From the NCBI RefSeq assembly GCF_004151485.1, contig NZ_SBFF01000010.1:62352-126351 (forward strand): a stretch of DNA of 64,000 nucleotides, written 5' to 3'. The notes beneath the pieces were generated by a model, which saw only the letters and a program-made list of their open reading frames with translations, made no database searches and was not told where the DNA came from. Shown in pieces: positions 1 to 64,000 of the stretch. Both the position numbers and the translations under genes were made by a program. Within the stretch, counting starts at the first letter, position 1; the number at the start of each line of letters is the position of its first letter. The DNA comes from Sphingosinicella sp. CPCC 101087. Lineage in GTDB: Bacteria; Pseudomonadota; Alphaproteobacteria; Sphingomonadales; Sphingomonadaceae.

Positions 1-102
1 CGGATTCTTCCAAAGCCTTGGAAAGCAGGCGCCTATATGGGGAGGAAGGCGAAAAGGCAAGGCGCTCTGGCGGATGTCCCTCCCGACAGATAGGCTCGAT
101 CG

Positions 103-969
103 GTGGAGACTCACCCTCGCTTGTCCGTGCGCGCGCATGACGATGGCGTCGATCGCTGGGAAATCGTCGAGGCACTCCCGGCCCTGGCGCTGCGCAAGCA
201 CGTAGCCCGTTATTCGATTTATTGGGAACAGACCGGATCCTTTGCCGCCCGGCGCGAGCTCGCCTCCACTTCGGGCGTGCTCATCTACGCTCTGGGTGAG
301 CCGCTCGAAATCACCGGCGCCAACGGCACCAGGGTGACCGTTGCGGCCGGCGAAGCCTTCGCGGGCGCCATTGCCGACGGCAGTTCAGTCTCGCGCGCGC
401 TCGGGCCACAGGAGGGAATCCACGTCTTCCTGCCGCTCGCCAGCCTCACCGCGATCACCGGCGCCCCGCTGTCCGAGATCGCCAACCAGGTCGCGCCGCT
501 TCGCGATCTGATCGGCCCTGCCGCCGACGATCTGGGCGGCAGGCTGTGCGAGGCCGCCGATGCGGAGGCGCGCTTCGGTCATCTCGATCATTTCCTCGCT
601 CGGCGCCTCGCCGACGACCACGATCATGATCGCGCCGTCGCCTGGGCGATGCATCATCTCGCTGCCGCCGAGGGTCCCGTCACCAGCCGGCTGGCGGACG
701 AGATCGGCTGGAGCCGGAGGCATTTCGTCCGCCGCTTCCGAGCCGCAACCGGCTTCTCGCCGGACCGATTCCGCCGCCTCACGCGGTTCGAACGCTTCGC
801 CGAAGCCATCATGCGCTCGCCCGAGGACAGCCTCGCCGGCCTGGCTGCCAACTGTGGCTATGTCGATCAAGCTCACCTTACCCGCGACGTGCGCGCCTTT
901 TCCGACATGACACCCGGCGAGTTGCGTGCCCGATTGCTCCCCAGCGGGGGCGGCGTTCGTGATGGTTAG
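103..969 (+). CDS. AraC-family transcriptional regulator
   Basis: Predicted DNA-binding regulator of 288 residues with a GTG start; no internal Met offers a better start. The last ~100 residues form an AraC double helix-turn-helix, with SRLADEIGWSRRHFVRRF as the first recognition unit (about residues 198-215) and SLAGLAANCGYVDQAHLTRD as the second. The N-terminal ~180 residues resemble the effector-sensing half of DUF6597-type AraC proteins rather than an AraC cupin. A VOC protein gene follows 81 bp downstream on the same strand; such pairs are common and suggest it is the target or is co-transcribed. The effector is unknown. The 102 bases before it hold no gene that I can see. Confidence 0.85.
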   Translation: METHPRLSVRAHDDGVDRWEIVEALPALALRKHVARYSIYWEQTGSFAARRELASTSGVLIYALGEPLEITGANGTRVTVAAGEAFAGAIADGSSVSRALGPQEGIHVFLPLASLTAITGAPLSEIANQVAPLRDLIGPAADDLGGRLCEAADAEARFGHLDHFLARRLADDHDHDRAVAWAMHHLAAAEGPVTSRLADEIGWSRRHFVRRFRAATGFSPDRFRRLTRFERFAEAIMRSPEDSLAGLAANCGYVDQAHLTRDVRAFSDMTPGELRARLLPSGGGVRDG

Positions 970-1050
970 GTGGACCTCAAGGTCCCAATCATACAATCCG
1001 GAGGAGGCGAGCAGGGCTATTCGGAAGCGTCAGCCAATGGAGGAACAGCC

Positions 1051-1479
1051 ATGTCCGTAAAGCCCGCCATCATACCCGCCCTGCGCTACGCCAACGCGCC
1101 CGCAGCGATCGAATTCCTCTGCAACGCCTTCGGTTTCGCGAAGCATGCGGTCTACGCCGACGCCAAGGATCCCGAGATCGTCTCCCATGCGCAGCTCGTG
1201 CTCGATGGCAACATGATCATGCTTAGCAGCGTCCGGGACGGCGAATATGACCGCAAGGCCGGCTTGAGGAGCGTCGCCGAAGCCGGCGGCAACACCTTGG
1301 GCCTCTATGTCGTCATCGACGATGTCGATGGCCATGCGGCCCGCGCTCGCGCGGGCGGCGCCGACGTCTTCATGGCGCCCGAAGACCAGGATTATGGCGG
1401 TCGCTGCTACTCGGTTCGCGATTGCGAAGGCCACGTCTGGAGCTTCGGGAGCTACGATCCCTGGGCAAGGCCAGAGTGA
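1051..1479 (+). CDS. VOC-superfamily (glyoxalase/PhnB-like) protein
   Basis: A 142-residue single VOC (vicinal oxygen chelate) protein with the beta-alpha-beta-beta-beta repeat. It begins IIPALRYANAPAAIEFL and ends with RCYSVRDCEGHVWSFGSY, the pattern of PhnB/glyoxalase-resistance proteins, whose substrates are mostly unknown. The ATG is chosen because GGAGG lies 7 bases upstream and family homology begins here; the open frame runs further upstream without similarity. It follows the AraC gene on the same strand and probably shares its transcript. Fold assignment is firm; function is open (antibiotic binding, aldehyde or aromatic chemistry all possible). Confidence 0.8.
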   Translation: MSVKPAIIPALRYANAPAAIEFLCNAFGFAKHAVYADAKDPEIVSHAQLVLDGNMIMLSSVRDGEYDRKAGLRSVAEAGGNTLGLYVVIDDVDGHAARARAGGADVFMAPEDQDYGGRCYSVRDCEGHVWSFGSYDPWARPE

Positions 1480-1507
1480 GGGCGGCCCGGGCTCGAAGCG
1501 ATCCCGC

Positions 1508-2184
1508 CTACCAGGGAATCGGCGTCCCGTCATGGTCGAAGAAGCCGCCGCTCTGGCGCGGCGACAGGTCGGCAATCAGGCGGCGCATTCCGGCTACGCT
1601 GTCGGCCGGCGGGAGCGGGGCGGCGGTCCCGCCCATTCGCGTCTTCACCCATCCGGGATGAAGCACCGCGGCGACGACCTGCCGCCGGGCCGAATCGATT
1701 GCCAGCGACTTCCAGGCCGCGTTCAGCGCCGCCTTCGATGATCGGTAGGGGATCGAACCCCCTGATCCGTTGTCGGCGATGCTGCCCATCCTGCTGGTGA
1801 GCGCGATCAGCCGCCCGCGTGCCGCTGCGACATTGTCGAGCAGGGCCGTCGCGAGCAGCACGGGCGCGATTGAATTGACCCGGAAAGCTTCGATCCACGC
1901 CTCGCCTTCATCCGGACTTTCGATCCGTTCGGGACCCCAGGTCCCGGCATTGGCAATGAGGACGTTCACCGCACGTTCGCCGATCGTCTGGGAGAATGCC
2001 GCAATCGCTCCGAAATCCGCGACATCGAGGGTGCGGATCTCGATGGCGCCGGACAGAGCTTCCAGCTCATCGGCGTTGCCCAGGTCGCGAACGGTCGCGA
2101 CGACGTTCCAGCCGTCGGCAGCATATTGGCGCGCAATTCGAGCCCGATACCGCGATTGGCTCCGGTGACGATTACGGTGGGCAT
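1508..2184 (-). pseudogene. Short-chain dehydrogenase/reductase (CsgA-like), single-base frameshift
   Basis: Two adjacent reading frames together encode one NAD(P)-dependent short-chain dehydrogenase of about 225 residues. Frame 1 (ATG at 2184) gives the Rossmann motif GANRGIGLEL, then drifts. Translating the next frame from about 2134 restores ARQYAADGWNVVATVRD, NVLIANAGTWGP and the catalytic SIPYRSSKAAL (YxxxK). One missing G in the coding strand at about 2133-2136 (TTGCGC where TTGGCGCGC is expected) explains it. Everything else looks intact and codon use is normal, so this is a very recent mutation or a sequence error. The family resembles C-factor-like SDRs. Substrate unknown. Confidence 0.8.
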
Positions 2185-2245
2185 GGCGGCTCCTCGATCG
2201 GACGGGTCGGTAACGGAACCGCCCGGCGTTCGGATCCCGCTCGAT

Positions 2246-3181
2246 CTAGTCGAACAGGCTGGAGACCGAAGCTTCCTCGGCGATCCGCTTCATCGCTTCG
2301 GCGAGCAGCGGCGCGATGGTGAGGATGCGGATTTTCTCGCCCGCCTCGGCGGCTTCGTAGGCCGCGATCGAATCGGTGATGACCAACTCGGAGAGTACCG
2401 ATTTCTCGACGCGCGCGACCGCGCCCCCCGAGAGCACTCCGTGGGTGCAATAGGCGACCACGTCTTCGGCGCCGCCTTCGCGCAGCGCGGCGGCGGCGTT
2501 GCACAGCGTGCCGGCCGAATCGACGATGTCGTCGATCAGGATGCAGAACCGGCCCGTAACGTCGCCGATGATGTTCATCACCTCCGATTCACCCGGCCGC
2601 TCGCGGCGCTTGTCGACAATGGCGAGCGGCGCGTTGTCCAGCCGCTTGGCGAGCGCGCGGGCGCGGACCACTCCGCCGACGTCGGGAGAGACGACGGTGA
2701 TGGCGCGGCCGGAGAAGCGCGCCTGTATGTCGGCGGACATGACCGGCGCGGCGTAGAGATTGTCCGTCGGAATGTCGAAGAAGCCCTGGATCTGCCCGGC
2801 ATGGAGATCGACCGAAAGGACGCGGTTGGCCCCGGCGACGGTGATCAGATTGGCGACCAGCTTGGCCGAGATGGGCGTACGGGGCCCGGGTTTTCGATCC
2901 TGGCGGGCATAGCCGAAATAAGGGAGTACCGCCGTGATCCGCTTGGCCGATGCGCGCCGCAGCGCGTCGACGCAGATCAGGAGCTCCATCAGATGGTCGT
3001 TGGCCGGATAGGAGGTCGACTGGACGATGAACACGTCCTCGCCGCGAACATTCTCGTGGATCTCGACGAAGATCTCCTCGTCGGCGAAGCGCCGCACGCT
3101 TGCCTCGGTCACCGGTATCTCGAGATACTCGGCAATCGCCTTGACCAGCGTCTGGTTCGAGTTCCCCGTCATCAACTTCAT
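2246..3181 (-). CDS. prs: Ribose-phosphate pyrophosphokinase
   Basis: Makes PRPP from ribose-5-phosphate and ATP for purine, pyrimidine, histidine, tryptophan and NAD synthesis. It has 311 residues, the normal length. Visible family features are the N-terminal KLMTGNSNQ, the regulatory/ATP segment [11 protein letters not shown], the histidine in [15 protein letters not shown] and the ribose-phosphate loop [13 protein letters not shown] near residues 215-227. The ATG at 3181 fits the conserved MKLMTGN start; a GTG two codons upstream is possible. It is divergent from gltX, with a 107-bp intergenic region in which I see no clear promoter. Confidence 0.97.
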
Positions 3182-3288
3182 GCGCACGAATTCCCCGCAG
3201 CCTCAGGCTCGCCCCTCTTAGGACGACGACGCGCGAAGGCAAGGGCGTTGCCGGCCGACGCGTGCGGGCATAAGGGTCCAGCGCCATC

Positions 3289-4623
3289 ATGTCCGTCATC
3301 ACCCGCTTCGCCCCTTCGCCGACCGGCCGCCTCCATGTCGGAAACATCCGCATGGCGTTGCACAACTGGCTGTGGGCCCGCCGGCACGGCGGCCGCTTCG
3401 TCCTGCGCATCGACGACACCGACCGCGAGCGGTCGCGCGAGGACTATGTCGGCTCGATCCGCGCGGACCTCGCCTGGCTCGGCATCGAGCCTGACGAGGT
3501 CCATCGCCAGTCCGACCGTTTCGGGCGCTACGAGGCCGCGCTGGAGCGACTCGCCGCGCAGGGCCGGGCCTATCCGGCCTACGAAACGGCGCAGGAGCTG
3601 GAGCTCAAGCGCAAGGTACTGCTCGGTCGCGGCAGGCCGCCGGTCTACGACCGCGCAGCGCTCGCCTTGACCGCGGAGGAGCGGGCGCGGCTCGAGGCGG
3701 AAGGGCGTCGGCCGCACTGGCGCTTCAGGCTGGACCATGGCCGGCCGATCGAGTGGAACGACCTCGTCCGGGGACCGCAGCATTTCGACCCGGCCCTGCT
3801 CAGCGACCCCGTGATCCGGCGCGAGGACGGCAGCTGGCTCTACATGCTGCCGAGCGTGGTCGACGACATCGACATGGGGGTTACCCACATCGTCCGGGGG
3901 GAGGATCATGTCACCAATGCCGGGCTGCAGCTCCAGATGTTCGAGGCGCTGGACGCGACGGCGCCGGCTTTCGCGCACGAGGCCCTGCTGGTCGGCTCCG
4001 AGGGCAAGCTCTCCAAGCGGCTAGGATCGCTCGGTGTCGACGCGATGCGCGAGGCGGGGATCGAGCCGATCGCCTTGCTCGCCAAGCTTGCCCGGATCGG
4101 AACAAGCCTGCCCGTCGAGCCGGTCATTGACGTGGCGCCACTGGTCGAGTCGTTCGATATCGTCACCTTCGGCCGAGCCCCGGCGCGCTTCGACATGGAG
4201 GAGCTGGCGGCATTGAACGCGCGGATCCTTCATGCGCTGCCCTGGGAGAAGGTGAAGGACCGGCTGCCCGCCGGAATGACCGAGGCAGACTGGGCGGCGA
4301 TTCGACCGAACCTCAGACAGCTGGACGAAGCCGGTGGCTGGTGGGAGATCCTCCACGGCCATGTCGAGGGCGCGGCGCCGGAGGAGGATCGACTGCTCCT
4401 TGCCGCCGCCGCCGAGGCCGCGGCGGCGATCGACTGGACCGAGCCGCCGTGGCCGCAGCTGGTCGCCCGGGTCAAGGAGATGAGCGGGCGTTCGGGCAAG
4501 GCGCTGTTCCTGCCGCTTCGGCGGGCGCTTACGGGCCGCGACAGCGGTCCCGAAATGGCGGCTCTTCTGCCCCTGATCGGTCGCGAAGAGACCATCGCCC
4601 GCCTGCGCGCCGCTGCAGGCTGA
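3289..4623 (+). CDS. gltX: Glutamate--tRNA ligase
   Basis: Class I aminoacyl-tRNA synthetase charging tRNA(Glu), 444 residues. The HIGH-type motif is PSPTGRLHVGN (H16-N19), and the KMSKS-type loop is KLSKR near residues 240-244; IDDTDRERS and HIVRGEDHVTNA are conserved active-site segments. The length and motifs suit one of the two GluRS copies that many alphaproteobacteria carry. Whether this copy charges tRNA(Glu) only or also tRNA(Gln) cannot be told from the window. A shorter paralogue, gluQ, lies at 55.9 kb. Confidence 0.96.
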   Translation: MSVITRFAPSPTGRLHVGNIRMALHNWLWARRHGGRFVLRIDDTDRERSREDYVGSIRADLAWLGIEPDEVHRQSDRFGRYEAALERLAAQGRAYPAYETAQELELKRKVLLGRGRPPVYDRAALALTAEERARLEAEGRRPHWRFRLDHGRPIEWNDLVRGPQHFDPALLSDPVIRREDGSWLYMLPSVVDDIDMGVTHIVRGEDHVTNAGLQLQMFEALDATAPAFAHEALLVGSEGKLSKRLGSLGVDAMREAGIEPIALLAKLARIGTSLPVEPVIDVAPLVESFDIVTFGRAPARFDMEELAALNARILHALPWEKVKDRLPAGMTEADWAAIRPNLRQLDEAGGWWEILHGHVEGAAPEEDRLLLAAAAEAAAAIDWTEPPWPQLVARVKEMSGRSGKALFLPLRRALTGRDSGPEMAALLPLIGREETIARLRAAAG

Positions 4624-4667
4624 TCCTTCCTCCGATCAACGGCCCATCACGGTTACTGTCACAGATA

Positions 4668-4705
4668 GGGTATAGTATATCATCACGATATGTTGTATCA
4701 TTGTC
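4668..4705. promoter_or_regulatory. AT-rich inverted-repeat segment upstream of the TonB-like gene
   Basis: This stretch is conspicuously AT-rich against its surroundings. It contains TATAGTATAT, the inverted repeat ATATC-ATCAC-GATAT (4677-4691) and an overlapping GATA-N5-TATC (4687-4699). It sits 57 bp before the start of the TonB-like gene and after the end of gltX, so it most probably holds that gene's promoter and perhaps an operator for a metal regulator. I could not match it to a known Fur or Zur consensus. Confidence 0.3.
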
Positions 4706-4761
4706 GGTGCCGGCAACGGCCGGCGCCCCGCCTGCGGGGGAGGTTGTCGAGGAGAGGAGCC

Positions 4762-5427
4762 ATGACCGGAACAGGGTTTTACGAACCAAAAGGCTTCAGC
4801 CCCGCTGGGCTGGGCATCGTGATTGCCCTCCATGCCGCGGCGCTCGCCGCTGCTGTCGCGATGAAGGGGACGCAGTTCGTCCGCGAAACGCCAGGGCGGA
4901 TGGAGTTGATCGACATCGCGATTCCTCCCGATCCGCCGGAGATGCCTCCGCCGCCCACGCCGCGCGTGGAGCAGCCGCAGGCCCAAATCTCGCGGCTGGA
5001 CGACACCGTCCCGATCATCAAGCTGCCGCCTCGGGGTCCGGAAACCGTCGGCCCGCCGGCTCCACCGCCACCTCTTCCCGGCCCGATCGGCACCGCGCTC
5101 TCCGGCAGCGCCGGCGCCGGGACGCCGGCGCTGCCGCCGATGCGGATCGAGGCCGAGTTCGACCCGCGCTTCGCCGACGCGATGCAGCCGGCTTACCCGA
5201 CCTCCGAGGAACGCGCCCAGCGCAACGGCTCGGTCCGGCTGCGGGTCACGATCGGCGCCGATGGAAGGGTGAAGACGGTCGAGCGGCTGAACGCGACCAG
5301 CGACGCCTTCTGGCGAGCCACCGAGCGTCATGCCTTGTCCCGCTGGCGCTTCAGGCCCGCTACCCTGGACGGGCGCCCGGTCGAAAGCTCCAAGATCCTC
5401 AACATCCACTTCCGCATCGAAGCCTGA
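4762..5427 (+). CDS. TonB-family energy transducer protein
   Basis: A 221-residue TonB-like protein: short cytoplasmic N-terminus, one membrane anchor (about residues 14-34), a proline-rich periplasmic linker (PPDPPEMPPPPTPR and following), then a C-terminal TonB domain with YPTSEERAQRNGSVRLRVTIG and WRFRPATLDGRPV. It would couple the ExbBD proton-driven motor to TonB-dependent receptors such as the one at 23.9-26.8 kb; ExbB and ExbD are not in this window. The ATG follows a strong GGAGAGGAG ribosome site. The gene stands alone, so its receptor is not indicated by context. Confidence 0.88.
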   Translation: MTGTGFYEPKGFSPAGLGIVIALHAAALAAAVAMKGTQFVRETPGRMELIDIAIPPDPPEMPPPPTPRVEQPQAQISRLDDTVPIIKLPPRGPETVGPPAPPPPLPGPIGTALSGSAGAGTPALPPMRIEAEFDPRFADAMQPAYPTSEERAQRNGSVRLRVTIGADGRVKTVERLNATSDAFWRATERHALSRWRFRPATLDGRPVESSKILNIHFRIEA

Positions 5428-5493
5428 GCCCGGCGGCGCGGGATGGGCCCTACGGGGGTAGCGGGTCGGGGAGGGGCGCATTATCTTCGGATC

Positions 5494-5820
5494 ATGCCCT
5501 TGCCCCGCCCAGCCGCCCCGCGCGCCCTCTGGAACGACATGCGCGCCTTTTGGCGCCAGCGTCCGCGCCATCAGTGGTTGGCGGGAACGCTCGCCGTCCT
5601 GATCCCTCTGGGTATCCTGGTCGCCTTCTATTTCGACGCCCAGACCAACGTCAGGCCGGTCCGGACGATTACCTATATCGACAGCTGGCCGTCGGATCGG
5701 ACCGACGCGCAGATACAGGCCAAGCAGAAGGCCGACTTCGAGGCAATGAAGGCACGCCAGGCCGAGCGCCAGCGCCAGTTCCAGCGCATCGACGACAAGC
5801 TGGAGCGGCTGGGGATTTGA
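5494..5820 (+). CDS. Small single-pass membrane protein of unknown function
   Basis: Not recognised. The 108-residue product has a basic N-terminus, one membrane segment (about residues 28-47, LAGTLAVLIPLGILVAFYF), then a charged, mostly helical tail with QAKQKADFEAMKARQAERQR that may form a coiled coil. The topology suggests a periplasmic tail. Its TGA overlaps the TTG start proposed for ribD, so it is probably the first gene of the riboflavin transcript or co-transcribed with it; no link to flavin metabolism is known to me. Confidence 0.65.
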   Translation: MPLPRPAAPRALWNDMRAFWRQRPRHQWLAGTLAVLIPLGILVAFYFDAQTNVRPVRTITYIDSWPSDRTDAQIQAKQKADFEAMKARQAERQRQFQRIDDKLERLGI

Positions 5821-6818
5821 CCGACGAAGCTTGGATGGCGCAGGTCGTGGCGCTCGGGGAGCGCGCCCGCGGCCGCACCGCACCCAATCCCAATGTGGGC
5901 TGCGTCATCGTCGGCCCGGGCGGGCGGCTTGTCGGCTCGGGCTGTACCCAGCCGGGCGGGCGACCCCATGCCGAGGCGGTCGCGCTCGAGGAAGCCGGGG
6001 AGGCGGCTCGCGGATCGACCGTCTATGTGACGCTCGAGCCTTGCGCCCATGAAAGCAGGCGCGGACCGGCCTGCGCCGACCTTCTCGTCCGGGCCAAGCC
6101 GGCAAGGGTCGTCATCGCGCTCGGCGACCCCGATCCGCGCACCGACGGCCGCGGCGCCGACCGACTTCGCGCCGCGGGGATCGAGGTAGAGGTCGGTCCC
6201 GGCGCCGAAAGCGCCGCCCGGTCGGTGGCGGGATTCCTCAGCCGTTTCAGGCGCGGACGGCCCTGGATCACCCTGAAGCTCGCCATGTCGATCGACGGCA
6301 AGATCGCGCTCCCATCCGGAGAGAGCCGCTGGATCACCGGGGAGGACGCGCGGGCCGACGTCCATCGCGAGCGCGCCCGCGCCGACATGATTCTGGTCGG
6401 CCGCGGCACCTATCTCGCCGACAAGCCCCGCCTCGACGTGAGACTGCCCGGGCTGGAGGATTGCTCTCCGCGCCGCGCCTTGCTCACGCGCGGCGAAGCG
6501 GTCGATGGTTGGGTCCGGCTCGGCAGCCCCGAAGAGGTCCACGGCCTTCATGACGTCAACGACCTCCTCGTCGAAGGCGGCTCGGCGACCGCCACCGCCT
6601 TCCTCATCGCCGATCTCGTCGACCGAATGCTCATCTACCGCGCGCCGATCCTAATCGGCGAAGGCAAGTCCTCGGTCGGCTATATCGGTCTCGACCGCAT
6701 CGCCGACGCCCATCGTCGCTGGCAGCTCGTCGAGACTCGCGCGCTTGGCATCGACCGGCTCGAAGTCTACGAGCGCGTGCGGGAAGACGCTCCGAAAAGC
6801 GCGCGAGAGTCAGGATAA
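5817..6818 (+). CDS. ribD: Bifunctional riboflavin deaminase/reductase RibD
   Basis: Carries out two steps of riboflavin synthesis: deamination of the pyrimidine and reduction of its ribose side chain. It has 333 residues. The N-terminal deaminase has zinc ligands H51 (PHAEA), C76 (EPCAH) and C86 (GPACADL); the C-terminal reductase carries KLAMSIDGKIALPSGESRWITG and ILVGRGTYLADKP. The start is uncertain: TTG at 5817 has GGAG 11 bases upstream and overlaps the previous stop, while ATG at 5835 has no visible ribosome site. The reductase half is a little compact. It heads the ribD-ribE-ribBX-ribH run. Confidence 0.94.
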   Translation: MTDEAWMAQVVALGERARGRTAPNPNVGCVIVGPGGRLVGSGCTQPGGRPHAEAVALEEAGEAARGSTVYVTLEPCAHESRRGPACADLLVRAKPARVVIALGDPDPRTDGRGADRLRAAGIEVEVGPGAESAARSVAGFLSRFRRGRPWITLKLAMSIDGKIALPSGESRWITGEDARADVHRERARADMILVGRGTYLADKPRLDVRLPGLEDCSPRRALLTRGEAVDGWVRLGSPEEVHGLHDVNDLLVEGGSATATAFLIADLVDRMLIYRAPILIGEGKSSVGYIGLDRIADAHRRWQLVETRALGIDRLEVYERVREDAPKSARESG

Positions 6819-6828
6819 TTTCGCAAGC

Positions 6829-7440
6829 ATGTTCACGGGAATCATCACGGATGTCGGAACGATCGAGGCCATCGAGGCCCGCGGCGACCTGCGCGTTCGC
6901 GTCGGCTGCGGCTATGACATGGCCACGGTCGATCTTGGCGCATCGATCGCCTGCTCCGGCGTCTGTCTCACCGTCGTCGACAAGAGCGACGGCTGGTTCG
7001 CGGTTGACGTCTCGGCCGAAACCCGGGCCCGCGCTGCACCTTCCATGTGGTCGCAAGGCCGGCGGCTGAATCTCGAGCGTGCGCTCAAGGTGGGCGACGA
7101 GCTGGGCGGCCATATCGTGACCGGCCATGTCGATGGCGTCGGCGAAGTGGAGGCCGCTACGCCGGAGGGCGATTCCCTCCGTCTCGCGATCGTCGCCGGA
7201 GCTGCCGTCGCGCCCTACGTCGCCGCCAAAGGCTCGATCGCGCTCGACGGTGTTTCGCTCACCGTCAACGAGGTCGAGAGCCTCGCCGGCGGCGCGGTAC
7301 GCTTCGGGATCAATGTCATTCCCCACACTGCGGCGCAAACCACGTTTGGCGGCGTTCGAGCCGGCGACCGGCTCAACATCGAGATCGATATCCTTGCTCG
7401 TTACCTCGGTCGAATGCTCGAGGCTCGCAGCGTGGTGTGA
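6829..7440 (+). CDS. ribE: Riboflavin synthase (alpha subunit)
   Basis: Final step of riboflavin synthesis: dismutation of two 6,7-dimethyl-8-ribityllumazine molecules. It has 203 residues built of two lumazine-binding repeats, the first starting MFTGIITDVGTIEAI and the second HIVTGHVDGVGEVEA near residue 96. SGVCLTVV and DGVSLTVNEV are the conserved paired motifs. The gene starts 10 bp after ribD and is followed after 43 bp by ribBX. Also called ribC in some species. Confidence 0.96.
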   Translation: MFTGIITDVGTIEAIEARGDLRVRVGCGYDMATVDLGASIACSGVCLTVVDKSDGWFAVDVSAETRARAAPSMWSQGRRLNLERALKVGDELGGHIVTGHVDGVGEVEAATPEGDSLRLAIVAGAAVAPYVAAKGSIALDGVSLTVNEVESLAGGAVRFGINVIPHTAAQTTFGGVRAGDRLNIEIDILARYLGRMLEARSVV

Positions 7441-7472
7441 TTCTGAGTTGCGAGTTCACATTCTGGTGTGAT
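7434..7472. promoter_or_regulatory. Repeated GGTGTGAT sites and TCACA-N6-TGTGA dyad before ribBX
   Basis: GGTGTGAT occurs at 7434-7441 and again at 7465-7472, exactly 31 bp apart, close to three helical turns. An inverted half-site TCACA at 7456-7460 pairs with the second copy as TCACA-TTCTGG-TGTGA (7456-7471), and ATTCTG is also duplicated (7440-7445 and 7460-7465). The array fills the 43-bp gap between ribE and ribBX and ends 12 bp before the ribBX start. The first copy lies in the last ribE codons, so part of it is coding. It may be an operator, possibly for the RibBX N-terminal helix-turn-helix; this is inference. Confidence 0.35.
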
Positions 7473-7483
7473 ATGCGGCTTGA

Positions 7484-8788
7484 ATGAGCACCCTCCTGAT
7501 CGACCGCCTCTGCGAGATGGTCGCCGCCGGCGAAATGAGCCGGGCCGGCCTCGCCCGAGCCGCCGGCCTTCATCCCAACTCGCTGCGCAAGCTCGGTGAT
7601 TCGGATTGGAACCCGACCGCCGACACCCTGCTGAAACTGGAGAAGTTCCTTTCCGGGGGAAGCCGGGGCGTGATGGCCACGGCCGAGCAGATCATCGACG
7701 AAGCGCGCAACGGTCGGATGTTCATCCTCGTCGACGACGAGGATCGCGAAAATGAGGGCGATCTCGTCATTCCTGCCCAGATGGCGACCCCCGATGCGAT
7801 CAACTTCATGGCGAAGCACGGCCGCGGCCTTATCTGCCTGGCGATGACCCGGGAGCGCGTAGAGCAGCTCGGCCTGCCGCTGATGCCACGCCACAATGAC
7901 AGCCGCCTCGAAACCGCCTTCACCACATCGATCGAGGCGAAAGAGGGAGTTACGACCGGCATCTCCGCCGCCGACCGGGCGCGCACCATCTCGGTGGCGA
8001 TCGACGCCTCGAAGGGGCGCGAACATCTCGTCACGCCCGGCCACGTCTTTCCGCTCGTCGCCCGCGACGGCGGGGTGCTCGTCCGTGCCGGCCATACCGA
8101 GGCGGCGGTCGACGTCTCGCGACTCGCCGGGCTCAATCCGTCCGGCGTGATCTGCGAGATCATGTCGGAAGACGGGACGATGGCGCGCATGGACGACCTG
8201 TTCGCCTTCGCCCAGCTCCACAATCTCAGGATCGGCACGATCCGCGACCTTATCGCCTACCGCCTGAAGAAGGATAGGCAGGTGATCGAGACCGCCGAGG
8301 CGCGGATCGAAAGCCGTTGGGGCGGCACATGGACCGCCAAGACCTTCCTCAACAGGGCGACCGGCGTCGAGCAGATTGCCCTGGTCAAGGGCCACGTCGA
8401 TCCGGATCGGCCCACCTTGGTGCGGATGCACGCGCTCAGCCTGTTTGCCGACGCTTTTGCCGAAGTGGGCGAGCGCGCCGGCCTGCTGGAGGGAGCGATG
8501 AAGGCCATTGCGGCCGAGGGCTCGGGTGTCATCGTCGGGATCAACCGGCCTATTCCGGACGGCCTCAGCCGAGCGCTCAAGTCGCGGGCGGGCGAAATCG
8601 AGCAGCGAGACACAGACCAGCTGCGCGATTATGGCGTTGGAGCCCAGATCCTCGCCGCACTCGGAGTCCACGACATGATCCTCCTGACCAACAGCCACCA
8701 TACGCCCGTGGCGCTCGCCGGCTACGGCCTGGCCATCGTCGGCGAGCGCCCCATTCCATCTGCCGACGACCTCAAGGCCGGCCGTTAG
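7484..8788 (+). CDS. ribB: RibBX: helix-turn-helix + 3,4-dihydroxy-2-butanone 4-phosphate synthase + degenerate RibA domain
   Basis: Makes the four-carbon unit of the lumazine from ribulose-5-phosphate. It has 434 residues in three parts. Residues 1-60 form a compact XRE-like helix-turn-helix ([20 protein letters not shown]). Residues ~64-265 are the RibB enzyme with [33 protein letters not shown] and SEDG. Residues ~270-434 look like GTP cyclohydrolase II but lack its zinc-binding cysteines, which is the RibX variant known from proteobacteria. True RibA must be elsewhere. A RibB start at M64 is conceivable, but the HTH segment has normal codon use and continues in frame. ribH follows after one base. 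Confidence 0.92.
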
Positions 8789-8789
8789 A

Positions 8790-9212
8790 GTGGCCAGGGT
8801 CCTGATCGTCGAAGCGCGTTTCTACGCGCATCTCAACGACCTGCTGCTCGACGGCGCACGCGCCGCGATCGAAGCGGCGGGCCACAGCCACGAGACCGTC
8901 ACCGTCCCGGGCGCGCTCGAAATACCCGGGGCGATCGCCCTGGCGGCGGATAGCGGCCGCTACGACGCGTTCGTCGCTCTCGGCGTGGTGATCCGCGGCG
9001 AAACCTTTCATTTCGAGATCGTCGCGGGGGAAAGCGCGCGCGGACTGATGGCCCTCGGTCTCGACGGTCTCGCCATCGGCAACGGCATCCTCACCGTCGA
9101 GAACGAAGCTCAGGCGCTTACCCGCGCGCGGCCTGCCGAGAAGGACAAGGGCGGAGAGGCGGCGAAGGCCGCGCTGGCGATGCTGGACCTGAAGGAACGG
9201 TTCGGCCGCTAG
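8790..9212 (+). CDS. ribH: 6,7-dimethyl-8-ribityllumazine synthase
   Basis: Condenses the butanone phosphate made by RibB with the pyrimidine from the RibD branch; riboflavin synthase then uses the product. It has 140 residues, the normal length. Motifs are [33 protein letters not shown] (catalytic His) and [15 protein letters not shown]. It has a GTG start one base after the ribBX stop, implying translational coupling. Last gene of the riboflavin run. Confidence 0.96.
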
Positions 9213-9325
9213 GGTCGCACAGCGTGAGACGGCCCGTCCCGGCCTGACGAGATTCCGCGCACATCTGGCGCCGGAGCAGAGTTCGCGTTGACGCGGATCA
9301 CGCTCCGTACCAAGCGCGAGCGGCC

Positions 9326-10222
9326 ATGCCCCTCCCCGCCCCGCCGCCGCGACTCGCCTTTCCTGCCTTGCTCGTCGCCAATCTGTTCCTGGCGCTTGGC
9401 CCCTGGCTGGTCCGTCTCGCCGACGTGGGGCCGACCGCGGCCGCCTTCTGGCGGCTTTCGCTGGCCGTGCCGTTCCTCGCCTTCTTCGCTCTCCGGGGGA
9501 GGCGCGGGCGCCCGTCGCCGGGCTGGGTGATGATCGGCGCGGTCGCCGTCGGCGGCCTGTTCTTCGCCGCCGACCTCGCCTCCTGGCACGAGAGCATTCT
9601 TCGCACCCGCCTCGCCAATGCAACCTTGTTCGGAAACTTCGCCAGCTTCCTGTTCGCCATCTACGGATTCCTGCTGATCCGACAGCTCCCGGGCCGGATC
9701 CAGAGCCTGGCCCTTCTGCTCGCCGCCATCGGCGCCGCCCTGCTGCTCGGCGGTAGTCTGCGTTTGTCGCCCGAGCGATTCACGGGCGACCTGCTCGCGA
9801 TCCTCGCCGCCTTCTTCTACACCCTGTATCTCGTCGCCGTGGACCGGGCGCGGCGGACAATGGCGCACTGGCCGGTACTCGCCGTCGCCAGCGCCGCGGG
9901 CGCGGTGCCGTTGCTGCTGCTCGCGCTGGCCCTCGGCGAGACGGTCATGCCGACCGACTGGACTCCGATCATCTTGCTGTCGATCAGCGGCCAGCTGATC
10001 GGACAGGGCCTGCTCGTCTATGCGATGGGTCATCTTTCACCGGTCGTCGTCGGCCTTTGCTTCCTCACTCAGCCAGTGGCCACGGCTGCCATCGGCTGGA
10101 TGGTCTATGACGAGCGGCTGAGTGCCGGCGATGGCCTGGGCGCATTGCTGATCTGCGCCGCCCTGGTGCTGATCCGGCTGCCGAGCCGCAGGGTTGCAAC
10201 CGAAGCGGCTCCGGCTCATTGA
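9326..10222 (+). CDS. DMT-superfamily (EamA) transporter
   Basis: Inner-membrane exporter-type protein of 298 residues with two EamA repeats and about ten hydrophobic helices, starting LAFPALLVANLFLALGPWLVRLADV. The conserved ends of the repeats appear as PTAAAFWRLSLAVPFLAF and FLTQPVATAAIGWMVYDERLS. Substrate cannot be predicted. It lies just after ribH on the same strand; whether it exports a flavin or is unrelated is unknown. No strong ribosome site precedes the ATG. The COQ9 gene starts 7 bp after its stop. Confidence 0.85.
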   Translation: MPLPAPPPRLAFPALLVANLFLALGPWLVRLADVGPTAAAFWRLSLAVPFLAFFALRGRRGRPSPGWVMIGAVAVGGLFFAADLASWHESILRTRLANATLFGNFASFLFAIYGFLLIRQLPGRIQSLALLLAAIGAALLLGGSLRLSPERFTGDLLAILAAFFYTLYLVAVDRARRTMAHWPVLAVASAAGAVPLLLLALALGETVMPTDWTPIILLSISGQLIGQGLLVYAMGHLSPVVVGLCFLTQPVATAAIGWMVYDERLSAGDGLGALLICAALVLIRLPSRRVATEAAPAH

Positions 10223-10229
10223 ACGGCCG

Positions 10230-10883
10230 ATGGTCGCGCCGCCCGACATGAACCTGGACGAACTTCGCGTCGCCCTCGCGCCGTTGCTGCCCGAGCATGC
10301 TGCCTTCGATGGCTGGTCGGACGAAGCTCTGGCGATGGCGGCCGATTCGCTCGGCGTACCGCCGGCGCGCGCGCGCCTCGCCTTCCCGGGTGGGCAGACG
10401 GACATGATCGACGCCTGGTTCGATTGGGTCGATCGGGCGATGCTCGCCGCTTTCTCACCCGAGCGTATCGCAGCGATGAAGGTCCGCGAGCGGATTCGTG
10501 AGCTGGTCATGTTCCGACTAGAGGCGATGCGCCCGCACCGCGAGGCGTTACGCCGGGCGCTGGCGATCCTCGCGATGCCGCAGAATCTCGCGACCGCGTC
10601 GAAACTCGCCTGGCGCGCTGCCGACCGGATGTGGCGGGTCGCGGGCGACACTGCGACCGATTTCAATCATTACAGCAAGCGAGCGATCCTCGTCGGCGTC
10701 TACGGCTCGACCAGTCTCGTCTTCCTGGACGACGCGGCCGACGACCTGATCGACACGCGCGCCTTTCTGGACCGGCGAATCGACGACGTGATGCGGTTCG
10801 AGAAGTTCAAGGCAAGCTGGCGCGGCACGCCTATGCCGTCGCTGAGCCGATTTCTGGGCCGGCTGCGCTACCCCGCAGTCTGA
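10230..10883 (+). CDS. COQ9-family protein
   Basis: A 217-residue member of the COQ9 family, lipid-binding all-helical proteins with a TetR-like fold that support ubiquinone synthesis (in mitochondria by presenting intermediates to COQ7). Recognised from PARARLAFPGGQTDMIDAWFDWVD, ASKLAWRAADRMWRVAGDTATDFNHYSKR and the end RYPAV. The start at 10230 is preferred; an ATG six codons later is also possible. It follows the DMT transporter closely and could share its message. Family call is firm, exact role inferred. Confidence 0.88.
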   Translation: MVAPPDMNLDELRVALAPLLPEHAAFDGWSDEALAMAADSLGVPPARARLAFPGGQTDMIDAWFDWVDRAMLAAFSPERIAAMKVRERIRELVMFRLEAMRPHREALRRALAILAMPQNLATASKLAWRAADRMWRVAGDTATDFNHYSKRAILVGVYGSTSLVFLDDAADDLIDTRAFLDRRIDDVMRFEKFKASWRGTPMPSLSRFLGRLRYPAV

Positions 10884-10901
10884 GTGCTGGCAAACCCTCG
10901 C

Positions 10902-10920
10902 GCTATTGATAATCAGTCGC
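10902..10920. promoter_or_regulatory. Possible Fur box upstream of the FTR1 iron permease
   Basis: The palindromic core TGATAATCA (10907-10915) equals the centre of the classical 19-bp Fur consensus; the outer positions match poorly. It sits 44 bp before the TTG start of the iron permease gene, where an iron-responsive operator is expected. Function is inference. Confidence 0.35.
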
Positions 10921-10963
10921 ACCAAAGCTAATCACGGCTGATCGAAAGCGGTGGGGAAGCCCT

Positions 10964-12892
10964 TTGATCTCGGTTCTTAGAAGGTTCGGCCTTGCTCTGA
11001 TGCTGATTGTCGCCGCCGCCTTGCCGGCGGCCGCGCAAGCCGATGACGCAGCAGTCCAGACGACTTGGCGACTTCTCGATTATGTCGCCGTGGACTATCG
11101 CGAAGCCGTCGCGGACGGGCGCATCGTCAACCAGCTCGAGTATGACGAGATGCGCGAGTTCACCGCTGCCGTTACCCATCGGCTGGCGGTCCTTCCCGAG
11201 CATCCGGATCGCGCCGGCCTGGTCGAGGCGGCGCGGGCGATCGAGGCCGCTGTGGTGCGCCGTGCGCCCCCGGCCGAGGTGGAGCGCAGTGCACGCGCTC
11301 TGGCGGAGCGCCTGCTCGCCGCATATCCGGTGCCGCTCGGACCTCCCGCTTTGCCGGACCTGGCGCGCGGCGCCGCACTCTACGCCGAGCAATGCGCGGC
11401 ATGCCACGGGCCCGATGGTGCCGCGAAGGTTCCGGTCGCAGCGGAGCTCGATCCGCCGCCGATCGACTTCACCGATCGCGCCCGGGCACGCGAGCGCAGC
11501 GTCTTCGCCCTCTATCAGGTGACGAGCCAGGGTCTCGAGGAAACGGCGATGCAGAGCTTCGCCCATCTCAGCCCGGAGGACCGCTGGGCGGTCGCATTCC
11601 ACGCCGGCCGCTTCGCGTTTCCGCAGGCGCTCGCAGCGGAAGGGGAGCGGATCTGGCGTAGCGACGCGTCGGTCCGGGCGTCGGTTCCGGACCTCGAGAC
11701 GCTCGTCGGATTGACCCCGGCAGCGCTTGCCGCGCAAATCGGAGACGAACGGGCTACCGCGGTAACGGCTTTCCTGCGCGCCAATCCCGAGGTGGTGGCG
11801 CAGGCAGCCGGCGCCGGCACGCTGGCCACGGCACGCGCTCGGCTGAACGAGAGTCTCGCCGCCTATCGGGGGGGAGACCACGACCAGGCCGCCGAACTCG
11901 CGCTCGCCGCCTATCTGGACGGTTTCGAACCCGTCGAGGCCTTGCTCGGCGCGCGCGATTCGAGCCTGGTCGCTGAAGTTGAACGGGAGATGGGAGGGCT
12001 TCGCGCCGCGATCGGCCGCGGCGTCCCGGTGGACGAGGTTTCCGAACGAGTCGGGCGGCTGCAAGCCTTGTTCGACCAGGCCGAGACGCAGCTCGCTCCC
12101 GAAGCGGGCAGTGGCGCCACCACCTTCGCCGGTGCGTTCGCCATCCTGCTCCGGGAGGGGCTGGAGGCGTTGCTCATCGTCGTCGCGATGATCACCTTTC
12201 TGATCCGCGCCGAGCGCCGCGACCTGCTGGTGTGGGTCCATGCAGGCTGGATCGCCGCCTTGGCCGGCGGGGTCGCCACCTGGTGGATCGCCAGCCATTT
12301 CATCGCGATCAGCGGTGCCGATCGCGAGCTCACCGAGGGATTTGGCGCGCTGCTCGCGGCGGTGGTCCTCCTGTTCGTCGGCATCTGGATGCACGACAAG
12401 GCCCAGGCCGGCGCCTGGCAGGCCTATGTCCAGGCGAAGCTGGACCGGGCGCTCGGCCTCGGCTCGGCCTGGCTCCTCTTCGGGCTCGCCTTCGTCGCCG
12501 TCTATCGCGAAGTGTTCGAAACGATCATCTTCTTCGCCGCCTTGGGAGCGCAGGGCCAAGGGACGGCGATGCTCGGCGGCGCCGCGGCCGCGACCGTCTT
12601 GCTCGCCCTGATCGCTTGGGCGATGCTGCGACTTGGGCGGAGGCTGCCGATCGCCAAATTCTTCCAGTATAGCGCTGCCCTGATCGCGGTATTGGCCGTT
12701 GTGCTCGCCGGCAAGGGCGTCGCCGCCCTCCAGGAAGCGGGCTTGTTCGGCGTCACCCCGCTCGAAGGCTTCCCGCGCAGCGAGATTCTCGGCATCTATC
12801 CGACCCTGGAGACGATCGCGGCGCAGTTGGCCATGGCGCTGCTGCTCGCCGCCGGATTCCTTCGGGCACGCCGCCGCGCCGCGGTGGCTTGA
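10964..12892 (+). CDS. FTR1-family iron permease with N-terminal cytochrome c domain
   Basis: Probable high-affinity iron uptake protein of 642 residues. A signal peptide (to about residue 26, ending PAAAQA) leads to a periplasmic region with one c-type haem site CAACH (about residues 144-148) and downstream helices. The FTR1 membrane domain begins near residue 390 and carries both iron-binding REXXE motifs: REGLE (~396) and REVFE (~514). The haem domain may oxidise Fe(II) or pass electrons, as proposed for bacterial FTR1 partners. TTG start with GGGGAAG upstream; an internal ATG at 11000 would truncate the signal peptide. A Fur-like site lies upstream. Confidence 0.9.
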   Translation: MISVLRRFGLALMLIVAAALPAAAQADDAAVQTTWRLLDYVAVDYREAVADGRIVNQLEYDEMREFTAAVTHRLAVLPEHPDRAGLVEAARAIEAAVVRRAPPAEVERSARALAERLLAAYPVPLGPPALPDLARGAALYAEQCAACHGPDGAAKVPVAAELDPPPIDFTDRARARERSVFALYQVTSQGLEETAMQSFAHLSPEDRWAVAFHAGRFAFPQALAAEGERIWRSDASVRASVPDLETLVGLTPAALAAQIGDERATAVTAFLRANPEVVAQAAGAGTLATARARLNESLAAYRGGDHDQAAELALAAYLDGFEPVEALLGARDSSLVAEVEREMGGLRAAIGRGVPVDEVSERVGRLQALFDQAETQLAPEAGSGATTFAGAFAILLREGLEALLIVVAMITFLIRAERRDLLVWVHAGWIAALAGGVATWWIASHFIAISGADRELTEGFGALLAAVVLLFVGIWMHDKAQAGAWQAYVQAKLDRALGLGSAWLLFGLAFVAVYREVFETIIFFAALGAQGQGTAMLGGAAAATVLLALIAWAMLRLGRRLPIAKFFQYSAALIAVLAVVLAGKGVAALQEAGLFGVTPLEGFPRSEILGIYPTLETIAAQLAMALLLAAGFLRARRRAAVA

Positions 12893-13009
12893 CCAGGGGC
12901 TCGCACCGGAAGGTCGCGTTGCGCCGGGTCGATGGAGAACGTAGAGAGAACGGCCTTGGCGGGCGCGGCGGGCTGGCCTATGCGCGAGTCGCGCAATGAG
13001 GAGAAGAAG

Positions 13010-13486
13010 ATGGCGGGCGTGAACAAGGTGATACTGGTCGGCAATCTCGGGGACGATCCCGAGGCGCGCTCGCTCAACAATGGCGGCGAGGTGGTCAACC
13101 TGCGCGTCGCTACTTCGGAGACGTGGAAGGACCGCGACGGCAATCGCCAGGAGCGGACCGAATGGCACCGCGTCGTCATCTTCAACGAGAATCTCGGCCG
13201 CGTCGCGAAGCAGTATCTGCGCAAGGGTTCCAAGGTCTATCTCGAAGGCCAGCTCCAGACCCGCAAATGGACCGACCAGAGCGGCCAGGATCGCTATTCG
13301 ACCGAAATCGTCCTGCAGCGCTTCCGCGGCGAGTTGGTGCTGCTCGACCGGCGTGAGGGCGGCGGTGGCGGGGAGGATTTCGGCGGAAGCTATGGCGGCT
13401 CGAGCGACTTTGGCGGCGGATCGCGCCCTGCCTCGAAACCTCAGCCGGCTTTTGACAGCGACCTGGACGACGACGTGCCGTTCTGA
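13010..13486 (+). CDS. ssb: Single-stranded DNA-binding protein
   Basis: Binds and protects single-stranded DNA in replication, repair and recombination, acting as a tetramer. It has 158 residues: OB-fold residues 1-110 ([44 protein letters not shown]), a glycine-rich linker, and the acidic tip DDDVPF that recruits partner proteins (DDDIPF in E. coli). The ATG with AGGAGAAG upstream is chosen although the frame stays open 78 bp further upstream. Monocistronic and convergent with the DUF177 gene. Confidence 0.96.
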
Positions 13487-13541
13487 CGGACCCGACCGGC
13501 CGTCGGCGGGCGAGGGCCGGCTCCATCCGCCTTCGGATCAG

Positions 13542-14075
13542 CTAATCCTGCTTTCTCATCTTGTCCCTGAGTGCCGCCAGGGCACCGAAGGGACCGGCTT
13601 CCTCCTCGCTCTTCACGCCCGCCGCCTTCAGCGCCTCGGCGGCATTGGGCGCGCGCGGGAACGGGTCGAGGCTCAGTGACAGTGTCTCGGCGACCGCCTC
13701 GCCGACATCGACGGCGCCGCCCTCGTAGAAGACGACATCGAGTTCGGCCTCGCTGAGCTCGACCTCCTCGTCCGGCCGTCCGTCGGAGGGCAGCGGACGG
13801 AAGGAGATTTCGAACGGCTCGTCGACGCTCGCCCTCACGGGGTCCCCGCTGGCGACGCAGCTCTGCATGACCGAGGCGGTGACCCGGCCGCGGGCGACGA
13901 CCTCCTCATCCCTCCGCGACAGCGCCGCCGTGGCCGCCAGTCGGCCGATCTCGACCAGGCCGAACCGGCGGGCCAATGCGGCACGCTCCTCCGGGTCGGC
14001 CTCGATCTCGACCGTGCGCGGCTCGGCGCCGAGCGCGTCGACGCGGAAAGGCCGGCTGAACTCTGCCCTGGTCAT
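13542..14075 (-). CDS. DUF177 (YceD-like) protein
   Basis: A 177-residue YceD/DUF177 protein. The alphaproteobacterial form is recognised from SRPFRVDALG, the VTASVMQSCVASGDPV segment with its conserved cysteine, ISFRPLP and ETLSLSLDPFPRAP. In many bacteria yceD precedes rpmF and influences 23S rRNA expression; rpmF is not next to it here. Its ATG overlaps the TGA of the upstream chaperone gene (TGATG), so the two are translationally coupled. Confidence 0.85.
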   Translation of the reverse strand: MTRAEFSRPFRVDALGAEPRTVEIEADPEERAALARRFGLVEIGRLAATAALSRRDEEVVARGRVTASVMQSCVASGDPVRASVDEPFEISFRPLPSDGRPDEEVELSEAELDVVFYEGGAVDVGEAVAETLSLSLDPFPRAPNAAEALKAAGVKSEEEAGPFGALAALRDKMRKQD

Positions 14076-14611
14076 CACGCCGCCACCTCGCCCGCAAGCA
14101 GGGTATCGAGCGGCTGCGCGTCGATCGCTCGGCTCAGCCGCTCCAGCCGCCCGGCCACCCAGGCCAGGGCTTCTTCCGACGGAGGCGAATCATGATAGAT
14201 GTTGCGCCTTGCCGCCGCAGCGAACCCGGCTTCCCCGGCGCGGGCGGCTCGCAGCGCCGTCAGCCGGCCGCCGAGCGCGCCCATCATTCGCCCGACATGC
14301 TTGCCGACCACGTAATCGCCGATCCCGATCTGCCTGAGACTGGAATCCATGTCGTCGACGAACAGTTCGGTAAGCAGCACCGACGGCTCACGCCCGGCAT
14401 CACCCTCCGACTCCAGCCGCAGCAGCACCAAGGCGGTGATCGCGGCGACCATGTCGAATCGGCCGCCGACCGTGTCGGGAACCCCGCCTTCGCGATACCA
14501 GCCCGGCTCGCGCGCGGCGGCGACGATCGCGCGGTAGAGCGGATCATAGGCTCGGCGGGGGTCCGTCCGGCCGAAGATGCGCTGCAGGAAAGACAAAGGC
14601 TTCCTATCCAA
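14075..14611 (-). CDS. Ubiquinol-cytochrome c chaperone (CBP3/UQCC1-like)
   Basis: A 178-residue homologue of the assembly factor that helps make cytochrome b of the bc1 complex. Recognisable segments are YDPLYRAIVAAAREPGWYREGGVPDTVGGR and ELFVDDMDSSLRQIGIGDYVVGKHV. The TTG start at 14611 is the only reasonable start codon before the conserved FLQRIFGR; no strong ribosome site is visible. It is coupled to the DUF177 gene and divergent from bamE across a 107-bp region. Confidence 0.87.
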   Translation of the reverse strand: MDRKPLSFLQRIFGRTDPRRAYDPLYRAIVAAAREPGWYREGGVPDTVGGRFDMVAAITALVLLRLESEGDAGREPSVLLTELFVDDMDSSLRQIGIGDYVVGKHVGRMMGALGGRLTALRAARAGEAGFAAAARRNIYHDSPPSEEALAWVAGRLERLSRAIDAQPLDTLLAGEVAA

Positions 14612-14718
14612 AGGATTGAAAATTGCGGCGCTTGCGCCGGTTAGGCGATGTTCATATTGGAGAGGCTAGTCAAGACCGGGTGCACGGGCGCCGCGACCAT
14701 CCAGGAGAGTTTAGCCAG

Positions 14719-15198
14719 ATGAGCCTGCCGACCGCATCGCGTGCCGTCACGATCGCCCTGCTCGGCGCGACCGTGCTGGCGGCCGGCTGCGCGCCGATCC
14801 GCACCCATCAGGGCTACGTGATGGACGAGACTCTCGTCGCCGCCATCCAGCCTGGGGTCGATAATCGCGATTCGGTGGTCGGCACGTTGGGCCGCCCCAC
14901 CTTTGTGGGGCAGTTCGATCAGCGCGACTGGTATTATGTGTCGCGCGACACCCGTCAGCTCGCCTTCAACATGCCTCGGCCCACCGATCATGACGTTCTC
15001 CACATAAGGTTCGACGAGGCCGGCAATGTCGAGCGGGTCGAGCGGACCGGCATGGACCTGGTGGTCAACATCGATCCGATGAGCGAGGAGACGCCGACTC
15101 TCGGCCGCGAACGCAGCCTGTTCCGCGAGCTGTTCGGCAATATCGGCGCCGTCGGCCAGGCCGGCCGGGGCGGCCAGACCGCCGACAACCCGCAATAG
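14719..15198 (+). CDS. bamE: Outer-membrane assembly lipoprotein BamE
   Basis: Lipoprotein subunit of the BAM complex that inserts beta-barrel proteins in the outer membrane. It has 159 residues with a signal peptide and lipobox LAAGC (lipidated Cys24), then the SmpA/OmlA fold: ETLVAAIQPGVDNRDSVVGTLGRPTF and DWYYVSRDTRQLAF. The acidic residues after Cys fit outer-membrane sorting. The open frame extends upstream, but the ATG at 14719 begins the signal peptide. It is convergent with the malic enzyme gene. Confidence 0.92.
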   Translation: MSLPTASRAVTIALLGATVLAAGCAPIRTHQGYVMDETLVAAIQPGVDNRDSVVGTLGRPTFVGQFDQRDWYYVSRDTRQLAFNMPRPTDHDVLHIRFDEAGNVERVERTGMDLVVNIDPMSEETPTLGRERSLFRELFGNIGAVGQAGRGGQTADNPQ

Positions 15199-15199
15199 G

Positions 15200-15217
15200 C
15201 CCCGGCGCAATCCGGGG
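15200..15217. terminator. Hairpin between convergent bamE and malic enzyme genes
   Basis: CCCCGG-CGCAAT-CCGGGG forms a 6-bp GC stem in the 21-bp gap between the two convergent stops. There is no T-run on either side, so it is a weak candidate for a bidirectional terminator. Confidence 0.35.
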
Positions 15218-15219
15218 GT

Positions 15220-17487
15220 CTATCGCACGATCCGCCCTGCCGCGAGCACGGCGAGCGTCATCAGGTCGGACGCGCTTGCGGTCATCGAGGCGATCTGGAC
15301 CTGCTGCTTCATGCCGACCAGGATCGGCCCGATCTGGGCGTCCCCGCCAAGCTCCTTGAGCAGCTTGGCGGCGATGTTCGCGGTTTGCAGGCCCGGCATG
15401 ACCAGCACGTTTGCCGGCCCGGTCAGCCGGCTGAACGGATAGACGCGCTGGAGCACTGGATTGAGCGCGACATCCGCGGCCATCTCCCCCTCATATTCGA
15501 AATCGACATGGTCGCGGCTGTCGAGCAGCCGCACGGCATTGCGGATCCGCTCGAGATAATTGCCCTCGGGGTTGCCGAAGTTGGAGTAGGACAGGAAGGC
15601 GACGCGCGGCTCGTGGCCCATCCGGCGGGCGACCGAAGCGGTCTGCTCCGCGATCTGAGCCAGCTGCTCGGCGGTCGGGCGCTCGGTGACCGTCGTGTCC
15701 GCAATGAAGACGGTATGGCTCTGGCCGACCAGGACATGTACCCCGAAGGGGGTGATACCGTCCTGGGGATCCAGCACCCGGCGGATCTGCCGCAAATTCT
15801 GGGCATAAGTGCGGGTGATTCCGGTGATCATCGCATCCGCCTCGCCAACCGCGAGCAGGCAAGCCGCGAAGATGTTTCGGTCCTGATTCACCATCCGCTC
15901 CACCTCCCGGTGAAGGTAGCCGCGGCGCTGGAGCCGGGCGTAGAGATAGTCGGCAAGCTCGGACACGCGAGGATAATTGCGGCTGTTATAAACCTCGAAG
16001 GATTCCGGATATTCCACGCCGAGCGCACGCAACCGGTCATGCACGTCGTCGCGGCCGACGAGCACCGGAATTCCGTAGCCGCCGTCGCGGAAGGCGATCG
16101 CCGCGCGAAGCACGACATCCTCCTCCCCTTCCGCGAACAGCACCCGCCGCGGATCCGCTCTCGCCGCGTCGTAAGCGAGGCTCAGCACCGAGGTGGTCGG
16201 GTTGAGGCGCGCGCGTAGGATCGTGCGATAGCCGTCGAGATCCTCGATGGGCTTTTGCGCGACTCCGCTGTCCATCGCCGCCTTGGCCACCGCCGCGGGC
16301 ACGACCTCCATCAGCCGCGGGTCGAACGGCGCCGGGATGATATAATCGGCGCCAAAGGTATGGGCCTTGCCGCCATAAGCGGCGGCGACCTCTTCGGGCA
16401 CCTGCTGGCGGGCCAGGTCTGCCAGCGCCTGCGCGGCAGCGATCTTCATCTCGTCGTTGATCGTCGTGGCCCGCACGTCGAGCGCGCCGCGGAAGATGAA
16501 GGGAAAGCCGAGGACGTTGTTGACCTGGTTCGGATAGTCGGAACGGCCCGTCGCAACGATCGCATCGGGCCGTGCCGCCTTGGCCTCGGGCGGCAATATT
16601 TCCGGATCGGGATTGGCCATTGCGAAGATGATCGGGCTCTTCGCCATGTCCTTGACCATTTCGGGCTTGAGCGCACCCGCCGCGGAGAGGCCGAGAAAGA
16701 CGTCCGCGCCCTTCAGGGCTTCGGTCAGCGTCCGGGCTTCGGTATCGGCGGCATGGGCAGACTTCCACTGGTCCATACCCTCCTCGCGCCCCTGGTAGAT
16801 GACGCCCTTGCGGTCGCACATGATGACATGGTCGTGGCGAACGCCCATCGCCTTGATGAGCTCGGTGCAGGCGATCGCCGCCGCACCGGCGCCATTGACG
16901 ACCACCCTCACGTCCTTGAGGTCGCGCCGGGTGAGGTAGCAGGCGTTGATCAGCCCGGCCGCAGTGATGATCGCGGTGCCGTGCTGGTCGTCGTGGAAGA
17001 CCGGGATGTTCATGCGTTCGCGAAGAGTCTGCTCGATGATGAAGCAGGCCGGTGCGGCGATGTCCTCCAGGTTGATGCCGCCGAAGCTGGGCTCGAGCAG
17101 CTCGACGGCGTCGATGAAGCGATCGACATCCTCGGTCGCCAGCTCCAGGTCGATGGAATCCACGTCGGCGAAGCGCTTGAACAGCACCGCCTTGCCTTCC
17201 ATCACGGGCTTGGAGGCCAGAGCGCCGAGATTGCCGAGGCCCAATATGGCCGTACCGTTCGAGATGACGGCGACGAGATTGCCCTTTGCGGTATAATCGT
17301 AGGCAAGGCTCGGATTTTCGGCAATCGCCCGGACCGGTACGGCGACGCCGGGCGAGTAAGCCAGGCTGAGGTCGCGTTGCGTCGCCATCGGCTTGGAGGC
17401 GACGATTTCGATCTTGCCGGGGCGCCCGGACGCGTGAAATTCCAGCGCCTCGGCTTCCGAAAATTTGACGTTGCTGCCCTCGCTCAT
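15220..17487 (-). CDS. maeB: NADP-dependent malic enzyme with C-terminal phosphotransacetylase-like domain
   Basis: Oxidatively decarboxylates malate to pyruvate, yielding NADPH. At 755 residues it is the long MaeB type. Residues ~20-150 form the malic domain ([45 protein letters not shown]); the NAD(P) domain contains [16 protein letters not shown]. From about residue 430 a PTA-like domain follows ([16 protein letters not shown]), which in related enzymes binds acetyl-CoA as an allosteric sensor and is not catalytic. Single-gene unit on the minus strand. Confidence 0.95.
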
Positions 17488-17563
17488 CCCGCGCGCTCCT
17501 CACCAGTTGAGAAGCTCTTGGCTGCGTTCAGCCGGCTTCGCAAGGGCGTGGCGCGGTTGGGCT

Positions 17564-18472
17564 CTAGAAGGCGATTCCCGGGCGCAGGACGAACTGGAAG
17601 ACCAGCAGCAGGATCATGAGCGAGACGAGCGGCCCCACGAGCGAGCCGGCGAGCGACCGCGCGCCTGCCGCGATTCCCGCGGTGCGCCACGCATTGGCCT
17701 GGATCCAGCCAATTCCGGCGACGGTCACGATGAGCGGTGGGAGGACGACCTCGATCGCCTCGCGGGGCATCCGGAACGGGACGATGAGGAGGATAGCCGC
17801 CAAAGCCGGCAGGGTCGCGATCCGCAACATGAAGCCGCTGCGCGCGCCGGGCGCGGCGATTCGGCCCGCATCGTCGGCCAGGGCGAGAAGCGGCCGCGTC
17901 AGCGCCAAGCCTGCCGCGATCATGGCGACGAGGGCGACGAGGGCGGCGGCCGCCTTGGCGGCAGGGCTCATCTGCAGATAATCCATCGCCATGCCGACGT
18001 CATTGGCGGGCAGGATGGCGCCGATGACGACTTGCGTCAGCGCCATGAACAGCCCGTGATAGGCCATCCAGACGATGAACAGCCGCGTATTCGACGACTG
18101 GCCGGCTCCCGCGCGCGCGAGCACCGCGAACAGAAGGCCGGTGAGCAGGGTCGCCACCGCACCGGTACCCTGGAACAGGGAAGCGAGCGGATGATCGCCC
18201 TCCCAGGCGTGATTGTTGTGGTAGAGGACCGGATGGATGCCCGGCGCGAGCGCCTTGGGCACGACCAGGAACAGCTCCTGAATGAAGAAGACGATGTTGA
18301 AGGTGAGGGCATAAAGGAGCGACGAGCGCAGGCTCACCTGCCAGTCCCAGGGCCACCTGCGCGGCGGCGCGGCGGCGGCGCCGCGTCCGAACAGCCCGGC
18401 CAGGCCGAACGTCAACGGGCCGCCGATCGCGACGGCGACAAACAGGATGGCGATTGCTTCCTCGTGCCCCAT
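17564..18472 (-). CDS. Multi-pass membrane protein of unknown function
   Basis: Not recognised. It has 302 residues with about eight predicted membrane helices, starting [22 protein letters not shown] polar loop after the second helix contains the striking [23 protein letters not shown], rich in His, Asn and Trp, which could form a metal or cofactor site. Codon use is native. It is divergent from mutS with 88 bp between the starts, and no partner gene is evident. An uncharacterised but apparently genuine gene. Confidence 0.7.
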
Positions 18473-18560
18473 CGGCTGTCGCCGTGCTAACGCCCTCGCC
18501 CGTCGCGTTCAATCGCCTGGGCGGTTTCGCATCCGCGGCAAAGCCACTATCGATCGGCTA

Positions 18561-21173
18561 ATGGCCACAGCTCGTCCCCGTTCCGAGGCCGGACCGACTC
18601 CGATGATGGCGCAATATCTCGCGCTCAAGGCGGAAGCGCCCGATTGCCTGCTCTTCTACCGAATGGGCGACTTCTTCGAACTGTTCTTCGAGGACGCCAA
18701 GGCCGCCGCCCAATGCCTCGACATCGCGCTGACCGCCCGCGGCGAGCATGAGGGCGCACCCATCCCGATGTGCGGCGTGCCGATTCACGCGGCCGAATCC
18801 TATCTCGCCAGATTGATCAGGGCGGGACACCGGGTCGCCATTGCCGAGCAGACCGAAAGTCCCGCCGAGGCGAAGAAGAGAGGCCACAAGTCGGTGGTCA
18901 ACCGCGCCATCGTTCGCGTGGTGACAGCGGGAACCCTGACCGAGGAAGCCTTGCTCGACTCGCGGACGGCCAACTGGCTCGCAGCGGTGGCCAAGAGCGG
19001 CGAACGCTACGGAATCGCGGCAGCAGACGTCTCGACCGGCCGGTTCGAGCTCACTTCGGTTCCGCCCGCCAGCCTCGATGCCGAACTGGCCCGGCTCTCG
19101 GCGGCGGAGATCGTCTCGCCGGAGCCGCTGCCCGGGGCGCAGGAACGGCGAGCCGGCTTCGACAGCCTTGCCGCCGAGCGGCGCCTGAAGGACCGGTTCG
19201 GCGTCGCGACCCTAGACGGGTTCGGCCATTTCGACCGCGCGGCCTTGTGCGCAGCCGGGGGGCTGCTCGCTTATCTGGACGAGGTGGCGAGGGAGGCCTT
19301 GCCCTTCCTTCGTCCACCGGTGGCGTTGAGCGCCGGCGATCACATGATGATCGACGCGGCGACGCGCGAGAGCCTGGAGCTGACCCAATCGGTCTCCGGC
19401 ACGCGCGCCGGAAGTCTGCTGGCCTGCATCGACCGCACCGTCACCGGCGCCGGTGCGCGGCTGCTCTCGGCGGACCTCGGCGCGCCTTTGCTCGACCGGC
19501 TCTTGATCGAGCAAAGACTCGATCTGGTCGCGCATTTCGAGCGCGACAGCGGGGAACGGGAGGCAATCCGCCGGCAGCTCCGGGCGCTTCCGGACATCGG
19601 CCGTGCCCTCGGCCGCCTCGCTGCAGGACGCGGCGGACCGCGCGACCTTGGCCAGCTGCGGGACGGCCTTGCCGAGGCGCGGCGCCTGCACGACCGTCTG
19701 GCGAGGATCGACAATCCCCCCCCTTTGCTCGCCGCCTTGCTGCCGGCGCTGACCGGCCATGGGGAGCTGGTCGATCTTCTCGGCCGCGCCCTGGTGCCGT
19801 CGCCGCCGATCGACACCGCCCAAGGCGGCTATATTGCCGAAGGCTTCGACCCTGCCCTGGACGGGCTGCGCACGACCAGCGGCGAGGGCCGTCGCGCTAT
19901 CGCGGCGCTCGAAGCGCGCTACCGCGAGCAGACGGGGATCTCGGCCCTCAAAATCCGCCACAACGCCGTGCTCGGCTATCATATCGAGGTGCCGGCGCGT
20001 CACGCCGACCGCTTGATGGCGGCGGATTCGGGATTTACCCACCGTCAGACCCTGGCCGGGGTCGTCCGCTTCAATGCACCGGACCTGCACGAGCAGGCAC
20101 TGCGGGTTACCCAGGCCGGCGCTCATGCACTCGCCGCGGAAGCCGCCCACTTCGACGAGCTCACCGGAGCAGCTCTGGCGCGGGCGGAGGCGATCGCCGC
20201 GTCCGCCGACGCCCTCGCCCGGCTCGATGCCGCTTCGGCACTCGCCGAGCGGGCGGTGGAGGGGGGCTGGTGCCGTCCGCGTTTCGTCGATGACGGCCGG
20301 TTCGAGGTGGAGGCGGGGCGGCATCCGGTGGTCGAGGAGGCGCTGAAGGCGTCCGGGGGCCGTTTTGTCGCCAATGACTGCCACTTGACCGAGGATAGTC
20401 GTCTCTGGCTGGTCACCGGCCCCAATATGGGCGGCAAGTCCACCTTCCTCCGCCAGAATGCGCTGATCGCGATCCTTGCCCAGTCCGGAGCATTCGTCCC
20501 GGCCGCCGCCGCAACGCTCGGACTGGTGGACCGGTTGTTCAGCCGCGTCGGTGCTTCGGACAATCTCGCGCGCGGCCGTTCGACCTTCATGGTCGAGATG
20601 GTGGAAACCGCCGCCATCCTGGCCCAGGCTACCGACCGCAGCCTGGTCATCCTCGACGAGGTCGGGCGGGGCACGTCGACCTATGACGGCCTGGCAATCG
20701 CCTGGGCCGTCGTCGAGGCAATCCACGACAAGAGCCGCTGCCGCTGCCTCTTCGCCACGCATTATCACGAGCTCACGCGGCTCGCCGAGCGGTTGGACGC
20801 TTTGTCGCTCCATCACGTGCGCGCCCGCGAATGGAAAGGCGACCTGGTCCTGCTTCACGAGGTGACCGGCGGCCCCGCCGACCGAAGCTATGGGATCGCG
20901 GTCGCCAAGCTGGCGGGCATGCCGCCCGACGTGCTGGCGCGCGCCCGCTCGGTCCTCGCCCGGCTCGAGGCGGGGCGGTCGGCGACCGGCGGAATTGCGG
21001 CGGGCCTCGACGACCTGCCTTTGTTCGCCGTGGCGCTGCAGGAGGATGATGAGGTTCGGCCCGACCCAGTCCATGCGGCGCTCGGCGAGATCGAGCCGGA
21101 TACGCTCAGCCCACGCGAGGCGCTCGAACTGGTCTATCGGCTCAAGCGGCTGCAGGCGGAGGATGAACGATGA
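18561..21173 (+). CDS. mutS: DNA mismatch repair protein MutS
   Basis: Mismatch-recognition ATPase, 870 residues. The mismatch-binding motif appears as [17 protein letters not shown] (about residues 32-48), with Phe of the F-x-E type read-head. The ATPase has Walker [10 protein letters not shown] (~619-627) and Walker [17 protein letters not shown]. Initiation at the ATG before [19 protein letters not shown] gives normal family length; no clear ribosome site is seen. The stop overlaps the glnD start (ATGA), so the two are coupled. Confidence 0.97.
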
Positions 21174-23911
21174 CGGCACGGACGATCGTCATTCCCAACC
21201 GCCGTGACATCGTCGACCGGCGCGCGCTCGCGGAGCGAATGGCAGGATCGGACCGGCAACAGGTTGCGGCGATGCTGAAGGAGGCGCTCGCTCGAGGCCG
21301 GGCGGAGATTGCTCGCCGGCTCGAGGAGAAGCCTTACGCCGGCAGCGAGACCGCCGCGGCTTACGCCTTCCTGACGGACCAGCTCCTCCGACTGGTGTTC
21401 GACTATGTCACCGGCCAGCTTCATCCGATCGCCAATCCGACCACGTCCGAGCGATTGCTGCTGATGGGGGTCGGCGGATATGGCCGCGGCGAGATGGCGC
21501 TTCACTCCGATGTCGACATCGCCTTCGTGACGCCGTGGAAGCCGACCGCCTGGACCGAGAATGTCGTCGAATCGATCCTTTACCTGCTCTGGGACCTCGG
21601 CCTGAAGGTCGGCCAGTCCACGCGCAGCACCGAGGAACTGGTCCGCGCCGCCGCCGGCGACCACACGGTGCGGACCGCCATATTGGAATCGCGCTACGTC
21701 TGGGGCGACGAGGCGCTGTTCGACGAGGCGCAGGCGCTGTTCTGGAAGAAGGTCGCTTCGGGAAATATCCGCACCTTTGCCAAGGAGAAACTGGACGAAC
21801 GGGACGAGCGGCACCGGCGGATGGGCGACAGCCGCTACGTCGTCGAGCCCAACGTCAAGGAGGGCAAGGGCGGTCTTCGGGACCTCCATGCCTTGTTCTG
21901 GATAGGCAAGTTCGCCTATCGCCTCCGCTCGGCCGCCGAGCTGGTCGAGGTGGGCCTGCTCTCCCAGTCGGAACTGCGGCAGTTCCAGCGGGCCGAGCGC
22001 TTCCTGTGGGCAGTGCGCTGTCACCTCCACGTCCTTGCCGGACGTCCCGAGGAGCGGCTGACCTTCGACTACCAGCGCGAGATAGCGGCGCGGATGCGCT
22101 ACGCGGATCGGCCGGGCAAGTCCTCGGTCGAGCGGTTCATGCGGCACTATTTCCTTCATGCGAAGACGGTCGGCGACCTGACCGGGGCGTTCCTGGCGCA
22201 TCTCGACGAGAAGTTCGCGCGCCGGGGGCAACGCCTCCATCTCCCCTCCCTCCGCCGCCGACCGAGCAAGCTGGAGGGCTTCATGCTCGACAGGGGTCGG
22301 CTGGCTATCCCCGACGACTCCTTCCTCGCCGACGATCCGGTCAGGCTCATTCAGATGTTCGCTTTGGCCGATCGCTATGAGCTGGAGATTCACCCGCTGG
22401 CGATGCGCGCGGCGGCGCGTCTCGCGAAGCTGATCGACGCCCGGGTGCGGGCCGATCCCCGTGCCAATCCCCTGTTCCTGGACGTGCTGTCGTCGCCGCG
22501 CGACCCCGAGACGGTGCTGCGCTGGATGAATGAAGCCGGGGTGTTCGGCCGCTTCATTCCGGATTTTGGCCGCGTCGTCGCGCGGATGCAGTTCGACATG
22601 TACCATCATTACACCGTCGACGAGCACTCGATCCGGGCGATCGGCTTGCTCGCGCGGATCGAGAAAGGCGAGCTGAAGGACGACCATCCGCTCGCCACCG
22701 GCCTCTTCAAGCGGATCGCGTCCCGCCGGGTTCTCTACGTCGCCGTTCTTCTCCACGATATCGCCAAGGGTCGTGGCGGTGATCATAGCCTGCTCGGCGC
22801 AGAGATTGCGCGAACGCTCTGTCCCCGCCTGGGCCTGACGGAGGCCGAGACCGAGACCGTCGCCTGGCTGGTCGCGCACCACCTCCTCATGTCGGCAACG
22901 GCCTTCAAGCGCGACCTTGCCGATCCAAAGACCATCCAGGATTTCGCGGCGCAGGTGAAGAGTTTGGAGCGGCTGCGCCTGCTGTTCATCCTGACTGGTG
23001 TCGACATACGCGCGGTCGGCCCGGGGACCTGGAACAGCTGGAAAGCGCAGCTGCTGCGAACCTTGTTCGAGGCCGCCGAAGAGACGCTGAGGCTCGGGCA
23101 CAAGCAGACGGGGCGCAAGGAACGGATCGCGGCAATCCATGAGACGCTGAGTGCGCGCCTGGGCTGGGGGCCGCGACGCTATGCCCGCTTCGCGGAACGG
23201 CTGGCGGACAGCTACTGGCTGGCCGAGCCGCTCGACGTGATCGAGGGTAATGCCCGTCTGGTCGACGCCGCCGACAGCAATCCGGACGAAGCGCGACCGA
23301 TGGAAACGCGCGTCCTGGCCAATCGCGGCGCGACCCTGGCGACCGTCTACGCGAGAGACCAGCCCGGCCTGTTCTACCGCATCGCCGGCGCCATCAGTCT
23401 GGTCGGCGGCAACATCATAGACGCCCGGGTCCACACGACCGCAGACGGCATGGCGCTGGATAATTTCCTGGTCCAGGACATGTCCGGGGCGGCCTTTGAC
23501 GACAGCCACCAGCTCAGGCGGCTGGAGGAGGCGGTGCTGAAGGCGATCGAGGGTCAGGAGCCGATGCGCGAACGGCTCGCCGCCCGCGGCCTCCCGCTGC
23601 GCCGTGCCGAGGCCTTTCCGATCCAGCCGGCTGTCTTCGTCGATAACGGGGCTTCCAACCGTTACACGGTTCTTGAGGTCAATGCTCGCGACCGCGCGGC
23701 CTTGCTGTGCGAGCTGGCCCAGGCGATCACCGAATCGAAGGCGGTCATCCACAGCGCCCATATCGCCACTTATGGCGAGCGCGCGGTCGACGTCTTCTAC
23801 CTGACCGAATTCGGAGGCGGGAAGATCGAGGCGCCGGCGCGGCTGAAGACGCTGCAGGCGCGCCTTCTCAAGGCGGCCGGATATGCGCCGTCACGGCGCA
23901 AGGCCGCCTGA
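21170..23911 (+). CDS. glnD: [Protein-PII] uridylyltransferase/uridylyl-removing enzyme
   Basis: Nitrogen sensor that adds UMP to PII proteins when glutamine is low and removes it when glutamine is high. It has 913 residues: nucleotidyltransferase domain with GVGGYGRGE and SDVD (residues ~101-116), an HD hydrolase domain with [14 protein letters not shown] near residue 528, and two C-terminal glutamine-sensing ACT domains starting about residues 720 and 830. All key motifs are intact. It overlaps mutS by four bases and ends at a strong hairpin. Confidence 0.97.
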
Positions 23912-23926
23912 GGAGCCGGAAAGGAA

Positions 23927-23950
23927 AGGCCCCCGCGATCGCGGGGGCCT
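23927..23950. terminator. Bidirectional rho-independent-type terminator
   Basis: A perfect 24-bp palindrome (AGGCCCCCGCGA then its mirror) in the 67-bp gap between the convergent glnD and TonB-dependent receptor genes. Pyrimidine-rich tracts follow on both strands. The strongest terminator-like hairpin in the window. Confidence 0.8.
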
Positions 23951-23978
23951 CTCTCCCCTCTCGCTCAGGTCGGAAAGC

Positions 23979-26765
23979 CTAGAACCGGAATCGTCCGGTG
24001 ATTCCGTAGGTGCGCGGCTCGGCCAGGAAGCTCGTGAAGATCTGGGTCCCGGTGGCGAAGTTCGGCGCACCGAACGCGGCAACTTGCGCCCGGCTGTTCG
24101 CGCCCTGGAACGGCGTGTTGAACGCCACCTGCTGATAGTTGGTGTCGAACAGGTTCTGCGCCCACAATTCGATCGCCCAGCGCTGGCCGTCGCCGCGGAT
24201 GCCGACACGCGCATTGACCACGACGAACGCGTCCTGCTCCTTTTCGGGGAACAGGTCGGACCCCGTGTTGAAGTCCGACGTCATGCGGCCATCGACGTAG
24301 AGCAGCCCGGAAAGGCCGCTCGACCCGATCGGGGGCGTCCAGGCCATCGACGCCGTCGCGACATGTTCCGGCGCATTGGACATGTTCTGGCCGGGTAGCA
24401 GGAAGAGGAACGGGTCGAGCGGCTCTCCCTCGGAGCTTCCGATCAGATTGTCCTCATATTCGGTCTTGGCATAGGTGTAGCCGGCCGTGAAGGTGAGGTC
24501 CGGCATCGGATTGAGGACCGCCTCCAGCTCGAGCCCGGTCGAGGTCACGCCCGATTGCACGTCGTCCGGATCGCAGGCGCCGGTCGCGCCGGAAGGATCC
24601 CGGTCGGCGCCACCCAGGTCGGTCCCGCAGCTGTTGATGTTCTGCACGATGAAGACCGTGCCGTTGAACGTGTTCAGCTGGAAGTCGCGGAATCGCTGGT
24701 GGAATATCGCGGCATTGAAGGTGAAGTTGCGCCGGGTCAGCTTCATGCCCACCTCGAAGGCGTTCACGACCTCCGGAGCGAAGCGCAGGTTCGCCGCGTC
24801 GGCATTGCTGCGCGGGAACAGAGCGGTCCCGAGGTCGGAGCGGTCGAGATTGTATCCGCCCGCTTTGTAGCCGCGCGAATAGCTCGCGTAGAATAGCTCG
24901 CGCGGGCTCGGTTGGTAGGACAGGATGCCGGTCCCGGTGAATTCGCCCTCGCTGAACTCGTCCTCGAGATCGAGGGCGTTCAGCGACGAGCTCGAATTGC
25001 CCGTGCAGCTCAGGGTGATGATTCCGCCCGCGGTCGCTGCGAGGGCCGGATTGGCGAGCAGCGGGCCCAGCAGCGCCTGCTGCTGGGGGCAGATGGTGTT
25101 GTTGTTGTTGAAGCTGGCGTCGAACTCCTTGTGCTCGCGCGTGTACCGCAAGCCGACCGTCACCGCCCATTGGTCGGTGATGTTGAAGATGTTGTGCGTG
25201 AATAGCGCCCAGTTGCGGCTGTCCTGATTGTAGATCGAGCCATTGTCACCCAGGTCGCGCAGGTTCGTGAGGTTGTCGAGCGCGGTGAGCAGGATCGGCG
25301 TTGCCGGCCCGAAGGCCGGGGGAATTCCCGGGACGAGTCCGGAAACGAGGGCCCTTCCCGTCGGCGAAAGGCAGGCGGGCTGGGCCGGATCGAGGAAGGG
25401 GAACAGGCCCGACGGTTCGACACCGGTGCCGGCGAGGGCGCGGCAGGCGGCGAACGGGCCATATTGGGTGCCGAATTTCAGGTTATCGACGATGCGCAGG
25501 TCTTCCTTGGCGAAATAGCCGCCGACCAGCCAGTCGAGCTTGCCGTCGAACGCCGAGCCCTGGAGGCGCAGCTCCTGCGTGAAGGTGCGGAAGCGGCGCT
25601 CGGCATTGCCGTCGTCGTCGCGATAGAGAATGTCGACATTGCCGTAATCGAGATCGCCCGCGCCCTCGGAGCTGTAGCCGCGATAGGCGGTGATCGAGGT
25701 CAGGGTGGCGCCGCCGAAGTCATAGTCGATCTGGCCGGACACGCCCCAATCGGTGGTGTCGTTGCGGAAGGTGCGCCCGGGAGAGACCGCGAGCTGGCGA
25801 TTATACGGATCGCCTTCCGATGGCAGGATCCCGCCCATCCGACGCAGGATCGTGACGATCCGGTTCTCCCGCGTCGCATATTCATAGTCGCCCGGTGACC
25901 CCGGAGTCGGATCGAAGCTCTCGCGGGTCTCGACATAGACGGCGCCGCAGCAGCTCTCGTCGCGGGTGGTATAGTCGCCGATCAGGCGGACCGACAGCGA
26001 GTCGTTGGGCTCGTAGAGCAGCTGCCCGCGAACGAACAGGCGGTCGCGGTCGTTGACGTCCGATTCGGTTCCGCCGGATGGATTTACGACCTCGTAGAAG
26101 CCGTCGCGGCGATTGTAGACCGCGTCGATGCGGAAGGCGAGGTCCTCGCTGATCGGCCCCGTCACCCCGCCCGCGGCACGGATATTGTCGTAATTGCCGT
26201 AGGTCAGCTCGGCAAAGCCGCCAAACTGGAATTCCGGCCTCCGCGTGATGATGTGGATGAGTCCCGCCGATGCATTCCGGCCGAACAAAGTGCCCTGCGG
26301 CCCGCGGAGCACTTCGACCCGCTCCACCTCGCCGAGCTCGTTGAGGCCGATGCCGCTGCGCGAGCGGTAGACGCCGTCGATGAAGACGGCGACGGAGCTT
26401 TCGAGGCCCGGATTGTCGCCGACAGTGCCAATTCCCCGGATACGGGCGGACCCGTTCGCCTCCGTCCCGGTCGAAGAGACCAGGAGGGAAGGCGCGAGCT
26501 GGTTCAACTGACGGATGTCGTTGGCGCCGCTATTTTGCAGCTGCTCGCCGCCGACAGCCTGGACCGCGAGCGGCACGTCCTGGAGAAGCTGGCGGCGGCC
26601 CTGGGCGGTGATGACGATGCTCTGCTCGCCTGCAGCGGCCTGGTCGTCGACCGCGGCATTCTCGGCCCCGCTGGTGCTGGTGGCGGCCGGCTCCTCGTCC
26701 TGCGCATGAGCCGGCGAGGCAATCGCCGCGAGTCCCGCGGACAGCAGCCAGAAAGTCTTGGACAT
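23979..26765 (-). CDS. TonB-dependent outer-membrane receptor
   Basis: A 928-residue ligand-gated outer-membrane channel. The signal peptide ends SPAHA; a TonB box-like SIVITAQ follows, then a plug domain (QDVPLAVQAVGGEQL, RIRGIGTVGD, VEVLRGPQGTLFGRNASAGLIHIITRRP) and a 22-strand barrel ending in RTYGITGRFRF with terminal Phe. Substrate is unknown; the sequence resembles the large sphingomonad family with diverse organic ligands. ATG is chosen because GGGAGGGGAAG lies just upstream, although the frame is open for ~320 bp more. No dedicated regulator or enzymes lie alongside. Confidence 0.92.
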   Translation of the reverse strand: MSKTFWLLSAGLAAIASPAHAQDEEPAATSTSGAENAAVDDQAAAGEQSIVITAQGRRQLLQDVPLAVQAVGGEQLQNSGANDIRQLNQLAPSLLVSSTGTEANGSARIRGIGTVGDNPGLESSVAVFIDGVYRSRSGIGLNELGEVERVEVLRGPQGTLFGRNASAGLIHIITRRPEFQFGGFAELTYGNYDNIRAAGGVTGPISEDLAFRIDAVYNRRDGFYEVVNPSGGTESDVNDRDRLFVRGQLLYEPNDSLSVRLIGDYTTRDESCCGAVYVETRESFDPTPGSPGDYEYATRENRIVTILRRMGGILPSEGDPYNRQLAVSPGRTFRNDTTDWGVSGQIDYDFGGATLTSITAYRGYSSEGAGDLDYGNVDILYRDDDGNAERRFRTFTQELRLQGSAFDGKLDWLVGGYFAKEDLRIVDNLKFGTQYGPFAACRALAGTGVEPSGLFPFLDPAQPACLSPTGRALVSGLVPGIPPAFGPATPILLTALDNLTNLRDLGDNGSIYNQDSRNWALFTHNIFNITDQWAVTVGLRYTREHKEFDASFNNNNTICPQQQALLGPLLANPALAATAGGIITLSCTGNSSSSLNALDLEDEFSEGEFTGTGILSYQPSPRELFYASYSRGYKAGGYNLDRSDLGTALFPRSNADAANLRFAPEVVNAFEVGMKLTRRNFTFNAAIFHQRFRDFQLNTFNGTVFIVQNINSCGTDLGGADRDPSGATGACDPDDVQSGVTSTGLELEAVLNPMPDLTFTAGYTYAKTEYEDNLIGSSEGEPLDPFLFLLPGQNMSNAPEHVATASMAWTPPIGSSGLSGLLYVDGRMTSDFNTGSDLFPEKEQDAFVVVNARVGIRGDGQRWAIELWAQNLFDTNYQQVAFNTPFQGANSRAQVAAFGAPNFATGTQIFTSFLAEPRTYGITGRFRF

Positions 26766-26884
26766 CAGCTTCCCCTCCCAAGGAATGGCTATTTTCCCCG
26801 AGAGGTACCGCGATGCGACAGTTGCGCCAACGAAAAATCCGCAGTTTCCCGTAGGTTTGGCGCCGTTCATTGCAAATCCGCAAC

Positions 26885-26899
26885 AGATGCGTTGCATCT
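26885..26899. promoter_or_regulatory. 15-bp palindrome upstream of the TonB-dependent receptor
   Basis: AGATGC-GTT-GCATCT is a perfect 6-bp dyad with a 3-base centre, 120 bp before the receptor start. TGCAA (26871-26875) and TTGCA (26892-26896) form a second, wider dyad over it. Position and symmetry suit an operator; the regulator is unknown. Confidence 0.3.
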
Positions 26900-27176
26900 T
26901 GAAACGGGGCTGAAAAGGTGCCGCTACGGAAAGCTGGCCTCGCCGCCGCTCGACCAGAATTCGTCGATCAGCCGCAAAAGGCCGAAACGACGCGCTGGCG
27001 CGGTCCGGAGCCGCTGCAAGGGCTAGTTCGCTGCGCCCGCGGGGATGCGCCGGCGGTGCGCATGACGCATCCGCCGGCCGAATCATCGCTTCTCCGGTCT
27101 GGATCGGAAGCTTTCGGGCAGGACTCGTTCAGAGGGAATCGGTGCGGGTTCCAGAAGGTCGGAAGCGCGACATTTC

Positions 27177-27205
27177 CGAGTCGGCGGGCTCCGCCGTCCG
27201 ACTCG
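27177..27205 (-). terminator. Hairpin after infC
   Basis: Arms CGAGT+CGGCGG and CCGCCG+ACTCG fold around a GCT loop with a 4-base bulge, starting 8 bp past the infC stop. No U-run follows on the minus strand, so efficiency is uncertain. Confidence 0.45.
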
Positions 27206-27212
27206 AAAGCCT

Positions 27213-27755
27213 CTAGCGGGGCGCGAGCACCATCAGCATCTGGCGCCCTTCCATGCGCGGATGCTGCTCGACCTTGGCGATCTCGGCCACGTCGGCCTGG
27301 ACCCGCTGCAGCAGCTGCATGCCGAGCTCGCCATGGGCCAGCTCGCGTCCGCGGAAGCGCAGGGTGACCTTCACCTTGTCGCCTTCCTCGATGAACTCGT
27401 GGATCTTGCGCATCTTCACGCCATAATCGTGGTCGTCGATGTTCGGACGCATCTTGATCTCCTTGATCTCCTGCGTCTTTTGCGACTTCCGGGCGAGATT
27501 GGCCTTCTTCTGCGCCTCATATTTGTACTTGCCGACGTCAAGGAACTTGCAGACCGGCGGATCGGCATTGGGCGACACCTCGACGAGGTCGAGGCCGGCC
27601 TCCTGGGCCTGTTCGATAGCTTCGGCGGTGAGGAGGACTCCGAGATTGTCGCCATTCTCGTCGATCACGCGCACGCGCGGCACGGAGATGAGCTCGTTAT
27701 AGCGAGGGCCGCTGAGCGGCGGGGCGGCGGAGCGCCTGGCAAGGGGAGGACGTAT
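27213..27755 (-). CDS. infC: Translation initiation factor IF-3, probable AUA start
   Basis: Binds the 30S subunit and checks start codons. The 180-residue product has the N-domain [25 protein letters not shown] and the C-domain [36 protein letters not shown] (shown by segments). The family N-terminus (I/M-R-R-P) aligns with IRPPLARR, whose first codon is ATA at 27755, and AGGAG sits exactly 8 bases upstream (27764-27768). The only conventional start, GTG at 27788, has no ribosome site. infC typically uses a rare codon so IF-3 can repress itself. The leader also has the dyad TCAC-CTA-GTGA (27785-27795). Confidence 0.93.
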
Positions 27756-27768
27756 GTTGCTGTCTCCT
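27753..27768 (-). promoter_or_regulatory. Shine-Dalgarno AGGAG and ATA start of infC
   Basis: On the minus strand the order is AGGAG, 8-base spacer ACAGCAAC, then ATA CGT CCT. This spacing is optimal, and no ATG, GTG or TTG competes at that distance. It decides the start of infC and points to initiation-codon-based autoregulation. Confidence 0.6.
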
Positions 27769-27900
27769 GATGTGTAAAGGTCACTCACCTAGTGAATCGC
27801 ACGGCCGATTGAAAGATGCGCGCGCTTGTGCCGTGCACGAATTTCGCCCGCGCGTTTCCGATGCGCCGCAGATTCGACCTTCGGCGGCCTCGGGTCTCGC

Positions 27901-29904
27901 TCAGCGTTCGTCCGGTGCCAGCGCCTCGGTCTTCAGCCGCGCGATTGCCGCCTCCAGCGGAAGGACCTCCTGGCGTGCGTCGGCGCCGAGCGGCCGCAAG
28001 GCGACGGTGCGCTCGTCGGCCTCGCGTCGTCCGATGACGAGGAGATACGGCACCTTGCGCAGTGAATGTTCCCGCACCTTGTAGTTGATCTTCTCGTTGC
28101 GCAGGTCTGCTTCGACGCGCAGGCCGGCAGCCGCCAGCGCATCCGTCACCTCACGGGCATATTCGTCGGCATCGGAGACGATCGTCGCCACCACCGCCTG
28201 CACCGGCGCCAGCCAGAGCGGGAACTTGCCGGCATGATGCTCGATCAGGATGCCGATCATTCGCTCCATCGATCCGAGAATCGCCCGGTGCAGCATCACG
28301 GGCACATGCTTCTCGCCGTCCTCGCCGATATAGAAGGCGCCCAGCCTTGCCGGCATGACGTAGTCGAGCTGGATCGTTCCCACCTGCCAGGTCCTGCCGA
28401 TCGCGTCGGTCAGGTGGAATTCGAGCTTGGGCGAATAGAAGGCGCCCTCGCCCGGAAGCTCCTCCCAGCCATATTCCGGCCCGGCCCGGCCGGCGAGCCG
28501 GACCGCTTCGCGCAGGTCCTGCTCGGCCTTGTCCCACATTTCGTCGGTGCCGAAGCGCAGCTCGGGCCGAAGCGCCAGCTTGATGGCATAATCGGGGAAT
28601 CCAAGATCGCGATAGACGGTGTCGAGCAGGTCGCAGAACAGTCGCACTTCCTCGACGATCTGATCCTCGCGGCAGAAGATGTGGGCGTCGTCCTGGGTGA
28701 ACTGTCGCACGCGCAGGATTCCGTGCAGCGCGCCGTGCGGCTCGTTGCGGTGGCAGCATCCATATTCCGCCAGGCGGATCGGCAGGTCGCGATAGGATTT
28801 GATTCCCTGTCGGAAGATCAGGACATGCGCCGGGCAGTTCATCGGCTTCAGCGCCATCAGCGCGCCTTCGCCCTTCAGGATAGGCTCGTCCTCCTCGGTA
28901 CCCGGAATCTCGTCCGGCACGACGAACATGTTCTCGCGATACTTACCCCAGTGGCCGGACTGCTCCCACTGGCGCGCGTCCATCAACTGAGGAGTCTTCA
29001 CCTCGCGATAGCCCGCCGCGTCGAGCCGGCGCCGCAGATAAGCTTCGAGCTGGCGCCAGACGATATAGCCGTTGGGGTGCCAGAAAACCGAACCATGCGC
29101 CTCGGCCTGGAGGTGGAACAGGTCCATCTCCGCGCCGATCTTACGATGGTCGCGCTTCGCGGCTTCTTCCAGCCTGACGAGATACGCGTCGAGCTGCTTG
29201 CGATTGAGCCAGCCCGTCCCGTAGATGCGCGACAGCATCGGCTTCGAAGGATCGGCTCGCCAATAGGCGCCGGAGACGCGGGTCAGCTTGAAGGCGTTCG
29301 GATCGAGCTTACCGGTGGAGGCGAGGTGCGGGCCGCGACACATGTCCAGCCAATCCTCCCCGGAGCGGTAGACAGTCAGCTCCTCATGCTCGGGAAGCTC
29401 CTGCGCCCACTCAGCCTTGAAGCTTTCGCCATGCGCCTTGAACCACTCTATCAGCTGTTCGCGCGTCCACACCTCACGCACCAGCGGCTTGTCGGCACGG
29501 ATGACGCGGCGCATCTCCTCTTCGATCGCCGGCAGGTCCTCCTCGGTGAACGGCCCGCGATCCGGCGTCGGGGCGAAATCGTAGTAGAATCCGTCGTCCG
29601 TCGCCGGCCCGAAGGTGATCTGGGTTCCGGGAAAAAGATTCTGGACGGCCTCGGCCAGGACGTGGGCATAATCGTGGCGCACCAGCTCGAGCGCGGCCGC
29701 TTCGTCCTTGGCGGTGACGATCGCCAGCTCGGCGTCGGCGTCGATCGGCCGGCCGATATCGCGCACCTCGCCGTTCACGCGCGCCGCCAGCGCCGCCTTC
29801 GCCAACCCTGGCCCGATCGCCGCGGCGATATCGGCCGGCGTCGTGCCGGGCTCGACTTCCCGCACCGATCCGTCGGGAAGCGAGATTTTGATGAGCTCGG
29901 TCAT
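27901..29904 (-). CDS. thrS: Threonine--tRNA ligase
   Basis: Class II synthetase charging tRNA(Thr), 667 residues. It contains the TGS domain (residues ~1-65), the editing domain with [12 protein letters not shown] and [10 protein letters not shown], the catalytic core with [12 protein letters not shown] (zinc Cys), motif 2 [20 protein letters not shown] and motif 3 [19 protein letters not shown], and the anticodon domain from ~560. The ATG at 29904 matches [13 protein letters not shown]. infC follows on the same strand 145 bp later. Divergent from the hydrolase gene across 197 bp without a recognisable control element. Confidence 0.97.
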
Positions 29905-30101
29905 GCGGCTGCTGGGCTCCGGGATTCTGGTTGAGGGGCGCGCATTAGATAGGGCCGGGGACCTGTCAAGCAAACCGCTGGCTTCCGAGCGGCCGCCATG
30001 TTCGCGCACCGCTCCCTTCACCATGTGATCGAGGACCCGTTTGTGGCCGTCTCGCAGGCCGAGAGGTTCCGTCCCGCCGGCAAACGGTCTAGGCGCCGCC
30101 C

Positions 30102-30842
30102 ATGGACAGGATCGATTATCTCGACGTCGGCGACGGCGTCCTCCTCGCCTATCGCCATCGCCCGGGCCGCGGGCCGACCCTGCTGTTCCTACCGGGCTAC
30201 ATGTCCGACATGGAAGGCGGCAAGGCCACCGCGCTCGACGCTTGGGCGGCCACGCAGGGGCGGGCGATGCTGCGCTTCGATTATGCGGGGTGCGGTGCGA
30301 GCGGGGGCGAGTTCGAGGCGCAGACCTTGCACGACTGGCGCCGCGACGTCCTCGCGATGATCGACCGAGTCGTCGAGGGACCGGTCGTGCTCGCCGGCTC
30401 CTCTATGGGCGGCTGGCTGATGCTGCTCGCGGCGCTGGCCCGGCCCGAGCGGGTTGCCGGCCTCGTCGGAATCGCCCCGGCGCCGGATTTCACCAGCTGG
30501 GGCTTTACCGAGGAGCAGAAGCTCACCATCCTGCGCGAAGGCAGGCTGGTCGAGCCGAACCCCCATGGCGAGCAGCCGATCGTCACCACCCGCGCCTTCT
30601 GGGAGAGCGGGGAGGCGCTTCGCTTGCTGCACGGGCCGGTCGCGCTCGACTGCCCGGTTCGGCTGCTTCATGGCCAGCGCGACGAGGACGTGCCCTGGAC
30701 CTGGTCGCTCGAGATCATGAACCGCCTGCGTTCAGGCGACGTGCAGACGATGCTGGTCAAGGAGGGCGATCATCGCCTTTCGCGCGATTCCGACCTTGCT
30801 TTGCTGATAGCGACGGTCGCAGCCTTGATGGAGCCGATGTGA
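30102..30842 (+). CDS. Alpha/beta hydrolase
   Basis: Serine hydrolase of 246 residues. The nucleophile elbow is GSSMGG, the acid is in HGQRDEDVP and the catalytic His in EGDHRLS near residue 226. The compact form resembles the ABHD10-like esterase group rather than the large lipases. Substrate unknown. Its stop overlaps the GTG start of the following TPR gene, so they are co-translated. Confidence 0.86.
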
Positions 30843-31705
30843 TCGCGATCCTGCTGGCGCTCGCCGCGCTTGCCCAGAATGAAGTCCCGGCCGGCCAGCC
30901 CGCACCACCGGCTCCGGCGGCAGATGCCGTCGAAGCTGCCCGGCAAGCGCGCTTCGCCTCGTGCAGCGCCATGGTCCGCGTCGATTCGGCTCGCGCCGTC
31001 GACATTGCCAATGCCTGGCGGCTCGAAGGCGGTGGCCTCCTGGCCCGCCAGTGCCTCGGTCTGGCTTATGTCGCTCAGCAGCGCTGGGCCGAGGCGGCAA
31101 GGGTGTATGAGGAGGCGAGCCGCGACGCCGATCTCGCCCGCGACTCCCGCCGCGCCGACCTTTGGGTGCAGGCGGGCAACGCCTGGCTTGCCGGCGGCGA
31201 GCCGACCCGCGCGATCATGGCGCTGGATGCGGCCCTCGCCACGACCGATCTCAGCGACGAGCTGCGCGGCGAGGTCCATATCGACCGAGCCCGGGCCATG
31301 GTCGCGCTCGACAATGCGGCGGGTGCGCGCCAGGATCTCGATCGGGCTCTCGCGCTCGTGCCCGCCGATCCGTTCGGCTGGTACCTCTCGGCCGCACTCG
31401 CGCGACGCCAGGGCGACCTGGACCGAGCCCGCACCGACATCGCGAAGGCGATGGACATTGCCCCCGACGATCCGGACATAGCCTTGCTGGGCGGCACGAT
31501 CGCTGGCCTGGCCGGCGACATGGCCGAGGCGGAAAGGCTCTATCGCCGCGTCGCAGAGGGCGCGCCGGACAGCGCAGCCGGGCGGGCAGCGCGGGAGAGC
31601 CTGGAGACCCTGCGTGAGGTGGAGGGTCCAGCGAGTTCGGCTGCGCCTACCCAGACCACCCCCGTGGCCCGGACGGAGCCGCCGCGTCCGCCTCAATCGA
31701 GATAG
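30839..31705 (+). CDS. Tetratricopeptide-repeat protein
   Basis: A 288-residue protein with a short hydrophobic N-terminus ([12 protein letters not shown]), probably a signal peptide, then five or so TPR-like helical pairs, for example WAEAARVYEEASRDADLARDS, AIMALDAALATTDLSDELRG and ARQDLDRALALVPADPFGW, ending in a Pro/Thr-rich tail. TPRs mediate protein-protein contacts, here probably in the periplasm. GTG start overlaps the hydrolase stop (GTGA). Its end overlaps the convergent SIMPL gene by 13 bp. Confidence 0.78.
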   Translation: MIAILLALAALAQNEVPAGQPAPPAPAADAVEAARQARFASCSAMVRVDSARAVDIANAWRLEGGGLLARQCLGLAYVAQQRWAEAARVYEEASRDADLARDSRRADLWVQAGNAWLAGGEPTRAIMALDAALATTDLSDELRGEVHIDRARAMVALDNAAGARQDLDRALALVPADPFGWYLSAALARRQGDLDRARTDIAKAMDIAPDDPDIALLGGTIAGLAGDMAEAERLYRRVAEGAPDSAAGRAARESLETLREVEGPASSAAPTQTTPVARTEPPRPPQSR

Positions 31706-32421
31706 AACTCGATCGTCGTCACCACTCGCACTTTCTGAAAGGGCGAGTCGCGGCCGCCATAGCCATCCTCGACCGAATCGCCATCGCGCGGCCCGATCGA
31801 GAAATAACCCTGCGTCGCCGATCTTATCCCGCCGACGCCGGTGCCCGAATCGCTGGCGAAGCGCTCGGCGCCGCGGCGGGCATCCTGGGTCGCCTCCGCG
31901 ATCATCTCCGGCTTGATCGCGTTCAGCCGGGTGAAGACATATTGCATCGCCGATCCCTCCTGGATCGCGACTCCGCGGCGGATCAGGTCGAATTGGCGGG
32001 CATAAGTCTGGCGCGCGCGCATGACGTCCGTCGTTCGTAGCTGGATGCGGCGGTTGATGGTGACGTTGTTCTCGCCGCGATTGCTGTCGAAATACTGGGT
32101 CACCGATCCGCCGGCATCGGTCACCGCGTCGGCAGGGAAGCCGGCGGCACGGAAGAATTGGACGACGGTGGCCGCGTCTCGGTCGATCTCGGTCTGGACC
32201 GCTGCCAGTTCGGTGCCCTGGGCGGTGAAGTTGACCGTCCAATTGGCGAGGTTGGCGGTCACGTCGCGCTCGGCGAGGCCGCGCACGGTCACCGCCCGGT
32301 CGGCCATCCTGGCCCGGCGCAGCCCGTCCCCGAGCAGATAGCCGCCGATGACAATTCCGACCGCCAGCACAAGCGCGGCGATCAGGGTGACGTTGCGGTC
32401 CGGCCTGGAAACGTCAGCCAT
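31693..32421 (-). CDS. SIMPL-domain (DUF541) periplasmic protein
   Basis: A 242-residue protein with one N-terminal membrane anchor (about residues 11-31) and a periplasmic SIMPL domain: VTVRGLAERDVTANLANWTVNF, then NNVTINRRIQLRTTDVMRARQ. Homologues form oligomeric rings in the periplasm, with reported links to oxidative stress and outer-membrane physiology; mechanism unclear. ATG at 32421 starts before the anchor. A single gene convergent with the TPR gene. Confidence 0.82.
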   Translation of the reverse strand: MADVSRPDRNVTLIAALVLAVGIVIGGYLLGDGLRRARMADRAVTVRGLAERDVTANLANWTVNFTAQGTELAAVQTEIDRDAATVVQFFRAAGFPADAVTDAGGSVTQYFDSNRGENNVTINRRIQLRTTDVMRARQTYARQFDLIRRGVAIQEGSAMQYVFTRLNAIKPEMIAEATQDARRGAERFASDSGTGVGGIRSATQGYFSIGPRDGDSVEDGYGGRDSPFQKVRVVTTIEFYLD

Positions 32422-32793
32422 GTGACCTGCCCCTTCTTCAACGCGGGAGATCCGCACGTTCTGGGAAATCGCATTGTGTCGATGAACCGTGCATTTATGA
32501 GGATCAACGGTTCTGGTCGGCGATCTCCTCCAGCACCTCGGAGCGCTGCGCCGCCAGCCGAGCGCAACGGGCGTTCCGGGAGACGCCGGGAAACCTGATT
32601 ACGGCGAGCGCCAGAAATTCCTCCGATAGACCAACCAAGTTTGCTGTGCCTGCTCACCCGCATCGTCGCCCCGACTGGGGCTCTCCTGGAACAAAACAGG
32701 ATAATCTCGGACACGCGCGGCGGACCGCGGGCTGGCCCCGACCGGCGGAAAGGCCTATTCGGGCGGCAAGCATTCCCCTTGGCAGGTGCCCCG
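32422..32793. other. 372-bp intergenic region between SIMPL gene and glyoxalase cluster
   Basis: Divergent promoter region for two transcripts. It contains a possible short gene on the minus strand (32504-32638) and a small hairpin GCCCC-GACT-GGGGC (32668-32681). No other structure is apparent. Confidence 0.45.
32504..32638 (-). CDS. Possible small protein, unknown
   Basis: A 44-residue frame with TTG start, running VGLSEEFLALAVIRFPGV then SRNARCARLAAQRSEVLEE to a TGA. Third codon positions are mostly G or C, as in real genes of this genome, but only a weak GAGCAGG ribosome site precedes it and a stop lies six codons upstream of the TTG. It could equally be a decayed fragment. Not recognised. 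Confidence 0.22.
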   Translation of the reverse strand: MVGLSEEFLALAVIRFPGVSRNARCARLAAQRSEVLEEIADQNR

Positions 32794-33210
32794 ATGAAAT
32801 ATCTCCACACGATGATCCGCGTCTCCGATCCCGAAGAGACGATCCGCTTCTTCGAGCTTCTCGGCCTGAATGAGGTGCGGCGGATGGACAGCGAGCAGGG
32901 CCGCTTCACCCTCATCTTCCTCGCCGCGCCCGGCAACGAGGACGCCCAGGTCGAGCTCACTCACAATTGGGATGAGAAAGGCTATGGAGAGGGCCGCAAT
33001 TTCGGCCACATCGCTTATGAGGTGGACGACGTCTACGCCACATGCCGGCGGCTGATGGAGGCCGGCGTCACGATCAACCGGCCGCCGCGCGAGGGCCGCA
33101 TGGCGTTCGTCCGCACGCCCGACGGAATCTCGATCGAGCTGCTCCAAAAGGGCGGCAACCTGCCCGTCGAAGAGCCCTGGGCGTCGATGCCGAACGTCGG
33201 CCACTGGTGA
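32794..33210 (+). CDS. gloA: Lactoylglutathione lyase-like VOC protein (glyoxalase I)
   Basis: Glyoxalase I isomerises the methylglyoxal-glutathione adduct to lactoylglutathione. It has 138 residues with YLHTMIRVSDPEETIRFFELLGL, VELTHNWDEKGYGEGRNFGHIAYEV and DGISIELLQKG, placing the expected metal ligands (H5, a Glu near 55, His near 73, Glu near 120). gloB lies three genes on, in the same direction, strongly supporting the glyoxalase role. The start is the ATG directly before KYLHTM. Its stop overlaps the next gene (GTGA). Confidence 0.88.
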   Translation: MKYLHTMIRVSDPEETIRFFELLGLNEVRRMDSEQGRFTLIFLAAPGNEDAQVELTHNWDEKGYGEGRNFGHIAYEVDDVYATCRRLMEAGVTINRPPREGRMAFVRTPDGISIELLQKGGNLPVEEPWASMPNVGHW

Positions 33211-34286
33211 GCGGGTCCGGCGCCTGGCCCGACGCGCGCTTCGCGGCGCTGCTCGGCAGTCGCCACCCTATCATCGCCGCACCGATGGCCGGCGCAGGCG
33301 GCGTAGCGTTGGCGGCCGCCGCGATCGAGGGCGGCGGCGTCGGGTCGCTGCCCTGCGCCATGTTGACGCCGGATACGGTGCGGGAGCAGGTCGGAGAGGT
33401 GCGGAACCGCTGCGCCGGTCCGCTCAATCTCAACTTCTTCTGCCATCGCCTGCCCGAGGCGGCCGACCTCGGCGCGTGGCGTGAGCTTCTCCGCCCCTTC
33501 TATGCGGAATATGGCCTTGCCCCTTCCGAGGCCGAGGCGCCGGTGCGCCGGCCGTTCGACGAAGCCATGTGCGCGGTCGTCGAAAAAGTGCGTCCCGAAC
33601 TGGTCAGCTTTCACTTCGGCCTGCCCGACGCCGCGCTGCTGCAACGCGCGAAGGCGAGCGGCGCACGAATTCTCGCTACCGCGACGACGATATCCGAGGC
33701 GCGGGTGCTGGCAGGGCGGGGTGTCGACGCGATCGTTGCCCAGGGCTGGGAAGCGGGCGGGCATGCCGGCCGCTTTCTCGGCGCCCCCGCCGACGAGCAG
33801 ATGGGCCTGTTCGCACTCCTGCCGCAGATCGTCGACGCGACCGGGCTTCCGGTGGTCGCCGCCGGCGGGATCGCCGATGCCCGCGGAGTCGCCGCCGCCT
33901 TGATGCTGGGCGCGGCAGCGGTCCAGATCGGCACCGCATATCTGCGCTCACCCGAGAGCCTGATCGGCTCCGCGCATCGCGGCGCGCTCGAAACCGAGCT
34001 TGCGGAGCGGACGGCCTTCACCAACCTGTTCAGCGGCGGGCTCGCGCGCGGGCTGCCGACGCGGCTTACCGAGGCGCTCGGGCCGGTGCGGCGGGAGGCG
34101 CCGCCTTTTCCGCTCGCCAGCGCTGCGCTGGCGCCGCTCGCCCGGGCCGCGGCGGAGCGCGGCGAGACCGGATTCACGCCGATGTGGTCGGGACAGTCGG
34201 CGCGGCCGGCCCCGGAGCTCCCGGCGCGTGAGCTCACGGCTCGGCTGGCCCGGGAAGCGCTGGCGCTGCTGCGCGGCAGGGAGTAA
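33207..34286 (+). CDS. NAD(P)H-dependent flavin oxidoreductase (nitronate monooxygenase-like)
   Basis: FMN-binding TIM-barrel enzyme of 359 residues, of the 2-nitropropane dioxygenase/NMO family. Motifs are PIIAAPMAGAGGVALAAAA, QGWEAGGHAG, VVAAGGIADARGVAAALMLGA and VQIGTAYL. Substrate could be a nitronate or an NAD(P)H:quinone pair. GTG start overlaps the gloA-like stop, and gloB follows 9 bp downstream, so it sits inside a detoxification operon. Confidence 0.84.
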   Translation: MSGSGAWPDARFAALLGSRHPIIAAPMAGAGGVALAAAAIEGGGVGSLPCAMLTPDTVREQVGEVRNRCAGPLNLNFFCHRLPEAADLGAWRELLRPFYAEYGLAPSEAEAPVRRPFDEAMCAVVEKVRPELVSFHFGLPDAALLQRAKASGARILATATTISEARVLAGRGVDAIVAQGWEAGGHAGRFLGAPADEQMGLFALLPQIVDATGLPVVAAGGIADARGVAAALMLGAAAVQIGTAYLRSPESLIGSAHRGALETELAERTAFTNLFSGGLARGLPTRLTEALGPVRREAPPFPLASAALAPLARAAAERGETGFTPMWSGQSARPAPELPARELTARLAREALALLRGRE

Positions 34287-34295
34287 CGGCCGAAC

Positions 34296-35024
34296 ATGCT
34301 CGAGATCGCGCGAATCCCCGCCCTCAGCGACAATTATGTGTGGCTCGCGCACGAGCCGACCTCCGGCGAGACCGTCGTAATTGATCCGGCGGTCGCCGAG
34401 CCGGTGCTCGAAGAGGCGGCACGACGCGGCTGGCGCGTCACCCAGATCTGGAACACCCATTGGCACCCCGATCACACCGGCGGCAACGAGGCGATCAAGG
34501 CGGCGACCGGCGCGAGAGTGACCGGACCGGCGGCCGAGGCGGAGCGGATCCCCACCCTCGATCGGCAGGTGAAGGAAGGGGACAGGGTGGCAATTGGCGG
34601 TCTCGAGGCGCAGGTCCTGGAAGTGCCCGCGCATACTGCCGGCCACATCGCCTATCATCTCGCAGAGGAAGGCCTGATCTTCGTCGGCGACACCTTGTTC
34701 GCGATGGGCTGCGGCCGTCTCTTCGAGGGGAGCGCCGGGCAGATGCACGCCAACCTCCAGCGCCTCGCCGCGCTTCCCGAAGACACCGAGGTGTATTGCG
34801 CGCACGAATATACCCTCTCCAACGGCCGCTTTGCCCTCACCGTCGAGCCGGAGAACCAAGCGCTCGCCCAGCGGATGGAGAAGGTCGAGTCGGCACGAGC
34901 AGCCGGTGAGGCGACCGTGCCGACGACGATCGGCCTGGAACGCGCCACCAATCCGTTCGTGCGAGCCGCGACGGTCGAGGAGTTCGCGCGACGGCGTGAG
35001 GCCAAGGACGGCTTCCGCGGCTGA
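34296..35024 (+). CDS. gloB: Hydroxyacylglutathione hydrolase (glyoxalase II)
   Basis: Hydrolyses lactoylglutathione to lactate and glutathione, completing the glyoxalase pathway. A metallo-beta-lactamase fold enzyme of 242 residues with the metal motif THWHPDHTGGN (about residues 54-64), further ligands in HTAGH, VGDTLFAMGCGR and CAHEYTLSN. The last ~60 residues hold the substrate-binding helices. Third gene of the run after the VOC and NMO-like genes. Confidence 0.95.
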   Translation: MLEIARIPALSDNYVWLAHEPTSGETVVIDPAVAEPVLEEAARRGWRVTQIWNTHWHPDHTGGNEAIKAATGARVTGPAAEAERIPTLDRQVKEGDRVAIGGLEAQVLEVPAHTAGHIAYHLAEEGLIFVGDTLFAMGCGRLFEGSAGQMHANLQRLAALPEDTEVYCAHEYTLSNGRFALTVEPENQALAQRMEKVESARAAGEATVPTTIGLERATNPFVRAATVEEFARRREAKDGFRG

Positions 35025-35074
35025 AGAGGGGGAGCCAAGTCGGCCGCGGAACGTTGATTTCGGAGGAGGCCAGC

Positions 35075-35473
35075 ATGAAGACATTCGTCGCGGTCGCTGC
35101 AGCCGGTCTGCTGGCCGGCTGCATGAACCAGGAACCGGTCGAGCTCTCCGCCGACGCGCAGGCCGAGCTTGCGAGCGAGCTCGAAGGCCGAACCGCGGGC
35201 GCGCCGGTGCCCTGCGTCAATCAGCGCGACATTCGCGGCAACCGATCCGTTGGGGAAGGCGTGCTTCTGTTCGACGGCCCGAGCGACATCGTCTACGTCA
35301 ACCGGCCCGCAGGGGGCTGCCCGAGCCTGGACTATGGTCGTGCCCTGAGAACCCGGACGACGAGCACTCGGCTCTGCCGCGGCGATATTGCCGTCGTGTT
35401 CGATCCCACAACCGGGATGGAATATGGCGGCTGCGGCCTGGGAGACTTCGTGCCCTATCGCCGGGCGGGATAG
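35075..35473 (+). CDS. DUF6491-like small lipoprotein
   Basis: A 132-residue predicted lipoprotein with lipobox LLAGC (Cys16). The mature part has four more cysteines and the pattern PCVNQRDIRGNRSVG, DIVYVNRPAGGCPSL and LCRGDIAVVFDPTTGMEYGGC, typical of the DUF6491 family, whose function is unknown. ATG with GGAGGAGG upstream, 50 bp after gloB and possibly on the same message. Confidence 0.7.
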   Translation: MKTFVAVAAAGLLAGCMNQEPVELSADAQAELASELEGRTAGAPVPCVNQRDIRGNRSVGEGVLLFDGPSDIVYVNRPAGGCPSLDYGRALRTRTTSTRLCRGDIAVVFDPTTGMEYGGCGLGDFVPYRRAG

Positions 35474-35570
35474 CGGCTCCGAAGTCCGAAATCGCGCGGA
35501 GAGGGAAAGTCGTAGAACGCCGACTTCGCACGTCATAGCCGCTTTCGGGGGTGAAGCGCGGGCGGCACGG

Positions 35571-35586
35571 CCGGGCGCAGGCCCGG
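35571..35586. terminator. Hairpin between convergent genes
   Basis: CCGGGC-GCAG-GCCCGG, a perfect 6-bp stem in the 218-bp gap between the lipoprotein and the convergent acyl-CoA ligase. No T-run follows. The rest of this gap shows nothing recognisable. Confidence 0.35.
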
Positions 35587-35691
35587 ATGCCTCCGGCAGC
35601 GCCTCGCCGAACAAACCTCGCGGCCGCTGCGAGCTAGGCCGTCGGGACAGGTGCTGGGCGCAGCATTGACGGCTGCCGCGCCTTGCGAGCT

Positions 35692-37488
35692 CTATTTACG
35701 GTACAACGCGTCCAATCGCTCGCCATAGACGGCCTTGATGACGTGGCGACGGATCTTGATCGACGGCGTCAGCTGCTCGTTCTCGACCGTGAACGGCTCG
35801 TCGGCGACGATGAAGCGGCGGACCTTCTCGATCACCGACAGCTCGGCATTCACCCGGTCCACGGCCGCGGCGAGGGCGCGGACGAAATCCGGATCGGTCT
35901 TCATCCGCTCGAAGTCGCAGCTGCGGCGGTTCGATGCGCACCAGTCCGCCGACCATTCGGGATCGGGCACGATCAGCCCTACCAGATACGGACGCTTGTC
36001 CCCGACCACCATCGCCTGGAGGATTTCGGACTGCAGCGTCAGCATGCCCTCGACCTTCTGCGGCGCGACATTGTCGCCTTTGTCGAGGACGATGATGTCC
36101 TTCTTTCGGTCGGTGATGACGATCCGACCCTTCTCGTCGAGATGGCCGACATCCCCAGTGTGCAGCCAGCCGTCCACCAGCGTCCGCTCGGTCTGCGCCG
36201 TATTGCGCCAGTAGCCGTGCATGACCAGCTCGCCCCGGACGAGGATCTCGCCGTCGTCGGCAATCCTCACCTCGGTGTTCCCGAGCGGCGGACCGACCGT
36301 GTCCATCTTCAGGCCGACGCGCGGGCGGTTGCAGCTGATCACCGGCGCCGCCTCGGTCTGGCCGTAGCCTTGCAGCAAGGTGATGCCGAGCGAATGGAAA
36401 AAGATGCCGACCTCCGGGTTCAGCGGCGCGCCGCCCGACACCATCGCCTTGATTCGCCCGCCGAACCGTGCCGCCACCTTCGGCCGGAAGGTCTTGGCCA
36501 GGAACAGATCCATCGGCCGGTCCAGCAGGGGAATGGATCCCGCATAGTCCTTGGCGCCGATGGCGAGCGCTCGCCGCAGCAGGTAGCTGGCGAACGCGCC
36601 CTGCTTCTCCACGCTCTTGAGGATACGCTGGCGCAGCACCTCGAACAGGCGCGGGACCACGACCATGATCGTCGGTCGCACTTCCTCGATGTTCGATGCC
36701 AGCTTCTCCAGGCCTTCCGAATAATAGATCTGCGCGCCGAGCCCGATCGGGAAAAGCTGCCCGCCGGTATGCTCATAAGCATGGCTCGCCGGAAGGAAGG
36801 AAAGGAAGGTTTCGTCGCCCCAGCCGAAATCCTCCGCGATCAACGCGGTGCAACCCTCGATATTGTGGAGGATCGCGCCGTGATGCTGCATCACGCCGCG
36901 CGGCGCGCCGCCCGTACCCGACGTGTAGATGATGCAGGCGAGGTCCTCGCGCCGGAAGTCGGCGGCGGACGCGCAGCCCTCGACGTCCGCAGCTTCCGCC
37001 TCGATCAGCGCCGACCAGTCGTGCATCCCGACGTTGCCGGCCTGGCCCTGCCCGGAAGGAGGCGCCTCCATCATCACGACATGCTCGCAAATCGAGCTGC
37101 GAACGGTGGCGGGGAGCAGCGGCTTCGCCAGCTTCTGGGTCGACACGATCACCGCGCGCGCGCCGCTGTCGTCCAATATGTGCTGGTGGTCGCGCTCCAT
37201 GTTGGTCGTGTAGGTCGGCACGGTGACGCAGCCGGCGGCCATGATCGCCAGATCGGAGATCAGCCATTCCGGCCGATTCTCCGAAACCAGCATCACCCGG
37301 TCACCCTTGTCCAGGCCGAGCCGCTTCAGCGCTGCAGCGAGCCTCGCTACCTTGTCGGCGGCTTCGTTCCAGCTGATCGGGCGCCAGGCGCCCTGTCGCT
37401 TCGCCCACAGGAATGGGGCGTCGCCTTGCTCGCGGGCACGGGCGAAGAACATCGTCACCAGGTTGGGAAAGTGTTCGAGCTGGCGCAT
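35692..37488 (-). CDS. Long-chain fatty-acid--CoA ligase (AMP-forming)
   Basis: Adenylate-forming enzyme of 598 residues activating fatty acids to acyl-CoA. The AMP motif is IIYTSGTGGAPRGVMQHH, the A5-type motif GYGQTEAAPVISCNRP, then DGWLHTGDVGHLDEKGRIVITDRKKDIIVLDKGDNVAP with the hinge and the catalytic Lys region SIKIRRHVI. It resembles the FadD15 subgroup of long-chain ligases. ATG at 37488 has GGGAGGGG upstream and is preferred over the adjacent GTG. Single gene; degradation or lipid remodelling role not shown by context. Confidence 0.91.
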   Translation of the reverse strand: MRQLEHFPNLVTMFFARAREQGDAPFLWAKRQGAWRPISWNEAADKVARLAAALKRLGLDKGDRVMLVSENRPEWLISDLAIMAAGCVTVPTYTTNMERDHQHILDDSGARAVIVSTQKLAKPLLPATVRSSICEHVVMMEAPPSGQGQAGNVGMHDWSALIEAEAADVEGCASAADFRREDLACIIYTSGTGGAPRGVMQHHGAILHNIEGCTALIAEDFGWGDETFLSFLPASHAYEHTGGQLFPIGLGAQIYYSEGLEKLASNIEEVRPTIMVVVPRLFEVLRQRILKSVEKQGAFASYLLRRALAIGAKDYAGSIPLLDRPMDLFLAKTFRPKVAARFGGRIKAMVSGGAPLNPEVGIFFHSLGITLLQGYGQTEAAPVISCNRPRVGLKMDTVGPPLGNTEVRIADDGEILVRGELVMHGYWRNTAQTERTLVDGWLHTGDVGHLDEKGRIVITDRKKDIIVLDKGDNVAPQKVEGMLTLQSEILQAMVVGDKRPYLVGLIVPDPEWSADWCASNRRSCDFERMKTDPDFVRALAAAVDRVNAELSVIEKVRRFIVADEPFTVENEQLTPSIKIRRHVIKAVYGERLDALYRK

Positions 37489-37535
37489 CACCCCTCCCCG
37501 GAAGCGCTCCGGCGTCCTCTTTTCGCGCCTTTCCT

Positions 37536-37570
37536 AGAGCCTGATCCTCCGGGGTGGAAGCACTTCGCTA
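37536..37570. repeat. Degenerate alphaproteobacterial intergenic repeat, copy 1
   Basis: AGAGCCTGATCCTCCGGGGT followed by GGAAGC resembles the widespread alphaproteobacterial intergenic element of the form AGAGC-TGATCC-n-GTGGAA. It lies between ggt and the acyl-CoA ligase. The match is partial and by eye. Confidence 0.35.
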
Positions 37571-37610
37571 TTCCGGCTCCGGGTCCGATCGTGCCCGAAT
37601 CGGACAATCG

Positions 37611-39314
37611 TCATTCGACGATCCCTACGCCCTCGCTACGTGGGTCGGCGGCGCCCACCCAGCGGCCGCCCACCCGTTCCACTGCATTCGCCTTGTAACC
37701 CGGCTCGACCAGGGCGACGTCGTGGCCCATCGCGCGGAGCGGCTCCGCCAGGGATTCGAACGCAGTGGCGCGCTCGATCAGGACGCGGTCTCCCAGGCCC
37801 ATCACCTGAGGCATCGCGATCGCCTCCTGCGCCGACATGTCCCAGTCGAGGACGCCGATCAGCGCCTTGGCCACCTGGGCCACGATCGTCGTCCCGCCCG
37901 CCGCGCCGATCGCGATCCGGACCTCGCCGTCCGGTCCGTAGACGATGGTCGGCGACATCGAGCTCATCGGCCTCTTGCCGCCCTCCACCCGGTTCGCCAC
38001 CGGTGCTCCGTCCTCCTCGGGCGCGAAGCTGAAGTCGGTCAGCTCGTTGTTCAGGAAATGGCCGTTGACGGTGAGGCCGGAGCCCCAGGCGCCTTCGATC
38101 GTCGAAGTGTAGGAGGCGACGTTCCCGGCGCCGTCGACCGCGACGAAATGAGAGGTGGAGGGCACTTCGGCGGCAACCCCCGGCGTGCGTGCCCGCGCCC
38201 CCGGCGGCCGCCCCGGCGCGGCATGCGCCATGGCCCGGTCGGGCGAGATCAGGGCCGAGCGCGAAGCGAGATAGTCCTCGTCCATCAGGCCTCGGAACGG
38301 CACTTCGACGAAGTCGGGATCGCCGACATAGGCGTCGCGGTCCGCATAAGCGAGCCGCATCGATTCGGCGATCAGATGCCAGGCACGCGGATTCTCGCGC
38401 CCGAGCGCGCGCAGGTCGAACCGCTCCAGCTGCTTCAGGATCGCGAAGACGGTCGTCCCGCCCGACGAAGGCGGGCTCATCCCGCAGATCCGGTATTGGC
38501 GGTAGCGGCCGCACAGCACCGGCCGCTCGTGCGCCCGGTAAGTGGCAAGGTCGTCCCGGGTCATCGGCGAAGGGTTGCGCTCGGCCGTCCGCACCGTCCG
38601 CACCAGCGCCTCGGCGGCGGCGCCCGTGTAGAAATGCTCCGGACCGCGCGCCGCCACCTGCTCGAGCAGGGCGGCGAGCTCCGGATTGCGCACCAGGGTT
38701 CCGACCGGCTTGGGTTGCCCGTCCGGCTGATAGAATTGGGTCCTGCCCCAGGCGGTCAGCCGCGCCCGCGCATCTGGATTGGAAAGCCCCCGATGCAGAC
38801 GCGGCGTGATTTGGAAACCGTCGCGGGCGAGCCGGATCGCGGGCGCGAACAGCCGCGCCCAGGGTAGCCGCCCGTGCCGCTCGTGCGCCATCTCGATCAG
38901 CCGAAGATTGCCCGGCACACCGACACTGAGTCCACCCGGGATCGCGTCCCGGCGGCCGCGCGGCCGCCCTTCCGCGTCCAGGAAATAGGCGGGTGTCGCC
39001 GCCGCGGGCGCGGTTTCGCGCCCGTCGAAGCCGGTCAGCTCCCCGCTATGCTCGTCATGATGGACGAGGAAGCCGCCTCCGCCGATCCCCGACGATTGCG
39101 GCTCGACCACGGTGAGGGCGAGCATCACCGCCGCGGCGGCGTCGGCGGCGTTGCCGCCGGCGCGCAAGATCTCCATCCCGGCTTCGGCGGCCCGCGGGTC
39201 CGCGGCGGAGATGGCGCCGCGTGCGGCCGAGGCGCCTGCCGGATCGGCGGTGGCGGGCTGGGTGGCGCAGGCGCCGAGCAGCAGGGCGAAGACGAGGAGA
39301 AGGCGCTGGAGCAT
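37611..39314 (-). CDS. ggt: Gamma-glutamyltransferase
   Basis: Cleaves the gamma-glutamyl bond of glutathione and conjugates outside the cytoplasm. It has 567 residues with a lipoprotein-type signal (LLLGAC, Cys16). The proenzyme is expected to cut itself before the Thr of STSHFVAVD, which becomes the nucleophile of the small subunit; GGKRPMSSMSPTIV and the N-terminal GMEILRAGGNAADAAAA are conserved. Both halves are intact. Flanked by two degenerate repeats. Confidence 0.94.
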   Translation of the reverse strand: MLQRLLLVFALLLGACATQPATADPAGASAARGAISAADPRAAEAGMEILRAGGNAADAAAAVMLALTVVEPQSSGIGGGGFLVHHDEHSGELTGFDGRETAPAAATPAYFLDAEGRPRGRRDAIPGGLSVGVPGNLRLIEMAHERHGRLPWARLFAPAIRLARDGFQITPRLHRGLSNPDARARLTAWGRTQFYQPDGQPKPVGTLVRNPELAALLEQVAARGPEHFYTGAAAEALVRTVRTAERNPSPMTRDDLATYRAHERPVLCGRYRQYRICGMSPPSSGGTTVFAILKQLERFDLRALGRENPRAWHLIAESMRLAYADRDAYVGDPDFVEVPFRGLMDEDYLASRSALISPDRAMAHAAPGRPPGARARTPGVAAEVPSTSHFVAVDGAGNVASYTSTIEGAWGSGLTVNGHFLNNELTDFSFAPEEDGAPVANRVEGGKRPMSSMSPTIVYGPDGEVRIAIGAAGGTTIVAQVAKALIGVLDWDMSAQEAIAMPQVMGLGDRVLIERATAFESLAEPLRAMGHDVALVEPGYKANAVERVGGRWVGAADPRSEGVGIVE

Positions 39315-39325
39315 GGGGGTCGCTT

Positions 39326-39360
39326 AGAGCATCGCGCGGTAAAGTGGGAACCATGAAATG
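39326..39360. repeat. Degenerate alphaproteobacterial intergenic repeat, copy 2
   Basis: AGAGCATCGCGCGGTAAAGT followed by GGGAACC resembles the same element as the copy at 37536, on the other side of ggt. Partial match, judged by eye. Confidence 0.35.
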
Positions 39361-39469
39361 GCCTTGACTGCCCAACGTAGCCCCGGCCACGCCTGGAGCC
39401 GAGACGCTCAATTCCATTCGCGACTGGCGATGTGATTACAAAGAATGGCGCGTTGGCCCCGCCAGGCCC

Positions 39470-39691
39470 TCAGGCGTGGGTGGCCCGCCGCCATGGACCG
39501 CCGAACGCAAGCCGCCCCTTCTTCTTCCACGCTTTCTCGTGGAAGAAGAAGGCCACGGCGTTGAGACACGGCTCGATGAGGGCGATTCCGCCGGCGATCG
39601 CCACCGATCCGGTCAGGACATAAGCGACGCTGAACCCGATCGTCAGATGGATGGCGAGATATGTGAACGTCTTGGCGAGGTCGGCGGACAT
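39470..39691 (-). CDS. DUF2061 small membrane protein
   Basis: A 73-residue protein with two membrane helices, of the DUF2061 family: AKTFTYLAIHLTIGFSVAYVLTG and IAGGIALIEPCLNAVAFFFHEKAWKK. Function unknown; homologues are short inner-membrane proteins. It follows pyrD on the same strand after 61 bp. ATG with GGCGGAG upstream. Confidence 0.8.
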   Translation of the reverse strand: MSADLAKTFTYLAIHLTIGFSVAYVLTGSVAIAGGIALIEPCLNAVAFFFHEKAWKKKGRLAFGGPWRRATHA

Positions 39692-39752
39692 GTCTTTTCT
39701 CCGCCTGCAGAAATGTGGAGGTGCCGGCGCGGGTTCCAGCGGATTTTCCCGT

Positions 39753-40811
39753 TCACACTGATCGATCGGGTCCGACTTCGGCACCTACGGCATCGCTGAG
39801 TCGGGCGAAGCCGTTCAGCGTCATGAGCCGCCTCAGCTCGCCGAGAATTCGGGCCGCCAGCCCCGGGCCCTCATAGACCAAGGCGGTATAGAGCTGGACC
39901 AGACTGGCGCCGGCGCGAATCCGGTCGAAGGCATCGACGCCGTTCTCGATTCCCCCGACGGCCACCAACGGCAAGGCTCCGCCGGTTGCCCGGCGAAAGC
40001 CGCGCAGGCGCTCCAGCGCGAGAGCCTTCAGCGGCGCGCCCGAGAGGCCGCCGGCCTCGTTGCGGTGGCGAGACCGGAGCACCGGCCGGCTCACCGTGGT
40101 ATTGCCGACGATCAAGGCATCGACCCTCGCGTCGATCGCGGCTCTGGCGATACCCTCTATCTCCGCCGGCTCCAGGTCCGGCGCCACCTTGAGGAAGACG
40201 GGCGGTCCGGCGCCGCGCGCTTCCATGACGGCGACAAGCAGCGCCTCGAGCGCCGCCCGATCCTGCAGCGCCCGCAGGCCCGGCGTGTTGGGCGACGAGA
40301 TGTTGATCGTCAGATAGTCGCCGACACCCAGGGCCGCCAGAACGCCGGCGCCATAGTCGGCGATCCGGTCTGGGCTGTCCTTGTTCGCGCCGACATTGAT
40401 CCCGACTATGCCGCGGTGACGCGCGTGCGCGGGCGGCTCAAGCCGCGCCAGCGCCGCAGGCTGTCCGTCGTTGTTGAAGCCCATCCGGTTGATCACGGCG
40501 CGATCCTCGGCCAGCCGGAACAGCCGCGGCACGGGATTGCCTTGCTGGGGCCTCGGCGTCAGCGTGCCGACCTCGACGAAACCGAATCCGAATCCCAGCA
40601 TCTGCCGGAATACCTCGGCATTCTTGTCGAAGCCGGCCGCCAGTCCGACCGGATTGGGAAAGACCAGGCCGGCGACCTCGATCGAGAGCATCGGATCGGG
40701 CTTGGGCGGCAGGCCCGGCGGAAGCAGCTTGAGCGCGCGGATCGTCAACCGATGCGCCCGCTCCGCATCCAGCGCGAAGGCGAACGGCCGCACGAGGGGA
40801 TAAAGCGCCAT
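39753..40811 (-). CDS. pyrD: Dihydroorotate dehydrogenase (quinone)
   Basis: Class 2, membrane-associated enzyme of pyrimidine synthesis, oxidising dihydroorotate with ubiquinone. It has 352 residues: N-terminal quinone-tunnel helices ([18 protein letters not shown]), FMN barrel with [51 protein letters not shown] (catalytic Ser) and VGGIENG. All key residues are present. ATG overlaps nothing; upstream lies the suf control region. Confidence 0.96.
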
Positions 40812-40863
40812 GGCCCGCGGCTATGGCAAAGCCGGGGCGGGCGGTCAAAGCACCGGCTTGCGT

Positions 40864-41010
40864 CTTGCTCGTCGCTCCGGCGAGGGCCGGGAATCAAGCG
40901 CACGCCTCACCCGAAAGATGCGCTCGCACGGCGCATTGGTCATGTGGCGGACCCCGCCTTCCCGCATGGACCGGACACGACGCGGGATCCACTCGGATGC
41001 CACCCGTGCT
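40864..41010. repeat. REP-like intergenic repeat
   Basis: CCGGC-GAGG-GCCGG (40877-40890) inside flanks CTTG and CAAG resembles the common alphaproteobacterial REP form GTC-n-CCGGCGAAGGCCGG-GAATC. A further GC-rich piece with CCCGC and GCGGGATCCAC follows and may be a second decayed copy. Judged by pattern only. Confidence 0.4.
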
Positions 41011-41142
41011 GGCATGATGGTCTTGGTGCAGACGCTTCGTCATCTTGCGCGTTGCCGCAGCGAGAGCTCGCGCAAACTCTTCGCTTCCCTTTCACCACCT
41101 TCCCCAAGCCGCTTGATTCTCCGCCCTTTCGCGCCCAAATGC

Positions 41143-41169
41143 CCAATCGGAACGAAACAGTCCGATTGG
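41143..41169. promoter_or_regulatory. 9-9-9 bp inverted repeat immediately upstream of sufR
   Basis: CCAATCGGA (41143-41151) and TCCGATTGG (41161-41169) are perfect inverted copies with a 9-base spacer, ending 4 bp before the sufR start. No proper ribosome site lies in between, so the operator covers the initiation region or the message is leaderless. It is a strong candidate operator for SufR autoregulation. It does not resemble the E. coli IscR type 1 or type 2 boxes. Confidence 0.55.
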
Positions 41170-41173
41170 AATC

Positions 41174-41580
41174 ATGCGTCTCACCAGCCTTGCCGATTAT
41201 GCCGTGGTGATGATGGCCGCGGCCGCCCGCCATCCGGCCGGGGCACGGCTGTCGGCGACCTTGCTCGCCGAGGAGACGGGTGTGCCTCTGCCGACCGCCC
41301 AGAAGCTGACCGGACGGCTCGCCGCGGCCGGGCTGCTCGAGACCGCCCGGGGCACCGGCGGCGGATTCCGGCTCGCACGCGGCGCGGACGCGATCAGCCT
41401 TGCCGATGTTGTCGAGGCCGTAGAGGGACCGATTGTGATGACCAGCTGCGTCGATACCGAGCGTCACGAATGCGCGCTGGAGGGCGGCTGCCAGGTCCGG
41501 CCGCATATGGGGGTGGTCAACAGCACCGTTCGCGGCGCGCTCGCAGGTCTCAGCCTGTCCAGTCTTGCAGAGGTGAAGTC

Positions 41581-41584
<4 letters not shown>
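41174..41584 (+). CDS. sufR: Rrf2-family regulator of the suf operon
   Basis: IscR-like Fe-S sensor and DNA-binding protein, 136 residues. The winged helix-turn-helix spans about 1-75 ([40 protein letters not shown]). Cluster ligands are C92, C100 and C106 with His111 nearby, the C-x7-C-x5-C pattern of this group. It probably represses suf when clusters are plentiful. Its stop overlaps the sufB ATG. Cluster type cannot be told from sequence. Confidence 0.92.
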
Positions 41585-43064
<1,480 letters not shown>

Positions 43065-43068
<4 letters not shown>

Positions 43069-43503
43069 GCATCCTTTTTGAACTATCGCTCGCTTTTGCC
43101 ACCGTCCAAACAGGCGGAGCAGGTAGCGCGCCTTTATTTGGACGTTTCGCTGAAATTGGGGTGCCGTACGTTCAATGTGTCCAAAGTCGAGGCCATCGAG
43201 AAAATGTGATCGTCCCGGCCCAAGGGTCCGATATGAGTTGGGCGAGCGCGCGAGCTGCTTTTCGGCAACAACATGGAGCCGACGACACGGATTGCCGATT
43301 CTACACGACCCACGACCGGCTCACCCGCTTGGTCAGTCAGAGATACCCTGCCTTTGACGAAAGACTTGTAGGTTTCATCGTCCATAGTGCGCTTGCCGAT
43401 CTTCAGCGGACAGGATCTCGTCTGGAAAACCTTGAGCGGCTGACAGCAAACGGTTTGCCGCTCGCACCGCCCGCACCGCCTCCCTCGCCAGTGGTCCGAG
43501 ACA

Positions 43504-43520
<17 letters not shown>
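43065..43520 (+). CDS. Unknown protein inserted between sufB and sufC
   Basis: Not recognised. The 151-residue product has a weak hydrophobic N-terminus ([12 protein letters not shown]) that might be a signal peptide, two cysteines (PYVQCVQ and DTDCRFY), a helical middle ([18 protein letters not shown]) and a Pro-rich end ([13 protein letters not shown]). The first 60 bases are 52% GC (31 of 60) and A/T-ending codons are frequent, unlike suf neighbours. It overlaps sufB by four bases and sufC by 17, so it is translated as part of the operon. Acquired gene or fast-evolving Suf accessory are both possible. Confidence 0.65.
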
Positions 43521-44252
<732 letters not shown>

Positions 44253-44256
<4 letters not shown>

Positions 44257-45341
44257 GCCTGCTGACTCTTCCCTCCAACCGGGAGGAAGGCTGGCGCTGG
44301 AGCGATCTCTCCGCGCTGCCCCAGCTTTCCGAGCGTGAACCTACCGGGCGGGTCCCCACCGATCTTCCCTGGATCGCCTGTGAGCGCGAGGGCCCGCGCC
44401 TGCTCTTCGTCGACGGCCGGCTCGACGAGACACGCAGCCGCCTCGGACCCGTCGAGATCGGCCCGGTCGACGTCACGGCGTCGGATCATCCGCTGGCGCG
44501 CCTTGCGGGCCGTTCCGGCTGGCGCCTGCGCCTCGGGCTCGACCATGCCCCGCATGGGCTCGTCCAGATCGTCCATGTCTCGACCGGAGCCGCCGACCAT
44601 CTGGCGGCGCAGATCGAACTCGATGTCGATGCTCAGGCCTCCATCTGCGAGACCTTCATCGGCGAAGGCTGGGCCAATCGGCTCACCGGTATTCGGCTGT
44701 TCAAGGGCAGCCGCCTGATGCTCAGCCGCCGCCTGCTTGGCGCTTCCGGTTTCATCAGTCAGGTTGACCACGCCCAGGTCGGCCAAGGGGCGAGCCTCGT
44801 GGTCGCGAGCCTCGCCGCCGGCGGTACGGACACGCGCCTCGACGGCCATTACGCCCTGGATGGCGAAGCAGCCTATGCCGAGGCCTCCTCCGCTCTGCTC
44901 GCCCGCGGCCGGCAGCGCCATGACGCCAATGTCGTGGTCCGGCATGCCATGCCGAGCGGCGTGAGCCGCCAGGTCTGGCGATCGGTCGCCGACGATCGTG
45001 CGGCCTGCTCGGTCGCGGCGCGGGTCGAGGTCGCGCGCCATGCCCAGAAGACCGACGGCGAGCAGTCGCTCAAGGGCCTGCTTCTCGCCCGTTCGGCGAC
45101 GATCAACGCCAAACCCGAGCTCGAAATCTTCGCCGACGACGTCAAATGCGCCCATGGCGCCACGGTCGGCGAGCTCGACCGCAATGCCCTTTTCTATCTC
45201 GGGAGCCGCGGCGTCTCCCCCGATGAGGCCCGTGCCCTGCTCACCCGCGCCTTCGTCGCCGACGCGCTCGACCGGATCGGCGAAGAGGAGGTGAAGGCGG
45301 CCTTCTACGCGGATGTCGAGACATGGTTCGCAGGCCGGTGA
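44253..45341 (+). CDS. sufD: Fe-S cluster assembly protein SufD
   Basis: Partner of SufB in the scaffold complex, 362 residues. Divergent N-terminus but a clear beta-helix core and C-terminal KTDGEQSLKGLLLARSATINAKPELEIFADDVKCAHGATVGELDRNALFYL (by segments), with the conserved His of CAHGAT. GTG start overlapping sufC; its TGA overlaps the ATG of sufS (TGATG). Confidence 0.94.
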
Positions 45342-46555
45342 TGGACGCGGCCGTCTCCACACGCCCGCTCGACTGGCTCGCCGATTTTCCGGCGATTCCC
45401 GACGGCTGGGCCTATCTGGACAGCGCTGCGACCGCGCAGAAGCCTCAGCCGGTGATCGATGCGATCCATCGCGCTTACTCCGAAACCTATGCGACCGTTC
45501 ATCGCGGCGTTTACCAGCGCTCGGCCGACATGACCCTGGCCTTCGAGGCCAGCCGCCGCCGCGCCGCCCGGTTCATCAACGCCGCCTCGCCCGAGGAGGT
45601 CGTTTTCGTCCGCGGCGCCACGGAGGGCATCAACCTGGTCGCGCAAAGCTGGGGCGGCGCCAACCTGAAACCGGGCGACCGGATCATGCTTTCGGTGCTG
45701 GAGCATCATTCCAACATCGTGCCCTGGCAGCTGACCGCCGAGCGCACCGGCGCGGCAATCGACGTCGCTCCCCTCACCGCCGACGGCCGGATCGATCTCG
45801 ATGCGCTCGAAGCGATGCTGACGGAGCGGCACAAGCTCGTCGCCCTCGCCCATGTCTCCAACGTCCTGGGCTCGGTGCTCGATGCGAAGCGCGCGGCCCG
45901 CCTTGCCCATGAGGTCGGCGCAAAGCTTCTGCTCGATGGCTGCCAGGCGGTGCCGCGCATGCCGGTCGACGTCGCGGAGATCGGCTGCGACTTCTACGTC
46001 TTCTCCGGCCACAAGCTCTACGGCCCCACCGGCATCGGCGTGCTGTGGGCCCGCGGCGAGATTCTGGCGGGCATGCCGCCCTGGCAGGGTGGCGGCGCAA
46101 TGATCGACAAGGTGACGTTCGAGCGCACCACCTATGCACCGCCGCCGGCACGATTCGAGGCCGGGACCCCACACGTCGTTGGCGTCATCGGGCTCCACGC
46201 GGCGATCGACTATGTCGATTCCATCGGCCTCGACTCGATAGCCGCCCATGAGAGGGCACTGGTCGATGAGGCGCGGGGCGCTCTCTCCAGCCTCAACAGC
46301 GTCAGGCTCTTCGGGCCCGACGACAGCGCCGGGATCGTCAGCTTCGCGGTCCAAGGGGTGCATCCGCACGATGTAGGCACCATATTGGACGAGAGCCGGG
46401 TGGCGATCCGCGCCGGCCATCATTGCGCCCAGCCGCTCATGGCTCATCTCGGGGTGGACGCGACGGCGCGGGCGAGCTTCGGGGTCTATAATGGCCGGCA
46501 GGATGTCGAAGCGCTGGTGCGCGGCATCGAAAGGGTGACGAGAATTTTCGGATGA
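45341..46555 (+). CDS. sufS: Cysteine desulfurase SufS
   Basis: PLP enzyme delivering sulfur from cysteine, 404 residues, class II (SufS/CsdA) type. Visible are YLDSAATAQKPQPVIDA, the PLP Lys in FSGHKLYGPTGIGVL, HVSNVLGS and the persulfide Cys in RAGHHCAQPLM. No SufE or SufU gene lies beside it; its acceptor must be encoded elsewhere. The ATG at 45341 overlaps the sufD stop; an ATG six codons upstream is less likely. Confidence 0.95.
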   Translation: MDAAVSTRPLDWLADFPAIPDGWAYLDSAATAQKPQPVIDAIHRAYSETYATVHRGVYQRSADMTLAFEASRRRAARFINAASPEEVVFVRGATEGINLVAQSWGGANLKPGDRIMLSVLEHHSNIVPWQLTAERTGAAIDVAPLTADGRIDLDALEAMLTERHKLVALAHVSNVLGSVLDAKRAARLAHEVGAKLLLDGCQAVPRMPVDVAEIGCDFYVFSGHKLYGPTGIGVLWARGEILAGMPPWQGGGAMIDKVTFERTTYAPPPARFEAGTPHVVGVIGLHAAIDYVDSIGLDSIAAHERALVDEARGALSSLNSVRLFGPDDSAGIVSFAVQGVHPHDVGTILDESRVAIRAGHHCAQPLMAHLGVDATARASFGVYNGRQDVEALVRGIERVTRIFG

Positions 46556-47046
46556 ACGAGCAGCGCAGGATCGAGACCGAGGAAGTCGAGGAAGTGGCCA
46601 AGCCGCCGAAGGCACGCGTCGACGACGCACCGGCCGGAGCCGGCGAAAGCGCCACCGATACGTTCGCGCGCAAGCGCGATTATCTGGAAGGCTTTCTTTC
46701 GCAGGCTCCGCGGCCGGCCGAACCGGAGGTCGAGACGCCGGGCGGCGATCTCTACGAGCGGGTGATCGAGGCGCTGAAGGAAATCTACGATCCCGAGATA
46801 CCGGTGAACATCTACGATCTCGGACTCATCTACGGCGTGGAGATCACGCCCGATCATCACGCCCGTGTCACCATGACGCTGACCACGCCGCATTGTCCGG
46901 TCGCCGAATCGATGCCGGGCGAGGTCGAGCTTCGCGTCGGCGCGGTTCCCGGAATCGGCGACGCCGAGGTCGAACTCGTCTGGGATCCGCCCTGGGACCC
47001 TCAAAAGATGAGCGACGAGGCGAAGCTGGAGCTTGGGATGCTGTAA
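46552..47046 (+). CDS. sufT: SUF-system maturation protein SufT (MIP18/DUF59)
   Basis: DUF59 protein of 164 residues acting in late Fe-S maturation. A disordered acidic N-terminus (~1-65) precedes the domain: VIEALKEIYDPEIPVNIYDLGLIYGVEI and TTPHCPVAESMPGEVE with the conserved Cys, ending WDPPWDPQKMSDEAKLELGML. ATGA overlap with sufS. Followed by a GC-rich repeat before sufA. Confidence 0.94.
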   Translation: MNEQRRIETEEVEEVAKPPKARVDDAPAGAGESATDTFARKRDYLEGFLSQAPRPAEPEVETPGGDLYERVIEALKEIYDPEIPVNIYDLGLIYGVEITPDHHARVTMTLTTPHCPVAESMPGEVELRVGAVPGIGDAEVELVWDPPWDPQKMSDEAKLELGML

Positions 47047-47051
47047 CAATT

Positions 47052-47141
47052 TCCCTCCCCTTCAGGGGGAGGGGATCGAAAGGCGGGAAGGTGCGCGAGC
47101 CAGGCACGGCCCCGCCCCGACCCCTCCTCCGAAGGGAGGGG
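47052..47141. repeat. Paired G/C-rich inverted repeats (REP-like) between sufT and sufA
   Basis: Two hairpins occupy the 108-bp gap: CCCTCCCC-TTCAG-GGGGAGGG (47053-47073) and CCCCTCC-TCCGAAG-GGAGGGG (47121-47141), with CGAAAGGCGGGAAGG between. This composite form (CCCTCCCC with mirrored GGGGAGGG) recurs as interspersed elements in many sphingomonad and related genomes. Could attenuate transcription into sufA. Confidence 0.5.
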
Positions 47142-47154
47142 CGAAGGAGCGAAG

Positions 47155-47520
47155 ATGAACGCAACGACCACCACCATCCGACGCCCCCGCCCGGCCGCGG
47201 TGCAGCTCACGCCGGCCGCCGAGACACGCATTGCGGACCTGATGGCCCGCGCGCCTGAGGGCGCGGTCGGCGTGCGGCTCTCGACACCCCGCCGGGGCTG
47301 CTCGGGTCTCGCTTATTCGGTCGATTACGTTTCGGCGGAAGACCCGCTCGACGAGAAGATCGAGACGTCCGGCGGCATCTTCTATATCGACGGCGCTTCG
47401 GTCCTATATCTGATCGGTTCGACCATGGACTGGCGCGAGGACGATTTCGCCGCCGGCTTCGTCTTCGAAAATCCCAATGCCAAGGGCGCCTGCGGCTGCG
47501 GCGAGAGCTTCACCGTCTGA
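47155..47520 (+). CDS. sufA: A-type Fe-S carrier protein
   Basis: Carries assembled clusters to apoproteins, 121 residues. The three cluster cysteines are in RRGCSGLAY, and GACGCGESF near the C-terminus. N-terminal Thr/Arg/Pro-rich extension precedes VQLTPAAETRI. Position as last suf gene favours SufA rather than ErpA, though sequence alone does not separate them. GGAG ribosome site before the ATG. Confidence 0.93.
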   Translation: MNATTTTIRRPRPAAVQLTPAAETRIADLMARAPEGAVGVRLSTPRRGCSGLAYSVDYVSAEDPLDEKIETSGGIFYIDGASVLYLIGSTMDWREDDFAAGFVFENPNAKGACGCGESFTV

Positions 47521-47974
47521 AGGTCCTTTCGACGCGCTGATCGTCCGGCCCGCCACATCCGCCGATCGCCCGGCCTGGGCGAAGATGCGCCATCTCCTCT
47601 GGCCTGACGAAGAGCCGGAAGAACTCGAATCAGATCTCGACGCCTATGATTCGTCGGACGAGCTCGCGGGCTTCGTCGCGGAGGCGGAAGACGGACGTCT
47701 GATCGGTTTCGCGGAGGTGGCGATGCGAAGCTATGTCGAGGGCCCCTGCGCGCCGGGCCCTTATCTGGAAGGCATATGGGTCGACACCAAATATCGCCGC
47801 CGCGGGATCGGCCGCGCATTGCTCGGCGCGGCGGAACAATGGGGTCGAGAACGAGGATTCGATCATCTCGGGTCCGACGCGCTCATCGACAATGAAGTCA
47901 GCCACGCCTGGCACCGCGCCGCCGGCTTCGCCGAGATCGAGCGCGTCGTGATTTTCGGCAAGAGCATGAAGTAG
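47477..47974 (+). CDS. AAC(6')-like aminoglycoside N-acetyltransferase (GNAT)
   Basis: GNAT acyltransferase closely resembling chromosomal AAC(6') enzymes: [31 protein letters not shown], the acetyl-CoA loop [18 protein letters not shown], then [19 protein letters not shown] and [10 protein letters not shown]. Such enzymes acetylate the 6' amine of aminoglycosides; activity here is inference. Start is uncertain: the only in-frame ATG before the domain is at 47477, inside sufA, giving 165 residues; family homology begins near [11 protein letters not shown] just after the sufA stop, where only CTG is available. Confidence 0.82.
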
Positions 47975-48105
47975 CGTTCGCTGCCACCGGAACATGTCCG
48001 CGACCAGTCCGGGTCGGGCGCCTATCCACAGGATCACGAGCGCGAGGTCAGAGGCCTCGCCGTCTTTCGATTTGCCCGAAGGATCATGTCCGCTAGAGGC
48101 GAGCG

Positions 48106-48795
48106 ATGCACCCCGCCCTGGCCCATATCGAAAGCTGGATCTTCGATCTCGACAACAGCCTATACCCGGCGTCGACCAACCTGTTCGAGCTCATCGACAT
48201 TCGCATGGGCCAGTATATCCAGCGGCTTCTCGGATGCGAAGCCGCGGAGTCCCGTTGCGTGCAGAAGCGCCATTTTCTCGAGCACGGGACGACGCTTGCC
48301 GGGCTGATGCGCGACCATGGCGTCGACCCGCACGAATTTCTCGCCTTCGTGCACGACATCGACCTCGCCCGCATCGCCGCGGACCCCGCCTTGGTGGCCG
48401 CGCTCGATCGCCTGCCCGGACGCAAGTTCGTCTTCACCAATGGCGACGAGGCCTATGCACGGCGCGTGCTGGACCGGCTGGGATTGGCGAACGCCTTCGA
48501 CGGCCTGCACGACATCCACGCCATGGCCTATCTGCCCAAGCCGCATCCCGACGCTTATGCTGCATTGTGCGGGCGGCATCGGATCGATCCCGGACGCGCC
48601 TTGTTCGCCGACGATATGGCCCGCAACCTCGTCCCGGCCAAGGCGCTCGGCATGACGACCATATGGGTGAACAACGGCTCGGAAGCGGGAAGTCACGGCG
48701 CCGACCCGGCCATGATCGACTTCGTCGTGCCGGACATTGCCGGCTGGCTCGCCGAGATCCAAGGGACCTGGACCGACAAGGAAGCCATTGCATGA
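48106..48795 (+). CDS. Pyrimidine 5'-nucleotidase-type HAD hydrolase
   Basis: HAD phosphatase of 229 residues, SDT1-like pyrimidine 5'-nucleotidase group. Motif I is [11 protein letters not shown] (Asp nucleophile and Asp+2), motif II FVFTNGD, motif III Lys in LPKPHPDAY and motif [11 protein letters not shown]. The subfamily dephosphorylates UMP/CMP; actual substrate untested. Its stop overlaps dapD (ATGA), a frequent alphaproteobacterial arrangement. Confidence 0.88.
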
Positions 48796-49634
48796 CCGAC
48801 TCGTTGCAGCAGAGGATCGACGAAGCCTGGGAGAAACGTGACGGGGTCGGCGCGGCGACGACCGGCGCGATCCGGGAGGCGGTCGAGGAGGCGATCCGCC
48901 GGCTCGATTCGGGGCAGGCGAGGGTTGCCGAGTCGGGGCCTGACGGCTGGCGCGTGAACCAGTGGCTCAAAAAGGCGGTCCTGCTTTCCTTCCGCCTGAA
49001 TCCGATGGAGGCGATTAAGGGCGGACCCGGGGGGTCGATGTGGTGGGACAAGATCCCCTCCAAGTTCGCCGGCTGGGATCCGGATCGCTTTGCCGAGGCG
49101 GAGTTTCGCGCCGTTCCGGGCGCGATCGTCCGCCGCGGCGCCTTCATCGCCAGGGGCGCCGTGCTGATGCCGAGCTTCGTCAACATCGGCGCCTATGTCG
49201 GCGAAGGAACGATGGTCGACACCTGGGCGACGGTCGGGAGCTGTGCCCAGATCGGCCGCAATGTCCACATCTCCGGCGGTGCCGGAATCGGGGGGGTGCT
49301 CGAGCCGCTTCAGGCCGGGCCGGTTATCATCGAGGACAATTGCTTCATCGGCGCCCGCTCCGAAGTCGCGGAGGGGGTAGTGGTCGAGGAAGGGGCGGTT
49401 CTGTCGATGGGGGTGTTCATCGGCGCCTCGACCAAGATCGTCGACCGGACGACGGGCGAGATCTTCATGGGCCGCGTCCCGAGCTTCTCGGTGGTGGTTC
49501 CGGGATCGTTGCCGGGAAGGCCGCTTCCCGGCCGTGACGAGCCGGGCCCGAGCCTCGCCTGCGCCGTCATCGTCAAGCGCGTCGATGCCCAGACCCGGTC
49601 CAAGACCGCGATCAACGAGCTGCTGCGCGATTGA
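48792..49634 (+). CDS. dapD: Tetrahydrodipicolinate N-succinyltransferase
   Basis: Succinylates tetrahydrodipicolinate for lysine and diaminopimelate (peptidoglycan) synthesis. It has 280 residues: helical N-domain, then a left-handed beta-helix with hexapeptide repeats ([27 protein letters not shown]) and conserved [15 protein letters not shown] and [29 protein letters not shown] is diagnostic. Coupled to the upstream nucleotidase. Confidence 0.96.
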
Positions 49635-49741
49635 CGAAGGCATCGCGCCGCGGGTCGGGAATGGGCGGCATAAGCGTTCCTTATGGCCCTGACCGCAACT
49701 TTCGTGACGGAAGGGCTCGCTCGATCGGCTAAGATCAAGGC

Positions 49742-50674
49742 ATGAGTCCCACTATCGCCTTGCGCATGGGTGCCCGCGACTGGGCGATCCTGCTCTTCCT
49801 GTCGGTGCTGTGGGGTGGCTCTTTCTTCTTCATCGACGTCGCCGTCGATAGCGTGAATCCGCTGACGCTCGTGCTGGTGCGAGTGACCATCGCGGCGGCG
49901 ATCCTTCTCGCCGTGCTCAAGGCGACGGGGCGGCCGCTCCCCTTCGCTCGCGCCACTTCCATCCCCTTCTTGGTCCTTGCACTGCTGAACAATGCGATCC
50001 CCTTCACGCTCTTTGCCTGGGGGCAGCAGCATATCGCCAGCGGCCTCGCCTCCATCCTCAACGCGACGACGCCGCTCTGGGCGGTTCTGGTCACGCACTT
50101 TCTCACCGCCGACGAAAAGGCGACTCCGCTCAAGGTGGCGGGGGTTGCGGTCGGCTTCGCCGGCGTCGCGGTGATGATCGGCGGCGACCTCCTGCTCGAC
50201 ATCAGCGGCGAGAACCTCCTCGCCCAGCTCGCCTGCCTTGGCGCAACCCTCTGCTACGCGCTAGCGGGGGTCCACGCGCGTCGCTTCCGCGCGATGGGCG
50301 TTCCGCCGATGACGGTCTCGGCTGGCCAGCTTCTCGCCTGCGCGCTGGTGATGCTGCCAATGGTTCTGCTCTTTGAACCCCCGTGGCGCGCCACCGCGCC
50401 GGAGCCGGGGGCGATGCTGGCGATTTTGGGACTCGCCGTCTTCTCCACGGCGCTCGCCTACATTCTCTACTTTCGGCTGATCGAAACGGCCGGTGCGACC
50501 AATGCCATACTGGTCACCTTCCTCATCCCTGCCACGGCCATTCTGCTCGGCGCCACCTTGCTCGGCGAATCGCTCGCGCCGCGCCATTTCGGCGGCCTCG
50601 CGCTGATCGTCTTCGGCCTCGCCGCGATCGACGGTCGGGTGTTCGCGAGATCACGGCCGCCGACGCCGGCTTGA
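49742..50674 (+). CDS. DMT-superfamily (EamA) transporter
   Basis: A 310-residue inner-membrane protein with ten predicted helices in two EamA repeats: LLFLSVLWGGSFFFIDVAV and LACLGATLCYALAGVHARR open the halves, and ASILNATTPLWAVLVTHFL and ETAGATNAILVTFLIPATA are the conserved helix pairs. It is a different subgroup from the transporter at 9.3 kb. Substrate unknown (amino acids or metabolites in characterised members). No operon partner. Confidence 0.87.
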   Translation: MSPTIALRMGARDWAILLFLSVLWGGSFFFIDVAVDSVNPLTLVLVRVTIAAAILLAVLKATGRPLPFARATSIPFLVLALLNNAIPFTLFAWGQQHIASGLASILNATTPLWAVLVTHFLTADEKATPLKVAGVAVGFAGVAVMIGGDLLLDISGENLLAQLACLGATLCYALAGVHARRFRAMGVPPMTVSAGQLLACALVMLPMVLLFEPPWRATAPEPGAMLAILGLAVFSTALAYILYFRLIETAGATNAILVTFLIPATAILLGATLLGESLAPRHFGGLALIVFGLAAIDGRVFARSRPPTPA

Positions 50675-50677
50675 CTC

Positions 50678-51298
50678 CTAGCCCCCAGCCTCGGTCAGCA
50701 GCCTCGCTGCGCGCTCGCTTTCCCAATCGGCCATGCCGGTCATTCGCCAGACCTCGACGCCCTGCGCGTCGTAGAGGATGGTGGTCGGCAGCGTGTCGAT
50801 GCGCAGTGACGTCATGAAGTCGAGGTCGGCATCGAGATAGGGCTCGAGCCGGCCGAAGTCGCGCTCGGCGAAGAAGTCGGTGACCTTCTGGCGGCCGGCC
50901 ATGTCCTGGCTGAGCGCAAGCACCGTGAGTCGATCGTCTTCGCGCTTCGCCAGCGCATCCAGTGACGGCATCTCTACCACGCACGGCCCGCACCAGGTCG
51001 CCCACAGGTTGACCAGCACCGGCCGCCCTCGAAAATCGGCGAGCCGCGCCGGCCGGCCGTGCGGGTCCTCGAAGGTGACGTCGGGCGCCGGGGTGCCGCG
51101 ATGGGAGCGGTCGAGACGCCCGGTCGGATAGGCCGCCGCGGCCGCGGCACCGTTCGCCGCAGTCGGCATCGCTTGTCGCGGATCCGACGCGGAGGCCTGC
51201 TCGGGCTCGCCTTGCGGCGCCCCGGCCTTTTGCCTATCGCATCCGGCCAGCGCGGGAGCCAGAGCCAGGCCGAGGAGAAGGGCGATAACGAGCCGCAC
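50678..51298 (-). CDS. TlpA-family thioredoxin-like lipoprotein
   Basis: Periplasmic thiol-disulfide protein anchored as a lipoprotein (lipobox ALAGC, Cys20), 206 residues. The thioredoxin fold carries WCGPC (C103, C106) and the cis-Pro in [11 protein letters not shown]. TlpA proteins act in cytochrome c or Cu centre maturation; the client is not indicated here. The start is only 19 bp from the divergent argH start, and its stop is 3 bp from the convergent DMT transporter. Confidence 0.88.
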
Positions 51299-51317
51299 GG
51301 ATCAGGACTCCAACGCG

Positions 51318-52694
51318 ATGTGGGGTGGGCGCTTCGCCGAGGGCCCCTCGGCACTGATGCGCGAGATAAATGCCTCCATCTCCTTCGACAAGCGCTTGTG
51401 GCGCCAGGACATCGCCGCCTCGCGCGCCCATGTCGCCATGCTCGCCGCCCGGGGAATCGTCGGCCAGGCCGATACGGACGCGATCGAGGAGGGCCTCGAC
51501 CGGGTCGCCGACGAATATGAATCGGGAGGCGTGCCGGAGGATCCGGCGCTCGAGGACATCCACATGCATGTCGAGCACCGCCTCGCCGAACTGATCGGCC
51601 CCGCGGCGGGGCGACTGCATACCGCCAGATCGCGCAATGACCAGGTCGCCACGGACTTCAGGCTCTGGGTCCGCGACGCGATCGACGAGATCGATCTTCG
51701 TCTCGAGGCGCTGCAGCGTACGCTCGTCGCAACCGCCGAAGACCATGTCGACGCGGTGATGCCCGGCTTCACCCACCTCCAGGTCGCCCAGCCGGTGACG
51801 CTCGGCCACCACCTGATGGCCTATTACGAGATGCTGAAGCGGGACCGCTCGCGCTTCGCCGATGCGCGCACGCGGATGAACGAATGCCCGCTGGGCTCGG
51901 CTGCGCTCGCCGGTACCTCCTTCCCGCTCGACAGGGAGGCAGTGGCGCTCGCGCTCGGCTTCGACCGGCCTACCGCCAATTCACTGGACTCGGTGTCCGA
52001 TCGCGACTTCGCACTCGATTATCTGATGGCGGCGACCCAATGCGCCCTGCATCTGTCGAGGCTGGCCGAGGAGTTCATCCTGTGGGCGAGCCAGCCGTTC
52101 GGCTTCGTCGCCTTGTCGGACGCTTTCTCGACCGGCTCGTCGATCATGCCGCAGAAGCGCAATCCCGACGCCGCCGAGTTGGTTCGCGGCCATTCGGGCC
52201 GAATCCTCGGCGCGATGACCGCGCTGCTGGTCGTGATGAAGGGGCTTCCGCTCGCTTATTCGAAGGACATGCAGGACGACAAGGAGCCGGTGTTCGAGGC
52301 CCACGACCTGTTGAACGTCTCGCTCGCAGCCATGGCCGGAATGGTCGAGACCAGCACGTTCAACATCGACCGAATGCGGGCCGCCGCCGCGGCGGGGCAT
52401 TCCACGGCGACCGACCTGGCCGACTGGCTGGTGCGCGAGGCCGGCCTGCCGTTTCGGGAGGCGCACCATGTCACAGGGCGGGTCGTGCGGCTCGCCGACG
52501 AGCGCGGCGTCGGTCTGTGGGACCTGCCGCTGGACTCGCTTCGCGAGATTGACGGACGAATCGGCGCCGGCGTTTTCGATGTGCTTTCGCTCGATGCCTC
52601 GGTTAAGAGCCGGACCAGCTTCGGCGGCACCGCTCCGGCGGCCGTCAGGAAGCGGATCGAAGCGGCGCGGAAGGCATTGGGGATGAAGGCATGA
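51318..52694 (+). CDS. argH: Argininosuccinate lyase
   Basis: Last step of arginine synthesis, releasing fumarate. It has 458 residues with N-terminal [31 protein letters not shown]-type segment [17 protein letters not shown] and the signature [12 protein letters not shown] (about residues 273-284) with catalytic Ser. AGGA lies 12 bases before the ATG. Coupled (ATGA) to the small lipoprotein gene downstream. Confidence 0.96.
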
Positions 52695-52981
52695 CGCGTT
52701 TTGCCTTTCTCCTTCCGGCGGCGTTGCTGGGCGCCTGTGGTTTGCGCGAGCCGCTCGAGCCCCCTCCGGGGGCAGCCATGCCGCCCGCCCCCGCCGCGGC
52801 GCGGCGTGCCCCGACCACCGAGGAATTGCTGACGCCGCCGCCCATCGCGCGGCCGGAACGCGTCGACGAGTTGCTGCGCCGCTCGGAGGAGCGCGAGGAG
52901 GATCGTTTCGACCTGCCGCCGCCAGACGTCCCGCCCGGCGCGGACCCGGTAGACCCCAAAGGAGATGATGAGCCCGAATGA
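52691..52981 (+). CDS. LptM-like small lipoprotein
   Basis: A 96-residue lipoprotein with lipobox LLGAC (Cys16) followed by [11 protein letters not shown], matching the LptM/YifL pattern C-G-x-K-G-P-L-x-x-P. LptM assists assembly of the LptDE lipopolysaccharide translocon, and its gene commonly follows argH, as here. The remainder is Pro- and acid-rich and probably disordered. It overlaps argH and galU on both sides (ATGA). Confidence 0.7.
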
Positions 52982-53841
52982 AACCTGTCCGCAAGGCCGT
53001 CTTTCCCGTCGCGGGCCTCGGCACCCGCTTCCTGCCCGCCACCAAAGCGATCCCCAAGGAGATGCTGACGGTCGTCGACCGGCCGCTGATCCAATATGCG
53101 GTCGAGGAGGCGCGCGAGGCGGGAATCGAGCAGATGATCTTCGTCACGGGTCGCGGCAAGGACGCGCTCGAGGATCATTTCGACATCGCCTATGAGCTCG
53201 AGGCGGTAATGAAGGGACGCGGCAAGCCGCTCGACGCGCTCGTCGGCACCCGCTTCCCGCCCGGTGCGATCGTGTCGGTCCGCCAGCAGGAACCGCTGGG
53301 GCTTGGCCACGCCGTCTGGTGCGCGCGAGAGATTGTCGGCGACGAGCCGTTCGCGGTCCTGCTGCCGGACGACCTGATGGTCGGGCGGCCCGGCTGCCTC
53401 GCCCAAATGGTTTCGGCCTATGACAAGGTGGGCGGGAATATCGTCTGTGCCCAGGAAGTCGCGCCCGAGCGCACCGCAAGCTACGGGATCATCACGCCCG
53501 GAAGCCGCGACGGCCGTCTCACCGAGGTGAAAGGGCTGGTCGAGAAGCCGAAGCCCGAGGAGGCGCCCTCTAATCTGGGCGTGGTGGGGCGCTACATTCT
53601 CCAGCCGGAGATCATGGAGGTCCTCGCCAACATTGGAAAGGGCGCAGGCGGAGAGATCCAGCTTACGGACGGAATGGCGGCCCTGATCGGGCGACAGCCC
53701 TTCCACGGAGTGACGTTCGACGGCGACCGCCACGACTGCGGCGACAAGACCGGCTTCGTCATCGCCAACCTCGCTCTGGCGTTGCGCCGCGACGACGTGG
53801 CACCGGCGGTGCGCGCCTTCCTAGCGGAGATAGAGGGTTGA
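52978..53841 (+). CDS. galU: UTP--glucose-1-phosphate uridylyltransferase
   Basis: Makes UDP-glucose for cell-surface polysaccharides and lipids. It has 287 residues with the nucleotide-binding AVFPVAGLGTRFLPATKAIPKEMLTVVDRP, QQEPLGLGHAVWCAR, LLPDDLMVG and the late VEKPKPEEAPSNLGVVGRYIL. Complete. The arg-lptM-galU coupling is by ATGA overlaps; the functional link is unclear. Confidence 0.96.
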   Translation: MKPVRKAVFPVAGLGTRFLPATKAIPKEMLTVVDRPLIQYAVEEAREAGIEQMIFVTGRGKDALEDHFDIAYELEAVMKGRGKPLDALVGTRFPPGAIVSVRQQEPLGLGHAVWCAREIVGDEPFAVLLPDDLMVGRPGCLAQMVSAYDKVGGNIVCAQEVAPERTASYGIITPGSRDGRLTEVKGLVEKPKPEEAPSNLGVVGRYILQPEIMEVLANIGKGAGGEIQLTDGMAALIGRQPFHGVTFDGDRHDCGDKTGFVIANLALALRRDDVAPAVRAFLAEIEG

Positions 53842-53848
53842 AACACTG

Positions 53849-54802
53849 ATGGAGGGCGGCTTTCTCGCCGAAGGCGGCCGCGTCCGCCGACTCGGCGTGG
53901 AGGAGGCCGCCGCCTATCGCGGTCCCGGATTCCTCTGGCTCCACCTCGAAGCTCGCGGCGAGAGCGATCTCGCCTTGCTCAGGACGCATACCGAGATGCC
54001 GCCCGTGGCGGCCAGCGCACTCGCGGCGACCGAGACTCGTCCGCGTTGCGACAGGCTGGGCCAGGGCGCGATCCTCAACCTTCGCGGTCCGGGCGAGCTG
54101 GTGCCGGGCGATTCCGACCGGCTGGTTTCGATCCGCTTCTGGGTGGCCGACCACAAGGTGACGTCGTTGAGCCGCCGCCGCCTTGGCGCGACCGCCCGCG
54201 TGGTCGACAAGATGGAGTCGGGCCGCATCCACGATGCCGGCGACCTGGTTGCGGCTTTCTCCCATGCGATCAGCACCGAGCTCGACCCTCAGGTCGCGGC
54301 GCTCGGTGACACGCTCGACGACGTGGAGACCGAACTCGAGCCCAGGAACCTGTATCGCCTGCGCCGGACGATTACGTCGGTTCGTTCGGAGGCGATCGGC
54401 TTCCGGCGCTTCGTCGCGCCCGACCGGGATGCGCTTCGAACGTTGGTAGACCTCAATTTCAGCTGGCTCGCCGACGACGATCGCGTGCACATCGTGGAGG
54501 CGGCGGACCGCTTCGCCCGAATGGCGGAGGAACTGGAGGCGGTACGCGAGCGCGCGGCCCTGCTTCACGAGCAGATCACCGATCTGCGCGCCGAGCAGGT
54601 CGACCAGCGCGCCCTCTACATTGCCGTCGTCGCTTTCATCTTCCTGCCGTTGACCTTCATCACCGGCCTGCTCGGCATGAATGTCGAAGGCATACCCTAT
54701 AAGGATGAGCCTTGGGCCTTCTGGGGTGTCGTCGCTTTCTGCGTGCTGATCGGCCTCTTCGTGCTCGGATGGTTCGTCAGGAGGCAATGGCTGAGGCGCT
54801 GA
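53849..54802 (+). CDS. zntB: CorA/ZntB-family divalent-cation transporter
   Basis: Pentameric cation channel-like transporter of 317 residues. A long cytoplasmic N-domain includes the helical ALGDTLDDVETELEPRNLYRLRRTITSVR; two C-terminal helices (~253-275 and ~290-312) flank the signature GMN (~residue 275) within GLLGMNVEGIP. The ZntB group rather than CorA is suggested by the sequence; Zn or other metal not certain. It begins 7 bp after galU. Confidence 0.87.
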   Translation: MEGGFLAEGGRVRRLGVEEAAAYRGPGFLWLHLEARGESDLALLRTHTEMPPVAASALAATETRPRCDRLGQGAILNLRGPGELVPGDSDRLVSIRFWVADHKVTSLSRRRLGATARVVDKMESGRIHDAGDLVAAFSHAISTELDPQVAALGDTLDDVETELEPRNLYRLRRTITSVRSEAIGFRRFVAPDRDALRTLVDLNFSWLADDDRVHIVEAADRFARMAEELEAVRERAALLHEQITDLRAEQVDQRALYIAVVAFIFLPLTFITGLLGMNVEGIPYKDEPWAFWGVVAFCVLIGLFVLGWFVRRQWLRR

Positions 54803-55077
54803 ACGGTCGGCTCGATTGCTTCCTGTGCGGCCGTCCACTGGGCCGCCGCATCGAGTGGCATCATCCGGTGCCCAAGAGCCGCGGTGGACGCGAGACGCAG
54901 CCGGTTCACCCCATCTGCCATCGGACCATTCATGCGGTTCTGACCAATAGAGAGCTGGCGGCCCTTTATTCCCATCCGGCAGCGCTCCGGGGTCATCCAA
55001 AGATTGCCCGGTTCATCGACTGGGTGAGCGACAAGCCGCCCGACTTCCACGCCCCGACGCGCCGGCGCCGGCCCTGA
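54787..55077 (+). CDS. Small HNH endonuclease-like protein
   Basis: A 96-residue HNH protein: zinc pair CFLC (C11, C14), core RIEWHHPVPKSRGG with His25/His26, and the second zinc/His part HPICHRTIHA (C44, H49). Length is minimal for an HNH domain, without extra DNA-binding segments. It overlaps the end of the CorA-like gene by 16 bp. Role unknown: orphan nuclease, repair or phage-related. Confidence 0.8.
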   Translation: MAEALNGRLDCFLCGRPLGRRIEWHHPVPKSRGGRETQPVHPICHRTIHAVLTNRELAALYSHPAALRGHPKIARFIDWVSDKPPDFHAPTRRRRP

Positions 55078-55135
55078 CCGCCAATGGCGGGTCCTCAAGT
55101 TCTTAGCGGCTCGGCGAGATGCCGCCTCCTTGGCC

Positions 55136-55702
55136 TCAGGCGTCCAGCTCGATGTCCCAGTAAAGATAATCGCGCCAGCTGTCGTGGAGGTAGTTGGGCG
55201 GAAAGCTCCGTCCATGCTCCTGAAGGTGCCAGCTGGTCGGCCGGAACGGGCGCCGGCGCAGCGTCATGTGCGCCTCTTTCGGCGTACGCCCGCCTTTGCG
55301 CAGATTGCAGGGCGCGCAGGCGGTGGCGACATTCTCCCAGGTCGTCCGCCCGCCTTGGGCGCGGGGAGTGACATGGTCGAAGGTGAGCTCGCGCGGATCG
55401 CCGCAATATTGGCAAGCGAAGCGGTCACGCAGGAACAGGTTGAACCGGGTGAAGGCGGGATATTCGGACGGCCGCACATATTGCCGGAGCGCGATCACCG
55501 ACGGCAGGCTCATCTCGAAGCTCGGGCTGTGCACCTTGCGCTCATATTGCGCGACGATGTCGACGCGCTCGAGGAATACCGCCTTGACCGCGGTCTGCCA
55601 CGGCCACAGGCTGAGCGGATAGTAGCTGAGCGGCGTATAGTCGGCGTTCAGCACCAGAGCGGGGCAGCTCTCGGGATGCCGGAGAAGATCGGGATGGTAC
55701 AA
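55136..55702 (-). CDS. HNH endonuclease family protein
   Basis: A 188-residue HNH protein widely conserved in alphaproteobacteria. Zinc cysteines are CQYC (C97, C100) and CAPC (C129, C132), around the core LTFDHVTPRAQGG. The N-terminal half (LVLNADYTPLSYYPLSLWPWQ) is characteristic of this family and of unknown role. TTG start with GGAG 11 bases upstream; a TGA lies two codons before it. Convergent with the small HNH gene. Confidence 0.88.
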   Translation of the reverse strand: MYHPDLLRHPESCPALVLNADYTPLSYYPLSLWPWQTAVKAVFLERVDIVAQYERKVHSPSFEMSLPSVIALRQYVRPSEYPAFTRFNLFLRDRFACQYCGDPRELTFDHVTPRAQGGRTTWENVATACAPCNLRKGGRTPKEAHMTLRRRPFRPTSWHLQEHGRSFPPNYLHDSWRDYLYWDIELDA

Positions 55703-55723
55703 GGCTCAACCAGCTCCGTCTTA

Positions 55724-55737
55724 TGGAGTAGACTCCA
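55724..55737. promoter_or_regulatory. 14-bp palindrome upstream of HNH gene
   Basis: TGGAGT-AG-ACTCCA, 22 bp before the TTG start of the HNH gene. Could be an operator or an mRNA hairpin near its ribosome site. Function unknown. Confidence 0.3.
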
Positions 55738-55848
55738 CAAAACGCCGCCCTCGAAGCCTGTCGCACTCAGAACGAGGGAGAAATCGGGCGTCTCGCCGTC
55801 TTCTCCTGTGTTCCGCCACGCCATGGCCGCTTCGCGTGACGCCGTCAT

Positions 55849-55863
55849 GACACCATAGGTGTC
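55849..55863. promoter_or_regulatory. 15-bp palindrome upstream of gluQ
   Basis: GACACC-ATA-GGTGTC is a perfect 6-bp dyad 36 bp before the gluQ start, in the divergent region shared with the HNH gene. Candidate operator; regulator unknown. Confidence 0.35.
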
Positions 55864-55899
55864 GACTCGCGGTCAACAGAAAAGGTCCTTGGGCCTGCG

Positions 55900-56772
55900 A
55901 TGATACCCGTAACCCGTTTCGCGCCGAGCCCGACCGGCCGGCTGCATCTCGGCCACGCCTGGTCGGCCTTGCTCGCCCATGACTTCGCTCGGCGACATGG
56001 CGGATCGTTCCTCCTGCGGATCGAGGACATCGACCCCGGCCGCGCCCGTGCCAGCCACGTCGATTCGATCCTCGAGGATCTGATCTGGCTCGGCCTCGAA
56101 TGGGATGGGGAGATCGTCTATCAGTCGGAGCGGCTCGATCTCTATGCCGAGGCGCTGGAGCGGTTGAAGGGCGGCGGTCTCGTTTACCCCTGTTTCTGCA
56201 CCCGTGCAGAGATCGCTGCCGAGGTCGCGGCCAGCGCAGCCGCACCGCATGGGGACGGGCCCCTCTATCCCGGGACCTGTCGGACCTTGGGCCCGGCGGA
56301 TCGGGAACATATGGCGGCCGAACGCCCACATGCCTGGCGCCTCGACGTCGGGGCGGCGCTCGCCTCCCTCGGCGGCTCGCCATTGACCTGGATCGATGCG
56401 GCGGCAGGCGAGTTGCCCGCGCGGCCGGAGGCATTCGGCGACGTCGTTCTGGCGCGCAAGGATGCGCCCGCCAGCTATCACCTCGCGGTCACCCTCGACG
56501 ATGCCGCACAGGGAATAAGCCACGTCGTCCGCGGAGTGGACCTGTTCGCCTGCACCCATGTCCACCGGCTGCTCCAGGCCTTGCTCGAACTGCCGACGCC
56601 GCATTATCACCATCATCCGCTGATCGTGGATGCCGAGGGACGACGGCTGGCCAAGCGCCACGGCGCTCCCACGCTCGCCGACCTGCGCAACGCTGGGGCC
56701 GACCCGGCCGAACTGGCCGCCCGGCTTCGTTCGGGGCGGATGCCGGCTGGATATTCCCTGGCCGATAACTAG
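55900..56772 (+). CDS. gluQ: Glutamyl-Q tRNA(Asp) synthetase
   Basis: Attaches glutamate to the queuosine at position 34 of tRNA(Asp). It has 290 residues: the catalytic half of GluRS without the anticodon domain. HIGH motif HLGH (16-19), RIEDIDPGRAR, the zinc site CFCT with a later YPGTC, and the KMSKS-type LAKRHG near residue 250 are present. The truncation relative to gltX defines the family. Confidence 0.93.
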   Translation: MIPVTRFAPSPTGRLHLGHAWSALLAHDFARRHGGSFLLRIEDIDPGRARASHVDSILEDLIWLGLEWDGEIVYQSERLDLYAEALERLKGGGLVYPCFCTRAEIAAEVAASAAAPHGDGPLYPGTCRTLGPADREHMAAERPHAWRLDVGAALASLGGSPLTWIDAAAGELPARPEAFGDVVLARKDAPASYHLAVTLDDAAQGISHVVRGVDLFACTHVHRLLQALLELPTPHYHHHPLIVDAEGRRLAKRHGAPTLADLRNAGADPAELAARLRSGRMPAGYSLADN

Positions 56773-56781
56773 ATAGGGCCG

Positions 56782-56979
56782 ATGGAAGTCTTGCTCATCA
56801 TCCTGCTCGTCCTGGCTGCGGGCGCCACTCTCTTCGTCCTGGTCAAGGGCGTCATCGGCATGGCCCAGCAGAAGGACATATCCGGCCGCCGCTCCCAGGA
56901 TCTGATGCGCAAGCGCGTCTTGTTCCAGGCGCTCGCCGTCCTGATCGCCGTCGTCCTGCTCCTGATGGCGAGCCAGTAA
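56782..56979 (+). CDS. Twin-transmembrane HIG1-domain protein
   Basis: A 65-residue protein with two membrane helices (about 3-25 and 44-63) joined by a basic loop QQKDISGRRSQDLMRKRVLFQ, the HIG1 signature. Eukaryotic relatives (Rcf1) bind cytochrome oxidase and bc1 complex; bacterial role is inferred. It sits between gluQ (9 bp upstream) and the adenosyltransferase gene. Confidence 0.82.
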   Translation: MEVLLIILLVLAAGATLFVLVKGVIGMAQQKDISGRRSQDLMRKRVLFQALAVLIAVVLLLMASQ

Positions 56980-56992
56980 GGTCGAGGCCAAA

Positions 56993-57565
56993 TTGGTCAG
57001 GCTGAACAAGATCTACACGCGCACCGGCGATGCCGGCGAGACCGGCCTTGTCGACGGCTCGCGGGTGTCCAAGGCTGATGCCCGGATGGCCGTGATCGGC
57101 GACGTCGACGAGGCCAACAGCGCGATCGGCGTGGCGCTGCTTCATGTAGAGGATGCCGGCGCGCGCTCCATGCTCGAGCGGATCCAGAACGAGCTGTTCG
57201 ATCTCGGCGCAGACCTGGCTAATCCGGGCGACGATTTCACCCCTTCGGAAATGGTACTGCGAATCGTGTCGCCTCAGATTGCCCGGCTGGAGGCGGAGAT
57301 AGATGCGATGAACGAAGGGCTGGAGCCACTTCGCAGCTTCATCCTGCCGGCCGGCCCGGGCGGTGCCGCTTCTCTCCACCTTGCTCGAGCCATCGTCCGC
57401 CGCGCCGAGCGCGCAGCCGTCGCCGCCGCTGGCACCGTTCCGCTCAACCCCCTCGCATTGACTTATCTCAACCGTCTTTCGGACCATTTGTTCGTACTCG
57501 CCCGCAAGCTCGCGGCGGCCGCGGGTGGCGAGCATTTGTGGCGCCCGGGGGCGACCCGCAGCTGA
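56993..57565 (+). CDS. Cob(I)alamin adenosyltransferase, PduO type
   Basis: Transfers adenosyl from ATP to cob(I)alamin to make coenzyme B12. It has 190 residues of the PduO family: KIYTRTGDAGETGLVDGSRVSK (ATP site), GDVDEANSAIG, FILPAGPGGAASLHLARAIVRRAER and LNRLSDHLFVLARK. TTG start with GAGG upstream. No other cobalamin gene lies nearby, so it is probably used for salvage or for B12-dependent enzymes elsewhere. Confidence 0.93.
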   Translation: MVRLNKIYTRTGDAGETGLVDGSRVSKADARMAVIGDVDEANSAIGVALLHVEDAGARSMLERIQNELFDLGADLANPGDDFTPSEMVLRIVSPQIARLEAEIDAMNEGLEPLRSFILPAGPGGAASLHLARAIVRRAERAAVAAAGTVPLNPLALTYLNRLSDHLFVLARKLAAAAGGEHLWRPGATRS

Positions 57566-57659
57566 GGCGAATTACGCTTCGGCGTCGATTGGGCGATGAA
57601 GGCAGGCACCCCGGCGATCTCTGTTTGTTCCGGTGCCCTGACCTGTGTTAGGAGCGGCT

Positions 57660-58916
57660 ATGGCGACCCACGCAACGAGCGGCATCCGAGGGATAGCCGA
57701 TGCTTATGCCGCGGCAAGGCGGTTGAGCGTCGACTTGGCATCCCCTTTGTCGGACGCCGATGCAACCATCCAGCCGATGCCCGATGCCTCGCCGGCCAAA
57801 TGGCACCTCGCCCATACGACCTGGTTTTTCGAAACGTTCCTGCTTCGCGACCATGTGCCGTGCTACCGGCCGTTCGACGAGCGCTGGGCCTATCTGTTCA
57901 ACTCCTATTATGAGGGGGAGGGCGAGCGCCAGCCCAGGCCTCGGCGAGGCATGCTGAGCCGGCCGTCGCTCGACGAAATCCGCGCCTATCGCGAGCATGT
58001 CGATGCGGCCCTGCTGGATGCGGTCGACGACCTGCCGGAGGGTCTGATCTCGCTCGGACTGCATCACGAGCAGCAGCATCAGGAATTGATGCTGATGGAC
58101 ATGCTGGCCGCGTTCGCCGAAAATCCGCTGCGGCCCGCTGTTTGGCCTCCGGCCTCGGCAACGTCCGCATCGGATACGCCCGAAGGCTTCGGCTGGGTCG
58201 AATGTGCGGGCGGGATCGTCGCTGTCGGCCATGATGGCGTCGGATTCGGATTCGATTGCGAAGGCCCCCGTCACGAGGTCCTCCTTCGTCCTTACGCTTT
58301 GGCCGATCGCCCGGTGACCAATGGGGAATGGCTCGGCTTCATCGAGGCCGGTGGCTATGACGATGCGGGGCACTGGCTGTCCGACGGGTGGGCCTGGGTC
58401 CGGGAGCTGTCCATTCGCGCACCGCTCTATTGGGTCCGGGAACAGAGCGGCTGGCTGCGCTTCGGCCTCGACGGAGCAAGGCCCGTGGATCCGGCCGAAC
58501 CGGTTACGCATATCTCCTATTACGAGGCGGACGCCTTTGCCCGTTGGGCGGGCGCACGGCTTCCGACGGAGCAGGAGTGGGAGAATGCGGCTGCGGCCGC
58601 CGATCCTCGGGCCGGGCACCAGCTCGACGAAGCCGGGCCCGCGCGGCCGCGTCCGACCGCAAATGGCGCAGGTCTCCGCGACCTGTTCGGCAATGTCTGG
58701 GAATGGACCGCGAGCGCCTTCCTTCCTTATCCGGGTTTCCGCCCGGCCGAAGGCACGGTCGGCGAATATAATGGAAAGTTCATGAGTTCGCAGATGGTGC
58801 TGCGCGGCGGAAGCTGTGCGACGCCGCGGGGCCATCTGCGAGCCAGCTACCGCAACTTCTTCTACCCGAATCAGCGCTGGATGTTCTCCGGCTTGAGGCT
58901 CGCAAAGGACCTGTGA
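57660..58916 (+). CDS. egtB: Ergothioneine biosynthesis sulfoxide synthase EgtB
   Basis: Non-haem iron enzyme joining a thiol to hercynine with O2. It has 418 residues: N-terminal DinB-like domain with iron His residues in WHLAH (near 50) and HHEQQHQE (near 135), then a C-terminal FGE-sulfatase domain (PVTNGEWLGFIEAGGY, RLPTEQEWENAA, LFGNVWEWTASAFLPYPGF, VLRGGSCATPRGHLRASYRNFFYP). TAGGAG precedes the ATG. egtD follows with TGATG overlap. No egtA, egtC or egtE is adjacent, so thiol donor choice (cysteine versus gamma-glutamylcysteine) is open. Confidence 0.93.
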   Translation: MATHATSGIRGIADAYAAARRLSVDLASPLSDADATIQPMPDASPAKWHLAHTTWFFETFLLRDHVPCYRPFDERWAYLFNSYYEGEGERQPRPRRGMLSRPSLDEIRAYREHVDAALLDAVDDLPEGLISLGLHHEQQHQELMLMDMLAAFAENPLRPAVWPPASATSASDTPEGFGWVECAGGIVAVGHDGVGFGFDCEGPRHEVLLRPYALADRPVTNGEWLGFIEAGGYDDAGHWLSDGWAWVRELSIRAPLYWVREQSGWLRFGLDGARPVDPAEPVTHISYYEADAFARWAGARLPTEQEWENAAAAADPRAGHQLDEAGPARPRPTANGAGLRDLFGNVWEWTASAFLPYPGFRPAEGTVGEYNGKFMSSQMVLRGGSCATPRGHLRASYRNFFYPNQRWMFSGLRLAKDL

Positions 58917-59881
58917 TGGATGCTGTCTCGACAATCACGAAGGTCGATCCCGCCTTCCGCGCCGACGTCCTCGCCGGTCTGGCCGCGCCGATCCGGGCAA
59001 TTCCGGCGCGCTGGTTCTACGACCGGCGGGGCTCGGAGCTGTTCGAGGAAATCACCCGCTTGCCCGAATATTATCCAACCCGCACCGAGACGGCCCTGCT
59101 GGAGCAATATAGCGGGGATGTGGCGGCGCTTGCCGGGACCGGCGATGCTGTCGTCGAACTCGGATCGGGCTCCTCGGCCAAGACTCCGATACTTCTTCGC
59201 GCCGTGGAGCCCTGCGCCTATGTGCCGATCGACATCAGCGGCGATTTCCTTCGCGACTCCGCCGAGGCGCTTCGGACGGAATTTCCCGGCCTTCCGATCC
59301 ATCCGGTCGAGGCCGATTTCATGCATTCGATCCCTATCCCCGAAGCGGTAGCGGACGCGCGCAAGCTCGGCTTCTTTCCAGGATCGACAGTCGGCAACAT
59401 GGTACCCGGCACCGCCGTGGACCTGCTGCGCCGGCTCAAGCAGTCCCTGGGCTGCGGCGCTTTCCTCCTCATAGGAATGGATCGGATCAAGGATATCGAA
59501 ACCCTGATCCGAGCCTATGATGATTCGGCCGGAATCACCGCACAGTTCAACCTGAACCTGCTTCATCGGATCAACGAAGAGTTGGACGGCGACATTCCCG
59601 TCCACCGCTTCCGCCACCGGGCCCGCTGGGATGAAGCCCATAGCCGGATCGAGATGCACCTGGAGGCGGTCGAGGATGTCGCCTTCACCGTTGGAGGCGA
59701 GCGTTTCTCGATGCGGGCGGGAGAGACCGTCCATACGGAGAATAGCCACAAATACGGCCCGCGCGATGCGCGGCTGCTGCTGCTTGCGTCGGGTTGGCGC
59801 GTCGTGCGGGAATGGACCGATCCGGCGGAAAGCTTCGCCATCCTCCTTGCCGAGGCCGAGCCGATCCGCTTCGCGCCCTGA
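58916..59881 (+). CDS. egtD: L-histidine N-alpha-methyltransferase EgtD
   Basis: Makes hercynine (trimethylhistidine) with three SAM molecules, the first step of ergothioneine synthesis. It has 321 residues: ARWFYDRRGSELFEEITRLPEYYPTRTE (by segments), SAM site VVELGSGSSAKT (~78-89), PGSTVGNM and C-terminal ENSHKYG. The ATG overlaps the egtB stop; GTG at 58913 is less likely. Together with egtB this forms a two-gene pathway unit. Confidence 0.94.
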   Translation: MDAVSTITKVDPAFRADVLAGLAAPIRAIPARWFYDRRGSELFEEITRLPEYYPTRTETALLEQYSGDVAALAGTGDAVVELGSGSSAKTPILLRAVEPCAYVPIDISGDFLRDSAEALRTEFPGLPIHPVEADFMHSIPIPEAVADARKLGFFPGSTVGNMVPGTAVDLLRRLKQSLGCGAFLLIGMDRIKDIETLIRAYDDSAGITAQFNLNLLHRINEELDGDIPVHRFRHRARWDEAHSRIEMHLEAVEDVAFTVGGERFSMRAGETVHTENSHKYGPRDARLLLLASGWRVVREWTDPAESFAILLAEAEPIRFAP

Positions 59882-59895
59882 CGGATCCCTCTACC

Positions 59896-60918
59896 TCAGG
59901 GCGGCTCGACGTCCGAGCGCCAGGTCGTGATATACTGAAGCGAGCCCCGGCACTCACTCATCTCCTCCTGGCGGACGAGCTGGAAACGCTCGCCGTCCCA
60001 GCCATATTCGGCATGGACGCCGCAGTCGCCGAGCCCGCGGCCCTTCCGATATTCCTTGAGCAGCCGGGATTGCGGATCCCATTCGGCGTTGATCAAGGTC
60101 GGCCGGCGCAATTCCGCCTGCTCCCGCCCCCACTGGGACGCGAATGGAGCGATGTCGACGGCAAACGCTTCGCCTCGGCGCTTCGCGATGAAGGGGATGC
60201 TTGTCACATTATAGGCACCTGAGCCGCAGGCGAGCAGAATCAGCGTGGTCGCCGGCGCGATCGCCACCGCCTCGTGATGATCCGGTCCGCCGACTTCCTC
60301 GGTCGTGCAGCCGACCTCCCTTCGAAGAGCCTCGATCCCCGCCGCGTCCGCAGGAATCGCCGCCTCCCCTATCGGAGCGGGCGCGAGATTCAGGCGGGGC
60401 CGTGGTGGCGGATCGGGCACGCGGCTCGCGGGCATTGCGCCCGGTCGCGCCAGTGCGGTGACGGTGCCGACCCGGCCCTGCCGGTCGTCCATATAGAGCA
60501 AGGCGGCGGTCGCGCCGGCGAGGGAGATCCGGCCTATCGCTTCGCCGCCGGAGCTTCGCGCCTCGAGCGTTTCGCTCTGCCGCAAGGCCGCGAAAAAGCG
60601 GGTGGCGTCGTCGGAGACGACCGAATAGCCGTCTGCTTGCGCGGCGAAGCGCACGGCCAGCGGCCGGCCGTCAGCAAGCAGCGCTGCAGGCTCTCTGTCG
60701 AGATTCGGGAGCGTCACGATCGGAGCGTCCCCCGACGCGCCGCCGCGGCTGACGCTGAACGTCAACCATTGTTCCCACTCGGCATTTTCAGGCAGTAGAG
60801 CGATCGCTTGGCAAGCGCGGCCATTGTCGCAGCCGACGATCCAGTCGCGGAAGACCTCGAGCTCGCTCGGAACGGGCGCGGGCGCTGCGGCCGCCGCCGC
60901 GAGGAAAAGCCAGATCAT
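59896..60918 (-). CDS. DUF1176 family periplasmic protein
   Basis: A 340-residue exported protein: signal-like N-terminus (IWLFLAAAAAAPAP), then two related halves containing FRDWIVGCDNGRACQAIAL and the C-terminal AEYGWDGERFQLVRQEEMSECRGS with paired cysteines, as in DUF1176. Function is unknown in the family. Convergent with egtD, 14 bp apart. Confidence 0.85.
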   Translation of the reverse strand: MIWLFLAAAAAAPAPVPSELEVFRDWIVGCDNGRACQAIALLPENAEWEQWLTFSVSRGGASGDAPIVTLPNLDREPAALLADGRPLAVRFAAQADGYSVVSDDATRFFAALRQSETLEARSSGGEAIGRISLAGATAALLYMDDRQGRVGTVTALARPGAMPASRVPDPPPRPRLNLAPAPIGEAAIPADAAGIEALRREVGCTTEEVGGPDHHEAVAIAPATTLILLACGSGAYNVTSIPFIAKRRGEAFAVDIAPFASQWGREQAELRRPTLINAEWDPQSRLLKEYRKGRGLGDCGVHAEYGWDGERFQLVRQEEMSECRGSLQYITTWRSDVEPP

Positions 60919-61030
60919 CCTTCCAATCTAGGATGTTGCGGCGGCGGGAGGGAAGCGTCGATCGCGCAGCTGGCATTGCCCGGTCAGCGACGGCCCGTTA
61001 GAGGGCTGACGAGGCTATCCGGGAGAGACC

Positions 61031-61333
61031 ATGCTGCTCGCCGTCTTCGACATCGTGATCATGCTGCTGTGGGTGCTCAGCTGGATCATCATCGGCCAGG
61101 CGATCCTGAGCTGGCTCGTCGCGTTCAACGTGATCAACACCCATAACGACTTCGTCCGCACCCTGCTTCAGGCGCTCGATCGGATCACGGCCCCGCTCTA
61201 CCGTCCGATCCGCAAGATATTGCCGGATTTCGGGGGACTCGATTTCTCCCCTCTGGTCGTGCTCCTGATCATCTGGGGACTGCAGACCCTGCTCACCGGA
61301 ATTGCTCGCGACATTGCCCTGAGCGGCTACTGA
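61031..61333 (+). CDS. YggT-family membrane protein
   Basis: A 100-residue membrane protein with two helices: [24 protein letters not shown] and the C-terminal [18 protein letters not shown]. The conserved loop [29 protein letters not shown] (by segments) identifies YggT, linked to osmotic stress and division-protein localisation in some species. Its TGA overlaps the folD ATG (TGATG). Confidence 0.9.
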
Positions 61334-62205
61334 TGAGCGCGGCGGTCATCGACGGCAAGGCCTTCGCCGAGAGGCTGCGCGAGCGGGTTGCCGAGGCCGT
61401 CCCCGCCTTTGCGAGCCGCGCCGGCCGCAAGCCGGGGCTGGCGGTGGTGCTGGTCGGCGACGATCCGGCGAGCCGGGTCTATGTCCGCTCCAAAGGCAAA
61501 GCGACGCTCGCCGCCGGCATGGCGAGCTTTGAGCATTGCCTCGCGGAGGCCACCGGCCAGGCCGAGCTGGTCGACCTTGTCCAAAGCTTGAACCGCGACG
61601 ATCGCGTCGATGGGATCCTCGTCCAGCTGCCTCTTCCCCGGCATATCGACGACAAGGCTGTCATCGGTGTCATCGATCCGGCCAAGGACGTCGACGGATT
61701 TCACGTCGAGAATGCGGGGCGTCTCGCCGTCGGCGAAGAGGCCCTCGTGCCCTGTACGCCGCTGGGCTGCATCATGCTCCTGAAGGACCGGCTCGGCGAC
61801 CTTTCGGGGCTCGAGGCGGTGGTCGTTGGACGATCCAACATTGTCGGCAAGCCGATGGCGCAATTGCTCATCAGGGAAAATTGCACCGTCACCACTGCCC
61901 ATAGCCGCACGCGAGATCTGCCGGCGGTCGTCCGCCGCGGCGACATCGTCGTGGCCGCCGCCGGACGTGCCGAGATGATCAAGGGCGATTGGCTGAAGCC
62001 CGGTGCGACGGTGATCGACGTCGGCATCAATCGGATCGCCGGCAAGCTCGTCGGCGACGTCGATTTCGAGAGCGCCGCCGCCACCGCTGGCGCGATCACG
62101 CCGGTCCCAGGCGGCGTCGGTCCGATGACCATCGCGGTGCTGCTGCGCAACACGCTTACGGCCGCGCACGCGCGCGCCGGCCTTCCCGCTCCGGAAGGAT
62201 TGTGA
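61333..62205 (+). CDS. folD: Methylenetetrahydrofolate dehydrogenase/cyclohydrolase
   Basis: Interconverts one-carbon folates and yields NADPH. It has 290 residues with catalytic YVRSK (Y50, K54), [28 protein letters not shown], the Rossmann [17 protein letters not shown] and [12 protein letters not shown]. Complete. Coupled to yggT upstream and to the MarC gene (GTGA) downstream. Confidence 0.96.
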
Positions 62206-62819
62206 GCGAGCTCTTCGTCTCGGCTCTCGTCACTTTCCTGGTGGTGATCGATCCGCCGGGATGCGCGCCGATCTTTGCCGCCTTGACCAGCGACGCCACG
62301 CCGGTTCACCGGCGCGCCATGGCGGTCCGGGCGGTGCTGATCGCCGCTGGCATCCTGCTCTTCTTCGCCCTGCTCGGGGAGGACCTGCTTCGCGCCCTCG
62401 GGATCAGCCTCGGTGCCTTCCGGATCGCCGGCGGGATCATGCTGTTCCTCATCGCGATCGACATGGTGTTCGAGAAGCGAACCGAGCGGCGCGAGAGCCG
62501 CGCCCAGGAAGTGAGCGCCAGAGAAGCGGAGGACGTCTCGGTCTTTCCCATGGCGATTCCGATGATCGCCGGGCCGGGGTCCATCGCCTCGGTGATGCTG
62601 CTCATGGCCCGCAGCGAAGGCTTGCCTGAAAGTCTCCTCGTGCTTGGTGCCTTGCTGGCGACCCTGCTGCTGACGCTTGCCGCCTTGCTTGCCGCCGGCC
62701 CCCTGATGCGTCTCATGGGTCACCGCATCGAAGCGATGATCACCCGGATTCTCGGCGTCGTGCTGGCGGCGCTGGCCGCGCAATTCGTCATCGACGGGAT
62801 CGAGCAGAGCTTCACCTGA
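62202..62819 (+). CDS. MarC-family membrane protein
   Basis: A 205-residue protein with six predicted helices, MarC/UPF0056 family: [43 protein letters not shown] and [21 protein letters not shown]. Despite the name, no multidrug resistance role is established. GTG start overlaps the folD stop. Its end overlaps the convergent membrane protein by 8 bp. Confidence 0.88.
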
Positions 62820-64000
62820 TGACGCGCCACATCTTGTAGGGCGAATCGTCCGGCAGCGGCACCGGAGCCAGCCAGTCCGGCGCCCGGCCGGCAGCGAGCT
62901 GCGCGTAGAAGCCGCGCGGCGCCTCCGATCGATAGATGGTCGATTCGGAGAGGTTCGGGCAGATCAGCACGTAATCGACGCGATACCGGTCGACCGTGCG
63001 GCGGGCCTGGGCGGCGTCGCCACGCCACGCTCGCATCACGTCGAGGATCTGCTCCGCATTGCGGTGATAGGGACCGGCGATGGCGCTATGCGGCGTCACC
63101 GCGATCAGGCGCGGGCCCAGGTCGACGAAGGTGAGCACCGTTCCGGGAGGCTGCTGCGCCACCGGCCGGAGCGCAGGCAGGGTCGGGCACCGCGCATTGG
63201 CCAGATTGATCGAGCGGCGATATTCGCTGACCGGCTGGGGAAAAGCCCTGTTCACATAGCTGGTCGCAATGCCCGAGACGATCAGGATGGTCACGACCGG
63301 GATGCCGACGCGCAGGATCATCAGCCGCAGGGACTGCACCCATTGCATGATCGCCCAGGCAAAAGCGGTCGCGCCCGGGATCGACAGCATCTGCGCCGCC
63401 GGCCCCGCCCGCGTCTGCCACAGCAGCAAGGCTGCGGCGAGGAAGGCCGGCAGCGCCAGCGCGAACCAGGGGATGAATCGGCCCGCATCGCGGCGGTGGG
63501 TCCAGAGCATCAGGGCGTAGCCGATCAGGCCGGCGATCGGCAGGGTCACGATGAGCGCCGCCGTGCGGGCGCCATGCCGCCAGACCGGCATTGCTTCGCG
63601 CACCCTGTTCAGCCAGAGCCGCTCCAGCTCGGGAGACGAACCTTCGAGCCGGCCGAGACAATGCGGCCACAGCAAAGCGAAGGCGGCGACCAGCGCCGCG
63701 CCCCCCACGGCGGCGGCGGCGATGCGCGTGCCGCGCCCGGCCGGGTTGACCAGGGCCAAAGCGACGGCGATGCCGCCGGCAGCGAGCATCGCCGAGAGCC
63801 AGACTGGCGAGAAGGCGTCGCACACCGGTGCGCGGTTCGCTTCCGAGACGAACGCCAGGAAGGCCAAAGCGCAGCCGCCGCCGAGCGCCGCCCCGTAGGC
63901 GGCCAGCCGGCGCGCTTCCTCGCGGTCGATGATCCAGCGCAGCACCGTCACCCCGCCGGCGAGGGCGAGGTAGAGCAGCATCTCCATTCCGATCGCCAGC
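62812..64000 (-). CDS. Polytopic membrane protein, 5' end beyond window
   Basis: Not firmly recognised. At least 396 residues are visible, and the frame stays open to the window edge (LAIGMEMLLYLALAGG), so the start lies outside. About eight to ten membrane helices are followed by a soluble C-terminal domain (NLANARCPTLPALRPVAQQPPG, LTFVDLGPRLIAVTPHSAIAGPYHRN, VDYVLICPNLSESTIYRS) with a hydrophilic Cys-containing fold. The layout recalls large GT-C-like or dolichyl-linked glycosyltransferase relatives that end in a soluble domain, but this is a guess. Confidence 0.6.
   Translation of the reverse strand, partial: LAIGMEMLLYLALAGGVTVLRWIIDREEARRLAAYGAALGGGCALAFLAFVSEANRAPVCDAFSPVWLSAMLAAGGIAVALALVNPAGRGTRIAAAAVGGAALVAAFALLWPHCLGRLEGSSPELERLWLNRVREAMPVWRHGARTAALIVTLPIAGLIGYALMLWTHRRDAGRFIPWFALALPAFLAAALLLWQTRAGPAAQMLSIPGATAFAWAIMQWVQSLRLMILRVGIPVVTILIVSGIATSYVNRAFPQPVSEYRRSINLANARCPTLPALRPVAQQPPGTVLTFVDLGPRLIAVTPHSAIAGPYHRNAEQILDVMRAWRGDAAQARRTVDRYRVDYVLICPNLSESTIYRSEAPRGFYAQLAAGRAPDWLAPVPLPDDSPYKMWRVIR

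Follow-up and report, generated by a model that had tools for sequence, protein, structure and literature searches.

An inverted repeat lying just upstream of the suf operon in Sphingosinicella sp. CPCC 101087 is very probably the autoregulatory operator of this operon, bound by a dimer of the adjoining Rrf2-type regulator, a protein of the TIGR02944/RsuR kind. The dyad occupies positions 41143-41169 of the window (the whole stretch of 64,000 nucleotides that was analysed) and was read directly from the sequence as CCAATCGGA-N9-TCCGATTGG. The original prediction had described a perfect 9-9-9 repeat ending 4 bp before the start codon of sufR, and the letters agree: the right arm is followed by AATC and then, after this gap of 4 nt, by the regulator ATG at 41174. 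The dyad had also been suggested to be an operator for suf control. With conserved and covarying arms at the suf promoter it does look like one, and as such provides a precise, testable candidate operator for the control of Fe-S cluster building in a large bacterial family. We infer the binding of the regulator, the promoter elements, switching by the cluster and the sign of control.

The repeat, its regulator gene and the suf operon

The features of the region are as follows.

39753-40811, minus strand: pyrD, the divergent upstream neighbour (profile search, part of the protein scanned)
41113-41118, plus strand: predicted -35 element TTGATT (from reading; 43 nt to the dyad centre; 17-nt spacer)
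41136-41141, plus strand: predicted -10 element CAAATG, no T at -7 (by analogy with Zymomonas and Novosphingobium promoters)
41143-41151, plus strand: left arm of the predicted operator, CCAATCGGA (direct reading, promoter columns, covariation)
41148, plus strand: predicted transcription start, within the left arm (from a 6-nt discriminator)
41152-41160, no strand: 9-nt spacer ACGAAACAG, moderately conserved in the column table of 79 named promoters
41161-41169, plus strand: right arm of the predicted operator, TCCGATTGG (direct reading, promoter columns, covariation)
41174-41584, plus strand: Rrf2-type regulator (sufR/rsuR-like), 136 aa, with Cys92, Cys100 and Cys106 (open reading frame, profile searches)
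41581-43068, plus strand: sufB (NF008773, 895 bits), its ATG overlapping the regulator stop codon (ATGA)
43065-43520, plus strand: open reading frame of 151 aa that overlaps both sufB and sufC (Pfam search at E <= 0.001: no match)
43504-44256, plus strand: sufC (TIGR01978, above cut-off)
44253-45341, plus strand: sufD (best model TIGR01981, 185.5 bits, under the cut-off of 222)
45323-46555, plus strand: sufS (TIGR01979, above cut-off)
46552-47046, plus strand: SUF-associated, SufT-like protein (TIGR02945, above cut-off)
47155-47520, plus strand: sufA-like A-type carrier (TIGR00049 above cut-off; sufA model TIGR01997 99.6 bits, under its cut-off of 136.2)

Considered simply as an inverted repeat, the dyad does not exceed chance in the window. 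Perfect 9-bp arm pairs with a spacer of up to 20 nt numbered 41, overlapping pairs included; in 30 dinucleotide shuffles, such pairs averaged 19 and never exceeded 31. Three of the 41 have a spacer of 9, and the two other perfect 9-9-9 repeats of the window were found at 517 and 9548. Because perfect 9-bp repeats are so common here, the dyad had to be judged by conservation, and it is its conservation at homologous promoters that is beyond chance. The exact 27-mer occurs a single time in the 4.70-Mb genome.

On gene order alone, the regulator is the first gene of the suf operon, the suf genes following on the same strand. It belongs to the Rrf2 family (PF02082, 99.5 bits for a cut-off of 30) and, among NCBIfam models, matches TIGR02944 (SUF regulator) best, with 101.8 bits; this lies below the cut-off of 110.65, which was passed by 9 of 10 scanned relatives. 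The name SufR used in the original prediction invites confusion with the cyanobacterial SufR, which belongs to another protein family. NCBIfam presumably holds a model for the cyanobacterial protein, and this model was absent among the 8 NCBIfam matches of the regulator at E <= 0.001. With Escherichia coli IscR the protein shares the Rrf2 family (4hf0, E 1.4e-9), the wing Arg59 and three cysteines, but it scored 61.4 bits against the IscR model TIGR02010, below the cut-off of 207.55, and is thus not an IscR by this measure. The contact residues differ as well: Ser40, Tyr41, Glu43 and Gln44, named as IscR base contacts in excerpts of PMC11475020 and PMC9973013, are Pro, Thr, Gln and Lys in the regulator. 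In an alignment of 175 regulators, some of them identical to one another, Cys92, Cys100 and Cys106, the three cysteines expected of Fe-S sensing Rrf2 proteins, were found in 175/175 sequences, as was Arg59, while His111 was found in 161/175.

Conservation and promoter anchoring of the dyad

Comparison promoters were found via the regulator protein, independently of the motif. A named set comprised 80 loci, of which one duplicate was dropped, leaving 79 distinct promoters. A family set comprised 59 genomes from 58 genera, our own included. From 41 relatives we obtained 23 same-genus promoters (own included) and 16 outgroup promoters from other families of the order; two same-genus genomes, 82 and 86% complete, had no regulator ortholog. 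The dyad stood at the homologous place in all 79 named promoters. Scored with a weight matrix built from these 79, 57 of the 59 family promoters, 23/23 same-genus and 10/16 outgroup promoters exceeded the 99th percentile of shuffles, a test that is not fully independent since the sets may share species. Scores above 15 bits, higher than every shuffle (family maximum 10.6 among 2950), were reached by 48/59, 23/23 and 1/16 promoters, respectively; 11/59 family promoters stayed below this mark and 6/16 outgroup promoters below the 99th percentile. Of the two family promoters under the 99th percentile, L145 carries another form of dyad and L180 (genome G066) yielded no dyad recognised by the matrix.

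Pairing was also counted without reference to the motif. All seven positions from ±5 to ±11 paired in 34/59 family promoters, compared to 1.5% of shuffles, in a count made with one locus (L132) misplaced. Compensatory pairs were evident across 57 family sites: GC 40, AT 5 and CG 2 at ±7; CG 46 and AT 3 at ±8; TA 44 and CG 2 at ±9; AT 42 and TA 9 at ±10. The ±5 pair was invariant. Arms that failed to be conserved or to covary in relatives would have spoken against the original prediction, and the arms proved both conserved (57/59 family promoters) and covarying. A record labelled Microvirga sp. SRT01 (L037) holds a regulator 74% identical to that of the window with the same operator type; its name may be wrong.

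We then located the dyad relative to the promoter, using only promoters with a matrix score above 3. Upstream of the dyad centre, a TTGA was present at a distance of 30-52 nt in 71/79 named promoters (66 of them at 41-43 nt), 47/56 family promoters (39 at 41-43 nt), 20/23 same-genus promoters (19) and 9/9 outgroup promoters (8); in promoters with several TTGA we used that closest to 44, a choice that makes the counts somewhat tighter. The distance from the dyad centre to the ATG varied from 15 to 65 nt in the named set, 14 to 99 in the family, 12 to 58 in the genus and 35 to 92 in the outgroup. The dyad therefore keeps its position relative to the promoter and not to the ATG.

In the window, a single base separates the predicted -10 element from the dyad, which would span about -5 to +22, with its centre at 41156, about +9 relative to the predicted transcription start. 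This start was placed at 41148, inside the left arm, because a discriminator of 6 is the commonest in mapped Zymomonas promoters, for which 17 is the commonest spacer (excerpts of PMC7566282). The missing T at -7 fits with alphaproteobacterial sigma70 promoters, most of those examined, including most from Novosphingobium, lacking this base (excerpts of PMC8407463). The suf promoter of the window is probably of sigma70 type. A heat-shock (sigma32) promoter was also considered. CCCATnTG, seen in the suf promoters of some relatives, resembles sigma32 -10 elements. The groES upstream regions of relatives (14/15 loci, own genome left out) often carry TTGAC with CTAAAT- or CACATG-like elements and were unable to discriminate between the two types. 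For Caulobacter CC_1866, excerpts of PMC3751524 give an RpoH motif prediction.

Scanning the 59 family genomes for exact AATCGGA-N9-TCCGATT gave 26 sites, 24 of them within 150 bp upstream of sufR and the other two in genomes G094 and G073; the reversed control pattern occurred at one place. This distribution suggests a dedicated autoregulatory site. One-mismatch sites also numbered 26, of which 7 were beside sufR. Two of the others, L193 (G041, ~1795), between genes named by eye as cysH-like and BLUF-like, and L194, inside a long open reading frame, are probably there by chance. In our own genome, the search for further copies called for by the original prediction gave one exact site and no one-mismatch site; at up to 3 mismatches 121 places were found against 30 for the reversed control, so that weaker further sites may exist. 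Each of the ten two-mismatch places overlaps at least one mechanical open reading frame of 100 aa or more, and a promoter may be among them.

Operator form and recognition residue

In order to delimit the operator form, we compared it with promoters of the same regulator kind outside the family. A regulator matching TIGR02944 at E <= 1e-25 was present in 21/57 genomes of the class and 28/60 of the phylum. Without family members, this wider set held 19 promoters of other orders of the class and 26 of other classes, their 45 regulators being chosen by the TIGR02944 match alone and not by gene neighbourhood; the 26 stem from 24 genomes, several of one genus, and are hence non-independent. The form CGGA-N9-TCCG was found in 36/59 family promoters (shuffle mean 0.4), compared to 0/16 in other families of the order, 0/19 in other orders and 1/26 in other classes. 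Ascribing this operator to alphaproteobacterial suf control at large, as had been suggested, was therefore too wide.

In bacteria of other families, regulators of this kind are often preceded by (G)GAC-N7-GTC(C), the operator class that holo-RisR of Myxococcus protects (PMC9973013). The pattern [GT]AC-N7-GT[CA] was found in 11/16 same-order outgroups (shuffle mean 0.95), 12/19 promoters of other orders (1.1) and 12/26 of other classes (1.2), that is 24/45 for the last two sets (2.3), with 21/45 lacking it, and 35/61 for all outside promoters; 12/59 family promoters have it as well (2.0). The reversed control pattern gave 5/16, 0/19, 8/26 and 7/59 (means 1.05, 1.5, 3.35 and 3.98), so that part of the excess in outgroups is non-specific. 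Both forms have GA at ±6 and ±5. In the family form, ±4 is relaxed, and C at ±8 and AAT at ±9 to ±11 are fixed. The most plausible reading of CGGA-N9-TCCG is that of a known type of Rrf2 operator in shifted form. The distinct operator class that had been proposed is better described as such a variant.

At position 43 of the recognition helix (IscR numbering), 146 of the 175 aligned regulators have Gln, 14 have Ala and 13 have Ser. We counted half-sites in the 67 family and order genomes whose site scored above 0, a limit that removed two family and six outgroup genomes, uncorrected for descent and with two Ser43 proteins sharing the same promoter. Ser43 proteins (n=7) went with G at ±7 in 0/14 and C at ±4 in 14/14 half-sites, Gln43 proteins (n=45) with G at ±7 in 74/90 and C at ±4 in 36/90, and Ala43 proteins (n=13) with 18/26 and 17/26, respectively. 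A tentative reading, which we hold to be possible and somewhat doubtful, is that the suf regulator and operator of Sphingomonadaceae underwent a joint switch of recognition code, with release of the inner C (±4) and fixation of an outer C (±8) and of AAT (±9 to ±11), giving CGGA-N9-TCCG, as Gln43 replaced Ser or Ala. Two observations speak against a simple code: Ser43 proteins of other classes commonly go with G at ±7, and locus L211, from another order, combines Gln43 with a GTAC/GGAC-type site. On account of L211 we gave the joint switch less weight. If true, it would describe an Rrf2 operator with close to a single target, the change of which could be traced in living species, with the Ala43 lineages in between. 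These promoters offer a natural series for studying the joint change of regulator and site.

Proposed control of suf and related systems

Among the closest known systems is RisR of Myxococcus xanthus, whose holo form protects T(t/g)GAC-N7-GTCC(t/a) and represses isc and suf. Like the window regulator, RisR is an Rrf2-type protein encoded by the first gene of a suf operon, with a promoter palindrome and three conserved cysteines, and its operator has GA at ±6 and ±5, as the window dyad does. Unlike the RisR site, the family form is CGGA-N9-TCCG, relaxes C at ±4 and lies downstream of the predicted -10; RisR, which controls two operons, sits over both promoter elements of suf (-35 and -10) and over the -10 and transcription start of isc (all for RisR from excerpts of PMC9973013). 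The dyad departs from the core GAC-N7-GTC of RisR and IscR type 1 sites: its left half reads GGAA and its right half GGAC, with C at ±4 on one side. The Escherichia coli IscR type 1 box has the GAC-N7-GTC register. RsuR of Zymomonas mobilis (ZMO0422), likewise an Rrf2 protein encoded by the first suf gene, is likely a putative ortholog of the window regulator; PMC13064070 and excerpts of PMC12817903 and PMC6372839 gave no operator sequence for it. The Zymomonas suf genes and ZMO0422 rise on oxygen exposure (PMC6372839, excerpt), and a title of 2024 in a reference list, 'RsuR ... regulates Fe-S cluster biogenesis', indicates that the Zymomonas relative has already been named. The present operator would tie Sphingomonadaceae to this RisR/RsuR kind of regulator.

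On this basis, we propose that the regulator binds the dyad as a dimer and there, from about -5 to +22, would obstruct RNA polymerase at the transcription start. As in RisR and IscR, an Fe-S cluster would be held by the regulator, on Cys92, Cys100 and Cys106, and in this state the protein would repress suf; under iron shortage or cluster damage, the apo regulator would release the dyad and sufR-sufBCDS-sufT-sufA would be expressed. Negative autoregulation by the holo dimer is suggested by the repression of isc and suf by holo-RisR, and by the rise of Zymomonas suf with oxygen.

Other explanations of the dyad were weighed against this operator. It might serve another factor controlling suf, such as an oxidative-stress or iron regulator, which we consider improbable. 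Since the site is single and beside a single gene, another protein may read it, and a second dyad resembling a Fur box lies just downstream in 29/79 named relatives, so that more than one regulator may share the promoter in some species. However, several sites per genome would be expected of a global regulator, and 24/26 exact sites adjoin sufR; the dyad also keeps GA at the two positions (±6 and ±5) where the RisR site has it, and promoters of other families often hold the GAC-N7-GTC form at this place before the same kind of regulator. That the repeat arose by chance, or belongs to the divergent pyrD, is hardly credible. Perfect repeats are common in the window and pyrD is the usual neighbour, but it lies within 1.5 kb of sufR in just 51/79 named loci when the dyad is present in all 79, and 57/59 family promoters conserve it.

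The original prediction had also allowed for an mRNA hairpin masking the initiation of sufR translation, and we rejected this very unlikely explanation on the promoter anchoring and the predicted transcription start. The full repeat folds well as RNA (-16.1 kcal/mol, z -2.45) and ends 4 nt before the ATG in the window, and at ±7 seven of the 10 sites without a Watson-Crick pair have G-T, which RNA tolerates. At ±8, however, G-T wobbles were found in 0/8 unpaired sites. RNA starting from 41149, just after the predicted start inside the left arm, folded no better than shuffles (z +0.5). With a nearly fixed distance to the -35 and an ATG distance ranging from 12 to 99 nt, the dyad therefore behaves as a promoter operator rather than a translation-masking hairpin; anchoring, predicted start and RNA folding together favour a DNA operator and argue against masking of translation by the repeat.

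As originally predicted, the dyad differs in sequence from the published IscR boxes compared and from the CAAC-type site named for cyanobacterial SufR. IscR of Caulobacter crescentus and Rhodobacter sphaeroides is also an Rrf2 protein encoded by the first isc-suf gene and controlling its operon, but the TypeI/TypeII motifs of Caulobacter and the 19-bp Iron-Rhodo-box of Rhodobacter are other sequences and serve regulons (excerpts of PMC11475020 and PMC4618611), whereas exact sites of the window type are nearly confined to one promoter per genome. The literature searched held no description of the Sphingomonadaceae operator, and a text search for the arm letters gave unrelated titles among the matches listed; regulon databases and Rodionov 2006 lie outside that search. 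Rodionov 2006 reportedly deals with alphaproteobacterial iron and IscR boxes, and the motif may have been predicted earlier, for instance there.

Two further repeats were observed. A second dyad, TTTGAGAATGGTTCGCAA and variants, which we take to resemble a Fur box, lies directly downstream of the operator in loci such as L083, L085, L094 and L097; besides the named promoters, it was seen in 2/59 family, 2/23 same-genus and 0/16 outgroup promoters, and it was not found in the window's own suf promoter. The CIRCE element of HrcA is a 9-9-9 inverted repeat near promoters, with arms TTAGCACTC and GAGTGCTAA. The window dyad shares this layout, but its arms are unrelated and TTAGCACTC-N9-GAGTGCTAA does not occur in it. 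A CIRCE-like 9-9-9 repeat was seen upstream of groES in relatives (L195-L200 and other loci), and our own genome gave two groES-type matches.
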